The notes below the pieces were generated by a model, which was given only the letters and a program-made list of their open reading frames with translations, was not told where the DNA came from and did no database searches. Source: Xylona heveae TC161 (taxonomy: Eukaryota; Ascomycota; Xylonomycetes; Xylonales; Xylonaceae). From it: a stretch of 64,000 nt of DNA. A program made the translations under genes and the position numbers. This document shows positions 1 to 64,000 of this stretch, piece by piece. Where the stretch lies: contig NW_017264206.1 of assembly GCF_001619985.1 (NCBI RefSeq), forward strand, positions 1 to 64,000. The letters run 5' to 3'. The number at the start of each line of letters is the position of its first letter. Within the stretch, counting starts at the first letter, position 1.

Positions 1-690
1 GGCCTATGTTTTGAAACTCATTTTAGGGGTCTTATACTTAAGGGACGCCCCCCAAAAAATTTACCATGACATTCTTCAGATCTCCACCTTCACAGTGATA
101 TATTTATTTATTTTTTCTATGGAAGGGCTGCAGAAGCGTAAATGTTCAAAGACAGAGAAAAAATAAAAAAAAAATAAAAAATCTTTTAAAAGGGTGGTGG
201 AGGGTCCTGGAGTGGTGAGGAAGTGGATGTTTTGGACCTCTCATGGGGAGCGCTACATGGGAGCAGGCCCCTCATGAAATTTACCATGACATTCTTGAGA
301 TCTCCACCTTCACCACCACATCTTCATTTTTCTCATAGGTTGCACAGCTGCAGAAGCATAAATCTTCAAAGATAGAGAAAAAAATATATAGAATTTTTTT
401 AAATAGTTGGTGAAGCTTTTGAGTGGTGAGGGGTACATGTTTTGGAGAGCCTGTTTGAGGCGCTGGATGAGAGCCCACCTCCAAAATAAATTTACCACCA
501 CATAGAGGACCAGCCCATCTTCACCACCACAGCTTCAAATTTTCTACAGAGAGCATCACTGCAGAAGCGTAAATCTTCAAAGACCCAGAAAATATTAGAA
601 ATAATTTTTGAAAGAAAATTCCTGGTGTTGAGAGCTGGGATGTGATCTGGTCTTAGGAGATGGCGCATGACCAAATAAATAGAATAAATG
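1..690. repeat. Diverged ~215-bp tandem repeats (three copies plus partial)
   Basis: Three successive blocks begin with an AATTTACCA(TGACATTCTT) segment near 57, 278 and 489. Each carries, in the same order, a 'CTCCACCTTCACCACCA'-like stretch, a 'GCTGCAGAAGCGTAAAT' core followed by TTCAAAGA, an A/T-rich run, and a GTGGTGAGG-like segment. Bases 1-56 resemble the end of a further copy. The copies differ by substitutions and small indels, so they are old. Read on the minus strand, the cores of the second and third copies give a similar short peptide (FEDL.FCS...), but the first copy does not keep the frame, so coding is not supported. Family unknown. Confidence 0.7.
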
Positions 691-734
691 TTTTTAAATG
701 AATTTTTTTATTTTTTATTTTTATTTTTTTAAAC

Positions 735-817
735 GCTAACCCCATTCGTATTTTTTTTCTCAGTACGTACCTCTGCACTATCCCAATCCGTATTTTTTTT
801 CTCAGTACGTACCCTCT
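735..817. repeat. Short direct duplication (~43-bp unit)
   Basis: The segment CGTATTTTTTTTCTCAGTAC (continuing GTACC) occurs twice, starting near 748 and 790, with similar flanking bases (CCCCATT/CCCAATC). On the minus strand it would encode a repeated VRTEKKNT peptide, but no gene model is supported around it. Confidence 0.6.
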
Positions 818-1881
818 CGCTTCTCTCTAGCGCCAAAATCCCCAAACCCCACGATATCTCCCCCAAAATCCCAACTTTGGAGCGACATAGATCAGGATCC
901 AGCGGTCGCAATCCATTTTTAAATGCATGGCGATGCTCAGGGAGCTTGGGATTAGACTTGGTGCAATTTTCAGCCAATTCCACCTCCGAAGGTTGTTGTT
1001 GAACGACTGGCCTTTTGGCAAACCTGAACCGGAATTTTCGACTTGGGAATATAATCTCTCGAGATTTGCAAGATCAAAGCCTTGGTGTCTTGCTCTCCGC
1101 ATCTGAACTCCACAAAAAACGACTTGATCGACTCCAGGTCCATGAGCCGGGCTGAAGGATTAAGAAACAGAGTTTTGCATCAACATGGCATAAGAGAATC
1201 ATGGCGTATTTTCGCCGGGCCAGATCTTTGTGGGGTAGACCCCGTGGGGACCCCAACCATCATCATGACCGATTCTAGAGATCAACCACTCTCATGGTAC
1301 AGGAAGTCGGTAAAATTGAAATTGATGTGCAAGTCATGGCTTTTTGTCAAACAAAATGGCCTAGACAGAATTGGTGTTGAGTTTCGAGTTTAGTGGCACG
1401 ACTTGAAGTCTATAATGGGATGTACGACGAGGCTATCGATGCTAGCGGCGGGAAGGTTGGCCAATCGCAGGATTGTTCGCTGGATTAATCGCAGCATTAA
1501 CCGCAGCAATTCTCGCAACAATATATCTCAGGCTACTCTGCTCCATTAGCCGGCAAAAGTGTTGTGGGGAATTGATCACTTGCACTGACAGAGCTTACGA
1601 CCCCGCGACGAATTTGCCATTTCATGCCCAAAAAAAGAATGGCTACCCCGCTATAACTCAGCACAGATTTGGTTACGTCTCTGCAATACTCTGCCATCGT
1701 CATGCTATTGGAGCTATTGTTGGCGGACTGCTGTTGACATTTAGGGTTCAGAGGACTGGGCACCCTGTATATAGAAATACCCTGATATCCCAGGGCCAGA
1801 CTGACCAGATTGTGAGTGATAGTATTTTTTGTTTCTTAACCCTCTTGCGTATTTTGAGGGTTGAGCCCTACATTTGTTAAC
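818..1881. other. No confident gene; upstream region of the GH31 gene
   Basis: Several open frames of 60-135 codons exist on both strands but none resembles a family I know, and the longest plus-strand frame (1473-1880) starts at TTG and has no start context. The last few hundred bases are presumably promoter and leader of the GH31 gene starting at 1882. Confidence 0.5.
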
Positions 1882-4425
1882 ATGAACCGCTACACCTTTC
1901 CCAGCAGGCCCAAAGCCAACCCCAAGGCCATCGTCTCTGGTACAAACTATCGCTTCACCGTCCTCACTGATCGCCTGATTCGATACGAATGGGCAGAGGA
2001 TGGTAGATTTCAGGACCAAGCTTCCACGTTTGCAATCAACCGTGAATTTCCCAGACCCGAATTCAAAGTCGTCGATAGGGACGACCTCGAAATCATCACC
2101 GAACATTTCCACCTGAGCTATGACAAGAAGCGATTTAGCCCTGGTGGTCTAGTCGTCAACTTCAATGCCAAAATTACCGAGTGGGGGGCCACGTGGCGTT
2201 TTGGCGCACCGCCAGAACTCAACTTAGATTCCAATCTGGGAGGCACTGCCAGAACGCTGGACCTTTGCGACGGACGTTGTGATATAGGCCAGGGAGTGCT
2301 GTCCAGAGGTGGCTATGCTGAACTTGATGATTCAAAGTCTATGCTCTTCGACGGCAAAGGTTTTGTTGCAAACAGACCAGCCGGAGACCGGGTCGATGGC
2401 TATCTCTTTTGTTACGGTCTCGACTATAAAGCGGCAATAAAAGCATTCTACGCTCTTTCTGGTAAACAACCCGTCTTGCCTCGCTATGCCTTGGGCAATT
2501 GGTGGAGCAGGTATTACGCATATCAGCAGGACGAGTACATTGAACTCATGGACGACTTTCGGGCCCGAGATATCCCATTCTCTGTGGCTGTCATCGACAT
2601 GGACTGGCATCTAGTATCCGACGAGCGCGTGCCACATGCTGGTTGGACTGGGTACACGTGGGACGACAAGCTGATCCCTGAACCGAAACGATTTGGACGG
2701 GAACTGCACGACAGAAACGTGAAGATCACCTTGAACGACCATCCACACGCTGGCATCCACTCCCACGAGAAGCCATATGAAGAAATGGCTCGTTTCCTTG
2801 GCCATAGTACTAAAGACAAGAACCCGATTCTCTTTGATTGCACCGGCCCTAAATTTCTGGAGGCTTACTTCGGGATCCTGCACCGCAGCCTCGAAAAAGT
2901 AGCATGTGACTTCTGGTGGATCGACTGGCAACAGGGAGCTTACTCTAAGGTCCCCGGCATTGATCCCTTGTGGATGCTTAACCATTTCCACTACGTTGAT
3001 CATGCACTCCAGGGTAATACGCCACTCATATTCTCAAGGTATGCAGGGCCAGGAAGTCATCGCTACCCAGTGGGATTTTCTGGTGACACGGTGGTAACCT
3101 GGGCCTCGCTCCAATTCCAGCCAGAGTTCACCGCTACAGCATCAAACATTGGGTACGGTTGGTGGAGTCACGATATTGGTGGGCATATTTTTGGTGCTCG
3201 AGACGATGAACTCGTCACACGATGGTTCCAGCTTGGTGTCTTCTCACCCATCATGCGACTCCATTCATCAAATAGCCGCTGGATGTCCAAGGAGCCGTGG
3301 CTGTACCGCAAAGAGTGCGAACGGGTGATGACCGGGTTCCTCCGGTTCAGACACAGAATGGTGCCATATCTCTACACAAGAAACGTCATTTGTTCCACCG
3401 ACGATGAGCCTCTGATACAGCCATTATACTGGTCGTATCCGGGTTGTGAGGAGGCTTATTCGTTTCCCAATCAATATTTTTTCGGAAATGAACTCGTAGT
3501 TGCACCTATTGTGCAGCCCCGAGACCAGCGCACCGGCCTTGCATCAGTCAAGGCCTGGCTACCGCCTCTCCAACGCCATGTCGACATTTTCACCGGGACC
3601 ATCTACGACGGAGATGCCGAAGTGACTCTCTACCGAACTCTTGAGAATTATCCAGTCTTGGCTCACGAGGGATCGATAATACCCCTGGACGCTGATGCTG
3701 CTCCTAGAAATGGCTGTCTGAATCCGGATGCCTTTGAAGTTCTTGTCGTCATTGGTCGAAATGGTCAAGCCGTTGTCTTGGAAGATTCCGGGGATGACGC
3801 ATCGCTCCATAGCGGGGTTCATAAAGGCCTCCCGAACGGAGTGCGGAACGGAGTCTCGAATGGAGTATCGAATGGAATGCCAAAGGAAGTGATGAACGGT
3901 CTACAGAAGCCCTCAAGAGCCCAATTCAACGGCCAACGCCGCTCAACGATCCAGTACACTCAAGCAGTCGGAAAGTTAACCGCCACCGTAACTGCGGGCC
4001 GAACCTGGTCATTCCGCTTTCTAGCCGTGACCTCCATTCCAAAAGATCTCAAAGTACTCGTCAACGGCACTGATCGTACATCTGACACTGTTGCACTTGT
4101 CGAGAATTTCCCGAAGACACCTAGTCTACTCGTACAGTTTCCCTCCGGCTCTGCGAGATCTGGGAATACCTACGAGATTGCTATCGAGCTCGGACCCAAC
4201 CCACAGCTCAGTGTGATCGACCACAAGCCACGCATTGAGCACCTGATCATGGGTTATCAGACTGAGTTCAAGGTCAAGGATCAGCTTTGGGAAGTCGTGG
4301 AGAATCTGGGAAAACGCGCACTTAATGTTACTGTGGCGAGATTGATGGCGTTGGGATATGATGAGGGTATCATTGGTCCGATTGCGGAGTTGCTCTTGGC
4401 TGATAGCCGGGTGATCTCTTCCTAG
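1882..4425 (+). CDS. Glycoside hydrolase family 31 (alpha-glucosidase/alpha-xylosidase-like)
   Basis: Single-exon gene of 847 codons. The first ATG (1882) is used; the open frame extends a few codons upstream only through a TTG. The GH31 catalytic barrel is clear: a WWIDWQQG motif carries the predicted nucleophile (Asp348), a GFSGDT motif carries the predicted acid/base (Asp402), and GYGWWSHDIGG and MRLHSSN blocks follow. There is no signal peptide, so the enzyme is probably intracellular. Near residues 648-675 sits a low-complexity linker with repeated Asn-Gly units, before the C-terminal beta domains. The family hydrolyses or transfers alpha-linked glycosyl units; the sequence alone does not fix glucose, xylose or another substrate. 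The DWQQ nucleophile motif differs from the WIDMNE of classical alpha-glucosidases and marks another subgroup. Confidence 0.9.
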   Translation: MNRYTFPSRPKANPKAIVSGTNYRFTVLTDRLIRYEWAEDGRFQDQASTFAINREFPRPEFKVVDRDDLEIITEHFHLSYDKKRFSPGGLVVNFNAKITEWGATWRFGAPPELNLDSNLGGTARTLDLCDGRCDIGQGVLSRGGYAELDDSKSMLFDGKGFVANRPAGDRVDGYLFCYGLDYKAAIKAFYALSGKQPVLPRYALGNWWSRYYAYQQDEYIELMDDFRARDIPFSVAVIDMDWHLVSDERVPHAGWTGYTWDDKLIPEPKRFGRELHDRNVKITLNDHPHAGIHSHEKPYEEMARFLGHSTKDKNPILFDCTGPKFLEAYFGILHRSLEKVACDFWWIDWQQGAYSKVPGIDPLWMLNHFHYVDHALQGNTPLIFSRYAGPGSHRYPVGFSGDTVVTWASLQFQPEFTATASNIGYGWWSHDIGGHIFGARDDELVTRWFQLGVFSPIMRLHSSNSRWMSKEPWLYRKECERVMTGFLRFRHRMVPYLYTRNVICSTDDEPLIQPLYWSYPGCEEAYSFPNQYFFGNELVVAPIVQPRDQRTGLASVKAWLPPLQRHVDIFTGTIYDGDAEVTLYRTLENYPVLAHEGSIIPLDADAAPRNGCLNPDAFEVLVVIGRNGQAVVLEDSGDDASLHSGVHKGLPNGVRNGVSNGVSNGMPKEVMNGLQKPSRAQFNGQRRSTIQYTQAVGKLTATVTAGRTWSFRFLAVTSIPKDLKVLVNGTDRTSDTVALVENFPKTPSLLVQFPSGSARSGNTYEIAIELGPNPQLSVIDHKPRIEHLIMGYQTEFKVKDQLWEVVENLGKRALNVTVARLMALGYDEGIIGPIAELLLADSRVISS

Positions 4426-5024
4426 TTACAGTGAGACTTATGGAGGTTTTATTACCAGTATACAAGAAAGCCATTTTAGAGCACAGGATATTGATAAGAC
4501 TTAGATATGTTGTTTGACTTATGAGTAACTGCTTTTGGTGTTCGTGGTTCTAGACTTTTGGTTTGGATTTTCCCTAGCATTTCAAACACATAGGCTATAA
4601 TATTAAATTAATGACCCGTCTTCTTTGCCACTCGTTGTGCATCCAGCAAACAACATACCTTGCCATCTGTTCATAATTGTCTTCGAAAAAAAGTGATAAT
4701 ACTTTTTCAAGGGCTGAAAAATATAGAATCGGCTTAAGTCCTAAGCCAACACCAGAGTGTGCTCCTCGCTTTCGTGAATATCCGATTCAGAGACTCTTTT
4801 GCGTTCTAGAGCAAATAAAATCATAACGTGCAGTCGTGTTACTAGTATGTATAATCAGTAGAGAATCCCCCAAGCTCCTGGTACTTTCCGGACTTTAAGA
4901 GCATTGATCACATGACCAACTTTTACATTTGCAAGTTTGGTTTGCCTCTGCAACTGCTAGCATCGTGTCGATATCCATTTCTTTTACAACACCGATTTCA
5001 CGCTGCATGGAAAGGTACCAGACC
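4426..5024. other. Intergenic, nothing seen
   Basis: AT-rich spacer between the GH31 stop and the F-box gene, presumably a 3' untranslated region followed by a promoter. No RNA gene or repeat recognised. Confidence 0.5.
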
Positions 5025-6601
5025 ATGGCGAGTCGTATAACGCTGCTCAATCTTCCGCAGGAGATTTTAGATGAGATCTTCTCCCATATCCCAAATCGCA
5101 AGGGTATGCGCCCTCGCCAGCGTGCAGAAGCACTTTCTTGCGCAGCTCTAGCGTCAACATGTTGCAGCTTCCGATACATCATAGAACAACATCTTTTCAA
5201 GACGCTTACACTTTCACCATTCGATTTTGATGCGTTTGCAAGTAATATGAGCCAGATGAGCGGACGCCGGCGAGGATACCTCCGCCATCTCACATATTAC
5301 TGCACATGGTTATATCCAGAACCTATTGCCTGTGTTTCAAACAATCTTGAGGACCCTTCATTTCATGATCGGTCGTTTTCCGAGTCAATCGATCAGATTT
5401 TTACAGAATTGTCACAGTGGAGCAACCTGGCTCTAGAGCACCTTGTGTTGAGAATTGACGATCCCAGAACTTTTTTCTGAACTTTTCTGAACATAACGAA
5501 TTGGATCCATTTCTTCGTCTGACTAACGATTTTAAGTGGAGGACTCTCTGGTCTGTCAAGGTGCTGGATGTGTTCAGCGACGTAGCAGACCTTTATCCAG
5601 AAGCAGTATGGCGAATTGCTCAATGCTGTCCAAACCTGGAGAATCTCGGGGTACGGCTGAAGGATGAGAGAAGACGTAAAAGTCGAGACAGGGTTGATGC
5701 ACGGCTGTGTAAGCATTCTCGCTTTCACTCTTTCAGATCTTCAGGGCTAATAAATCATTATCATTTAGCAATTGCCAAACATATTTGCCACCTTCCAAGC
5801 ACTGTTCGTGATGCTGATTTTATCTTCGACTACCAAGCAGCTATGAATCATGCATCAACTCCAGCAGACCTCTGTACTAGTTTCAAATCTCTTGACCTTT
5901 TTTCTCTGCAAATGCGAGAATTTTCCTATCGACTCGCGAGCTTTGAGCTGACTGCGGGACAAATTTCTGCTGAGCTCTTCTGGCCGCAGAATAGAGGGGA
6001 AGGGTGCTCGCATATTTCATGGCCCGCGCTCAAGAGCTTCAAATTGACAACTCAGGGAGACACTGCAGATGGCCAATGGATGATTGAACGCGACATGAAC
6101 CGGTCAAGAAGAAAGTCCTTTGCTGAGAGAGATGAGTCGACAGACGAAGAGGGCGGGCCAGGACGTGTGTTTGGCTGGCATGATGCCCGAAGTTATCGGC
6201 AAAAACCTCGACAGGATTGGTTCGACAATTTCAATCTAGCAGTTGCACATGCAGCGCAGTGTATGCCTCTACTTGAGACCATGGTGATTCGGGTCGACCA
6301 AAAGTACTGCGATGACTCCGAAAAGAGGTATGGTGCACATACATTCACCTTTAAAAGTGGAGGAGCTGGTGAAGCAAAGACAGATACTGGAAATCCTCGT
6401 GTCGAATGGGCTGGAGGATCAAAGTATGAGCCTGCTGAAGACATCCAAAACCTTTGGCAAGCCAAAATTGGAAGTGGGCTTGAGATTGATATTGTGGCAT
6501 ATTTTCATGGTCCAAGAAAATTGAAACCCGGGGATCTCAATGGTTGGGTCAGGTTTAGAAATGGCCAAAAGATAGAATATGATGATAGCATTGACACTTG
6601 A
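5025..6601 (+). CDS. F-box protein with a frame break (possible pseudogene or extra intron)
   Basis: The N-terminus MASRITLLNLPQEILDEIF is an F-box, the Skp1-binding motif of SCF ubiquitin ligase receptors, followed by a long leucine-rich, otherwise unclassified region. ATG 5025 is preferred over 5007 because the F-box follows at once. The frame is lost at a TGA (5478-5480) inside a T-run next to a perfect 10-bp tandem duplication (TTTTCTGAAC twice), and continues in another frame to 6601. Either a one-base indel broke the gene, or an intron is removed: 5445-5536 would restore frame and ends after GACTAACGATTTTAAG, a good branch point and acceptor, but its GTGTTG donor is weak. A second, in-frame 60-nt intron is plausible at 5709-5768 (GTAAGC...TTTAG). 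Substrate unknown. Confidence 0.65.
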
Positions 6602-6822
6602 AATTTATGCTCATTAATATAATGAATGATGGGCCCAACGGTTTCCCAATAGTATAATTGTTAATGACATACATAAGGGGTTTTATGCTTCAACAAGTTG
6701 TACAAGAAAAATAAGCAAGCAAAATATAGAAAGGCCTTTGTAAAAAATTATATTGCTAAGGGAGTGAACGCGGATTAGTGTAAAGTCGCCAAGATATTAT
6801 TGTGTAGTAGGTAAAATAACTA

Positions 6823-8134
6823 CTAAAGGGTCCAATGGCCCCAGAGAGATGAGCCAATGTTGAGTTTCCCAGTAGAATTCACGTTCCAGTTGTTGTTTTC
6901 AAAGGTAATGTGCTCATCACCGACAGAGAAGTTGGAAATGGTAAGACCAATGCCACCCTCTGAGTCCTTACCCATGGTAACAGGCTGGTTATTGTAATTG
7001 GTAAACGGCACAATCGTGCTCTCGTCAAGGCCCGGAATAGGTGTAAGCTCTTCGATCCAGACGTTGTCGAGGTGCCAGTCATCAATATTGGAAAGCATAT
7101 TGATACTGATGAGGCCCGTGTTGATCCCCTCTGCACGGACGTTTAGAAACCTGGTAGTTGGAGTAGGTGCTATAAGGATCAGCATTTTGGGTACTGGAAT
7201 CGTCCTCATAGCTTGCCGCACCTCCGATGAGGGCTCGAGGATATTTTGGCTGGTTGTTGGGATACCGGGTATGGACGACATCCACAGTATCCACGTTGAT
7301 GCCAGTCACATTGCAGTAGTACCATCCCATTTGAATGATTGGGGCATTGTTCGTCTTCAAACCGTCATTCGCGTCGCATTGATGTTTGAATAATAAGTCT
7401 TGATACTGTCATCGCCCGTGTGATAGAAATCGTCCTGAAGATGGCTGTTGGGATACATCTGCAGGCCGTCTGTCTGAGTAAACAGGCTGCCCGTTTGCTT
7501 GTAATCAATCGCTGATGACGAAAAGTGATCGAGGTCGCCGTAAAAGTCCATGACATTGAATGGAGGAGCGTTCGTGGTCAGGCATTGCCCAACTGTCACG
7601 CCTTCTCCGCGTCACATTTTGAATGAGGTGGCATCTGACTTGTTGTTTCGATAGTTATCCGCAGGGTATGCTTGGTAAACATACTGCTAGCCCGAAATGA
7701 CACCGAATCCAGACGCCTTGAGGGGCGAGTGTTGCCATTCTTGCATTGCACGGCACCTTTGACAAACGCTCCGGGTGCATTGTAGACCCAGCTGACAGTC
7801 TCACTGAGAATGGCGTGCGCGGAGCCTGTAAACCAGTATACGCCCGGAGCAAAATAGACGACGGCATTTTGATCTGTTCCAAGCCTGTGACCAGGCCAGG
7901 TTTCACGTAGTAGACGTCTTCTGTTGCCAACGGAACCATGTCAGATGGAGGAAAGGGGCTTGCAAAGATCAAGAGTGCGTTCAAGGGCTCTCGTCCAACA
8001 ACTGGCATGGCGCCATCATAGCTTGACACATAGCCATAGCCCTGAGGGTTCACATCTTGTATATAGGTCCATTCACGTTTCGTTTGCCCGGATATACCAC
8101 ACAGCTCCTTCTTTCGCTTGCCCTTTTCATTCAC
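6823..8134 (-). pseudogene. Decayed GH49 glycosidase (dextranase/isopullulanase-like)
   Basis: Minus-strand pieces in different frames line up in order with GH49 enzymes: NALLIFASPF (near 8000), GIYWFTGSAHAI-like and WVYNAPGAFVKGAVQ (near 7800), VYQAYPADNY (near 7670), NAPPFNVMDFYGDL (near 7560), DDFYHTGDDSIKTYYS (near 7420), NAPIIQMGWYY (near 7350), VDTVDVVHTRY (near 7280), VWIEEL (near 7060) and the C-terminal GSSLWGHWTL before a stop at 6823. At least four frame changes or stops separate them, so no intact enzyme is made. Roughly the first 200 residues, including any signal peptide, are missing; the matching sequence stops near 8134, about 50 bp from a SINE-like element. An ancestral enzyme would have been a secreted alpha-glucan hydrolase. 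Dextranase versus isopullulanase cannot be told apart here. Confidence 0.8.
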
Positions 8135-8184
8135 TGTCCACCAAACATAAATAGGAAGTCAAACACTACCCATCTGAACCAGAA

Positions 8185-8427
8185 GGGACGGTGCCAGAGT
8201 GGTAAAAGCTCTGTCAACGTCCTGGAATTTCCCGAGGTGAGTTCGAGTCGGGGTGTCACCACAATCGCAGCTGGGATTTATTCCACTGCCTCACTGGTGC
8301 CCCTCATGAGGCCGCGTCGGGGAAGGGGTAGAGATGTAGGATGCCTTAACCGTTCTTCGAATGAGAAGACGGGGCATCCGAACTCTTTTTGTCACTCATC
8401 TTATTATTATAATTTTTTTTTTTTTTT
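8185..8427 (+). mobile_element. tRNA-derived SINE-like element
   Basis: The left end resembles a degenerate tRNA: a box A-like TGCCAGAGTGG (8192-8202) and a box B-like GTTCGAGTCGG (8241-8251), with 5' GGTGCCA nearly complementary to TGTCACC, but the T stem does not pair, so it is not a functional tRNA. A non-tRNA body follows, then a TTATTATTATAA stretch and a long T-run (about 8411-8427). Pol III boxes, an unrelated body and a simple 3' tail are the hallmarks of a SINE. No clear target-site duplication was found. Confidence 0.55.
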
Positions 8428-8954
8428 CGCTCCCTTTCTAGCCCTCATCTCGACCTTGCGTCAGGCCCCGAGAATGAGTTTAGCTCTGAGTGTAGTCCAG
8501 CTGGATGGCGACCATCTTGTCTGTCATCGGGCCGCTTGACACTAAAATGCGGGACTAGACGGGTTGACAGCCGAACCTAACGGCTTTCCTTGTGGGGGAA
8601 TTTTCCACTTTTTACCTAACCAAAGACGTCATCCTCACTAAACGGCTCCACTGTTGGATTAAACCTGGATCCAGATCCAGCTTCCGATCCTGTCCTTTTC
8701 ATCTGCCGAACCAAAAAGACTATCATGATCAAATTTAGGGGTCTCGAATGGGATGTTTAGTTCCGAGGAGATCTAGCTCTACATGCATTGGCCCGAGTAA
8801 AAGCTTCTAAAGGCTGGACAAACAATATATTATCAAGTTGTCGGAAATCAATGTCAATTCACGTAAACTAATTATTCAGAGCTTAATTTTCCCCACATAA
8901 ACTGGTTTCGTGACTGCGTTATCCCATCCCTATTGAGAAAATTTGTATATTTGC
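8428..8954. other. Intergenic, nothing seen
   Basis: Spacer between the SINE-like tail and the 3' end of the CocE/NonD-type hydrolase gene. No recognisable coding sequence; I could not find the missing 5' end of the GH49 pseudogene here. Confidence 0.45.
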
Positions 8955-11167
8955 TCACGGGATTACTGGGAGCCTTAGGAAATTCTGGCACTCAGGGCCA
9001 AAATGTATGTTATTCCAGCCTTTGAGCATCGTCTCCGGCCGATCCTCGGGATGACGATGGAAGAAGAGGCCCCCGTGATGTGTATCCGTGCTTGCAATTT
9101 CTAGGGCCAGCTTATGCCCTTTGCTGATAATGACATTTGTTGGCCATACCTCAATAGCCACGGTGTATACAGTGTCACATTTGACGGGCAGGATGGACCC
9201 TGGCGTGTGATTCCGTTGTGGCACATTGTCGGTCGGTGGGCCCGTTGTCTGCCGGTGTGAGACCCGGAGCCATCCCTTGACCACAGAAACAGGTTCGCCT
9301 GCTGGACCGGTATACAAAACTGTGGTGATCAGCAAGAACATCTCATGACAAAAATGAAGCTAAATAAAAATGTGACAAACTTTCTTGGCCATCACTATCG
9401 TAGTGCCGGATTGTCAGAAAGAGATCAATCTCAGATGGGGATGAAGAGTCACGGCTGGAGAGGGAGACGTTCAGGTGGGCCATTGGATGCCCTGTTATCT
9501 CCGTTTCTTCCTCGAAGGGCGTTGTCTCGAACAAGAGAGAGCCTCTAGAATGACAATGTTAGAGCTGATGTGAAATGGACACAATTGAGGACTACCTTGG
9601 GGCTTCATAACGCAGTATCCCCTCCTGCACATCAACTGGGCTCGTCACCAGGCCCTGTGACATCGTCAGATGGAAATCCGTATAGACGGTCCGCTTCAAC
9701 GGCCATTCGAGTTCCGTCCGGCGCGGAAATGCTGCCAGCTCCCGACGTGCATCGTTGACGCCCGCGTTTCCGACACGCAGACAAAGATCCACCGGAGGCA
9801 CTTTGCCGGGGTGTGCCCAGCCATAGTCATCTTCTCCTTTGAGAAAGGCATCCAAGAAAGACTTCTGCACCTCTACAGATTCGTCAAAATAAAAGGGGAC
9901 ATCATGTCTGCCGCTGATGAAGCGGAGATACTTGAACTTTGACCCAGCTTTCATGAAGCCAAAGACGTTTCCTCGCAGGTGCAGTTGCGTTGCGCCCTTG
10001 ATCGATCAGTCATGTTAGCTCACTTCGTTGGATAATAGCGGTCGTGACGTACGTAGTTGGCGACACTCAGAACAGGGCACTCGATATTTTCTGCTGGGAA
10101 CAGGTCGGAAAAGTACATTGCGTCTGTGCGATATTTGTTCTTGATTCCCTCCAGGACGGGGACCTTTCGATGTTTCAACAAAGCGATTGCGTCCATGGTC
10201 CCTTCGAGGGTATCTGGACCCCATTTGCGGGCGGCACGGTCACCGAGGCCATACTGAACCGACCCGACCTGGCGATTCCACCAGAAATCTGTACAGTAAC
10301 GTCATGAGCATATAGACAGCCACACAATATGCGCATTGGAGGACTGTTACCCAAGAATCCATCACACAAAATGCCACCGTGGCGGGCGAGGTCCATATAA
10401 TAATCATTCATTCCTGACATTTGGAATGAGCAAAGACTTAGTCACTTAGAGTGAGATTGAAGCCTACCCTCCCACGGGACAATAGCCGCAAGCCCTCGAG
10501 GCCGCCTTGCAGCAACCCACCACTGCGTACACGCATAGTAGCTGACACCCAAAAGCGCTACCTTCCCAGAGCTCCATTCCTGGTCCGCGCACCACTCGAC
10601 CACGTCAAAGAACCCATGGATCGTGGCCTCGCTGAGACAATTCAGCATGCCCGGTGATTGGCCAGCGCCACGCTCGTCAGCACGCACGACTACATAGCCT
10701 TTTTTGACCCAGAACGGGGGATCAGGCGTCTCCCAGGCAGAGTACGCTGACTGATGCTTTGGATTGACGTCCGCCCATGATGCGGCGTGAAAGCTGGATA
10801 CACACCGTGTTTGTTAGATTTGAAGTTAAACTGAATCCTGACAAGTCCCGGATATATATATTTACTCGGGATAATGAATGTCCTTGCCATCTTCAGTGAG
10901 AATTAGCACATGCTTTTTGATCTATGAAGCACGAGAGCACATCACAGACTTACAAGGCCCATATGTCAAGATGACAGGATATTTGCCCGTGCCCTTCGGC
11001 CTATACACATTAGCTCGCACGAGGCAGGGATCGTCGGCCCCCTCCGGCGGCGCTGTGGGAAGAGGGATGTCGACGTTCGTTTCGACGACGAGGGCACCTG
11101 AGTCGTCGACGCTGTGAAGCTTACGAAGCGGCAGCGGTGGTGGAGACATGCTGATATTGTCCTTCAT
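8955..11167 (-). CDS. CocE/NonD family hydrolase (X-Pro dipeptidyl-peptidase-like)
   Basis: Eight exons (11167-10954, 10890-10866, 10793-10468, 10413-10351, 10288-10053, 9996-9596, 9544-9381, 9319-8955) join to 597 codons in frame. The N-terminal alpha/beta-hydrolase domain shows RANVYRPKG, the oxyanion-region motif RADERGAGQSPG and the nucleophile motif GVSYYA (Ser) followed by TQWWVAA, as in cocaine esterase CocE and bacterial acyl hydrolases. The C-terminal jelly-roll domain has GHPMAHLNVSLSS and the closing HPEDRPE region of the X-Pro dipeptidyl-peptidase C-terminal family. No signal peptide is evident. Such enzymes hydrolyse esters or amides; the substrate is not predictable. ATG 11167 is the first in frame, though 11146-11148 is an alternative. 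It lies tail-to-head with the aminotransferase gene upstream. Confidence 0.88.
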
Positions 11168-11523
11168 CGTCAAATTGCAGAAAATAAAATGGCAAGATGA
11201 AATGATGGCATTGCACCATGTTTTATCTATTCCTACCCCGCCCCGCCTCCGGGTCCTTTTGACGTGTATATCAGCGGTGAGGGCAGTAGAACCTTCCCCC
11301 TTGCATCAGAATTGGCGAGGTCATGCACGGTGCCATGAGGCAGGGCGTCTTTTCTATGCCTTGTCTCCTTGCCTGCTAATTTGCCTTGTTTGTGCTTCGC
11401 TCTCGGTTGGTTGTTAAAATGCAGATACCCAAAGGGGTTGGTAGGCTTGAATAATTCAGCTAACCTAGCTACATCCATCTTATCCATGTATCTATACTAG
11501 AAGCGACAATTCCTCTCTCCTGT
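11168..11523. other. Intergenic: hydrolase promoter and aminotransferase 3' region
   Basis: Both flanking genes read leftwards, so this spacer holds the promoter of the CocE-type hydrolase. I did not find the TCGGAGTAAT motif of the neighbouring promoters in it. Confidence 0.4.
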
Positions 11524-13086
11524 TCAAATAGGTGAAAGTGAGAACTCTTTCCGTATGGCATTTGACAAGCCTCGAACGCCTTCATCCAAGTCGCCTTTTG
11601 AAGCAGCTGCGTATGTGATACGGAACTGAAGTTTGCCGTCGTAACGTCTGTCCGCAGAAAATAAGGACCCCTTAGCAACTTTGACGCCATTTTTCAGTGC
11701 ATTTGACTGTATTCGTTCCTCAATTTCCGCTTGCTGGGAATGGTCACCGCCTAACGATGTTGCCGATCGATGTACCGGATGTTTGGCTAAATCTAAATTT
11801 ATCCATAGGAACATGCCGAACTCTGGCGGCGTCCAGTGACAAATGTCTTTTGGAAAATAGCGGTCACAGGCTTGTAAGATTATATTCCGACGAGAACAGT
11901 AGTCTTTGGAGAGATTTTCGAGCCATGTGAGGAAGCCGGAATGCCCCCAGCTCCTATCCAGTAGTGTCCATAGCATAAGCTGCGATGGACCATTTACCCC
12001 TCCGACGCAGACATCATTGTAGCACACAAATTTCTCAATGATCGCGCTGCTTGCCGTGACCCAGCCAGTGCGAAGTCCAGGGGCAAGTATCTTGGACGTC
12101 GAATCAAGGCGAACGACACGGCCAGACCGGTCGATCGACAAGTATGATGGCACTTGACTTGGATTGATGAATGTTTCATCAAGCTTTAATTCCTCCGTGT
12201 TATCACGTGTCGATGGTCGGTCAAGGTATGGGCCCAGTTGAAGATAATAATACGGATCATCTTCCACGATTATTAAATCATGTTCCTCTGCTAATTGATA
12301 AATTGCTTGTCTTCTTCCTGCCGACTGCGTTGTGCCTGTCGGGTTCTGTCCAGTAGGGATCGAGTATAAGAGTCTCGGTTTCGGTCCTCGTGAGGGATCC
12401 CAAGTTCGAAGAATTTCATCCAAGCAGTCCGGTCGAAGTCCCTCGGGATCCATGCTGACTCCCTGTACACGTAATCCGACCAGAGTAGCGGCCTCAATGG
12501 CCGTAGAGTAAGTGTATTGCTCGGTCAGAACTGTATCGCCTCTGTTGCAAAAGATACGCAGCGCCAACTCCAGTGCAGATGTTGATCCACAACTGAGGCA
12601 AACTTTCCAATCTGCGTATGGCGGATCATGCACCATTTCCACATGTTCCGTTAGGAAACGTACAAGGTATGATGAGCCTACTGCGTGACCGTAATTTAAA
12701 GCAGAAGAAATGTTGTACGAGTCGCCTTGCTTTGCCACACTCTGCAATGCTCCTTCATCCTTGCTTCCGGCTTCAATATTGTTCAGCGACGATGATATAC
12801 CCCGGAATGAAAGATGTTCCCAAGGATAATACTCCGGTACCGGTCTCCCCTCCCCAAGAGCTATGATTTTGCTGGTTTTATGTTGGTTGGCGAATGCTTT
12901 TATTGCCGAACCAACGAGCGAGCGGCTTTCAATACTGAAGTGATGACTCAAATCTTTGGAGGTTGGTCTAGACTTTGCATGTGCTGATTTGAACCAGTCG
13001 GAAGAGGCACATGGGTCGATATTTGATGGAATCGGAACGGAATGAGCACGAAGTGACTCGACATCTCCAGTTCCCAAGCGGGGCAT
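11524..13086 (-). CDS. PLP-dependent aminotransferase class I/II (Aro8-like)
   Basis: Uninterrupted frame of 520 codons from the ATG at 13086; upstream ATGs at 13158 and beyond are in frame but would add a hydrophobic or unrelated leader, so the shorter start is preferred with moderate certainty. The fold-type I aminotransferase pattern is visible: IIALGEGRPVPEYYPWEHL near the start, SALNYGHAVGSSYLVRFL, CLSCGSTSALELALR, LLYSIPTGQNPTG (cofactor Asn), IVEDDPYYYLQ (Asp and Tyr that hold PLP), and DSTSKILAPGLRTGW with the Schiff-base Lys. Fungal Aro8/Aro9-type enzymes transaminate aromatic and other large amino acids with 2-oxo acids; the substrate here is open. Its promoter carries two overlapping TCGGAGTAAT copies that recur near the adjacent regulator gene. 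Confidence 0.88.
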   Translation of the reverse strand: MPRLGTGDVESLRAHSVPIPSNIDPCASSDWFKSAHAKSRPTSKDLSHHFSIESRSLVGSAIKAFANQHKTSKIIALGEGRPVPEYYPWEHLSFRGISSSLNNIEAGSKDEGALQSVAKQGDSYNISSALNYGHAVGSSYLVRFLTEHVEMVHDPPYADWKVCLSCGSTSALELALRIFCNRGDTVLTEQYTYSTAIEAATLVGLRVQGVSMDPEGLRPDCLDEILRTWDPSRGPKPRLLYSIPTGQNPTGTTQSAGRRQAIYQLAEEHDLIIVEDDPYYYLQLGPYLDRPSTRDNTEELKLDETFINPSQVPSYLSIDRSGRVVRLDSTSKILAPGLRTGWVTASSAIIEKFVCYNDVCVGGVNGPSQLMLWTLLDRSWGHSGFLTWLENLSKDYCSRRNIILQACDRYFPKDICHWTPPEFGMFLWINLDLAKHPVHRSATSLGGDHSQQAEIEERIQSNALKNGVKVAKGSLFSADRRYDGKLQFRITYAAASKGDLDEGVRGLSNAIRKEFSLSPI

Positions 13087-13212
13087 GACGGCAAGAAAAT
13101 ATAAGAAGATTAAGACTAAGGTTCTGTGAAGTCGATGTAAGAGACAAATGAAGATCATCTCGATATTTATATAGTAGCTGTGCCTCCCGTCCCGTCCCCT
13201 TCCGCTGTCATC

Positions 13213-13253
13213 TTTCGGAGAGCAAGTGTCGGAGTAATCGGAGTAATCGGCGA
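13213..13253. promoter_or_regulatory. Repeated TCGGAGTAA motif upstream of the aminotransferase
   Basis: TCGGAGTAA occurs twice in direct 9-bp periodicity (13229-13246), followed by TCGGCGA; a TTCGGAG lies at 13214. The 16-mer TCGGAGTAATCGGCGA (13238-13253) matches 15 of 16 bases at 15732-15747 beside the Zn2Cys6 regulator. CGG half-sites are the usual targets of that regulator class; binding is inferred. Confidence 0.5.
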
Positions 13254-13396
13254 AACCGTGAGACAAACCAGTCCCACTTTAGAAATTGAACGGCGGTTTA
13301 TTGGACCTTATCGGCAATTATTTGAAAATGTCATGGCAGATAGGAAATTGAGCGTTACTTAAATCTCAGATTCTCGTACTTTTTTTAGTTGAAATA

Positions 13397-15591
13397 CTAG
13401 ATAGCTGGTAGTACGTGGTCTAGTGTCAACAATGAAGGATGTTCTGCAAGATTCTGCCAAAAGCCAACCTCAAAGTCTTGGGTCAGGTAGGTTGTCCAAT
13501 CGTCATTTCCATAGTTGAGAGGTGTTGTTTCTTTGGCAAGAGTAGAGTGGACAGAGTCAAGAAACTTTTGAATTGTGTGGGTAGCTTTTGAGAATAGTGC
13601 GTAATTTGGCTCGCCTGGCTTAATAAGGGTCCCAATCTGGATTTCTGCGACAAGAACACTGAGATTCTGTAAAACTCTACTCTGCCACATTTTAGCCGTA
13701 CTAGGTGTGTTGCGCTGCTTGAGCATTGCGAGAAGAATGATTCCGGCAGCAGGGAGACCGTAGTGCGCGACCTAATAATTCTGTCATTAGAGAATATGAT
13801 TATATCAGAGCGCAGCACATACCTTCCAGATAAGGCCGTCTCCGGAATTTATTAGTTGATCACGAAGAAGAATAGCTTCTACGGTAAGGACAAGCATTTT
13901 CTCGGCGACTTCAACTATGGAATTGTCGGGCTCACTCGGGGTTTTAAGCAGAAGTAAGCGGAGCAAGAACAGAACATGCAGATAATTGAGGCGCACACTG
14001 GCTAAAAAGTCTCGCTCAAATGGGCCTTGATTGCATTGCTTCAGACTACACTCAAGTCTGAAATGAGCGGGCAGGGCATGCCATTCAGCCTCAGCTTTAC
14101 TCTGAATTACACTGGTATAATGAGATTGTGTCTTCGACGGCTAGATAGGGACTATTTGGATTCTTACCTTGCTTTCTGAATTCGTGTCTCATGATTTTTC
14201 TCGCCGTATAGTTCCAAGACCTCTTCCTTCAAGAATGCACATAAAGCTGACCATCGAGTCTGTGCGGTGTAGGAAAATTTTGTGTCTGCCTCCCACCCGT
14301 CCACATTACTCTCTCTGGATGAGAAAGTCGAAGAATCGCTCAAGCTTGTTGGACATGACGGCAGTTGAAAGTGGCAGAATTGTTTACTCATCCGTGGAGG
14401 CCTACCGAGGAAAATAGAAACATTTTTGTCATCTCCGTACGTGTTTGCAAAGGCTGCCTTTCGCAAGTCAATTAGAAAGGGCGGAATCTCCGGTCGCGTT
14501 TCAATGTCCTCATGGTAGCCAAGAGCAAAAATTGAGGCAATTACGTCTCCCAGCCTACGCCACGAATGATAACCTAATCCGTTAGTGCTTTTCTTTTAAT
14601 CTATTAGGTTTCAACTCACTCTGGTCTCCATCTACGCAGGAATGGACAATGAAATTTTCATACTGAAATACGAGCTGCAGGTCGTTTAGGCAGTCCAAGG
14701 ATAGAGCAATATCCAGGGCGCAATCAGTCAGCTTTGTAGAAAGCCTTCTGAGAGCATATTGTTCCTGTTCCGTTGTATACAGTGAGGGAAAGAAGGAGAT
14801 ATCGAAAGTTGCCCGACTGACTGCTGAAAAGAATATACCAAGACTTTCCCATCGGACATTTTGATTCAGAAATTGTGCAGAAAAGCTGGAAAGACTGGAG
14901 GTGCGATTGAAGTCTAATGGCTGCGCCGAATTGTGGAGTAGACGTCTTGCATAAATTAAGTGCCAATTCTCGTCTTGCAGAGAAGACATCAGGAAGTCCG
15001 TCATACTTTCAACACATTGCTGAACAAATGGCCCGGCGAGAATCAGATTTATCCCCTTTTTAAGCCAAAACATGACTAGTTCCTTCAGGAGTTTTAGGGA
15101 ATATTTGTCCAAAAGCTGTCTCAAAACATCTGCACCCTGGTGAGTCAAAAGATTGCCATCATCTGAGCGATGGGAAGGATCCGCTGGCAATTCAGCGTCT
15201 CTGGGAAAATATGACCCAGAAATATTATCTTCACCCTGGGGAATATGGTTAAAAATTGCAGCATGGCTGGAGGAGCCAAGATATCCCGGGTTTGGATATG
15301 GATTGCGCCTTGGGCTAAACAATGGTGGTGACGCTGGGGATGGTCGGCTGTGAAATGGCAATGTAATAGATCAGTGGTGCTCAATACATGCAAGCAGATT
15401 GAGTGTCCTTACTTTGAATGTTGATCTACTAATGGAGAGGAATCATCCCTTTTCCTCTTAAATGGCGATGCTCTATAAATACATAGGCCCGACCTATTGC
15501 TATTCCTGCAACGCGTGCACACCGGTCGCTTGTGGTCACAAGCAAGCTTTGACCTTCTGCAGGCTTCGCATGCTGCCAACCTCGAAGACAT
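13397..15591 (-). CDS. Zn(II)2Cys6 transcription factor
   Basis: Five exons (15591-15413, 15347-14620, 14573-14168, 14111-13823, 13771-13397) join in frame to 658 codons, each intron having a good donor and several a CACTAAC- or CTAATG-like branch. The N-terminus begins MSSRLAACEACRRSKLACD, and the six cysteines follow the CX2CX6CX6CX2CX8C pattern that binds two zinc ions. A basic KRKRDD stretch follows, then a long helical region of the fungal-specific regulator type (middle homology). It sits between the aminotransferase and the divergently transcribed racemase-like gene, so it may be the local regulator; its own upstream region carries several TCGG motifs. Confidence 0.9.
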
Positions 15592-16297
15592 ATTTCGATA
15601 TTGACATCACCAATTTCTTTTTTACCAGGATGCAAAAATCCGCAAGATGGCATGAGAACCCGAGCATTGGCTCGGTGCAGTCGGATCGGATCGGAGTGTC
15701 GGTTCGGCGTAGTGGCATCGGAGTATGTGTTTCGGAGTAATTGGCGAGCACTAATTATTCTCCGAGGACCTACCCTTGGACGTAGGCGATAAGTATTGCG
15801 AATGGCGTTGGATAACAGAAGTGTGGGGTCAACCGACGCTTTCCGGTAGTGTAATTGATAGGGAAAGGAAAACATGGTTTCTATCCGGCAAATCACATGT
15901 ACTTAATAAATTCGCGAGCTAAACGGAGAAGTGCAATACGAATTATCTTGCGCGGATCTTCTGTTTAGAATCCAACGTCTGACTGGACGTCAAAACGAAG
16001 GCCCCCCGCGGGGTAGCTGTGCTCGGGAGGATACGATCAAAGTCTCGGGGTTAGATGACAGAATTTCCGTTCTGGCCCAGATAAACGTCGGATTCCTCCG
16101 CCCTGATTACCAGACCAGCATGACTTTATCTTAGGGAAATGTTGCTGCAGTTTATTGAAGTACTCTTAATCTGTAGGAAGTATATCAAGCTTTATATAAC
16201 ACCCGCATTTCCAGCATAGAGAAGGTTGCAGAATATTTAGTAAAGACCATTTGATGTGATTTATGCTTCCAGTGTCCGCTACACTACCCTGATATCA
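15592..16297. other. Divergent promoter region between regulator and racemase-like gene
   Basis: About 700 bp between two diverging starts. Besides the TCGG-rich block at 15681-15757, no gene is supported; short open frames here are not conserved in any way I can see. Confidence 0.5.
15681..15757. promoter_or_regulatory. TCGG-rich block with the shared TCGGAGTAAT motif
   Basis: TCGGATCGGATCGGAGTG begins at 15681, TCGGAGTA recurs at 15718, and TCGGAGTAATTGGCGA lies at 15732-15747, with an inverted TCCGAGG just after. The last copy is almost identical to the copy upstream of the aminotransferase. It lies about 90-150 bp upstream of the Zn2Cys6 regulator start, fitting autoregulation or a shared operator; this is inference. 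Confidence 0.5.
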
Positions 16298-17172
16298 ATG
16301 TCGATTCAGCCTGAAAGCCCGCCTATGGGCTTCATCGCCGTAGAGCTCAATTTTCACCGCCCCCCGGGAGATGCAAAAAACGAGCGCACATGGCCATTTC
16401 CATTGATTTGTCGGACAGCGAAGGATTCTTTTCTGTCAAAGCTTGTGACTCCTGGTGAATATCCAGAAGCATTCATTGATAATTTTGTTGAGGCCGGACA
16501 ATGGCTTGCAGAGCAAGGATGTGTCGGAATCTTGACGAGCTGTGGATTTTTAGCAATGATGCAACCAATGTGAGTCTGCAATTCTTTCTTGCGGCAGCTA
16601 CTATGAGACCAACCACTCGTTGGTCTGCACAGGCTTGTTGTTAACTGTTGAAAAGACTGTCAGCTAGACTTCCTATACCAGTGGCAACTTCGTCACTTTT
16701 GCAGATACCCGCGGTCCGTTCATTTCTACCACCGGGCCAGTCAATCGGGGTCATCACATTTGATGCAACCCGTTTAAGTCTCAAGCACTTTACTCAGTTG
16801 TCTATCGATCCAAGCAACATACATATCGTTGGCTGTCCTGACAATGGTTATTTACGCGGTACTCTTCGAGATGGCAACCCATATGATTATTCTGCTCTGA
16901 AAAAGGAGTTGGTAACCTGTGCCGTGCAGCTCGTAGAATCGCATCCTGATGTTGGTGCAATCGTCCTAGAGTGTACGCAATTACCGGTTTTCGCGGAGGC
17001 CATACAGGAGAAAGTTCAACTCCCGGTATACGACGTGTACACTATGGGATCTTGGTTTTATTCAGGTCTTGTAAGAAAGCCATTTGTTCCGTGGACAGCA
17101 CAAGAGAAGGCCGACGCAAAAGAATATCGCCCAAGGAGCCAAAAGGAAACTGCTGAGAGTCAGGTAGTATAG
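16298..17172 (+). CDS. Aspartate/glutamate/hydantoin racemase-like protein
   Basis: Two exons (16298-16569, 16668-17172) give 258 codons. Two cysteines in family-typical contexts, ILTSCGFLA (Cys82) and VLECTQLP (Cys193), match the pair that acts as acid and base in cofactor-free Asp/Glu racemases and hydantoin racemases; PVATSSLLQ between them is also typical. Many fungal members are of unknown substrate, so 'racemase-like' is safer than naming an amino acid. The start at 16298 is chosen because family similarity begins soon after; 16256 is in frame upstream. It diverges from the Zn2Cys6 regulator gene and precedes the class II aldolase gene, suggesting a role in the same catabolic group. Confidence 0.85.
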
Positions 17173-18012
17173 CCGATTTTCGCTCACTTCAAGGCCAGGA
17201 TTTTTGGAAACGCTTGGAGATACGATAGACATCAATTATAAACAAGATAATAGAGAAGTGCAGAGTATCCCGGGAAATGATCCATTTCAATGAGTGTTGA
17301 GCACCTCTTCAAGACTGCTTTTTGTGAGAAAAAGAGCAACCAATGTTAGACCCGAAGAATATCGCTGTAGCCTTCCTTTGCTTAATTGAAGATGTGCTGG
17401 GGAAATTGAGGTTGTTACCTGGACTCTGTACCAGGTCGACGAGTTCACCGTTAACTCAGCAGGAAAGAACAGCCGATGGAGACCTAGGTAGTAGTTGGTT
17501 CGGGTATAGTTGCTCCATTATCAGGTATATCGTAAGCTACCTACCGTAGTACGGCCAGTGGTAGACGGCGGTTTCAGTTGTGCGTTGCCGTCCGCGAATA
17601 TTCCATCATGGAAGCATGTCGCAAAGGATTTCCCACTGGTCGCTGACACTTTCCCATTGTGGATTTATCTCTTCTTTATCAAATGCAACAGTTCGCCTAT
17701 CAATCCCGGTGGGCAAGAAATGACGGTTCATTGAGATATTGTTTGTAAATCATTTGCGGCACCATTCTGCCTCGCCTTCTATTACCTCTCTAGCGCTATG
17801 ACATTCCCGCCTCTCACAGACCCTTTAGTCCCCGCCACCGCTGCCATGCAGTTAACTGGTGGATGAAGAATTCCGGCAAACCATCCCGACAGATACTCCA
17901 CGTTTTTATTTAAAAGGACCCGGACATCTGCTGGTGAACGACATTGACCATAGCGCAATTTTGACAATATCAAACTACCTTCCAGCCCCTCTTGAGTACC
18001 AAACATATCAAA
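17173..18012. other. Intergenic, nothing seen
   Basis: Spacer of 840 bp containing the promoter of the class II aldolase-like gene. No TCGGAG-type motif, RNA gene or supported small gene was found. Confidence 0.45.
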
Positions 18013-19065
18013 ATGGCACCATCAGTTGAAACAGTCCAGCATGTTCAGAAGCAGGAGGAGCCCGCTACAAAGGCGGTTGCTCTAAACGGACCGACGGCGA
18101 AGACGGAGATGACTGCGCTCGAGGCCATCTCACAAGGCACGCCTTTGGCCGGTATTCCTTCTTTCACCTCGATTGAGAAGCAGCGACATTGGATGCTGGA
18201 ACACATGGCTGGCGCTTTTCGAGTGTTTGCCCGCAAGGGTTACACTGAGGGCATGAGCGGCCATATCTCTCTCCGGGATCCTGAGGACCCCCATACGTTC
18301 TGGACCAACCCGTAAGTCAATCGACAATCAGCCCTGCACGCTACTTGAGCTAACCAGGTGAAGTCTTGGAAAGTACTTTGGATTACTCACCGCGGGTGAT
18401 ATGATTCTCGTCAATTACGAAGGCAAGGCTGTCGGCGGCAACACGTCCCGCCCTGCAAATGCCGCTGGCTTTTTGATCCACGGAGCACTTCATAAAGCTC
18501 GGCCGGACGTCAATGCTGCCTGTCACACCCACTCTCCATATGGAAAGGCTTGGTCAACCTTTGCCCGGCCGGTGGAAATGCTCAACCAGGATGCGTGCAT
18601 GTTCTACGGAGAAACACAGGCGGTCTACGATCAATTTGGTGGCATCGTCTTCTCCGATGAGGAGGGTGAAAGACTAGCCACTGCATTGGGTCCGAAGGGC
18701 AAGGCTATGATTCTCCGCAACCATGGCTTGTTGACCGTCGGGTCTACTGTGGACGAGGCTGCCTATCTTTTCACTCTGCTCGAGAGATCTTGCGAAGTGC
18801 AACTGATGGTTGAGGCTGCTGCTGCCAATGGCATTCCCAAGCAATACGTTGGTGACGCGGAAGCCGCTTACACCCATAAGATGGTAAACGACGCTGTAAG
18901 TGCATGCCTCATCCCAAAACCCTTTCACTTGGAAGATTAACCTTGTATTAGGAGAGTCTCTACTGCGAGTTCCAGCCGGATCTGGAATTCGAGGTTGAAA
19001 TGAGCAGGTCAACACAGGCCCCCCAGGCTCAGATCACAAGCCACCAGCCTCGTCTTCTTGAGTAA
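18013..19065 (+). CDS. Class II aldolase/adducin family protein
   Basis: Three exons (18013-18311, 18364-18895, 18952-19065) join to 314 codons. The middle acceptor is placed at GTGAAG (18363) because the nearer CAG would give a stop. The domain shows KGYTEGMSGHISLRDP, the GNTSRPANAAGFLIHGALH block, HTHSPYG with the zinc-binding histidines, and RNHGLLTVG with the third one. Bacterial relatives (fuculose-phosphate and ribulose-phosphate 4-epimerase families) cleave or epimerise sugar phosphates or decarboxylate; many fungal members are uncharacterised. It lacks the C-terminal tail of adducin. It lies between racemase-like and ketopantoate-reductase-like genes, all on the plus strand. Confidence 0.9.
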
Positions 19066-19957
19066 TATTCATTTGAATTTGCATATATGTTTTTTAGCGC
19101 TCCATTGTATTTGGGGATTGTCTAGGGGGGTTGGCAGTTTATTGCGTTCATCTTTGAATATACCTTATGTCGTTTCCTTGCTTATCGCCTCACGTGCATC
19201 TGGATATTTTTCCGTGAGTGCAATATTTTCATCAAACACAGCTTTCCGAAATACATCTACGTTGAACAATTCATTTCTGTTATTACAAATATGACATTGA
19301 ATGCGCCTTTGACGGTTGAGGGAAAGGAGTGTACTGCTACTGAATCGGAAGTTCGAGACGAAGGGGGTCGGCAGTTTAGAAATGTTCCAAAGCGAGCTCG
19401 GAGCAATGATCGAATTACGCAAGGTTTTCCCTCATAAACGGTTTCAGATGTCGTCGGAAACTTTTGCAAAGTACGGGGGTATTGACTAATTCAGCATCTA
19501 AAGCAGGTTTCCCCATTCTTGAATCGAGTTTTGCTCCTCCGTAGCAGAGTAGGAAGGCTCAAGCTGAGCACCGGGCCGGGCTGGTTCCGGTGCATTTTGC
19601 CGAGGTGAAACAGGCAAGCTTCCGCGACACCGCCTTGCGCTTGGGCACCGTGCTAAGACTTTAGTTAGCCGCAGATGAGTCTAACCTATCAAAGTATCGG
19701 CCATTTGGCACTGGTACTCCGATACCTCCGAGATCGCTCAAGCGTGTCATTTTTTTATCGATAAGAAGGTGTTCTGCGTAGGGCGCGTCCTCTCTCTCAA
19801 AAGCTTTACGCAGATGCCCCATTGAGACTTTCAACAAATTTCTGCTACTAAAATATTATATTTGATCAAAAGCATTATATCTCATTGCCTTTTAAGACCT
19901 GTTTCTGTCCGTTTCACCTTGTTATTTCTGCGCCCAGTTCCGCCAGCTGCAAACAAT
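19066..19957. other. Intergenic, promoter of the ketopantoate-reductase-like gene
   Basis: Nearly 900 bp with a few unsupported short frames on both strands. A CCGA-rich element at 19711-19731 is listed separately. Confidence 0.45.
19711..19731 (-). promoter_or_regulatory. TCGGAGTA-type element upstream of the reductase gene
   Basis: On the minus strand this reads TCGGAGGTATCGGAGTACC, two TCGGAG units ten bases apart, resembling the paired TCGGAGTAA units at the aminotransferase. It is about 230 bp upstream of the reductase ATG. The functional link is inference. Confidence 0.4.
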
Positions 19958-21118
19958 ATGGCTGAGAAAGCAAGCGTTCTGCTGATAGGCAGCGGAGGTG
20001 TTGGTACAATTGCTGCTGTGAATTTGGAACGTGGAGGGTTGGCTTCAGTGACAGCGGTTCTGCGCTCCAATTACAATATTGTTAAAGAATCCGGCTTCGA
20101 CATTCAGTCCTGCGACCATGGACATTTGGAAGGCTGGCGCCCAAGCAAAAGTATTCGACCTCTCTCAATAAATGGATTTCGAGAACCGAGGACTGACGAT
20201 GCGAACCACCACCTGAAGTAATCAACAGGATACCAGACGTGGCAAAGGAGAATCTCCGCCCATTCGATTACATTATTTGCACGACGAAGAACCTCCCTGA
20301 TATTCCGCCCACTGTTACCGATCTGATCAGACCAGCCGTCACCCCCGGCCATACTGCCGTCGTTCTCATCCAGAACGGACTTAATATCGAGAAGCCCCTC
20401 CTTGCCGCATTCCCACAAAATGTGATTTTGTCTGGCGTCAGCCTGATTGGCTCCAAGGAGCCCACTCCAGCGAAGATTCTGCACGAATTTGAAGATCAAT
20501 TGTTAGTTGGGGCTTTCAACAACCCGCAGCTCGATTCTGAGCACCAACAAAGTGTTGCCCGGAAGTTTGTAGAAATATACTCGGCAGGAGGGAAGACCAA
20601 ATGCGAATATCAGGCAAAGGTGGGCTGGTACAGATGGCGGAAGCTAGTGTACAATGCTTGCTTGAACCCAATCTGTGCCATTACAGGGTTAGACACTGGG
20701 CGTATTCGATTGGCCGATGGTGCCATTGCTGGACTTCTCTACCCAGCAATGGAAGAAATTCGTGCCGCTGCAAAGGCGGCTGGACATGTTTTACCTGATG
20801 ATATAGCACACCAAATGCTCACTATTGAGCCGGTAGAATTATATCTATCGCCAAGTATGCTGGTGGATTCCCGCAAGGTAAGGATATTACAGATTCATGT
20901 CTGATAGTTCGTTCGAACGGGCGCTAATTCTTTTTCAGGGAAACTTCATTGAGGTCGAAACCATCCTCGGCGAGCCGTTGAGAGAGGGAAGAGCACTTGG
21001 GGTTCCTATGCCAACCCTGTCCGTGCTCTATGAGCTTGGCCGTGCGATACAGTGGGGAAGGAAGGAAAGTCGAGGCATGGTCTCGATTCCGCCAAAGCAG
21101 GTCCCTGGCGATGTTTGA
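19958..21118 (+). CDS. Ketopantoate reductase-like (ApbA/PanE) oxidoreductase
   Basis: Three exons (19958-20150, 20219-20877, 20939-21118) give 343 codons. The N-terminus VLLIGSGGVGTIAAVNLERGG is the Rossmann dinucleotide-binding loop; FDYIICTTKNLPD and VVLIQNGLNIE follow in the NADPH domain, and KLVYNACLNPICAITG with the catalytic-type Lys and Asn starts the C-terminal helical domain. Authentic ketopantoate reductase makes pantoate for coenzyme A, but fungi hold several paralogues acting on other 2-oxo acids, and the accessory setting favours one of these. The first intron starts at a weaker GTATTC donor, yet joins WRPSK to INRIPDVA as expected. Confidence 0.88.
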
Positions 21119-21872
21119 GGGGGGCACGCGCGTACACCAAACATCACTGCTGGCCAGGTCATAACCATCAAACGAAATTTCGTCGTCTGGCTCTCAGGAT
21201 GAACTTCAACCAATAGGCGGATCCGTCAAGACCCATCGACTTGCAATTCATCAATAAAATTGCATGTTTGTGTTCCGTGCTAACGGGGTCTTGCTATTCT
21301 CTCTGACCATTGTCTGCTCGCTTATTGGCTGGTGGGAGCACGCTAGTAGGAATTGGCGTTGGATAGGCACGTCAATGGGGACCCTGGTGGTCAATATTTT
21401 GACAGTTGCAAATTGACAACCAAGATGGGATTTTGTTCAACTCAGCGGCCGATTATTTCACTTTATCATATCTCTAGAGAGTTGTCGTTAGCAAGATGTT
21501 GCAAGCTTCCGACATCAAAAGCATTTACAGGATACTTGTGGTAGACAGATTTCTTCTTACTGAATCAAAAGCTCACCTTCTTTGAAAAAATGACAAATGA
21601 TATATCATAGAGATCGCAGTTGAGAATCCCAGAGATACAAGTGTCTTCGACTTTATCTGATTGCCGGTCCCTTCTCCTCGGCCTTACTAGAATGATATCC
21701 TGAGCGGCACATCATGGGGGACCTTGATGGTCTGCCTTTCTTAGCCATCTACCTCCAGTATTTAAAATATTTTCCACTCCGCAATTTTTGTAGAAGTCCC
21801 TTTTTCTTATTCTCTTCTTTTTCAAATTTTTGAAATCCATTGGCCACATTTTTGTTCGTTCACATCATCAAA
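21119..21872. other. Intergenic, nothing seen
   Basis: Spacer marking the change from accessory genes to conserved genes. The last 100 bases are pyrimidine-rich, as in many fungal core promoters. Confidence 0.45.
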
Positions 21873-23993
21873 ATGGCCATCAAACTCTCTGAGAAGGTGA
21901 AAGCGGCGAAACAGGGCCAGCAAAACCACGATGATGCCAAATCATCGAACATAAAACAGCTACCCGTGACGCTTCTTTCGGGCTTCCTCGTATGTGTAAC
22001 ATAACAGTGTTAGCTAGAGTTCTCAGCGTTAGGTTACTAACTCCTCACAGGGTAGCGGCAAGACAACTCTTCTTGAGCACATTCTCAAGTCACCCGACCA
22101 TGGCCTTCGTATTGCCGTCATTGTGAACGATATGAGCTCGTCAGTCTATATCCTCAGTCAATGACAGGATAGTTATGAAGCTGACAATTTCATATCTTGC
22201 AGAGTCAACGTCGATGCCAATCTTATCAAACACCATGTCGTCTCGCAAACAAAGGAGAAATTGATTCAGCTCCAGAACGGTTGCATTTGCTGTACCCTCC
22301 GGGGAGATTTACTCGAGGAGCTTGCGCGGCTTGCAAAGACTGACGGCATCCAATATGTTATAATTGAAAGTTCAGGCATCAGTGAGCCCATGCAAGTTGC
22401 TGAGACTTTTACGTCCGAGTTTTCGAAGGCGATGATCGAAGATGGCGCCGAGGAGGATCTCGATAACGAAATTTTGAAAGAAATGTAAGGCTTGTGGCAG
22501 GCTTCCTCTTTCCTCTTGCTAACCTGCCCCAGCCTTGATATTGGTGGACTTCATAAGATCGCGAAGCTCGACACGACAGTCACTGTCCTGGATGCATTCA
22601 ACCTTTTGAACAACTTTTCCACTGCCGACTTCCTTTCCGATCGTTGGGGGGCCGAAGTTGTTCCCGAGGACGAACGAACAGTTACTGATCTCCTGGTTGA
22701 TCAAATTGAGTTTGCCGACGTAGTCATCGTCAACAAGATGGACGTCGTGAAGCCGGAGACGAAAAAGTCGATTCTCAACATTGTTAAACAATTGAATCCG
22801 GCGGCAAAGGTTATCGAATCCACTTATTCCAGGGTCGACGTTAAACAGATTGTGGACACGGGCTTGTTCAACTTTGAAAAAGCTGCAACCAGCGCTGGCT
22901 GGCTGAAGAGTTTACACGAGATGACCCAGAGAGAGGTTGGCGGAAAGATGATAATGACTCCCAAACCAGAGACAGAAGAGTGAGTGAATACCTAGTTGTG
23001 TTGGGTTTGTTTGCGGTCAATAACTGGTAATACAGATACGGTATCTCCAACTTTGTATATCGCGCACGGAGACCGTTTCATCCAAAGCGACTATTCGAGC
23101 TCATCCATGACAAATTTGTCGTCATGCAAGATGCGGCACAAGAGGAAGGCGAGGATGATGATGAGGGCGATGAGGACGAGAGCGAGGACGAAGGCAACGG
23201 CGACAAGCCCCAAGAAGACGAAGAGCTCCCTGATGCTGATGGTTCCGAAGAGGAATGGGAAGGGTGTAGTGACAAAGAAATGGATGATGATTGGGATGGC
23301 AAAGAATTCCAGAACTTGGATCCAAAGGTAAACTTGACCACTCTATCTCTCTGCACGCAATCTGGTTCTGACAGTAGCTTTAGGTCATCCTTCAAAATAA
23401 GCAGAACAGCCCCATTTTCAAAACTCTCCTGCGATCAAAAGGTTTCTATTGGTTAGCGACAAGGCCATTGCAGCATGGTGAATGGAGTCAAGCAGGTGGT
23501 ATGCTGACCATTCAGGGCGGCGGGCCGTGGTTTTGCATGCTGGAAGAAGGTTAGCATATATCCGTTCGGACAATCACTTCATGAAAGTACTGACTTGGAT
23601 TTTAGACGACTGGCCAGAAGAGCCCGACGTCAAAAATGCAATCAAAGCCGACTTTGAGGGGCGATGGGGAGATAGACGACAAGAGCTTGTCTTTATTGGT
23701 GAAAGAATCGATCCCAAGGCTATCACCGACGCGTTCAACAGCTGTCTCTTGTCTGATGCAGAGTGGAAGAAATGCGAAAAGATTATGGGAAATAAGAAAC
23801 TGAGTCCGAAGCAGATACAGGAAAAGCTGGGAGAGATCTTCGAAGGTAATTCCAATTTTCCCAGCATATTCGACATCTTTTGAGTACTAACGATGGCTGT
23901 TCAGATGGATTTGAGGATTGGCCAGATATTCTGGACGAAGCGGGCGATGACCATGAAGGTCATGGGCATGCCGGCCACCATCATCGCAAATGA
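21873..23993 (+). CDS. CobW/ZNG-type GTPase metallochaperone
   Basis: Eight exons (21873-21989, 22051-22139, 22203-22484, 22533-22979, 23036-23327, 23384-23549, 23606-23845, 23905-23993) give 573 codons. The GTPase core has LLSGFLGSGKTTLLEHIL (Walker A), the GCICCTLRGDL motif whose CXCC binds metal, ESSGISEP, and VIVNKMD for guanine recognition. The CobW C-terminal domain appears as FHPKRLFELIHD and later GGGPWF and RQELVFIGERID. Between the two parts of this domain is a very acidic insert (around residues 355-400), and the protein ends in a His-rich tail (HEGHGHAGHHH). Relatives pass zinc to client enzymes such as methionine aminopeptidase; a zinc role here is inferred from the motifs. Confidence 0.92.
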
Positions 23994-24189
23994 TTTCTTT
24001 TTCCTTGGATAAACAAAAGTTTGAATAAAAGTGCTTTGAAATTCCTATATTGGCCGTGCGACTGAGTCTAAATCTATCTCTCCTTAGTGAACCCTCTTGT
24101 ACGCTATGATATAAAACTTTAAATAATGAAAAGTCAATTAACGCCGTCATCATGCAAATAATATCGAACTTGTTCGAAACGAGAGAAAT

Positions 24190-25373
24190 TTAAGCATCAG
24201 GACCAGTAGGTGGAACACTGGCAGCAAGGTTGCATTGTCGGAAAATGCGGACTTCATCCTCGGCAAAAGCGCCTACAACCGAATGGATCACTCCTCGGTT
24301 GTGGAAGAGGACAAGGTCACCCTCTTCCCAGTCGTGGGCATAGACATATTTGGGACTGATACCGGGACGCTGAAGGTCATGAACGATGCGGCGAACCTCG
24401 GCCAAATCGTCAATGATGGTGCCGTCCTTGAGATGCAGCTTCTGAACGGCACAAGGGTGAACCTGAAGCGCCAAAGCGCCTGTGACGGGGTTTTTCCACA
24501 CCATAGGCAGGATCTGAATCTTGCTCTCGTCGATCAGAGGAAGCTCACTCTCCGGTAGCTCGAGGCCCTCCGAGTGCAATCCGAGGCCATCGCTCAGAGC
24601 CTTTGCGGACGACATCCAAACATACGGGTGCGGGGCGTACTGCACTTTAGTTGTGCGGACAAATTCCTTCTGCTCCTCGGACAGGATGTCGTACATCTTG
24701 TAGCCGCTCGCAAAGGCCGTGGTACCAAGAGGCACTTCCATCTCGTCACCGGTACCATCATCATATCTGAGAAGCTGTCTGCGACCCTTGGGAACGGAGA
24801 CAGCCATGAGAGTGGTGACAAAGGGTGGGTTGAGGTCGTACAATGCGGCGTCAATGTGCCATCGGTAGAAACGCGTCACGTTGAGATCTTCTTCGATTGG
24901 AACAGGATCCTTGTGGAAAGTTCGGTGGTGCGGGTGCTTGAGCTTGATATTCTCGAGCCCCTCAAATGAAGGAACGTGACCATTGCCAATGACCTGCACC
25001 TGAGGTTGGTGGGGAATGGTCTTGAGATCAGGGTGTAAGATAGATCGCTTGACGTCCAAGGTTTTGCCATGACCGTAAGAAGTCGAGCTCTGGTCGAAGC
25101 GGTTTGTCAATTCGTATTGTGCCTTGGGTGTTAAAGCGCCCTGGCCTTTGAAGATGACGACTTGGTGATTGTACAGGGCATTGTGGATAACTTCGAATTG
25201 CTGGTCTAGAGCAAGATACGCATTAGACAAAGATCAAGGATGAAAATTTTGAAGAATAATTTACCAGAAAGGTTATTCAAGTCAGCTCCACGAATTTCTG
25301 CTCCAAGACCAATCCCAGTCTTAAGGTCTGAAGCAGGAAGAGGGTGAACGGTTGGGAGGGTGAGCCCAGGCAT
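24190..25373 (-). CDS. xanA: Xanthine dioxygenase, Fe(II)/2-oxoglutarate dependent
   Basis: Two exons (25373-25265, 25205-24190) give 374 codons. The protein belongs to the TauD/TfdA fold: the iron ligands are HID (His153, Asp155) and the distal His in NRGVIHSVVG (His344), with the 2-oxoglutarate-binding Arg shortly after. Spacing and surrounding blocks (YRWHIDAALYDLNPP, YAPHPYVWM, MVWKNPVTG, QVHPCAV) match the Aspergillus nidulans XanA family, which oxidises xanthine to uric acid in the cytosol as a fungal alternative to xanthine dehydrogenase. A TGATAA site for the GATA factor AreA lies about 80 bp upstream, and a perfect inverted repeat with TCGG/CCGA ends lies about 200 bp upstream, fitting nitrogen and purine control. 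Confidence 0.93.
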
Positions 25374-25451
25374 GTTTTCGAGTAATCCTCAAGGTGGATA
25401 GTCTAATATGCAATTCTGATCTTCTGAATGCCAGGAAATCGACCTTTGAGC

Positions 25452-25457
25452 TGATAA
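25452..25457 (+). promoter_or_regulatory. HGATAR site (AreA-type)
   Basis: TGATAA fits the HGATAR consensus of AreA, the nitrogen-metabolite activator of purine catabolic genes. Position 80 bp upstream of the xanA ATG supports it; a six-base match alone is weak. Confidence 0.4.
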
Positions 25458-25563
25458 TTCTCCAGACATGGCGGGCGGTTGCAATATATATACCAAAGGG
25501 CGGCCTGTATCAAAGGATCGAATTGCTTCACATGAAAGCGGACAGCTGAGCAGGATAACAATG

Positions 25564-25597
25564 TCGCTCGGACGAGATTTAGATCTCGTCCGAGCGA
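25564..25597. promoter_or_regulatory. Perfect 15-bp inverted repeat upstream of xanA
   Basis: TCGCTCGGACGAGAT (25564-25578) is followed by TTAG and then its exact reverse complement (25583-25597). The arms contain TCGG and CCGA, the half-sites bound by the purine regulator UaY, but separated by 18 bases rather than the usual six. It could also act as a hairpin in RNA. Confidence 0.55.
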
Positions 25598-26000
25598 ATA
25601 AACTCGCGAGGTTACGGCGGACTGTTAGTAACAGTTATGCAAAATCCTTAACTCTGCTAGCTCAACGGAGAAACGATTGGAATCCAGGATCCACGAATTC
25701 AATTCTGCCTGAGAAAACTAAAAGTAGATTATGTATACAATTTACTGAAAGTAGGCTCTTCATCAAGATAGCTGATACCTAAGATATATTCTCTAATTCA
25801 GTCATAATTTTTCCTAGTGCACAGTTACTCTCCCATATGACTTGACCCGCCATGGGTGCGGAAACACCCGCAAACTTAGATCATAGCCCATTCGTATCCG
25901 CAAGCATGAAATAAAATACTACCACTGTCATCGTCTAAACAGGAATAGGATTACGAAGCTGGATTGTCAAATGGTTGTATATTGATACAGGGCTTTTACC

Positions 26001-27778
26001 ATGGAGGACAGCTCAGAGGAAGGGCTTCGAAGCTTTCTTCCAGCATCGTTTGGGAAACAGGCCAGAACCGCGAATATTGATGCCCAGATCGACCGAACAA
26101 AGCGACAGGCAGAAGATGAAAGTTCAAGGGACCAGTCTGCCCGCGCCAGTTCTGCATCTTCTTCAGATGACGATTCGGAGTCTTCAGATGAGGATGACGA
26201 ATTTCCAGTCTCGCACGAGCTTGTGCTCAAGACTCACGAACGCGCCGTCACCACTGTAACAGTCGACCCCTCCGGATCCCGACTTATAAGTGGATCGACA
26301 GACTGCACGCTCAAGCTTCACGATTTTGCATCTATGACACCCACTACGATCCGTGCTTTCCGCTCAGTCGATCCAACAGCATCGAAAACTTCCGCTGCCT
26401 CTGAAACGCATCCTATCAACCACATTGCATTCAATCCGCTTTCGCCCAGCCACATGCTGGTCATTCCGGCATTACCGCAGGCCAAGATTCTCAATCGAGA
26501 CGGAGAAGTGATCAGCGAGTTCGTCAAAGGAGACATGTACCTTCGTGATATGAATAATACAAAGGGCCATATTTCAGAAATCACGACTGGGACTTGGCAT
26601 CCGACTGAAAAGGAACTCTGCGTCACTGCTGGTACAGATAGCACTCTTCGCATCTGGGATATCAACAATAAACGGTCTCAAAAGGAAGTGATAGTGTACA
26701 AATCAAAGGTTGCCGGACAGGCCGGTCGGACAAGGATGACGGCGGTGGCATGGGGAAGCCCTCTTCAAGGCGGGCAAAATGTGCTTGTTTCTGCCGCCTT
26801 GGATGGAACCCTTGTAATGTGGGGTGGCAACGGGCCTTTTACTCGGCCGTCAGCTGAAATTAGAGATGCGCACGTCAAGAACACTTGGACTGGTGGTATT
26901 GATATCAGTGCAGATGGCAGATTGGTGGTTACAAGAGGAGGGGACGATACCATTAAGCGTAAGAATCACACATATCTTAGAGCATCGCTTCTGGTCTGCT
27001 AACTCGTAATCATATAGTGTGGGATACTCGAAAGTTCAAAACACCAATCACTGTCGCCTCGCATCCCTCGACTTCAAGTCAGTATCCGTCGTCTAATATT
27101 CAATTCTCTCCTTCATCAGCAAACGTGATTACGGGTTCAGCATCTGGCCATCTTCATATTCTCAATCCAGCGACTCTCAAGCCGGAACTTGTCACTCCAG
27201 TAACTCCCGGATCACCATTGATCACAGTTTTGTGGCACGAGAAGCTTAACCAAATAATCACCGGGTCTGCTAATGCAGAAACCCATGTTCTTTACAACCC
27301 CAATACTTCATCTCGCGGCGCTGCTCTTGTCATGTCTAAGGCGCCGAAGCGACGACACATTGACGATGACCCTACTCTCACAACGGACCTATCGCAAGGC
27401 ATCTCTGGAGACAGCATCGTCACACCTGGGGGAATGATGGCCGGACGGAACACGGCGGCCACTAGCTTTGCTGCTAGACATCCAACCATTGGATTGACTG
27501 CGTCAGGTCGGTCTCGGGATCCACGGAGACCCCATTTACCTGCGCAAACCCCATTCGCGAAGAGTCAACCAGACGAAAAGCACATTCAAGAACATATTCC
27601 TTTGAGCTCCATGCGAGACGAGGACCCGCGAGAAGCGCTTCTCAAATATGCCGAAAAGGCAGAGAAGGATCCTCTATTCACCAATGCATGGAAACAAACC
27701 CAACCAAAGACAATATACGCTGACATCAGTGATGACGAAGCTGATGAGGGGCCTGATAAGAAGCGCCCTCGCACATAG
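26001..27778 (+). CDS. WD40 repeat protein, WDR70 family
   Basis: Two exons (26001-26958, 27018-27778) give 572 codons. After an acidic, Ser-rich N-terminus come WD40 blades: KTHERAVTTVTVDPSGSRLISGS, KGHISEITTGTWHP with LRIWDI, a blade ending GTLVMWGG, and DGRLVVTRGGDDTIKLWDTRK across the intron. A basic and acidic tail ends in KKRPRT. The order of blades and the C-terminal KHIQEHIPLSSMRDEDPREA segment fit WDR70/gastrulation-defective proteins, which act in the nucleus with histone H2B ubiquitination and DNA-break repair in fission yeast and animals. A nuclear location is inferred from the tail. Confidence 0.85.
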
Positions 27779-28486
27779 CTACGCTCAGCTTCGCAATCCA
27801 GAGAACTCGATCTGTTTTTAAGTCTGAATTGGGGGAAAACGGCGTCTTTTTGCGAAAGAGATTTTTCGCTTTTACTCTTTTAAATTACTTGCCGGGCATT
27901 TTACTCGGTGCTGAAGAAAAGTCTTTGAAGATACGACACACAAATATTTTGATCGAATCAAGACTGGCAGGGATCCACTCTTATGACTTGCATGTATTGC
28001 CTTTGCGCACATTCAATGATGAGGAATAATTAGGCTCAGAGATGGTGAACATGCTATACAGACAAGCGAAAAGGCCGATCAAGCATTCTCATCTCGTTCA
28101 TGACATTCTGGGTGCCATTGATTGGAGCAAAAGTCAACAAATCAATTGCCAGTCATAGGCTGTTTCGCCGATCTAGGAGCTCTACCCTGAACGCTGGTGG
28201 CGAGTTAGATAAAGGCGTTCGCGTGCCAATTGGCGCTAAATAAGCCGATAGGAAATAAACTTCTCGCCGTTCCTTCCAAAGTCCGTCACCTTGTCAGCTC
28301 AAGCGAATCGATCCCGATAAGAGAGACCTAAGGACCTCCCCCAGACTTTTGATATATCGTAGAAAGTCGGGCCAACTTCCCTTTTTCACCTCTGTCCCCA
28401 CAGTCGCTCCCCCATTGACAGAAGCATTGCTGGTCGTACCCACTGACTGTGTGCGTCCTTTTTTCCAACCTTCACACACACATAGC
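27779..28486. other. Intergenic, nothing seen
   Basis: 3' region of WDR70 and promoter of the next regulator gene; no supported small gene, repeat or RNA gene. Confidence 0.45.
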
Positions 28487-30671
28487 ATGGCAAATGTCGC
28501 GCCATCTGGGAGATCAAGGTCGCTTGCCGGGTGCATCACGTGCAGATCTCGTAAAGTAAAGTGTGACGAAACCCGTCCCACATGCCGATTGTGCGCACGC
28601 AACAACCTTGTCTGCGGCGGTTACAAGGCGAGAATAGCCTTTGTCACGTATATTCCGTCAAGAGATGATTTCGAGGCGGTGTCCAATACAGACTCGGACT
28701 GGCTGGCCGGGCGCAGACGGGTCCTTTATTCAGGTATGCTTATTCCAGCGCTAGTTGTGTGCTTGCCTACGAAGAAGGCAAAAGATTGCTGAATAGCTCT
28801 CGTAACCAGAGGATGAACGTGCTGCAATGTCGGCCTCCGTAAGCCGATCAGTCACGAAGCTTGGAATTCAGCAGGTGTTGGAAGACTTGGAGTCCGATTG
28901 TCTCGGTCTTTTGGATCCCACGGAAATCTACAAAGGCCCCTTTGGTGCCTTTCGACTGCCTCGCGAGGAGGCCGTGAAGAAGCAAAACGGAATTTCCCTA
29001 CTATGCAGTACGCCCAGGTCAATTGAAACACTATCCGAAAGTTCTCTACCAGCCAGTGGGACTCCAGAATACATTCGCGCAGGCCCCGAAGCCACTGGAT
29101 GCCAGCAAGAGCAGCATGACGAGCATTCGCTGGTCGATGAGCTTGACTTGTTTGCTGCTGAGTTTGATCCACTATCTACTCCGTCACACTGGGACTTGGC
29201 AACAGAAAGAGCGGTCGCGGACATTGCTCCTCTCCAGATATCACCCTTGAGCTACAGCGCCCTACATGAGGGAAGCGTTGCCCTGATTCGGCATTTATTT
29301 GAGCACTACAAATCACAAGCCGGCAGACTGTTCTCTCCTCTTCTAATTCGAAAGTCTCCATGGGCTGTCCTTCATCTTCCGTGTGCATTAGCTACGTTTT
29401 CAGAGTTGACCCTGTGGAACACGGCAAGTCCTGTGCGATTGGCACTCTTCAATGCATTACTTGCCGTGAGCGCATTTAATTTGGACCGGATTCAACTCTA
29501 TCAGATGAGCGCGACAAATCGCTGGTGGGTTCTGGCTGAGGGTTTCAGAAAAGTCGCACAGAAAGAGCTCCAGAGCTGCTTGTCGCTAGAACCGGCAAAG
29601 TCAAAAGAGATCAAATACAAGGAGCAGCTGATGGCGCTCTTGACCATGGTTACGATATCAGTAAGTTTTGACTTTGAAATTACCTTGTGAATGGCACTCA
29701 CGATTGTTCAGGTCACTAGTGGTGAGCTTCGTGACGCGAGATACTATCTCCTGGAAGCCGAAAAGATCATTTGCGAGCGGGGCTTACCCAAAACCACCAA
29801 GTCAAGAAAGGTGGCTATGCTTCACCATATCTATGTTTTTCTACGAGTCATCGAAGAAAGCACCTTTGTGTACCCTAGAGGCACCTGGTGTAGCCCACCG
29901 ATCGGATCTACGGCTGCCGATAACCTCCACTTGGCTCAGTTCCCCTCGTTGCAGACTCACAGTTTCAGCCTTGGGCAAGATCTCAGCGATCTTTGTGGAC
30001 TTGATTTTGAAACTGAATTGATGGGAGAAAGGGAAGCGAGCGAAAATCTCTTTGCCGGAATATATGGTATCCCAGAAAGCCTCCTGTCGTTGCTATCTAA
30101 GACAACATGTCTTGCCAACGAGATTCTGGCAAACACCGATTTGCAGCTTCCGATTCCGTTGGATCTTATCGAGAAAAGCAAATTGCTCGAAAATGAAATT
30201 GTCTCTCGACAATGGGAGGCTTTCGAAGAACTGTCCTCGTGCCGCGACGAGTCGCAGGATTTACCAGCAAATCGAACAATCATGCATCATATGAACAATG
30301 CGATCCATTCTGCGCTGTTGGTCTACTTTTACCGGAGGGTGTCGAATCTTAATCCGATGATCCTTCAGAGTCACGTGGACATCATCATCGCCTCTCTGTG
30401 CCAATGCGAACAGGAAATGACAAACGCTAGCATTGTCAACTGTGGAATCCTCTGGCCAGGCTTTATTGCGGCGACTGAAGCTCTAGGTGAAGGCCGTCAG
30501 AGAGAAATCTCTCGGTTTCTTCGTGCTTCAGCCCAAACCAGCGGCATGAGACATTTCGAAGTCGCTGCTGACTTGGCCGAGGAGGTATGGAAAATCCGAC
30601 GTGAGCAAGGTTCGGATGTCAGCTGGGTGGAGATTGTGCGTAATCGCAGAGTGCCACTCGTCTTAACGTGA
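28487..30671 (+). CDS. Zn(II)2Cys6 transcription factor (ARCA/ACR-2-like)
   Basis: Three exons (28487-28733, 28810-29660, 29712-30671) give 685 codons. The first 40 residues hold SLAGCITCRSRKVKCDE and the full CX2CX6CX6CX2CX6C zinc cluster ending in LVCGGY. The GCITCRSRKVKCDE...CGGY form and the long C-terminal regulator domain (RHLFEHYKSQAGRLFSPLL, NPLLxxA-like LFNALLAVSAFNLDRI, IVNCGILWPGFIAATEA, SGMRHFEVAADLAEEVW) are seen in fungal ARCA-like, ACR-2 and arginine-regulator-like factors. Target genes are unknown, and neighbours are housekeeping, so no local cluster is implied. The ATG at 28487 is chosen because the zinc cluster follows at once. Confidence 0.9.
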
Positions 30672-31600
30672 TCATTTTTTTTTCTTTTGGCATTTTATAT
30701 CAAATCAAGGACAAGGAGGACCGGAGCATTCGGAAGTTTCATAGAGGGTCATGGGATTTATCAAGGATACCAATGGGAGAGATTTGCATGCTATTTGGAA
30801 AGTTTTCTTTGATACAAACCCTAGTTCGCAACCTTGTCAGATTTAGACACCACGAATGCAAACTGTATATTGGCATTCTACACTGTCGACAGCCGCAAAT
30901 AATTCACTGTATCATACCTTGAGGTACAGGGCGCGGATATATTCAATGGGCAATGGATTTACGTGGATAATACTGCTCTGGCCTTTGTAATGGAAGTCTC
31001 AGCAATTTAACACAAATCAGAAATATTAAAAGGTGATTTAATAGACAATTCTCAGGAGAAAAAATTGCCATGTCAAATTTAATTTCCACAATTAAAAGCA
31101 TTCGAAACCCTTTTCTTACAAATATAATACTAATTCTTGCTTAACTTATCAATTGTTAATAATCATATTCCCCGTTAAAGGAGCCCCCTGGGTCAGTTTC
31201 TAGTGTCTTGACGGAGCTTCGGCATAAGCGATGCTTGCCGTTGTGCCCCGAGCCAGTTCACAGCAGGAGCTTCAGTCATAGGCTAGAAGACTTGGCTCCA
31301 CAAAATTCGCCCGACCATGATGGCATCCACCGCCAATCTCACAGGCAACAACAAGTTCCGAACATCCTGACACCCTTCGTCTACTTCACTAAATAATATG
31401 CAGCACAGCATGAAAACCTCTTAAATGGCTAGCGGCAGTTTTCACGCATAGGACTTCACCCTGGACATTTTGTCCTGCTTTTCGAAGCTTATTCGGCTGG
31501 CGCACATTGCCGCCAACTCCTGCGCGTTTTGTGTACGCGCCTCAAAAATCCATTCGCCGAAGCTGAAGAAGGAACTTCAACTTCCTAGAGAAGGAAGAGA
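30672..31600. other. Intergenic, AT-rich, nothing seen
   Basis: Spacer of 930 bp, strongly AT-rich in 30960-31180. Short open frames are not supported. The end is the promoter of the NIPA-type transporter. Confidence 0.45.
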
Positions 31601-33736
31601 ATGCTTATTCCAAGAACCTTGGAGGGGTCAACGAACTCCCACGGTGGGTCAAGTCTGTCGGCGCTTGTCTTCGCGCTGACCGGCTCATCTTCAAACGACG
31701 AGTCAGATCTCCATAGATGGTCATCGTTTATTGGCATTGTGACCGCCATCATTGGAAACATACTCATCTCATTTGCTCTCAATACGCAACGTTATGCACA
31801 TATAAGGCTTGGCAGAGAGTTTGAGGAACGGAGTAGAGCTTGGAAACATGGAAAGAAGAGGAGATACTCACCAGAAAATTATGGATCGATAGACGGGATT
31901 TCGGATGGGCAGCAGCGCCATTCTAGTCAGCCAGCTCCTACTTCGTCGTACCGTGATGATCCGGAAGCTGAAGGCCTTGAGATATCTTCTCCGTCACGCC
32001 GATTCGGACCTAAAGTACGGGAGGCTCGAAGCTCTGAGAAACTGGACGAACATCTTCCACGAAAGTCATATCTCAAGTCTCCGTATTGGTGGGCTGGCAT
32101 CATCCTTATGGTCGTTGGAGAAGCTGGCAACTTTCTTGCCTATGGATTTGCGCCAGCCTCCATTGTCTCCCCACTTGGAGTTGTCGCTTTGATTTCAAAC
32201 TGCATTATCGCGCCCTGCATGCTCAAGGAACGATTTCGAAAACGAGATTTCTGGGGTGTGCTCATAGCTATTGGTGGTGCCGTGACAGTCGTTTTGAGCG
32301 CAAAACAGGAAGAGCAGAAGCTAGGGCCGGGCGATGTCTGGCAGGCGATTACGAGGTGGGAGTTCGAGACATATCTTGGTATAACCGTTGCTTTGATTTC
32401 AGTCTTGATGTGGGCAAGTGGCAGATATGGAGATAGGACCATTTTGATTGATTTGGGGCTGGTTGGGTTATTTGGTTAGTTTTCGAAATCCTTGAAAAAC
32501 TAATCTACCCTTCCCAGCAACGCCTTGTACTGATTCTTACCAGGAGGTTACACGGCCCTATCGACCAAGGGAGTCGCTTCTCTCCTTTCATACACCTTTT
32601 GGCACATTATTACTTTCCCCGTGACGTATCTCCTTGTGGCGATCCTCATTTCGACTGCCTTGCTCCAGATTCGTTATCTGAACCGCGCGCTACAACGTTT
32701 CGATTCGACCCAGGTCATTCCAACGCAGTTTGTCCTCTTCACACTTTCTGTTATCATCGGTAGTTCCATTCTTTACCGGGATTTTGAATCTGCTACACCT
32801 TCTAGAATATCAAAGTTTGTTGGCGGGTGCGCCTTGACCTTCCTAGGGGTATATTTCATTACTAGTGGAAGGGTCCATGAAACAAGCGACGACGCAGCTA
32901 CTGAGAGCGATGAGGAAGAAACCATTGGGCTTGCTCATGAAGTGCCGTATCGGGATGAGCTCGGTATAGATGACGCCGAGAATGGTGGCCAGCCAGATCG
33001 AAAGTCGACCGTTCTCAAAACCGATCAAGGCGACACTTTGTCTCCACCGCAATTACCTCGTCCCGCAACTCACGACGGCCCAACTGCGCCTGCAAGCACG
33101 TCATTCAAATCCCGTGGAGGATCGCCTACGAGACGGGAAGTTTCACCTCATACAAGCTTGAATGACACTCTAGAGGTTCGATCCTCACTGCTAGATAACC
33201 CATGGCAATCTTCGAATGATCTTTTGGTCCCTTCAACTCCTCAGCTATCTGTCCAGGACGCTGTTTCCACCTCCGATCTTCCATCGGCCGTTAACGATAA
33301 CAATCCCCGGCCAGTCACACCCAACGAACAAAGTACGGGCAAGCAAAAAATATTAGAGTCTCCTGGAGTTCAAAGGCCAAAACGGCTTTCGCGAAATTCA
33401 ATGTCTCGAATTATGCCTGCTCCTTTGAGTTCGCCTCTTTCTTCATCTTTGAGTGCTGTGGTTGCGGATAATTTGCGAAGAGGCGTCGATAATTCACCTT
33501 CGAAACGAAGAACTAGCCGGCCTCGACCCGAAACCTCTGCAGCTACTCTTTCTCGGGGCTCTTCTCGTCAAAACATTGATGTCCCGCTCAGTGGCGGCGA
33601 GGAGGACCAAGAGGCCTCTGCACTTGACGCACTAGGTCCACAGGCTATGGCTAGAACCCGGAGCTTGAGCTCGACCTTGACCGACATGCTTCGAAAGAAA
33701 AGGTTCAGGAGAGATAGTCAGGTAATCGAAGGTTGA
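31601..33736 (+). CDS. NIPA-type magnesium transporter (DUF803)
   Basis: Two exons (31601-32474, 32544-33736) give 688 codons. A first membrane helix, WSSFIGIVTAIIGNILISFAL, is followed by a long polar loop, then PYWWAGIILMVVGEAGNFLAYGFAP and ASIVSPLGVVALISNCIIA, the signature of the NIPA family within the drug/metabolite transporter superfamily. Further helices span the intron, about nine in all. The C-terminal 260 residues are a Ser/Pro-rich, probably cytosolic tail. NIPA proteins carry Mg2+ at the plasma membrane or endosomes. The long loop after helix one (about residues 72-160) is a fungal feature. Confidence 0.88.
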
Positions 33737-34304
33737 AATGATTCTTTTTTTTTTTTTTTTTCTTTTTTTCAATTCGTTGCAGAATTCCACAAACTACCTA
33801 AGGTATGCAGGGAGTGTTTGGCCTTGCTCTTTGCATATCACTTCAATATTCTTCTTGTACAGCATCACTTCCTTATTATTGAGTCGTTCATTTAAAGATA
33901 CCACAGCAACCATGATTAGCATAGCAGACGCCTTGAAACAGGATCATGTACATATACTTAATGCTTCATTAACTGCGGAAGCCACAACTTACGATTCCAA
34001 AAGTTTCATAATTGGACTATTAACTCGATATATTTCTCCCAAGGATTCTGTTTTACCTGTAGACGCCAAGGTAATAATATTCCTAGATATTTAGGTAGGT
34101 ACTTGGTCAATTGTGATGTGGAAGGAAATTAATTATTCAAAGAATAGTTGATAAAGCCCGATCTCCATGAGAGCCTCGTACATAACCTTCGTCGAGTCGT
34201 AATCATTGGACGCTCCGCAGGTCAAAGCATAAAGAGACTATGCTTGATGAAGAAAAAAAGATGTACACTCTAATGGAAAAACTCCACAAATTCACATTAT
34301 TTCC
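33737..34304. other. Intergenic with a small HHE-like open frame
   Basis: A T-rich stretch follows the transporter stop. The only coding trace is the small frame at 33911-34094, listed separately. Nothing else seen. Confidence 0.4.
33911..34094 (+). pseudogene. Small open frame, possibly a hemerythrin (HHE) remnant
   Basis: Sixty codons starting MISIADALKQDHVHI. The start resembles the first helix of fungal HHE cation-binding proteins (SISDAI.KDH), and LTRYISPKDSVLPV sits where such proteins have a second metal-ligand helix, but the usual His and Glu ligands there are not kept and no further exons could be found. It may be a remnant or chance. Confidence 0.25.
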
Positions 34305-34630
34305 CTAGTGATGAGAGTCGCCCTTGGCACCATGCGCGTGGTCGTCTTTTAGGAACAGATATTCATAGCCGCAGTATACCGCAAACGCCACCGTTGCAAT
34401 ACCCAGCCCAGGAAAACTCCCTTTGAATCGATTCCATCTCGAAAAAGGGCCTGTATATCGCCATTGTTCACTGAAGGTAAGAAATCAGCTGGCTGTGATG
34501 GAGTGCTTTAACGCAGCTCCGATAGCACTCACTATCGCGCCCAAGGATCCTTAGCGGGAGCTCCCGATGAAGCCGCGAACTTGGCAGGATCGAAACCGGT
34601 GGGATTGGGATTTCCTCGAGGCGGTGCCAT
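34305..34630 (-). CDS. NADH:ubiquinone oxidoreductase B12/NDUFB3 subunit
   Basis: A small two-exon gene (34630-34533, 34470-34305) of 87 codons. Exon one gives MAPPRGNPNPTGFDPAKFA and DPWARY; exon two gives EQWRYTGPFSRWNRFKG, then one membrane helix FPGLGIATVAFAVYCGYEYLF and a His-rich end (DDHAHGAKGDSHH). The WARYEQWRYTGPFSRWNRFKG pattern and the single helix match the NDUF_B12 family, an accessory subunit of the membrane arm of complex I in the inner mitochondrial membrane. The family lacks a cleaved presequence, as here. Neither exon alone exceeds 60 codons, so simple frame searches miss it. Confidence 0.85.
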
Positions 34631-35163
34631 TTTGGAGCTATAAAATTATTTTCTGTGCAGTGTCAATTGAGTTATGCATCGATGGAAGCCCAAGAGCACC
34701 AGCTACACTAACTTGCAAATGCAACCGGGTATGGACTTGGTCAAAGGCGTGTTATTGTCCGACACTCGCTATCTTAGGGGCCGCTATCACTATAATTGTG
34801 GGGGAGGAGAGACGAGCCAAGAGGAAGGAGGTTGAGTCGTTACTTCGCTTATGTAAGCAGAAGTGGTGGCCGCCAAGTCCAGCCTTGCATAATTGGACAT
34901 CAACTGCCGAATACATCTATTGACTGACAACTCCACACGTCGAACTGCCAGCGGAACACGAACAGTCCCCCAGGCTCGCGATTGCCACCTGACGCTGGAC
35001 ACTTTCCATTCAGCACGAAATTCATTGTTCATACGCAGCCCCAACACTCGTCTCGAATCGCTTCCGGCGGGGTCGCGAGTAATCCATTGTCAGGATTCAC
35101 GAATGCTTCGACCGCCGAAAGACTAGCCCCTCCCTTGAATATTCTAGTACATTGTTTCTCACG
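34631..35163. other. Divergent promoter region between NDUFB3 and CAF1
   Basis: About 530 bp between two divergent starts. Short open frames on both strands are unsupported. Confidence 0.5.
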
Positions 35164-36748
35164 ATGCCTCCAGCCGTGAGCAGATTCGGTCCGCATAATC
35201 TCTCGAGTCCGTTCGCGCACCTTCAGCAACCTCATTTACAGCATCATCCTGCCCATGCGCAGACTTCGGCTACAGCTGGTCTTCCTGCCGCAGCATTAGG
35301 TGCCCACCCGAGCTTCGCCCAAGCTGGCTCTGCCGCAAATCTTAATCACTTTGCCCCTCCCACAGCAACGAATGGCTTGGTTGGATTTGGTGGGGGTGGC
35401 GGCTTAGCGGGCGGTGGAGGGACGGGCCTTGCCAGTCATGCCGCCCAGATGGGTTTCGCCCATGGGGCAGCGCTGCAACAGCAACAACAGCAGCAACAAC
35501 AAGCACAAGATGAACTCGGAGCAGGCGTCGCAGATGGCAAGGGTGTATCAAAAGGAAGGATACGAGAAGTCTGGAGGAGTAACTTGGCCCAAGAAATGCA
35601 GATTATTCGGGGTTTGGTAGAGAAATACCCGTATATCAGCATGGTACATTTGCCTTGACTCTTCACCTTTTGGTTGCAGGGTTGCTCATTTGCATTCTCT
35701 TCAGGACACCGAGTTTCCCGGAATCGTTGCCAGACCAATGGGCACCTTCACCACGAAAGCCGACTACCACTATCAAACATTACGTTGTAACGTCGATCTC
35801 CTCAAGATGATCCAACTTGGAATCACCCTCTTCTCTCCCGCCGGCGAGCTCCCTCCCGCACATGCCGCCGAGTTATCAACCGTGAATGGTTCTGGTTATC
35901 CAAATAATCTCATCCAGTGCCCATGTACGTGGCAGTTCAACTTTCAGTTTACGCTCCATGACGACATGTATGCCCAAGATTCGATTGAGATTCTTCAAAA
36001 GGCGGGAATCGACTTTCAGCTACATGAGAAGAATGGCATCGATCCGCTAGAGTTCGGCTCGCTTCTGATCACATCCGGCTTGGTTCTGCTTGACGATGTA
36101 CATTGGGTCTCGTTTCACTCCGGTTACGACTTTGGCTACCTCGTCAAAATCATGCTCTGCAAGCCACTGCCGGACGAGGAAGGCGAGTTCCGAGAGCTGC
36201 TTACCACCTTTTTCCCCTCAGTGTATGACATCAAGTTTCTCCTTAAACATGTGGCCAAGGCTGGCGCTATCAACAACTCTCCATTGACGCCCGCCGCGAC
36301 CCAAATCATCACTGGTCTTGGCCAGCGATCTGGATTGCAGGATCTCGCGGACGAATTAGGTGTGAAGCGAACGGGCTCGCAGCATCAAGCAGGTTCAGAC
36401 TCGCTTCTTACTGGCAAGATCTTTTGGGAAATGCGTCGGGCAATTTTCAATGGTCACATTGATGATGGTCTCATGGGCCAAATATGGGGTCTAAATGGAG
36501 TCGGTGCACCGGCGACATCTGCCGTGCTTGGAGCCACGACGGGATCGTCGTTTCAAGGCCAATCGACCCCGAACATGAATGGTGCTACCATTTATCTGAA
36601 CGGTGCCACGCCCAGTACGCCGAATACCGGCCATGTTGGCCTTGCCAGCACTCCCGTGGCACACGTACAAGGAACAGGAGGCGGTATAGGAGCGCTTACG
36701 CCTGGCGGCGGCGGAGGTGTCTTTGGAGGTTTCCAATTTGGAAAATAA
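35164..36748 (+). CDS. pop2: CCR4-NOT deadenylase subunit CAF1/POP2
   Basis: Two exons (35164-35643, 35705-36748) give 507 codons. The nuclease domain begins at REVWRSNLAQEMQIIRGLVEKYP; the DEDD catalytic residues start at MDTEFPG (Asp161, Glu163), formed exactly across the intron, followed by WVSFHSGYDFGYL (third acidic residue) and VYDIKFLLKH. The enzyme removes poly(A) tails within the cytoplasmic CCR4-NOT complex. The first ~130 residues are a low-complexity extension rich in Ala, Gly and Gln (a nine-Gln run near residue 105), and the last ~110 are Gly/Thr-rich; both are outside the conserved domain and are common in filamentous fungi. The ATG at 35164 opens the extension. Confidence 0.93.
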
Positions 36749-37761
36749 ACCTCGTTCTCGGCTGCAGCAAGGTTTCTCTATCCCGTTTCATTTCTTGTAC
36801 ATTTCCACATTTTTATCGTTTTCCTGGGGTGGGACGCTAAAAGGCGTTGAGGGTGATCTTAAGGACGCTGTAATTAGGATCTTTTCCTCTTGATCTGCTC
36901 GAGACCAGGCGTTTTAGATGCGGCGCTATGATATGTTTTGGGTGTAACTTGTACAGATGGTTGTACCTTTGTCGTCATCTTCTCGATAAACATTGAGCAA
37001 TTAAGTATTATTGAGATTTCAATCATTGCTTAAGAAACAAGCACATGGCTAATGGTGAAGTGATTCCAATGCTTGGAACGCTGTATCGTCTACTGTGTAG
37101 AGCCGTCAAAGGAGACAAATGACTAAGATATTACTAAGGTGTCTCACATGCGTGTCGACCAGTAAAGTACGTTTTGATTTGCAGTGTCACATAAGAATTT
37201 TGAATGCATGAATTCATTTCCATTGTACTTGGCTGCTTCTATGCTGCCTCATTCAGGGTAGCCCCACTGTTGATCCCTCGGAATTTGTGATTTTTGGTGT
37301 TGCAACTCTATTTCCTTGGAACTGGATTGGACTGCCAGAAGAGGAGAATGGATTGGAGGGACATGGAGACTAAACCATGATAAGAAAACGGATCCGAACT
37401 CCACAAGTCGGATGCAGCCATATAGGCCAGCTCTTATCGGATGGCTATCAACCACACGGCTGAGGGGTCCCGATTGGACTGGAACTTGGCATGGAGGGGT
37501 TCAAGATAATGAGGCATGTTCAAGATATCGAGGGAGGAGGAGAACGGGGAAGTGTTCGACCAAAGAAGTGTTCTTGTACTACATGCTTTCCTACAGGTAT
37601 ATAGCAATTGAAGTTCCCTCGCCTTGGAAGATTCCAAACTGACAGGAAACTGAAGAGCTCCTATTCACGTTTTAATTCTCATTGAGAAGCCCAAAGAGTA
37701 GGAGGTAAACGTCCAATTGCTCTGTGACGACTCTCGGTTCTTTGTTATTCAATACATACAA
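36749..37761. other. Intergenic, nothing seen
   Basis: About 1 kb between CAF1 and the amine oxidase. Open frames near 37250-37640 are short and unsupported on both strands. Confidence 0.45.
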
Positions 37762-40071
37762 ATGGCTACTCTTCACCCTCTTGACCCTCTCACCACCCAG
37801 GAAATCGAAAAGGCAGTGGGCTTAGTGAGAAAGGCTCATGGATCTCTTCACTACAATGCCGTCACCCTCTGGGAGCCTCGCAAGGCCCAGTTGATGGCCT
37901 GGCTGGCTGACCCAGAGAAGGACCCTCGTCCTCACCGAGTGGCCGACGTCGTGGCCATTGGAAAGGGTAGCAAGGTCTACGATGGCCTCGTTGATCTGAA
38001 CGAGGAGAAAATCATCAAGTGGGAACTCACAGAGGATGTGCAGCCTCTGGTAAGTCTCTAATTTAGACGGTGATACGGATCCTTGGTGGCTGACGATATT
38101 TAGATTACAATGGAGGATTTACAGATTGTCGAGCACGTCGTTCGAAAAGACCCCAAAGTCATTGAACAGTGCGAAATCCTTGGTATCCCCAAGGAGGATA
38201 TGCACAAGGTTTATTGTGATCGTATGTGGACACTTTTAGATGCCCTCTGCGCGACCTGACACTAACTTCACTGCAGCTTGGACAATTGGATACGATGAGC
38301 GATTCGGCAGAAAGATCCGCCTGCAGCAGGCACTTATGTACTATCGGCCACACATCGACGACAGCCAGTACACCTACCCTCTAGACTTTTGTCCAATTTT
38401 CAACGCAGACACGCATGAAATCATTCACATCGATGTGCCTCCGGTTCGACGGCCCTTGAGCAAGGCCCCACCGAACAACTATCACCCCGCTTCAATTGAA
38501 GAGAAGGGTGGCTATCGAACTGACCTTAAGCCTCTCAACATCACTCAGCCTGAAGGCGTGTCCTTCAAACTCGACGGCCGAACTATTGATTGGCAGAAAT
38601 GGAAATTCCATGTCGGTTTCAACTATCGTGAGGGTATTGTGTTGAGCAACGTCACTTTCAATGATAAGGGCGAGGACAGACCAATCTTTTGGAGAATCTC
38701 CTTGACCGAAATGGTTGTTCCATATGGCAATCCGGATCACCCCCACCAGCGCAAACACGCTTTCGACCTTGGCGAGTACGGTGGTGGCTACATGACAAAC
38801 AGCTTGAGCCTGGGATGTGACTGCAAAGGCGCGATCCATTACATGGATGCTGCCTTTGTGAACAAAGCCGGCGAGAGCTACGATATCAAAAACGCAATAT
38901 GCATACACGAGGAGGATGCAGGCATTCTCTTCAAACACGTATGTGCCATCTGCAACCCCTACATGCTCTTTCATCCCAAACTGACGCGATCATCTCTCTT
39001 TAGACTGATTTCCGAGACGAATCTGTAATTGTCACTCGTGGAAGAAAACTTGTCATCTCGCAGATTTTCACCGCCGCCAACTACGAATACTGCGTATACT
39101 GGATTTTCCACCAAGACGGAACAATTCAACTCGAGATCAAATTGACTGGTATCCTGAATACGTATGCCATGAACCCTGGCGAGGACACCAAGGGCTGGGG
39201 CACCGAAGTATACCCCGGAGTGAACGCCCACAACCACCAACATCTCTTTTGCCTGCGGCTGGACCCTAACATTGACGGCCCGAACAATACCGTCTTCCAA
39301 ACAGACGCTATGAGAGGCGCTGGAGAAGTCGGCAGCGCCGAGAACAAGTACGGCAATGCTTTCTACGCGCACAAAACTCCGTACAAGAAGGTGTCAGAGG
39401 GTATTGCCGACTACGACGGCAGCACAAGCAGGACGTGGGATATGGCTAACACGAACAAGCTGAACGCTTACAGCCATAAGCCTGTCAGCTATAAGCTCGT
39501 GAGCCGAGAGGTCCCGCCGCTCCTCCCCAAGCCTGGAGGTCTGGTCTGGAAGCGCGCTGGCTTCGCCAGACACGCTGTTCACGTTACGCCATGTAAGCTT
39601 TTTTTTTTCCCTAATCCAGAGCTTCGGCTGCTCTGCCTCGTTCGCTCTTGATGTGATTCTAATGTCTGACGATTTTTAGATGACGACGAGCAAATCCATC
39701 CTGCTGGCCGCCACGTGCCTCAGACGTCGGGAGAGCCGTCCAAGGGGCTGCCCGAATGGATTGGAGACGGTAGCGCCAGCATCGACAACACGGATGTCGT
39801 GCTCTGGCATACCTTTGGCCTCACGCACTTCCCTGCACCGGAAGATTATCCCATCATGCCCGCAGAGCCCATGACCTTGCTTCTCCGGCCCCGTCACTTC
39901 TTCCTCCGAAACCCAGCCCTGGACGTTCCCCCCAGCTACGCCAGAACGCCGAGCCAAATCAAGGGCCTATCAAACGGCGTCACGGATGCCACGGACAAGA
40001 TGAGCACGTTGGCTTTTGAACCCACCACTAATGGAGCAAAGACTAACGGCTCATGTTGCAATGGATCATAA
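37762..40071 (+). CDS. Copper amine oxidase
   Basis: Five exons (37762-38049, 38104-38221, 38277-38938, 39004-39592, 39680-40071) give 682 codons. The N2/N3 domains start with HPLDPLTTQEIEKAV. The catalytic domain shows AFDLGEYGGG (catalytic base Asp), AANYEYCVYW with Tyr383 as precursor of topaquinone, HNHQH (two copper His) and LWHTFGLTHFPAPEDYP (third copper His). It oxidises primary amines to aldehydes, releasing ammonia and hydrogen peroxide, and lets fungi use amines as nitrogen source. No signal peptide or C-terminal SKL is present; the C-terminus ends NGSCCNGS, so the cell compartment is unclear. Confidence 0.94.
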
Positions 40072-40476
40072 GAGGTTTTTTCTAAACGCTTTTCATTACT
40101 TAATTTGAGGAGCTTTTATTTTTCTCAGGATCCTCTGTTTCAGCGATTTCATAAAGTTATGACATGTACATAGACCATTTTACGCATATTTACCGCATTC
40201 TATGATTCAATATTATTATTTTTTGGATAATTTCCACAGGGGCGAAACATTAAGCAGTGTTTTGTGACACCAATCATCAGACCTGGGAATGATGTGATTA
40301 CAAACCCAGAAACCACGAGATGAGCAACATGCATCAACATTGGCACGATAGAAGAAAGTCATACAAGATCAAGGATGCAATTGAAGTTGTACAAAGTGTC
40401 TAAAACAAATTCCGCGCAATACCTAGCCGCTGAACAATTGTAACAAGATTCATGATTAACTGCGCATCGCCATAAC
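40072..40476. other. Convergent intergenic region, nothing seen
   Basis: AT-rich 3' regions of the amine oxidase and Rpt2 genes, which converge here. Confidence 0.5.
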
Positions 40477-42122
40477 TTAGAGATACAAGCCCTCGGGTTC
40501 GCCTTCGCTCTTCGTCTTCATGACTCTCTCGCGAGCAGTCCTGAAGTCTGCCATCTGCACCCTCATTCTCCGCTCGCGCAGGGCCATCAGACCGGCCTCG
40601 GAACAGATGGCCTTGATATCGGCACCCGACAGGTCATCCTTTTGTGCGATAAACTCCTCCAAGTCGACATCATCGCCGAGAGACATCTTCGAGGTGTGCA
40701 ATGTGAAAATCTTGCGCTTGGTGTTCTCTGTTTACACAGGTTAGCATTCGCAACGTTTCGGGAAACATGCGGAAAAAGGAACTTACGGTCCGGGTTCTCA
40801 AAGAGAATCTTTCGGTCGATACGACCAGGACGAATCAAGGCAGGGTCAAGGGTCTCAATCTTGTTGGTGGCCATGATCACCTTGATATCTCCGCGGTCAT
40901 CGAAACCATCGAGCTGGTTAAGAAGCTCGAGCATAGTTCGCTGAATCTCGCGCTCGCCTCCAGAAGTGGACTCGTAACGTTTCGTACCGATGGCATCAAT
41001 CTCGTCGATGAAGATAATCGAGGGAGCGTGCTCAGCGGCAACTTGGAAGATTTGTCGCACAAGCCGAGGTCCATCACCCAAGTATTTCTGGATCAGCTCA
41101 CTGCCGACAATTCGAAGGAAAGTTGCACTGGTCTGGTTGGCAACGGCCTTGGCCAGTAGAGTCTTGCCTGTTCCAGGACCACCGTACAGAATGACACCCT
41201 TGGGCGGTTTGATACCCATCTCTTCGTACAACTCGGGATGCAGGAGAGGCAGCTCGACTGCTTCTCTGACTTCCTGAATCTGTTGCTCCAATCCACCAAT
41301 GTCTGCGTATGACTCTGAAGGTGCTTTATCCAGCTTCATGACTGACACCATTGGGTCGGCATCGTCGGTCAGGACACCAACAACGGAGACGGACTTGTGA
41401 TGTAATAGGATGCTTGCACCCGGCTCGAGAAGGTCCTTGTCGACAAAGGACATGATTGACACGTAGTATTCAGGGCCAGTAGCGCTCGAGACAATGGCGT
41501 GATCATCATCAATCATCTCTTCCAAGGTGCCGACACCCATTGGACTGCCGCGCATGTCGTCGACCCGACCCCTTTCGTCTGCATTTCGGTCTAGAGCATC
41601 AAGCTCGCCGCCAGCAGTTGAGGGCGCATTGTTTTGCTGTGTCTTTGCCTTGCGGATTCTTTCCTGGTTCTCAACGTACTCCTCCTCCAAAAGTAGGTGG
41701 TCGTGGACACGCTGCATGCGCAGCAACCGCAGTCGGCATCGTGCAGTTGGGTAGACGGACGGAAGTTTGGCCGAAGCATTCGGTCCAGCCTGCTTTCTCT
41801 TCTTTCTACCTACACGGGTAGTCGGCTGCGGCGGAGGCTCATACTTAGGCTTATCCTTCTGTATCAGATACGTGAATTAGCATTTGAGCGCCAGCAGTGA
41901 AACAACGAGCACTACGGCACTGTGCCGCATCGTCGCCGGGAGGCAGAAGTATGAGTTATCAAAGTACAAAATTCATACCTTCTGGTTGTTCTTGTCTTTG
42001 CCGTCACCTCCGGGAGGACCGCCAAGATTCGATTGATTCGCTCCCTGTAGAAAAGATATGCTATTAGCTTCATTTCAAAGCAAGCTCAGGCGGCGTTATT
42101 TGTGATGGATTTTGCATACCAT
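40477..42122 (-). CDS. rpt2: 26S proteasome regulatory ATPase Rpt2
   Basis: Four exons (42122-42120, 42044-41979, 41858-40787, 40727-40477) give 463 codons. The first coding exon is only the ATG, directly followed by a GTATGC donor; exon two supplies MGANQSN, whose Gly2 is the conserved N-myristoylation site of Rpt2. A coiled-coil region, the OB fold and the AAA module follow: GGPGTGKT (Walker A), [11 protein letters not shown] (Walker B), [16 protein letters not shown]. The C-terminal GLYL provides the HbYX motif that docks into the 20S alpha ring. It unfolds and gates substrates at the proteasome base. Confidence 0.95.
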
Positions 42123-42948
42123 GATCACTCGAGGCGCGACCGTTGAACTGCCTGCAACCTATGTGATATAAGGAGAATGTGGAATAGAAAAGAAACGTTG
42201 TTTCTTCAAAGATGGATGGATCTTTGATAGGATGACGAAGTGAGGATGGCGATGAGCTCTGGGCCGTCTACTACAATGATGGACCTTACGTACCGCGCAG
42301 TCCTCCGTACAAGACGGTATAAGATTATGTAATCCGATAACGGGAGCTTCTAGTCACGTGATGAAATGCTTAAAATGGTCCGTGCTGTTCTTGTCTCTCA
42401 TTGGTCAGAGAGCTTACCGCCCAGTTGGTGAGAGACACGTCGGGGGAACTCGAACTTATTTGGCAGACAAGTGTAAAAGTGAGGCTTTCTGCCTGCTCGT
42501 GTGCTTAACTTCCTTCTCGCGGGGAAGAGCAGAATTATATCCTTAAACATATTTATTCACTAGTAGACAGCTGCCGATAAACTTGGAGGCTCATCAAAAT
42601 CTCCATATTATATATCCCCCTCTCTTAGCTATCCTCCTCACACTTCCTGGCCCCGCTGCACCCGGGTGACTCAGCTCTTGCCAACCCGACTGCTGAAGCA
42701 TCCCCAGGTTTTTTACTGACATTCGAGTTGTAGGCTCGGTGGAGGGAAACGATTTATTCGTCCTGGATTTCTTTCTCCCCGTCGCCGTTGGTGCCTTTTT
42801 ACTCGTCTCGGTCGAGTTTTTCGTCTTTCTGAGAACGGAGTCTATACGTAGAGAGGCGCCGTCGAGCTCTTCAAACTCTTGAAACTTATCTCACTGCATA
42901 TACTGCTCTTTGATTGCGTCCGATCGTAAAACGCTCAGTTTATTCGGC
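42123..42948. other. Divergent promoter region between rpt2 and ubc1
   Basis: About 825 bp with a TCACGTGA palindrome (listed) and pyrimidine-rich leader sequence before the E2 gene. No gene supported. Confidence 0.5.
42354..42361. promoter_or_regulatory. TCACGTGA palindrome (bHLH/Cbf1-type site)
   Basis: An E-box octamer between rpt2 and the E2 gene. The same octamer stands at 52263-52270 upstream of arb1. Factor binding is inferred from the motif only. Confidence 0.35.
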
Positions 42949-43797
42949 ATGTCGTCTAACCGGGCTCGTCGAGTAGCGAAAGAAATCGCGGACATACGCG
43001 CCGATACATCCTCCAACGTCTTCGCCGAACCTCACGGGAATGGTGATGATCTTACCCACCTCAGGGGCAACTTCAAGGGGCCACCAGGCACTCCGTATGA
43101 GGAAGGCATATACCATGTTGACATTAGAATACCAACGGAGTATCCTTTCCGACCCCCAGTCATGAAATTTGAGACCAAGGTCTGGCATCCAAACGTCAGC
43201 AGCCAAACAGTAGGTTACCTCTCGTGGAATCCAATGCCTCTTGTTAATTTTCTCAGGGTGCCATCTGTCTCGACACACTCTCCTCCGCATGGTCCCCCGT
43301 CCTCACTATCAAATCCGCCTTACTTTCGTTACAATCCCTTCTCAGCACGCCTGAACCCAAGGACCCTCAAGATGCCGAGGTTGCTGGCATGCTGATGCGT
43401 AATCCCAAGGAGTTTGACCGTGTGGCACGGGAGTGGGCGGTGAAATATGCTGGAGCCCCAAAGCGAGAGCGTGGGGAGGGCAGCGGTGGGGCGACGGGCG
43501 AGACCTTGAAGCAAAGAGAGCGCAAGTCAAAGGAAGAGGAAGAACGGGAGCGGCTAGCAGTGTAAGAATTTGTCTTTCTTCCGTGTAGTATCGCTGCTAT
43601 AAATTGGCTAAATGTTGCGCAGGTACAAGGGATACAACAAAGACCTTATTGACCGATTCGTCAATATGGGATTCGACGTCGACCGTGTGGTTTCGGCATT
43701 TGAATATGTGGGAATTGACAGGATGAACGGCGAAGATTATGAGTTAGAAGAGGCCTACATGGGCGATATCACTGCAAGGCTCCTGGGCGAGCCCTGA
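42949..43797 (+). CDS. ubc1: Ubiquitin-conjugating enzyme E2 with UBA domain (Ubc1/UBE2K)
   Basis: Three exons (42949-43209, 43257-43561, 43623-43797) give 246 codons. The E2 fold shows [35 protein letters not shown] and the active-site segment [14 protein letters not shown] with Cys91; [20 protein letters not shown] completes the core. A charged, Lys/Glu-rich linker precedes a C-terminal UBA domain ([22 protein letters not shown]), the layout of yeast Ubc1 and human UBE2K, which extend Lys48-linked ubiquitin chains. The first intron starts at GTAGGT, a slightly unusual donor, but joins the motif correctly. Confidence 0.94.
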
Positions 43798-44574
43798 ACA
43801 CAAGCCTAACGAGCCGATCATTATTACGCATTACCATTCGAAAATACGACCATATCTCATGGAAATATTTCAAGCACATCACTAAGGGCTTACACTTCAT
43901 AGGTTCAAGCTGAGAGAGGCTTGGCATCGAGGTCGGGAGATGAAATAGGACGGATAATGTACTCATTTTCTGCAATGCACTGAGGCGTTGCATTTCTCTT
44001 CCATTGCATATCACACTTTTTTTTATTCTATCAGTCTAAATTTTTTTTATGACTCATCTATTGCCCCTGCAAGTTTAATGGGTAAATGGCCAAATGCCGT
44101 GCTAAATCGCTCTGTAGCTGCCGTGTTCACAAAATCCAACATTATTATTATTATTATTTTGTACTCTTCATGGGAAAATCTCGGGAATAACGTGGCGTCG
44201 CGTGGACCTGCTTCTTTATAATGTGCCTTACTGGATTCAGTCGTCACTCCGCAAGTACCAATACGCGATGACGCCTCCAGAACGAAACCCCCACTATCGT
44301 CATAAGCTACGAGCCCTTTTGAGGACAACCAGAATCGTAAAGCGTGGGGGTATTTGGCAATTGTGACCCACCAGGAAAGATATCTTCAATTCGCAATTAT
44401 CGATTTATCAGCCCATTTTGGTGAGAGCCATTTCGTTCTTCATTTGTCAGCGAATTATTACAAGAGGATCGCTTCCCCGCAGCCTGAACGTGGGGTCGTC
44501 GCTGTCAAATATCTACCTACTTTCTGTCGCCTAGACAATAAAACAAACATTCAACTTCTCCGCAAATCGCAGTC
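43798..44574. other. Intergenic with an (ATT)n microsatellite
   Basis: Contains a short ATT repeat at about 44141-44158. No gene supported. The last part is the promoter and leader of the oxidoreductase. Confidence 0.5.
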
Positions 44575-45868
44575 ATGGCGCCCAATACTTTCAATGTCGG
44601 TGTTGTTGGCTATGGCATGTCCGCCAAGGTGTTCCATATTCCCCTGATTACGTCGCTCCCGGAGCTCAAACTGTACGCCATTGTACAGCGTCATCCCAAG
44701 CCCGAGGATGATGCGGAGAAGGACCACCCAGGTATCAAGAGCTACCGCTCCACTGAGGAATTGGTCAAAGATCCCGCAGTGGATGTGGTGGTGATTACGA
44801 CCGTTCCAGAGACTCATTACTCTCTGGCATCGCTGGCTTTGGAAGCCGGAAAGCATGGTGCGTGAGGCGCACACATACCGTTTCGTCGTTAAATTGTTCT
44901 TGGTTAACATTCTGCAAACAGTCGTTATCGAAAAGCCTGTTACATCAACATCCGAAGAAGCTGACAAGCTCATTGCCTTGGCGAAAGAGAAGAAACTTCT
45001 TCTTACAGTCTACCAGAGTGAGTAAGCCTTTCAGGGTAATGAGATGATCAGCAGCTAAATTTCACAGACCGTCGTTGGGATGCCGACTTCGCTACCCTCA
45101 CGCACTTAATAAAGTCCGGTGCTCTCGGCCGCGTCGTTGAATTCGAATCGCACTTTGACCGCTTCAGGCCAGAAGCCCCATCTACCGGAAGCTGGAAGAC
45201 TCAGGCCGGTCCCGCCAGCGGAGCAATCTATGATCTTGGTGTTCACCTTCTCGATCAAGTCGTCTTCGCGCTTGGCTTACCAAAGAAGATTACTGGATTT
45301 GTCGGGATTCAAAGACAGGGTGAGACGGGCGGCTTCGAGGACGCTTGCACGGTTTTGCTGCACTATGACGGCGGCGTGATGGCTACCGTGAAGGCTTCTG
45401 TTATCAGCCCCGAAGAGAAGCAATTAAGATTCTGGGTGAGAGGCGACAAGGGCAGCTACAAGAAGGTGTGCATACCAGCTGAACAGAGAAATGTGACACC
45501 TCTAACTGCTGATTAGTACCACATGGACGTCCAAGAAGACCAATTGAAGGCGGGCAAGAAGCCTGGAGACTCTGGATTTGCCCTTGAGCCCAAGGAAAAC
45601 TATGGTTTGTACCACGAGATCTGAATAGAGAGCAATTCTAACTTCTTCAGGCGTCCTGACCTCCGCGAAAGACGGAAAAATTGTCAGCGAGGCTTATCCC
45701 ACCATCGATCCACCAACGTACGTTGAGTTTTACAGACAATTAGCCCAGGCTCTCAGTGGCCAAGGGGATGTTCCGGTTAAGCCCGAGCAGTCTCGAAACA
45801 TTATCAAACTGATTGAGCTTGCAAAGGAGAGCTCTCGGGAAGGCCAGACTCTTCCGGCAAAATTGTAG
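44575..45868 (+). CDS. GFO/IDH/MocA family NAD(P)-dependent oxidoreductase
   Basis: Five exons (44575-44857, 44922-45017, 45068-45465, 45517-45604, 45651-45868) give 360 codons. The Rossmann domain starts FNVGVVGYGMSAKVFHIP; VVIEKPVTSTSEEA holds the conserved EKP motif with the catalytic-type Lys, and GAIYDLGVHLLDQ carries the conserved DxGxH segment of the C-terminal domain. Relatives reduce or oxidise sugars, inositols and similar ketones. The first donor is GTGCGT, less common but supported by the joined motif. Substrate unknown; the close homologues in yeasts and moulds are also mostly uncharacterised. Confidence 0.9.
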
Positions 45869-45950
45869 AAATTCTTATGACGAAACCATATAGACGTGTA
45901 ATTATCGGCGACGCCATTTTTTAATAGAAATACCTGGACCCTATCTATGC

Positions 45951-46775
45951 TCAGCTCAATTTCTTTCTCCCCACAGCTACATATAGGAATAATCGACTGT
46001 AGATGGTATCGCCACCTTTTGACAATTTTTTGACTTCGTTGAGAAATTCTTTTTTCGCTTTGTCGATGGTATCCGTAAGTTCAAAGCAACGAAATGCGGG
46101 CTTGTCGATCACAGAGTCAAACCATTCTCCTGCTTCTTTGACCTTGAAGTCATCGCCATCGTAGCTTTCCGTCCTGAACAGGTTGTCAATCACAAGTCCT
46201 GCTTCTCTCATCAGTTTTGGTAGTGACTCTATCGAAGAAACCCAGCTCCTGTAATATGCTACTGGCCGTCTCAATTTAATGCCGACCTTTTCCATGATTG
46301 ACCCGTATATTAAAGAGTCCTCGCTAGGAACATCGATGATAAGCTTCCCACCGGGCTTCAAATATGATGTCCAATGCTTGATTGCCTGTGCCGGATTATC
46401 CAGCAGCACAAGAGCAGACGAGCAGGTTATACGGTCGAATCCTTTCGCATTTTCGGGTTGCAATCCAGCAACTTTGTCCAAGTTCCGAATATCTCCCGTA
46501 AGAAATCGGACATTGAGGCCATCAGCCGGCTTCTGCCGCGCTACCCAAAGCATTCCCTCACTTATATCGACTCCAACGACTGATCCGTCACTGCCCACTT
46601 GCTGAACTGCTGGAAAACTGACGAGGCCTGTTCCACACGCTAGATCAAGGACGGAGTGCCCAGGTTGTATGTCTGACCATTGTACAAAGTCGCGCGCATG
46701 TCTGGGATGAAAGGAATCTTCGTATTTGCCGCTACGGGCATTGTACATGTCCTTTGTCGTTTGGACACTGGACAT
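45951..46775 (-). CDS. SAM-dependent methyltransferase (class I)
   Basis: Single-exon gene of 274 codons convergent with the oxidoreductase, only 82 bp away. Motif I is VLDLACGTGLVSFPA, followed by GVDISEGML (acidic residue that binds the ribose), FLTGDIRNLD and FDRITCSSALVLLDNP (motif IV), then LKPGGKLIIDVPS. This is the general class I methyltransferase fold of the type 11/25 group. The acceptor, a small molecule most likely, is unknown. Confidence 0.87.
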   Translation of the reverse strand: MSSVQTTKDMYNARSGKYEDSFHPRHARDFVQWSDIQPGHSVLDLACGTGLVSFPAVQQVGSDGSVVGVDISEGMLWVARQKPADGLNVRFLTGDIRNLDKVAGLQPENAKGFDRITCSSALVLLDNPAQAIKHWTSYLKPGGKLIIDVPSEDSLIYGSIMEKVGIKLRRPVAYYRSWVSSIESLPKLMREAGLVIDNLFRTESYDGDDFKVKEAGEWFDSVIDKPAFRCFELTDTIDKAKKEFLNEVKKLSKGGDTIYSRLFLYVAVGRKKLS

Positions 46776-47478
46776 CTCGGCCGAGGGTCCACTCCAGCAA
46801 GAAACGCAATTTAGACTCGGTCACTCGGGAAACAGGACGAAGCCCGCATGCGGATATTTTGCTCGACGACAGGGGAGGCTATCGAACGGAGTTGAGGAAT
46901 TGTAGACACAGCTGCCACCATATAAAATTTCCGCAAAACGTCGGAATTGGTGTTTCATTCATTTTTTTTTAATCAGTGGAATATTTTGAGGGTTATGAGT
47001 GATACGCTGTAATGCGAGCATGAGTAGGTGTTGATTTGTAATGCCGTGTTTGGTCATCACCCGAAGAGGCAGCTAAACATCCATGCAAATTTGACGAGGC
47101 ATCAGGGCTTGTTCTTTGCCCGTTTACTAATTGCATTTCAAATGCAGGGTCCAGTGAAAGCAGATTGGATAATCTCTGTGTTCAAGGCCATGAGGTCATG
47201 AGTTGGTGGAGTAGTTATATACATGCTCAGTCATAGCTGGTTCGGCCAAATTGATGCAAAGCCACAAGCATGACATTCCGCAGATTCTAAAATATCTCTT
47301 TAAAAATTCTTAGCTACAAATTTATACTACGTAAGGTGGTTTTGCAGCCGCAGTGGAAACAGGCCGTGGAAATAAAACTACGACTACGTAGAAATGCATC
47401 GTCCTGCCATACGCCGACATTGCCTCACCAGTTTGGCTGATCATAATGCAAATTATAGCCCTCATTTATCATCAATTA
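46776..47478. other. Intergenic, nothing seen
   Basis: Promoter of the methyltransferase and AT-rich spacer before the tRNA gene. No coding or repeat feature supported. Confidence 0.45.
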
Positions 47479-47609
47479 GTCTCGATGGTCTAGTTGGCTA
47501 GGGCGCCGGTCTCATAGGCCTGGTATCAAAAGGTACCAATCACGCCGTGATTAGCTTGTCCACAAGCTGAGTGATCCGGAGATCGGGAGTTCGATCCTCC
47601 CTCGAGACA
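47479..47609 (+). tRNA. tRNA-Met(CAU), elongator type, with a 57-nt intron
   Basis: The acceptor stem pairs GTCTCGA (47479-47485) with TCGAGAC (47602-47608), discriminator A47609. The D arm is GTCTAGTTGGCTAGGGC, the anticodon loop reads CTCATA with anticodon CAT at 47513-47515, and the T arm GGGAG-TTCGATC-CTCCC pairs fully. The anticodon arm closes only if 47517-47573 is removed, the canonical intron place after position 37; the mature tRNA is 74 nt. Boxes A and B are good, and T6 follows. The CCGGT/TCCGG anticodon stem with a T-T pair next to the loop suits elongator tRNA-Met. The intron contains three inverted repeats. Confidence 0.85.
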
Positions 47610-47615
47610 TTTTTT
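47610..47615 (+). terminator. RNA polymerase III terminator of the tRNA gene
   Basis: Six T residues on the coding strand immediately after the discriminator base. Confidence 0.75.
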
Positions 47616-48092
47616 GCCTCATCTACCAATAGCTATGCTTTCGGAGAATTCTTTTATTCTTTTTTTTTCTCCTATTGTCATCATTGCATTGTGCATATTT
47701 CTTTTGCACTTTTTAATCTACCCTTTCTTAGTTGGGATCTTTTAGAAAATTATTTTTCTCATAATTATATAGATCTTGAGATTTGCTAACCCGTAGAAAT
47801 ATTTCAAGGTTGAAGGTCTAGATGTTAGAAACCAATGAAAATACTATGAAATATCGATTTAGTTGTAATAATTGTCACTGGATTCTAATCTTTTTCTATT
47901 GTTAAATCAATTTAATTATATCATCATCACATTTATTTCAGTTCACAGCTAATTTGCTCATTCTGAGCCAGGACAGGTAAACAGTTTCGTCACCACCCAA
48001 CCTCGGAGGTCGTCACAGCTTCAAGCGACATCTTTGTGTGTAGAGTCCACCACATTGACGTCTGGATCTCTCTGTCATCTAGGACGCCGACC
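47616..48092. other. Intergenic, AT-rich, nothing seen
   Basis: Very AT-rich spacer, then the promoter of the cyclin gene. No supported coding sequence. Confidence 0.45.
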
Positions 48093-49520
48093 ATGACAGA
48101 AGACGAAGCATACCGCACATCTACGCAATATCGACTATGGTCCTTTACGCCTGAAGCGCTCGCTTCTCTGCGATCCACGACGAATGCGCTTGCTGCGGAT
48201 CGAGTGCGAATCGCGATAAAGCGGACGCGGGAGGCCAAAGCATTGTCTACAGACACTGGCAGCGGCAGCACCAGCGAGACCGAGACAGCAGCAACAGCGG
48301 CAGCCAAGCAGCAAAATGGAAGAGGAGAATCAAATGGAACAGCAACACCTTCTTTCAACAAGGAAGCCGACCAGGAAATCGAATGCCTGACGGTCGAAGA
48401 AGAACAGAAGCTGATCGGCTTCTACTGCGTGCGCGCAATGGAGTTGTCGGACTTTTGCAACTTTCCTACCAACGTCAAGGTACGTTTCTGACCGTCTATA
48501 CCACTATTCTTCCCCGATCGCAAAATATATACTGCTCCACCAAGTCACATATGCTGTACATGAAAGAAACTCAAGCCATGACATTACCAGGCAACCGCCG
48601 TGCAATTCCTCAAACGGTTCTACCTCTCCAACTCCCCAATGACATACCACCCGAAATCCATCATGCCGTCGGCAGTCTTCCTCGCCACCAAGACCGAAAA
48701 CCACTATACCTCGCTGCGCAGCTTCTCCTCGAAACTCGGATCGAAAGTTACCCCGGACGATGTGATTGCGCCGGAGTACCTCGTCACCCAGGGCCTGCGG
48801 TTCACATTTGACGTGCGGCACCCGCTGCGCGGACTGGAGGGGGGCTTCATGGAACTGCTCGCGTTGGCAGAAGGCAAGGGTGTTCCGCTGGCGGGGCGAG
48901 GGGAGCGACGGAGCCCGCAGGAACTACAAGCCGAGATGCAGAGACAGGTTGGGGCGGAGAACGCGGCGGGTCTGACGGTCCGGATACGCACAGCGCATGG
49001 CAAGGCCAAGGAGATACTGAAGACGGCGGCGGTGTTGACGGATGCGTATTTCCTGTACACGCCGTCGCAGATCTGGCTGGCGACGCTGCTGCGCGTGGAT
49101 GAACCGCTGGCGATGTATTATATCGATACCAAGTTTCCTTTGGCGATTACTGCTAGTAGCGGTAGCGGAGTCCAGGGTGGTGGTGGTGGTGATGATGGTA
49201 CATCGATGACGATGAATGCGGTGGTGGCGGAACTCAAGGCGAAGCTGGTGACTACGCTACGTGCGTGCGCGACGCTGCTGGCGTCTACGACTGCGACGGT
49301 GTCTCCGTCCAAGGAGGAGTTTGCGGAGCTCAAGCGCATTGACAAGAAGCTGTATGCGTGTCGGAATCCGGAGAAGATTGATATAGCGGGTCTGAGTCGA
49401 GGGCCGAAAAGAGAGGGTGCGAGTTCAGAAGAGGAGCAGGCGGCGAAGAAGAGAAAGTTCGAAAGGGAAAAGGCAGATCAAGAGGCAGCGGACGTATTCG
49501 GGCCAGAGTTGAAAAAGTGA
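48093..49520 (+). CDS. ccl1: TFIIH cyclin subunit Ccl1 (cyclin H)
   Basis: Two exons (48093-48479, 48591-49520) give 438 codons. The N-terminus EAYRTSTQYRLWSFTPEALASLR is the hallmark of cyclin H/Ccl1. Two cyclin boxes follow: LIGFYCVRAMELSDFCNFPTNVKATAVQFLKRFYLSNS across the intron, and the second around AKEILKTAAVLTDAYFLYTPSQIWLATLL. It partners the Kin28/Cdk7 kinase in TFIIH and directs phosphorylation of the RNA polymerase II tail. Compared with yeast, there are Ala/Thr/Gly-rich insertions (residues about 50-95 and 345-360). The C-terminus is highly charged. Confidence 0.9.
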
Positions 49521-49860
49521 TATCCCTTGAGCGAAAGTAAATCTATCGAGCATGACATGCATGGCGTTGGCGTACTTGGGGCACGAATAATGGAGTTTTC
49601 ACATAATAAAAGCAGACTTTTGCGGACATTTTACTAGCTTCAGCAAAGAAATTATTTTTTAAAATGTCATCAATTTTTAAATTGATCAATCTAAACGCCT
49701 CTACTGGGTAAAATAAAACATCCCAATGCGGATTTGTTCAACGCATGATTCTCGGCGCGTGTCTAGATAAAGGGATATACACACGGACGACATCATCGTC
49801 CGTGTCGACTTTTAATGAGCAGTTTCTCCAACATCATCATATCTCATGTCTCGAAATAAA
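49521..49860. other. Convergent intergenic region, nothing seen
   Basis: 3' regions of ccl1 and arb1. AT-rich, no feature recognised. Confidence 0.5.
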
Positions 49861-51880
49861 TTAGACAGCACCCTTCTCAATCATCTTCTTCCGGAGGTGG
49901 TTCTTGTATTGACCAATACTGCCGTCCCATCGGGTAACCGTCTTGTTCTCGCAGACCATAATGTCCTTGGCAATCTTGTCAAGCAATCTAAGAGGTGATT
50001 AGTAAAATGGTCACAAAAAAAAAAAGCAGAGATTGAGCGCATTTGCTTACCTGAAGTCGTGAGAGACGACAACAACACCACCGCTGAAGGCGTTGATGGC
50101 GTCGGCCAAACTGTCAATGGTGGGAATATCAAGACCGTTGGTCGGCTCGTCGAGCAAAAGCATGTTTGGTCCGTCAATGGCCAACAGAGCGAAGACGATT
50201 CTGCTCTTCTGACCCTCAGACAGAGTACCCATCAAGGCGGTCTGGGCCTCTCCGGTCAGACCATAACGGCCGAGCTGCTGACGCCAGTACTGGTAGTCCT
50301 GAGACTTGAAACCATACTTGTCGCGCACAAAGTCGAGAGCGCACTTGGTGAGATCGAGCTGATCAGCAGAGTGCTGGCTGTAGATACCCAACTTCAAGTG
50401 GGTGTGACGAGAGACGTTGCCGGAAGTGGGGGAAAGGTGACCGGTCATGATACGAAGGAGAGTCGACTTGCCGACACCATTGGGGCCGACAAGAGCAGTA
50501 CGGGAATCCATGTCGACACCCAAGTCGAGATGCTCATACAAGTTGTCCTCGGCCTTGCCAGAGTATGAGAAGGTAACATCATCGAAGGAAAGGACGGGAG
50601 GGGGAAGCTTCTCGACATCGGCAAAACGGAAGGTGAAGACCTTGTCCGGCTGCACAGGCTGGATGAAGCCATCGGCCTCCATCTTGTCCAGAATCTTCTG
50701 ACGAGACTTGGCTTGACGGACAAGATTGGCATAAGTACCGGCGGAAGCAATGAACTTCTTGATGTGCTGAATTTCTTCCTGCTGCTTGGCGTACGCCTTC
50801 ATCTGGTTCGTCTCCTGCTCGGAGCGAGTCTTGTGGTAAGAGTCGTAGTTACCACCATAGTAGAGGAGCTGCTTCATGCGCATGTCAATCATGTTGGTGC
50901 AGACACCGTTGAGGAAGTCCATGGAGTGAGAGACGAGAACCAATGTACGGTCCCACTTCTTCAGATACTCTTCCAGCCACACGCACGCCTCGAGGTCAAG
51001 ATGAGCAGTGGGGTCGTCCAAAAGAAGCAATGAAGGCTTGACGAAGAGGGCCTTTCCAAGGGCCACACGCATACGCCAACCACCAGACATGTCCTTGGTC
51101 TTCTTGTTGATGGTGTTCTTGTTGAAACCGAGACCGGTCAAGATCAAGGAGGCACGGGTGTGGAAAGTTTGAGGGTCCATGGTTTCCATGCGCTGCAACT
51201 CGTCAGCAACTTGTTGCATTCAACCGCAAGACAAAAAAAAACGATTTTCGTCTTACCTCATAAAGGTCTTCAAGGATAGGGCTTTCAGGACCCTCATTTT
51301 CGAGAACCTCTTCGGCTTGTCTCTCAAGACGAGCCAACTCGTTCTCTGCCTCCCTGACAACCCAGTCAAGGGCACCAAAATCGGTGGGGGGAGCACCTTC
51401 GTTCAGAAGGTAGATATCAATGTGTTCGGGGACAGGGAACTCTCGCTTAGAGATGGACTTCAGAAGGGTGGACTTGCCGCAGCCGTTCTCACCCAAAAGA
51501 CCATATCTTCTGCCATAGTTGAGTTCGAGAGTGCTGTCGTTGAAAAGGACCTTGCCGTGGAAGACCAAGGAAGCGGAAGTGATTTTGGCATCACGGCTGG
51601 CAGGCAGAGAAGCCAGCACACCGGTGGTAACACGGTCGGAGATACCTTCGTCGTCTTCCTGCAGGGTCAACTTCTTGATACCCTCAAGCTTCGCAGCCGA
51701 GGTTGCTGGCTGTTCAGACTCGGGAAGGGGGTTGCCATCGGCGTCAAGCAGAGGCTCGTCACCGTTGACAGAAGAGGCCTTGGAGGCGGCCTTGGAAGAC
51801 AGTCTGGAAGTGGTGGTCTTCTTCTTCTCACCACCGTCGGCACGCTTGGCCTGACGAGCTGCTTTGGAGGCTGAAACCAT
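49861..51880 (-). CDS. arb1: ABCF ATPase Arb1 (ribosome biogenesis)
   Basis: Three exons (51880-51257, 51192-50051, 49987-49861) give 630 codons. There are two ATP-binding cassettes and no membrane segments: [15 protein letters not shown] and [15 protein letters not shown] (Walker A), [16 protein letters not shown] and [15 protein letters not shown] (signatures), [12 protein letters not shown] and [12 protein letters not shown] (Walker B). The first Walker B has Asp in place of the usual catalytic Glu and AHLD for NHLD. A basic Ala/Lys/Ser-rich N-terminus fits the ABCF2/Arb1 subgroup, which works in 40S and 60S ribosome assembly and export. The start ATG at 51880 gives [14 protein letters not shown]. 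Confidence 0.93.
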
Positions 51881-52532
51881 CTTTAATGCGTTGTGGAGTA
51901 CAAGCAACGAAAGAAAGAGGGAGGAGTAGACTGTGTCGTGGGTGTAGGTTGAAAAAGGCGAATTGGGTGGGGTCGTAATATAGCCTTATCGATTGGCGTG
52001 GCGGTCCAGCGCCCTTAAGATTTTTGCGAGGAAAAAAGCTGGAAATGACGTTGTGGGAAGGAGGGAAGGAGGAGGAAAGGAATAAAAATTTGAATGCTGC
52101 AAGAGTTCTGCTCTGCAAAACCCCCTCTTTTTTTCAATTATTTGGAAATGAAGATAAAAAGGACGAAGGAGTCTTCGAATGCCTTTGTCGTATTGTTTTT
52201 AAAACCCAATCGTAAAAGACTTTTTTTTCTCTTTTCTTTCTTCTTGTTGGCCAACCATGACATCACGTGACGAGTTTGCCACTGGGCACTTCGGTTGTGT
52301 GCGGTCAGGGGGCTTGTACCCGCTACCGGTCCCTTTGGCTTTCAGCTTTTCCCCGATGCCACCAAGGCACCCAAGGTTTAACTATAACTCCGAGTACTTT
52401 TAGGGGCGAAACGGAGAATATCGGATGAATATCCAAGGATGAAGCTCGGCCGGGGTAGAACATTCAATTTCTGACGACTCTAAATCTCTGATGATTTGAA
52501 TAGATATTCCACTATCACTCTACAACACAATG
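51881..52532. other. arb1 promoter region; TCACGTGA at 52263-52270
   Basis: Contains pyrimidine-rich promoter sequence, a TCACGTGA palindrome and, next to it, TTTGCCACT. Right end is the 3' region of the O-methyltransferase gene. No gene seen. Confidence 0.45.
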
Positions 52533-53527
52533 TTATATCTCCTCCCTTATACACCTTGTAATCTCGATGCCATCCTGTGGGAAAGGTCAGTCGAAGCTTG
52601 GCTAGCCCAGCGAGTCATTATGACTTACAGGCTCTCCGGTGGGTTCATAACTTGGCACAAGACGACTCTCGTAAACAAGCTTTGGATTCCCTTTGACTGA
52701 ATCGTCAAATTTTTCGTTGCCTTCGCGGTTCGAATATTGATGTGATGTCCTCTCTGCAAACCCTGCATTGAAATTCTGCATAGTCTGGCCACTTTGAAGT
52801 GCGCCCAGTTTTGCTTCAACAGTACTACGGACATACTCCAGGTATGGTGGATTGCCCGGCTTGATGACGTTGTCGGCTGCTAGGATCGAGCCAGGTTTCA
52901 CGAGGCCAAGCTCCTCACACAGCTTGAGATCAGTCGTATAGGCAGGTTTGTAATGATCCAGAAACATCAGGTCAATATGTTGCAGTCGACGCTCCGAATG
53001 CAATCGCCGCAACGAATCAGCGCTCGGCCCAACCACAACTTTGACGACATCACTCAAACCCGCGAGGTCGACAAGTGACAAGATCACCGCACCAAACACT
53101 GGATCTCGCTCAAGGCTGAAATACCGCTTGCCTCCAGCTTCACGCAAAGCTTCACCAAATAGAATTGCAGAGTAACCCACATAGCCACCTAACTCAACCA
53201 TGACTGTCGGCCGGCTTTCTGAGATGAGCCTTGTCACAATTTTGCCCTTATCCTCCCCCACATTCATCAGATATCTTTGGGTTCGGGCGTATTCGTCGAT
53301 GACTTTCAGGACTCCTTTTGGCTTTCCCCGAATCTCAGATACAGACGGATGATTGTATACAAATCGAAGCAATTCGGTCTCCCGACCATCATCAAACTTC
53401 CATGCTCGTCAGCTTCAAATCATTGCCAAAATTTCAAAGACGCACAACTCACAAAGCTACCGGTACCCTTCTTGACGTATGCCTTTTGTGAATCAAACGA
53501 AGAGGTCTCGCTGGTTGACGCAGCCAT
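52533..53527 (-). CDS. O-methyltransferase (COMT fold), MysB-like candidate
   Basis: Three exons (53527-53453, 53396-52629, 52574-52533) give 294 codons. Class I catechol-O-methyltransferase features are clear: TVMVELGGYVGYSAILFGEAL (SAM motif I), FSLERDPVF (acidic residue for the ribose), IDLMFLDHYKPAYTTDL and ILAADNVIKPGNPPYL, where the Asp of FLDHYK and the Asp-Asn of ADNV would hold Mg2+. The last exon encodes only DGIEITRCIREEI. It diverges from the sugar-phosphate cyclase gene across 1.26 kb and lies near an ATP-grasp gene. In cyanobacterial mycosporine synthesis an O-methyltransferase (MysB) turns demethyl-4-deoxygadusol into 4-deoxygadusol. That assignment rests on context; the fold alone fits many phenolic substrates. 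Confidence 0.88.
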
Positions 53528-54785
53528 ACTGTTTATGCAAGTTTGGTGGATAAGCTTGAGCCAAAATTATTCTTGAGAAACAACTACTGCTAAAATATCC
53601 GAATAGTAAACCCAAGTGTAGGGCAAAACATCACATGACAGAATGCTACTAGACGTATGTTTACATTAATCGAGAAGATGCTCCCTTCTCAAACCAATTG
53701 GCATTGACAAGACATGGTGAGCTGGAGAGATTGTTATGACTCCAGGAAGATTGTGGGGGAGTTGGAGAGATCTGGACACTTAACCAGATTTAGGATAGCG
53801 AGGGGCGCCAAGAGTGACGGTCAAGATGATGATTTCATCCTTAATTCAGGAACAACACTCCTGTCTTCTCACCACCCCAAAACACGGCTCTAAATGTTAA
53901 TGTCATTATGAGCCCAAAATAAATAGAGCTGTCTATTACGTGATTACACTGCCTTGGTCGAGAGCCTCATAAACTAATGGACTACGCAGATGGTACAGGG
54001 ATCTTCGGCCATGGGTTGCCCCAGCGAGGTCGTCTCATGAAGTCACGTTGCTCTATGTCTGGCATAGTATCACTTATTATACAAAGGCGCCCCTGGTTTA
54101 GCACAAATTGGTGCTTCGACGGTTCATTCTGAGTTGGATCTACCCGGCGAGATCTGACATGGCCTGATCTCCTTTCCAAACCGATGGCGCAATTCATCCC
54201 CTTGCGGGGTTCAAAAATTTGAGGTGACGCCAACGATTATCCCATGGGGAATCAAACGCAATTCATGATCTTGCTTCCTTAGCTCACATTGGCTCAAACT
54301 CAACATGGCATGCCTGTTGCGCCTTCAGTTCAATGACCTTTCCAACTACACCAATCAGAACCATAGCAGTGTTCACATGTGTGTGCTACGCTAGGAAACA
54401 GCGTAAAACCTAGTATCCGAGTCGTCCTGTGCGTGACTGGATTTGCAAAATGGAGGCAGCAGCTTATACAGTTACGGGAGGGCACTTGGTGTAGCACGAG
54501 CTTCCGTGCTCCAAGTCTGCTGGTCGCAGAACCTTGACTTGATTGCGGGGAAATGGCCTTGTTTTCCCAAACTTTCGTTTCACCATTCATGGCACTAATT
54601 CTTTGTCAAAAGAAGCAGATTCGGATGATGCGAGTGATGTGGTAATAGACGCTCGAATTGACGTGTGCTCCCACATTTCTGGTTCCCAAGGATGAATCTT
54701 TCATGATTTATAAGACGCGCCTTTTCATTGAGAATTTGTTTCATTTGCAAACGGATCGCATATTTCGCTTCTTTCTTTATGCACC
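53528..54785. other. Bidirectional promoter of the mycosporine-type genes
   Basis: A 1.26-kb spacer between the divergent O-methyltransferase and cyclase starts. No open frame longer than about 86 codons, and none is supported. No decayed gene recognised. It is the natural place for shared control of the two genes. Confidence 0.5.
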
Positions 54786-56407
54786 ATGTCAGACCTCAAG
54801 GCGTCAGTTACAGCGACCAAGGCTGGCTTTCATGTTGAAGGCTTCGAGAAGATTTCGTACGATTTCACGTTCCTCGATGGCGTATTTGATCCTCGCAATG
54901 AACATCTTGCCAACCTATACAAACAGTGGGGCCGAGCTCTCGCTGTCATGGACTTGAACGTCCATAACCTCTATGGGCAACAGTTGGAGAAGTATTTTGA
55001 TCACTATGGACTTACACTCAAGGTCCACAAGACGAGAATCGGGGAAAAAGCGAAATCGATAGAAACGTTATTGAGCATTGTCGACTCCATGAATGAATTT
55101 GGTATTTTCCGAAAGGTAAGTGTGTCGTTCATTGGCAACCCAGAAGGTCTGGAACTAATTAAACAAGGAACCAGTATTGGTTGTTGGCGGAGGCCTGGTA
55201 ACCGACGTCGCCGGGTGAGTATATCTATTTACTCTCTCATTCGACACGCTTGCTGATAATGTATGTCGATAGCTTTGCATGCGCTGCCTACCGCAGGAAT
55301 ACCAATTACATTCGAATTCCTACCACAGTGATTGGCTTGATTGATGCCTCGGTCTCAATCAAGGTGGCTGTGAACTATGGGAACTACAAGAATCGTCTAG
55401 GTGCATATCATGCTCCAATGCATACCTTCTTGGACTTCACTTTCCTTCGGACGCTACCAACTGCTCAGGTTCGGAATGGCTTTGCTGAGCTTATCAAGAT
55501 TTCTACTTGTTCGCACCTACCGACCTTTGAGCTTTTGGACAGATTCTGCGAGGAAATTATCCAAACGAAATTTGGTCGAGCAAACGGAGCCTCCCCAGCA
55601 GTGCGCGAAGCTTCTGATATGATAAACCGCGATGGAATCCACGAAATGCTGAAGCTTGAGACTCCGAATCTTCATGAGATTGGATTGGACAGAGTGATTG
55701 CGTATGGTCATACGTATGGCTAAACTGCTTGTCCTTGGTTTTCATCAGCTAACATGTGTAGATGGTCTCCGATGCATGAACTTGTTCCTGACGTTCCGTT
55801 GAGACATGGTCACGCTATTTCTATTGACATGGCGTACTCTGCGACGCTAGCGAACAGTCGAGGCCTCATTTCTGACGATGAGCACACCAGACTTTTACGC
55901 CTGTTCTCGCGCGCAGGGCTATCAATGGACCACTTTCAATTCGATGAGCAGTTGCTCGAGAAAGCGACCGCAGCTATCCTCCGTACACGAGATGGGAAAC
56001 TGCGCGCTGCTGTACCACATCCACTCGGATCATGCATCTTTTTGAATGACGTGTCGACCGAGGAGATGAAGGCAGCTCTGAGGCGCCACAAGGCTCTCAT
56101 GAAAGAGTATCCCAGACATGGTGAGGGTATCGAAGCGTTTGTGGACGCGAGCGATACAGGTTACGCTGAGGATGGCCAAGTCGAGACGTCTAAATCCTCG
56201 ATTGCCGCAGCCGGCCATGACGGAATCAATGGCATTGGAGATCAATCCCATAGTTCCGCTGACGGCAATCTCATCGACGGCCAGAAGATTCCGAGAGACA
56301 ACGTCATCAATGGTGGGCCGTCTCGTGGTTTGAACAACCCTATCAAAGATAACATCAAGGGGATGCGCCCGGAAACGAAGAGCTTGACAGATGGAATCAA
56401 GGCGTAA
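54786..56407 (+). CDS. Sugar-phosphate cyclase, DDGS/EEVS-type (MysA-like)
   Basis: Four exons (54786-55115, 55168-55214, 55273-55713, 55762-56407) give 487 codons. It is homologous to dehydroquinate synthase: [22 protein letters not shown] (NAD-binding), [47 protein letters not shown] and the metal-ligand segments VIAYGHTWSPMHEL and [14 protein letters not shown]. Replacement of DHQS residues by SPMHEL and the AYHAP block are features of the cyclases that use sedoheptulose 7-phosphate, i.e. desmethyl-4-deoxygadusol synthase or 2-epi-5-epi-valiolone synthase. With an O-methyltransferase and an ATP-grasp ligase adjacent, the DDGS role (first step to mycosporines) is favoured. The pentafunctional AROM supplies DHQS in fungi, so this is not needed for shikimate. 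About 100 C-terminal residues, Gly/Asn/Ser-rich, exceed the family core. Confidence 0.9.
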
Positions 56408-56843
56408 ATCACCATGTAGTAGTTGTATCGTAATGAAAGCACGAACGCATATTTATCTTAGAGAGACGTAGAAAAAGACAAAAAAAAAGTTAACAAAGCT
56501 ATCGATTACTAGGATATACACCGAGTACTTCCAAGCGATTTAATGTGCGTTTGTATAGAGAATAGAAATGTTGTCCATATCCTCAGTCTCGACATAGAAT
56601 GATTTCTTCCCAAAATCTACTGGAATACCTATGCCTACCAGATGCACTGATTTGTAGTCATCCCCGCAAGATACTATATATATTGCGGTGTGTTGGGTTC
56701 GTCAAAAATTGTCATGACGTATTACACCTCAATGCCACGTCCATCCTTTCAGGTAAACAACGTTTGCAATTTCTTGGTTATATCTTCGCACCTGAAAGTC
56801 CATATGTAATCTGCAGCTTAGAGCGCAGGTTCATGAAACAAAG
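56408..56843. other. Intergenic between cyclase and ATP-grasp genes
   Basis: Promoter of the ATP-grasp gene; nothing else seen. Confidence 0.5.
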
Positions 56844-58325
56844 ATGCTGTCGCACGACTCGCCATGGCATCGACATTATTTTCAAAATGCCGCCCTGATA
56901 TTCTTGAGTGTTTTGTTTCTTCCTTTCGATACTTTTGTTCTATTTTTGAGCTATGCATTGCATTTCACCTTTACGTTTGTTTTGAGGCGCAATGAAGGCA
57001 AAAGCAAAGTCCCCTCCGTTCCTTGTACCGTACTTATCACCGGCGTTGGCATGGCAAAAGGATTGGCACTCGCCCGCATCTTCCATCGAGTCGGACACAA
57101 GGTCATTGGAGCGGACTTTGCCTCAAATGGCATATCGGCCAGTGGCAGATTTTCAAGGGCTTTGTGTGGATTCTATACGTTGACCAAGCCTGTTGACAAG
57201 GCCAGCTCAGAACAGTATGTGCAGGATCTTATCGCAGTCACAAGGAAAGAAGGGGTAGATCTTTGGGTGAGCTGCTCTGGAGTTGCGTCTGCTGTGGACG
57301 ATGGGATTGCAAAAGAAGTGGTAGAGAGGCATACCAAATGCAAAGCGATTCAGCATGATGCCGAGACTACACGAATGCTCCACGAGAAGTACACCTTCAT
57401 CGAGGAGACGAGAAGCCTGGGGTTGACTGTTCCAGAAACGCACATTGTGACTTCTCACGAGAGTGTAATGGCTATTCTGCGGGATGCCGACAAGAAGAGA
57501 TATATTATGAAACCAGTCGGAATGGACGATGCGAATCGAGGAGATATGACACTTCTTCCTCGCGCTACAGCAGATGAAACAAGCCGGCATTTGTCGAATC
57601 TCGCCATCTCGGAAGATCAACCATGGGTGCTGCAGCAGTTTATTCGCGGAGGAGAGTATTGCACGCACGCACTAGTCATCAACGGCCATGTTGAAGCGTT
57701 CGTTGCCTGTCCATCCGCAGAGCTGCTCATGCATTACGAAGCCCTCGATGCAGGCTCGGCGATAAGTCAGGCAATGCTTCGGTTCACTCAAGAGTTTGTT
57801 CGGAGAGCAGAAGGATCCATGACAGGCCATCTTTCGTTCGATTTCTTGGTTCAATCTAATGTGACGAAGAAGGGCTCCGAAGATATTTTGTATCCCATTG
57901 AATGCAATCCTCGAGCGCATACTGCTGTTGTGTTGTTTCGGGGCTTAGACACCAAGCTTGCTGAGCGGTACCTGCTCTGTCTTTCTCCAGGCGTCGTTTC
58001 ATTGAACGGCCATGATAATACACCTCTGATTCCACGTCAACCGCTACAATATTATTGGGTTGGCCATGACTTGGTCAGCTTGATTTTACAACCTTTATTT
58101 CGCTTTTCGACAGGCACTGCTCGTACGGGCGACACGTTTTATGGCGTTGCTCTCTTCTTGCAACGGCTGGCCACGTGGAAGGACGGCACGTATGAAGTTT
58201 GGGATCCATTACCATGGTGGTGGTTATACCACGTGTACTGGCCGGGGCAGTTTCTGAGCGCCATCCTGCAGCGGCAGAAATGGAGCCGGATTAATGTGAG
58301 CACGACCAAAATGTTTGCTTGCTAG
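56844..58325 (+). CDS. ATP-grasp ligase, MysC-like
   Basis: Single-exon gene of 493 codons. After a hydrophobic N-terminus (about residues 14-50, one or two membrane-type segments) comes VLITGVGMAKGLALARIFHRVGHKVIGAD, the N-terminal pre-ATP-grasp fold. The ATP-grasp core shows RYIMKPVGMDDANRGDM (nucleotide-binding Lys), WVLQQFIRGGEYCTHALV, GHLSFDFLV and YPIECNPRAHTAVVLF (Mg2+-binding Glu and Asn). In cyanobacteria MysC couples 4-deoxygadusol with glycine to give mycosporine-glycine; the fungal enzyme may use glutamine, glutamate, alanine or another amine. It follows the cyclase in the same direction after 436 bp. Substrate cannot be read from the sequence. Confidence 0.88.
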   Translation: MLSHDSPWHRHYFQNAALIFLSVLFLPFDTFVLFLSYALHFTFTFVLRRNEGKSKVPSVPCTVLITGVGMAKGLALARIFHRVGHKVIGADFASNGISASGRFSRALCGFYTLTKPVDKASSEQYVQDLIAVTRKEGVDLWVSCSGVASAVDDGIAKEVVERHTKCKAIQHDAETTRMLHEKYTFIEETRSLGLTVPETHIVTSHESVMAILRDADKKRYIMKPVGMDDANRGDMTLLPRATADETSRHLSNLAISEDQPWVLQQFIRGGEYCTHALVINGHVEAFVACPSAELLMHYEALDAGSAISQAMLRFTQEFVRRAEGSMTGHLSFDFLVQSNVTKKGSEDILYPIECNPRAHTAVVLFRGLDTKLAERYLLCLSPGVVSLNGHDNTPLIPRQPLQYYWVGHDLVSLILQPLFRFSTGTARTGDTFYGVALFLQRLATWKDGTYEVWDPLPWWWLYHVYWPGQFLSAILQRQKWSRINVSTTKMFAC

Positions 58326-59162
58326 CGGCAACATAGCATGTCATTTGATAAAATACATGTGTTATCACTTCATTTTATGGCATTGAGGACTAGAAGGAAG
58401 CATTGCACATAGCAAAGCCGGGTTATTCATGACATATTTAGTGAAGCATCAAAAGAAGTAACCATAACCGTGAGTTGCTCTGTGATTGTTGACAGGCTTT
58501 GGGTGCTGACATCATGGCCTTTAGAGGACTGTCGGTTACCAGTTCATGTCGAGTCTAGCCGGATTAGCGGAAATGAAAACAACAGCCAGTCAAGGGTCCT
58601 CAGCAGGATAGAACCGAGAGAGATACATTGTGTTCTGGATTGAAGGGCATAAAACACACGGCTATAGTTGAGAGCTGGGCGAATGATATATTCCAATTGG
58701 CGAAACACTCAAGCACAGCGAAGAAGAAAGTGCAGGGGGGCATGTCATCGGGGTGGCTGATGCTATTTTAAACCACTAAAGGCTGAGGGAGAAAGATGAT
58801 TGGTTGCTATGATGGATCTGCCTGACAACAGTGACCACCAGCTTGCGCGTTGAGAGGCTGCGGACGTGAGACCCAAGTACTCAGCATCAACACAGCCTCT
58901 CGCCGTCTTCTTTCTTCTTTAATCGGCACAGCACCCGTCACGAGTCTAATTACAACAATTATCCTACTTGTACGACTACAACGACGGTCGGCTTACACGG
59001 GAACTACTGTGCATCTGCAACCCTCCAAATTTCAACCATCACCCGCTCAGCCTTGCTTGACTGCCTCTTCGTTACATATACTGCCGGCTGTCCACGTCTC
59101 TGAACTCACATTTCATCGAACAAATTCAAGTTCCTAGTTTCATTCCACATCACTCCGTCGCG
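58326..59162. other. Intergenic, nothing seen
   Basis: Separates the mycosporine-type genes from the MARVEL-type gene. An open frame at 58850-59137 overlaps the expected leader of the next gene and has no support. Confidence 0.45.
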
Positions 59163-60195
59163 ATGCGGCTACCCTTGAGCTATGTGCAGCTCAGCAAAAT
59201 GGCTCTGCATATTGCGCAGGCCGTCATCATCTTCGTTTCGTGGGCCGTCACAATAGCAATTTTTACGCAGAGTAGTACCACCGACGGTCGTACAAAATGG
59301 TTCTTTACTCTCGTACGCAGTGTCTAGTCCCCTCAAACTCCAAACTTGCTGCTAACGCCATCGTAGTGTTGGTTGAGCATCCCAGCGCTCATCTATTTGA
59401 CCATGGTGCCCATGTGGTCACGAGCGAGGCGATTCGCAAACGCATACGCTTATGCAGCGATTGATACAGTATTTGCCGTAAGTACGATTCTCTCGATCAC
59501 AAAATTATCGTCGCTCATGTTGCAATTTAGATCTTCTGGCTGTCGGCAGCCATCGCAGTCGCAACCTGGAACAGTAGTGGCGAGTCTGAAGGAGCCAAGA
59601 AAAAGAAGAAGAGTGATGCCAGCTGTGCCACTTTTGCATATGGCTCCGAGACCACCTGCAAACTCAGCAAGGTCACTGTGGGGTTCGGCGTTGTAGTCTT
59701 GTAAGTCTTCGAAGCAAGTCTCAGAAAATGCAAGCCGAGCAATTTGTTGATTACTCTTTTGTTAGCATCTTCTTCGCGGTAACGGCTGCGATATCAATTT
59801 ATGGCGCCATTTATTATCGCAAGAACGGCACCCTCCCGGGCGACGAGCCCCAACCCCACGATCCCAACTCGATTGAAAACCAAACAAAAGACGCATTCTC
59901 CACCAATACGTTTGATGACGATGACAATGACATTATCAAGCCCGGCCACGTCAGCGCACACGAAGGAGACGACTATGCACCTCTGCACCAGAATGAGGCG
60001 GACGACTACCAACTGCCAAGTCGACGACCGGACTGGCAGCCAGAGCCATACAGCGGCGGATACGGAGATCTTCACTCGGCAGAGGAGGACCGAATCCGTG
60101 GAGCCGCCAGCGTCGAGCCCGATGGCTTTGCGCCCAGTGGACACGTCCACTTTCCGGATGCCGACTATAGCTATCGCGGAGCGGGAGGAGCCTGA
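59163..60195 (+). CDS. MARVEL-type four-helix membrane protein
   Basis: Four exons (59163-59312, 59367-59477, 59531-59700, 59766-60195) give 286 codons. Four membrane helices can be seen: ALHIAQAVIIFVSWAVTIAIF, CWLSIPALIYLTMVPMW, AYAAIDTVFAIFWLSAAIAVA (across intron two), and VTVGFGVVVFIFFAVTAAISIYGAIYY (across intron three). Cys residues lie in the loop after helix three (SDASCATFAYGSETTCK), as in fungal MARVEL-domain proteins. A soluble, acidic tail of about 130 residues follows, rich in Asp, Pro and Tyr. Such proteins sit in plasma-membrane domains or secretory membranes; exact role unknown. Confidence 0.82.
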
Positions 60196-60957
60196 TGACG
60201 CTACAAACAAAGAAACAATCTAGCAGCAGCTGATACCCTCTTTTCTGAATATCGCGGAATATGTAAAGAATGCGCCTTGGTATTTGATGTTTGTTTTTCA
60301 GCACAGCCATTTGATATTAGGTTCAGACAGCGGAGCATGTCGTTGTAGCAGAGCATGGAAAGGGTGTGCACAAACCAGCCAGTAGTGACGAACAATTACG
60401 AATAGATAGAATGATAACTGTCAATATATGCATTTATTAAAATTATTAAAAATCCCACTTGTTGATATTCATATGTGTACTGGATGAGCAATTGAAAGTG
60501 TCGCGGCAAAACAGCCAGCCGTGAGTTTGGGACCGGGACCATTCGGGGAGGTCGGAGATCACAAAGTCCGCCCCGACCGGCCTACCTGACAGTTGGAGCA
60601 TCACCAAGCAGTCAACTCGAACATTTGTCCTTTTGGCCGCTTTGTTCTCCACGCTCCTCCACTCCACAATATCCACCACACTTGCTTTACGCCTTTACTC
60701 GATCATTAAATCTGGATAGCCTGGATCGCCGTACTCGGCACTTTTCGTTGCAGGACGTTTCAAACCAACGCCTGTCAAACCATCCACGCACCCGCCTCCA
60801 TTCGTCTCCTGAACGCTGAGCTGTACTCTCACAACATCTCGATTTCAAATAACAGAAAACACATAGCAAAAGTACCAAAACCAAGTCGAACTACAACCTA
60901 ACAAAACATTCCGATCGACCCATTCTTCAAAACCGATATCTGAAAAGCAACCCAAAA
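60196..60957. other. Intergenic, nothing seen
   Basis: 3' region of the MARVEL-type gene and promoter of the Sec72-like gene. Short frames on both strands are unsupported. Confidence 0.45.
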
Positions 60958-61575
60958 ATGGACGAAACATTCACCCTCCTCCCTCTACACCTCGACCCGT
61001 CCAGCAAAGCCATCTCCACCTCTTCCACCTCTTCCACCAGCTCCTCTTCCGCCCTAACCACCGAGCTCGCGACGCTCAACGCCCTGCACCGCACGCTGCT
61101 GAGCCTCGAGACGCCCGGAAAAACCCCGCCGCCTCCGATCCCCGTGAACCCGAAACGCAGCGCGGCGATCACGAAGATGCGGGAGAACGGCAACGCGCAT
61201 TTCCGCAAGGGCGCGCACGCCGAGGCCGTGCGGCTGTACACGTTTGCAATCGACATGGCGCTGGGCCGGCCGGTGTGGGAACCCGCGGGGCTGGTGCGGG
61301 AAGAGGTCGCGGGCCTGTTTGCGAACAGGGCGGCGGCGCAGATGGGTCTGCGCAATTTCCCGGAGGCGGCGGTCGATGCGGAGACGAGCGTGGAGATGAA
61401 GAGGATCGGCAATGCGAAGGCGTGGTGGCGCCGAGGGAAATGCTTGGTGGAGATGGGCCGCCTGCGGGAGAGTAAGGACTGGTTGGGCAAAGCGCTGGAG
61501 GTGGAGGGCAAAGAGGCGGAGATTGTGGGGCTTTTGGCGGAGGTGAAGAAGGAACTGGAGAGACGGGGGGAGTAA
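60958..61575 (+). CDS. sec72: Sec72-like TPR protein (ER translocon accessory)
   Basis: Single-exon gene of 205 codons. The start MDETFTLLPLHLDPSSKAIS is typical of filamentous-fungal Sec72, followed by a Ser/Thr run, PPPPIPVNPKRSAAITKMRENGN and a TPR domain: GNAHFRKGAHAEAVRLYTFAIDMALG, LFANRAAAQMGLRNFPEAAVDAETSVEM and AWWRRGKCLVEMGRLRESKDWLGKALEV. Sec72 binds the Sec63 complex and cytosolic Hsp70 during post-translational import into the ER. The coding region is notably GC-rich at third positions compared with neighbours. A general TPR cochaperone is the alternative reading. Confidence 0.82.
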   Translation: MDETFTLLPLHLDPSSKAISTSSTSSTSSSSALTTELATLNALHRTLLSLETPGKTPPPPIPVNPKRSAAITKMRENGNAHFRKGAHAEAVRLYTFAIDMALGRPVWEPAGLVREEVAGLFANRAAAQMGLRNFPEAAVDAETSVEMKRIGNAKAWWRRGKCLVEMGRLRESKDWLGKALEVEGKEAEIVGLLAEVKKELERRGE

Positions 61576-62198
61576 TTGTGGTAGTGTGGTGGTAGTGTGG
61601 TGGGATGATGGGATTGTGGAGAGGGAACTGTGGATTGATGGAGAAGTGCGGTGATTGACAAGTTTCTTTGATATATGAGCTTGGAAAGAAACGGGGTGGT
61701 GTTGGCTGTTGCTGTGCAGGACGAACTCGGGATGCGTGGATGCGTATTTCTTTATATCGACTACGCGTACACCGTTAATACGGCTTCCGTTTGCTGAGTT
61801 GGATGGCACCGTGCACCGGGCACCGCGGACCGTGTCTGCACTTACTCTGCGCGAGGAAGCATTACCTACCACATCTTCATTTCTGCTCAAGTTGGGAACA
61901 GGATCAAGGGACTGAACATTTGCATTACATCTGGCGTATTACGGCGAACTTAGAATCGGACATACTTTTCATCCCTTCCTCTCTTTCCTTTACTCTTTTT
62001 TCTTTGAATGCACTTGGGCAGTTCAGCAGTCGTGATCAAAGTAAATCAAGTACATTTTACTGTTAAACAACGCGCAATAAGCTACCGCTTCTACCGAAAC
62101 AATCTAGTGATATACTCTAGAAAAAAAAGGATAAGATAAACGCTGCAATGGAGGATGGTTAAATGTGGAACAGTATAAACCAAAAGTTACGGAAAAGT
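61576..62198. other. Convergent intergenic region, nothing seen
   Basis: 3' regions of the Sec72-like and NRPS-like genes. No feature recognised. Confidence 0.45.
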
Positions 62199-64000
62199 CT
62201 AGTTTGAACAAGGACATGTCTCGATCCAGTTCCAGATCCGCCGAAAATGCTCATCGTCTATCGGGTTGACAGTGCGCATCGTATGTGAGATCTTTTCTGC
62301 GCAAAGGGTATCGAAGTGTGGAGTCTCCCGTGGTTCGGGGTGTTGAGGAGCGGCGTACTGGGTGTATTAGCTTCCACGACCCAGAAAGAAGTTTAGGGAT
62401 AAATGTAGGGACAGGGACGGGAATAGAACAGGAAGAGGGAGAGGAATAGGAACAGGAATAGAAAAAGAAAATAAGGGTGGAAAGGAATAGGAATAGGGCA
62501 GAAATACCAAAGATTTCCACAAAGGGAGCAGCTTCCGCGCTGGATGACTACCACGACGACTGGACTCTGTATGCTCATCACCCTGTTCTAGCCTACGCAC
62601 CCATTCATCTGGCGGGAATGCTTCAAACACGACTCCAAACTTTTTCAGCCATGCTAAGAGATCGGACCAGCGCGGATGTTGATGTTTGTTGACGATGTGG
62701 AATACAGGGACTTCTGTGCTCTGGGAAAGGCCGGTTGAGAAGGAGGAACTGATATTCACAATTGCCTTGGCGGCGGTGTCTAGGGGGAGCCAGTCTAGAG
62801 GCTACAACATCCATGGTGGTTAACCGCGGGGAAATCATTTAGGAAGAAGCGCAGAAGATACATGGAAAATGGTCAGAGGAAGGAAGGGACATACCTGATC
62901 AATAGCAGGCAAACCCCCCGTCACGGCGACAGAGCTGAGCATTAGCGGCCAGGCCTCGCTCATGTTCCATATCCCCTTGTCTGTATCACCGCATAGTTGG
63001 CCGATACGAAGAACGGATATCCTTCCGCGTAGACTCGTGTTTTCATGAGCACGATGGCAGATTTTCTCCGCTACCCATTTCGAGCGCGAGTATCCTAGCG
63101 GCGAGGCAGATGATGGCGTGTGGGAAAGGGTCTCCGGGATGATGCCTGTGCTTGGGCGGCTATTTGATACGCTTGCTGTCGAGGAGCAGAAGATGAATCT
63201 TGGTGGTTCAGGGCGTTGAGCTGCAAGTGCAAGAGTGATGAGGTTATGGAGACCTGGAAACGCATGAGCCCTAATGAAAAAGTTTAGGTAGTAGCAATGT
63301 TAGCGGGGTCTAACCGGAAATATGGTCATGAACAAAGCTTGATAGTCTGGCGTTGAAATTGACTGCCCATGCTGCGTGCACGATAAGGGTTGCGGTTTCA
63401 GCAAGTTCTTTATACTCCGGTTTGGACAGGCCAAGAGCTGTATCTGCGAGATCCGTCGGTATGCAGGAGATGCGTGTAACGGATGAATCTATTCGCTTCT
63501 TTGCATGCGCTTCTAGATTTTTGTTGACCCTTTCCAATGCTTTTTCTGGGGTTTTAGCTCGAACAAGGCAGATAATTCTGGATACGTTTTGCATTTGACG
63601 GAATGCATCAAGCAAGTGCGCGCCTAGTGCGCCCGTTGCGCCGGTAAGGATCTGGACTGGTTAGCAGAGAGCTGTGTGACGAGTTGAGGATGCTTACCAC
63701 GACCTCTCCATTTCTAGTGATATTATCATCTCTTCTAGAATGATGGCCAAGTTCAGTACTGGCGCAGCTAAAATCACCGTACTCATCAACTAATTGAAAC
63801 ATCAATTGCTCATCATCATGGGTATTGTCTTTGACAAGACCGTGGCGCCGATCGATAATGTAACTGGCAAGCCTGCAGCAATGTTAGTCCCTTGGACAAA
63901 TCTAGAGAGTACTGGTCTAACCTATCAATCGTGCCACAGTCATAGACTATATTCAGAGGTAAAGACTCTTCAATACCCGGAAGTAAATCCTGTAGATATT
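62199..64000 (-). CDS. NRPS-like enzyme, C-terminal carrier and thioester reductase (partial)
   Basis: The gene enters from the right edge. Exons read 64000-63922, 63872-63698, 63651-63315, 63253-62895, 62801-62508 and 62357-62199. The first part, LLPGIEESLPLNIVYDCGTIDRLASYI, is the end of a carrier-protein domain whose phosphopantetheine Ser lies outside the window. A reductase domain of the extended SDR type follows: ILTGATGALGAHLLDAF (NADPH loop), IICLVRAKT, FIFCSSTASVSN, and GYSRSKWVAEKI with the Tyr and Lys of the active site, then RIGQLCGDTDKG. Such domains release carrier-bound acids as aldehydes or alcohols, as in A-T-R reductases and NRPSs. Adenylation and other domains are not visible. 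Its place 4 kb from the mycosporine-type genes is notable. Confidence 0.85.
62400..62505. repeat. Purine/pyrimidine microsatellite in an intron
   Basis: On the plus strand GGAATAGGAACAGGAATAG-type units with AGGGACAGGGACGGG run for about 100 bp. The tract lies inside the predicted last intron (62358-62507) of the NRPS-like gene; translated it would give an unlikely Pro/Phe/Leu-rich segment. Confidence 0.7.

Follow-up and report, generated by a model that had tools for sequence, protein, structure and literature searches.

Mycosporine biosynthesis clusters are already known in fungi, with a functionally proven precedent in Phaffia rhodozyma. The MYC cluster of this species (DDGS-OMT-ATPG) makes a mycosporine, and its gene types have been proven both through deletion and through heterologous expression in S. 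cerevisiae (PMC10057719). Within a set of NRPS and NRPS-like clusters from the Hypoxylaceae, a second study describes two families, of four clusters each, linked to mycosporine-like compounds (PMC8403587). In cyanobacteria, the mysABC genes are represented here by those on a plasmid of Nostoc sp. HK-01 (AP018319.1). We analysed a 64,000-nucleotide stretch of the Xylona heveae TC161 genome (the window), in which the three gene types described from Phaffia (PMC10057719), encoding a desmethyl-4-deoxygadusol synthase (DDGS), an O-methyltransferase (OMT) and an ATP-grasp ligase, also lie side by side. The methylating enzyme of this locus, judged from its sequence, is of the COMT type and so of a different subfamily from its cyanobacterial counterpart.

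Results

The region holds three intact predicted gene models (Table 1), and all five predicted introns of the OMT and cyclase genes start with GT and end with AG. On either side the region closes with the last base of a stop codon, that of the OMT at 52533 and that of the ligase at 58325. The original prediction had the three genes adjacent, with OMT and cyclase divergent across some 1.26 kb and the ligase next on the cyclase strand; the gene models, together with the family matches given below, bear this out, and the gap from cyclase to ligase is 436 bp. The stretch between OMT and cyclase contains two short repeat families of two copies each and one inverted pair, all possibly due to chance. 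From the arrangement of the genes, we infer that it may act as a bidirectional promoter and that the cluster may be regulated jointly.

Table 1. Features at the Xylona heveae locus (positions within the window).
Feature	Position	Strand	Details
O-methyltransferase gene, COMT-type (predicted)	52533..53527	-	exons 53527-53453, 53396-52629, 52574-52533; 294 aa
Intergenic stretch common to the divergent OMT and cyclase genes	53528..54785		candidate bidirectional promoter; 1,258 bp
DDGS (sugar-phosphate cyclase) gene (predicted)	54786..56407	+	exons 54786-55115, 55168-55214, 55273-55713, 55762-56407; 487 aa
MysC-like ATP-grasp ligase gene (predicted)	56844..58325	+	one exon; 493 aa; N-terminal segment hydrophobic
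A-T-R adenylate-forming reductase gene, 3' part (possible extension, not core)	62241..64000	-	runs to about base 66200 of contig; both ends approximate

The DDGS and OMT genes are divergent in both species, 1.57 kb apart in Phaffia (PMC10057719) and 1.26 kb in Xylona, and the cyclases measure 477 and 487 residues and the ligases 500 and 493, respectively. The ligase gene, however, comes after OMT in Phaffia and after DDGS in Xylona, and the DDGS, OMT and ligase genes have 14, 7 and 6 exons in the former against 4, 3 and 1 in the latter. The Xylona cluster is known from predicted splice sites and might be intact yet silent or non-functional in this strain; with its frames open and the invariant residues of the family kept in the cyclase, we hold this to be very improbable.

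Among solved structures, the cyclase scores 489 bits with the DDGS 5tpr (E = 1.1e-145), 235 bits with the EEVS 4p53 and at most 108 bits with 3-dehydroquinate synthases (DHQS). A tree that took in the first 400 cyclase residues, two other DDGS sequences and solved-chain rows of which several were partial places it inside the DDGS clade (support 100/100), with the Nostoc DDGS, to which it is 55% identical, and outside the DHQS clade. At the 24 columns that separate DDGS from EEVS, the cyclase carries the DDGS letter at 19 and the EEVS letter at none, the EEVS-type rows being four, of which 4p53 is the only characterised EEVS and the other three are annotated 'sedoheptulose 7-phosphate cyclase'. 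The DHQS letter is likewise found at none of 21 columns; this comparison left three rows (Streptomyces NBC_00467, Gloeothece and Sodalis) outside all groups. By bit scores, tree and diagnostic residues, the predicted protein is a DDGS, and the genome contains one such gene. In a scan of the genome-contig collection, the cyclase matched a single locus, which belongs to a Lachnospiraceae bacterium, has 23% identity and was set aside.

The SPMHEL and AYHAP blocks that had been read as replacing those of DHQS are both found in the cyclase, and AYHA is DDGS-like, ValA EEVS carrying TYHP. However, SP..E is also seen in EEVS, so SPMHEL argues against DHQS only. This shared motif, and the rank of EEVS as second-best solved relative, would fit an EEVS identity for the cyclase, with a gadusol-like or valiolone-derived compound as the product of the locus. 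We rejected this reading as extremely improbable on the bit scores, the fully supported DDGS clade and the diagnostic columns; in addition, the vertebrate gadusol route uses a methyltransferase-oxidoreductase fusion (PMC4426668), and no such fusion turned up in the neighbours scanned with Pfam. The Pfam and NCBIfam matches of the cyclase bear DHQ-synthase names, which speaks for an extra DHQS of primary metabolism. To this reading, too, rejected on aroB score, tree and diagnostic columns, we give next to no credence: the cyclase reaches 177.5 bits against the aroB NCBIfam model, whose cut-off is 305, and a separate AROM gene in the genome (551 bits to the solved chain 6hqv, 541 to 1dqs, 451 to 6c5c and 447 to 7u5s) supplies DHQS, as had been expected. 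Given the sources of these solved entries, the AROM scores point to a filamentous ascomycete. The original prediction had set the cyclase apart from both DHQS and EEVS and had named phylogeny as its own test; in phylogeny, scores and columns alike, the cyclase groups with DDGS.

The OMT matches the Pfam families Methyltransf_3 and Methyltransf_24. It scores 150 bits with the solved COMT chain 5zy5 (E = 4.7e-43) and at most 57 bits with chains not named COMT, and its identity is about 40% with each of two COMTs, against 21% with MysB. In a tree of 11 rows, most of the solved-chain ones partial, it groups with the COMTs 5zy5 and 6aw4 (clade support 99/97), whereas the split between MysB and the COMT side has a support of only 86/88; a methyltransferase from contig 15 of the genome adjoins the COMT clade at this split, on a long branch flagged by a program warning. 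Residues D172, K175, D200 and N201 align with D141, K144, D169 and N170 of rat COMT, which we take to be metal and catalytic positions. MysB itself matches 2avd, labelled 'Catechol-O-methyltransferase' and presumably COMTD1, at 102.7 bits, and 2avd is absent from the 58 matches of the OMT. The predicted structure of the main OMT frame, made from one sequence, has a mean pLDDT of 33.7. The Nostoc MysB is CCoAOMT-like, in contrast to the COMT-like Xylona enzyme; assignment of the latter to the MysB type was rejected on its COMT matches, its low MysB identity and its place in the COMT clade, all of which point to a COMT-type enzyme of another subfamily.

A gene on contig 3 is somewhat more MysB-like than the cluster OMT (39.1 vs 24.9 bits). 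Taken with the distance of the OMT from MysB, this would suit a scheme in which the mycosporine core comes from cyclase and ligase, the COMT-type neighbour methylates ordinary catechols, and another methyltransferase makes 4-deoxygadusol. We find this scheme improbable, since the contig 3 gene itself aligns with MysB along no more than part of its length, at just 28% identity, and the OMT is divergent from DDGS across 1.26 kb, as in Phaffia, where OMT is reported to be required (PMC10057719).

No Pfam family matches the ligase at a threshold of 0.001, and it scores 214 bits against NCBIfam NF005315, under the cut-off of 406 that Nostoc MysC passes. A three-sequence comparison gives 31% identity to Nostoc MysC over 470 columns (E 4e-65), with a hydrophobic N-terminus in both, and in the plasmid collection the Nostoc MysC match (E 2e-55) was the best of 12 plasmid records. 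By these matches the predicted ligase is MysC-like, and its gene is the one MysC-like gene in this genome; its predicted structure, again from one sequence, has a mean pLDDT of 36.2 and, like the OMT model, was set aside. The supposed equivalence with MysA, MysB and MysC thus stands for cyclase and ligase and falls for the OMT. Nostoc also has a gene of D-Ala-D-Ala-ligase type downstream, whereas the Xylona neighbours scanned with Pfam showed none.

An A-T-R (adenylation-carrier-reductase) gene lies 3.9 kb past the ligase, with two apparently unrelated genes between, and carries AMP-binding, AMP-binding_C_3, PP-binding and NAD_binding_4 domains in successive frames; a genome search found three genes of this type. 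Divergent from it is an aldo/keto reductase gene, at about 66515-67442 of the contig. The adenylation frame has one weak solved relative (E 0.0069), and hence the substrate cannot be guessed. The 'mycosporine-like' clusters of the Hypoxylaceae belong to an NRPS and NRPS-like set (PMC8403587), with which the nearness of an A-T-R gene to the Xylona ligase may be compared.

Discussion

We consider it highly probable that the three genes form a cluster for mycosporine biosynthesis in a filamentous ascomycete. The cyclase would convert sedoheptulose 7-phosphate to desmethyl-4-deoxygadusol, the catechol-like enediol of which would be O-methylated by the COMT-type enzyme to give 4-deoxygadusol; the ATP-grasp ligase, with ATP, would then couple 4-deoxygadusol with either an amino acid or an amino alcohol, and the resulting oxo-mycosporine would absorb near 310 nm.

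We note that some features run against a mycosporine reading: an OMT outside the MysB subfamily, a somewhat more MysB-like gene on contig 3, and a ligase that lacks a Pfam match and falls below the NF005315 cut-off.

The amino-alcohol side chain that fungal mycosporines carry could come from the A-T-R and aldo/keto reductase pair. In its fullest form, which we offer tentatively and regard as rather unlikely, this proposal extends the mycosporine locus beyond the three core genes, with both enzymes reducing the carboxyl of glutamine or serine to an alcohol, giving a glutaminol- or serinol-type side chain, while the COMT does the work of MysB. If true, the pathway would combine cyanobacterial-type with fungal-type enzymes in a mosaic and would not be a transferred operon. 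Through the reductase pair, the question of where the amino-alcohol side chain comes from would become open to direct testing.

The core cluster predicts a sunscreen in Xylona heveae TC161 and offers a simple three-gene target. Should the COMT-type methyltransferase prove general in fungi, the methylation step would have been filled separately from cyanobacteria.

Layout of the gene cluster

The window covers bases 1-64000 of contig 14 (661,600 bases, in a genome of 24.3 Mb and 17 contigs). Its interval 52533-58325 holds three genes whose predicted frames are all open, and the bounds set in the original prediction proved exact. The O-methyltransferase (OMT) and cyclase genes are divergent, with 1,258 bp between them, and the ATP-grasp ligase begins 436 bp beyond the end of the cyclase. 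On sequence comparison, we regard it as well supported that this would be a mycosporine cluster of a known type.

Features of the cluster and its surroundings on contig 14
Feature	Position	Strand	Remarks
ABC-ATPase gene, no evident transmembrane part	frames 50050-51985	-	left of cluster
O-methyltransferase	52533-53527	-	294 aa, two introns, predicted splicing
Cyclase	54786-56407	+	487 aa, three introns, predicted splicing
ATP-grasp protein	56844-58325	+	493 aa, intronless
A-T-R (adenylation-carrier-reductase) adenylate-forming reductase gene	~62241-66200 (62241-64000 in window, rest in L031, a stretch past it)	-	from Pfam frames
Aldo/keto reductase gene	L031:5015-5942 (contig 14 ~66515-67442)	+	divergent from A-T-R gene, ~300 bp apart

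Elsewhere on the contig, a large GH31 glycoside hydrolase frame occupies 1858-4422, and a stretch past the window (L032) carries more frames that by eye resemble another GH31. Across the genome, 5S rRNA matches stand singly on many contigs (at least 38; 47 scored, 980 first-look candidates).

The cyclase

The cyclase matches the Pfam families DHQ_synthase and DHQS_C, and scores 177.5 bits with the aroB model, for which the cut-off is 305. Among its 16 matches to solved structures the top one is 5tpr (489 bits), which we take to be the Anabaena desmethyl-4-deoxygadusol synthase (DDGS) and which the table labels "3-dehydroquinate synthase"; chains named 3-dehydroquinate synthase (DHQS) or AROM, and one 2-deoxy-scyllo-inosose synthase, give at most 108 bits. 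The second match, 4p53 (235 bits), is reported as the 2-epi-5-epi-valiolone synthase (EEVS) ValA (PMC4426668). In a 15-row tree the cyclase groups with 5tpr (54% identity) and its Nostoc HK-01 counterpart (55%) in one clade (branch values 100/100), two sequences being a thin sample of DDGS both here and in the column comparison. At the 24 columns where the two DDGS rows concur and stand apart from four EEVS-type rows, the cyclase carries the DDGS letter at 19, another letter at five and the EEVS letter at none; of 21 columns that tell DDGS from DHQS, it shows the DDGS letter in 18 and never that of DHQS. Phylogeny thus places the cyclase as DDGS-type, as had been proposed. E198, H272 and H288, presumably the metal-ligand places of the family, are invariant in the alignment. 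Past the end of the 5tpr alignment runs an 88-residue C-terminal extension (residues 400-487), rich in Gly, Asp, Ser and Ile; the cyclase of Phaffia rhodozyma is reported to be likewise long (477 aa).

Primary metabolism is served elsewhere. Because the second DHQ_synthase place in the genome, on contig 2, continues in the same frame into what by eye resembles EPSP synthase, we read it as a predicted AROM gene; its DHQS part scores 551 and 541 bits against solved AROM-type chains. The expectation that DHQS is supplied within AROM is borne out, and the shikimate pathway has no need of the window cyclase.

The ligase

The third gene, anticipated as a MysC-like ligase, agrees with that assignment. 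Its product matches no Pfam family at 0.001, but aligns with Nostoc HK-01 MysC at 31% identity over 470 columns, the best of 12 matched plasmid records (207 bits, the next 110). The model NCBIfam NF005315 has its cut-off at 406 bits; the ligase stays below it with 214, and Nostoc MysC exceeds it with 560. Searched with MysC, the genome yields this ligase (196.8 bits) and one weak, stop-bearing place (17.7 bits). A hydrophobic segment near residues 15-35, which Nostoc MysC has too, suggests that the ligase is attached to the membrane. On the Nostoc plasmid the DDGS, OMT and ligase genes are consecutive, and downstream of them lies a gene of the D-Ala-D-Ala-ligase type.

The methyltransferase

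Equating the methyltransferase with MysB did not hold. It shares 21% identity with Nostoc MysB (243 columns) as against 40% with each of two catechol O-methyltransferases (COMTs), 5zy5 (206 columns) and 6aw4 (183 columns), presumably from fission yeast and a mammal. COMTs head its matches to solved structures (150 bits, then 138 and lower), the first chain not so named scoring 57 bits, and in a tree of 11 rows it groups with 5zy5 and 6aw4 (99/97), a contig 15 methyltransferase neighbouring that clade (86/88) on a long branch. In the reverse comparison, MysB scores 125 bits with OMT/CCoAOMT-like chains and 38.5 at best with COMT proper; it scores 102.7 bits with 2avd, labelled catechol-O-methyltransferase, which we take to be COMTD1. 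The COMT positions D172, K175, D200 and N201, whose functional roles we assume, are kept.

PF01596 occurs three times in the genome, on contig 3, in the window and on contig 15. With the cluster OMT as query the sole match outside the cluster is on contig 3 (18.2 bits); with MysB, the contig 3 place reaches 39.1 bits, ahead of 24.9 for the window OMT, so that a separate methyltransferase could conceivably act in the pathway instead. As for the cluster OMT, a COMT is a plausible catalyst of the methylation, since desmethyl-4-deoxygadusol bears a catechol-like enediol. We did not find the COMT identity of a mycosporine-cluster OMT stated in the literature searched: the word "catechol" is absent from the main text of the Phaffia paper (PMC10057719), and for mycosporine synthesis one genome paper on Naganishia gives an InterPro entry called catechol O-methyltransferase (PMC12204325).

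Neighbouring genes

Left of the cluster there are also cyclin, methyltransferase, ubiquitin-conjugating-enzyme and proteasomal-ATPase frames (Pfam); to the right follow a gene without a Pfam match in its one scanned frame and a TPR gene. The A-T-R gene, 3,915 bp beyond the ligase, shows AMP-binding, AMP-binding_C_3, PP-binding and NAD_binding_4 in consecutive frames. AMP-binding_C_3 has three places in the genome, this gene among them, and NAD_binding_4 has 13, two inside it. Under random placement, the chance of one of three such genes lying this near is ~0.1%, a post hoc figure that makes the case look stronger than it is, as other gene types would have drawn notice too. Together with the aldo/keto reductase, the A-T-R gene could convert an amino acid to an amino alcohol of the sort that forms the side chain in mycosporine-glutaminol, and two four-member cluster families in the NRPS and NRPS-like set of a Hypoxylaceae study have been tied to mycosporine-like compounds (PMC8403587). 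We nonetheless consider an extended cluster including both reductases unlikely: the three Phaffia cluster genes are reported to suffice for mycosporine-glutaminol in S. cerevisiae, by HPLC retention (PMC10057719), and two apparently unrelated genes separate the ligase from the A-T-R gene.

Relation to known fungal clusters

In Phaffia rhodozyma, deletion mutants of the DDGS-OMT-ATPG cluster, described earlier (PMC5103461), are reported to be without mycosporines, the ligase mutant builds up 4-deoxygadusol, and the genes in S. cerevisiae yield 4-deoxygadusol or mycosporine-glutaminol; the Phaffia cluster shares with Xylona the divergent arrangement of DDGS and OMT (PMC10057719). That study took its query proteins from Pyrenophora tritici-repentis, Parastagonospora nodorum, Aspergillus clavatus and Magnaporthe; therefore ascomycete homologues are already published and, with the Phaffia cluster, they make the Xylona locus one of a kind already known. 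To this kind we add two things: a correction, the COMT-type methyltransferase, and a lead, the reductase pair.
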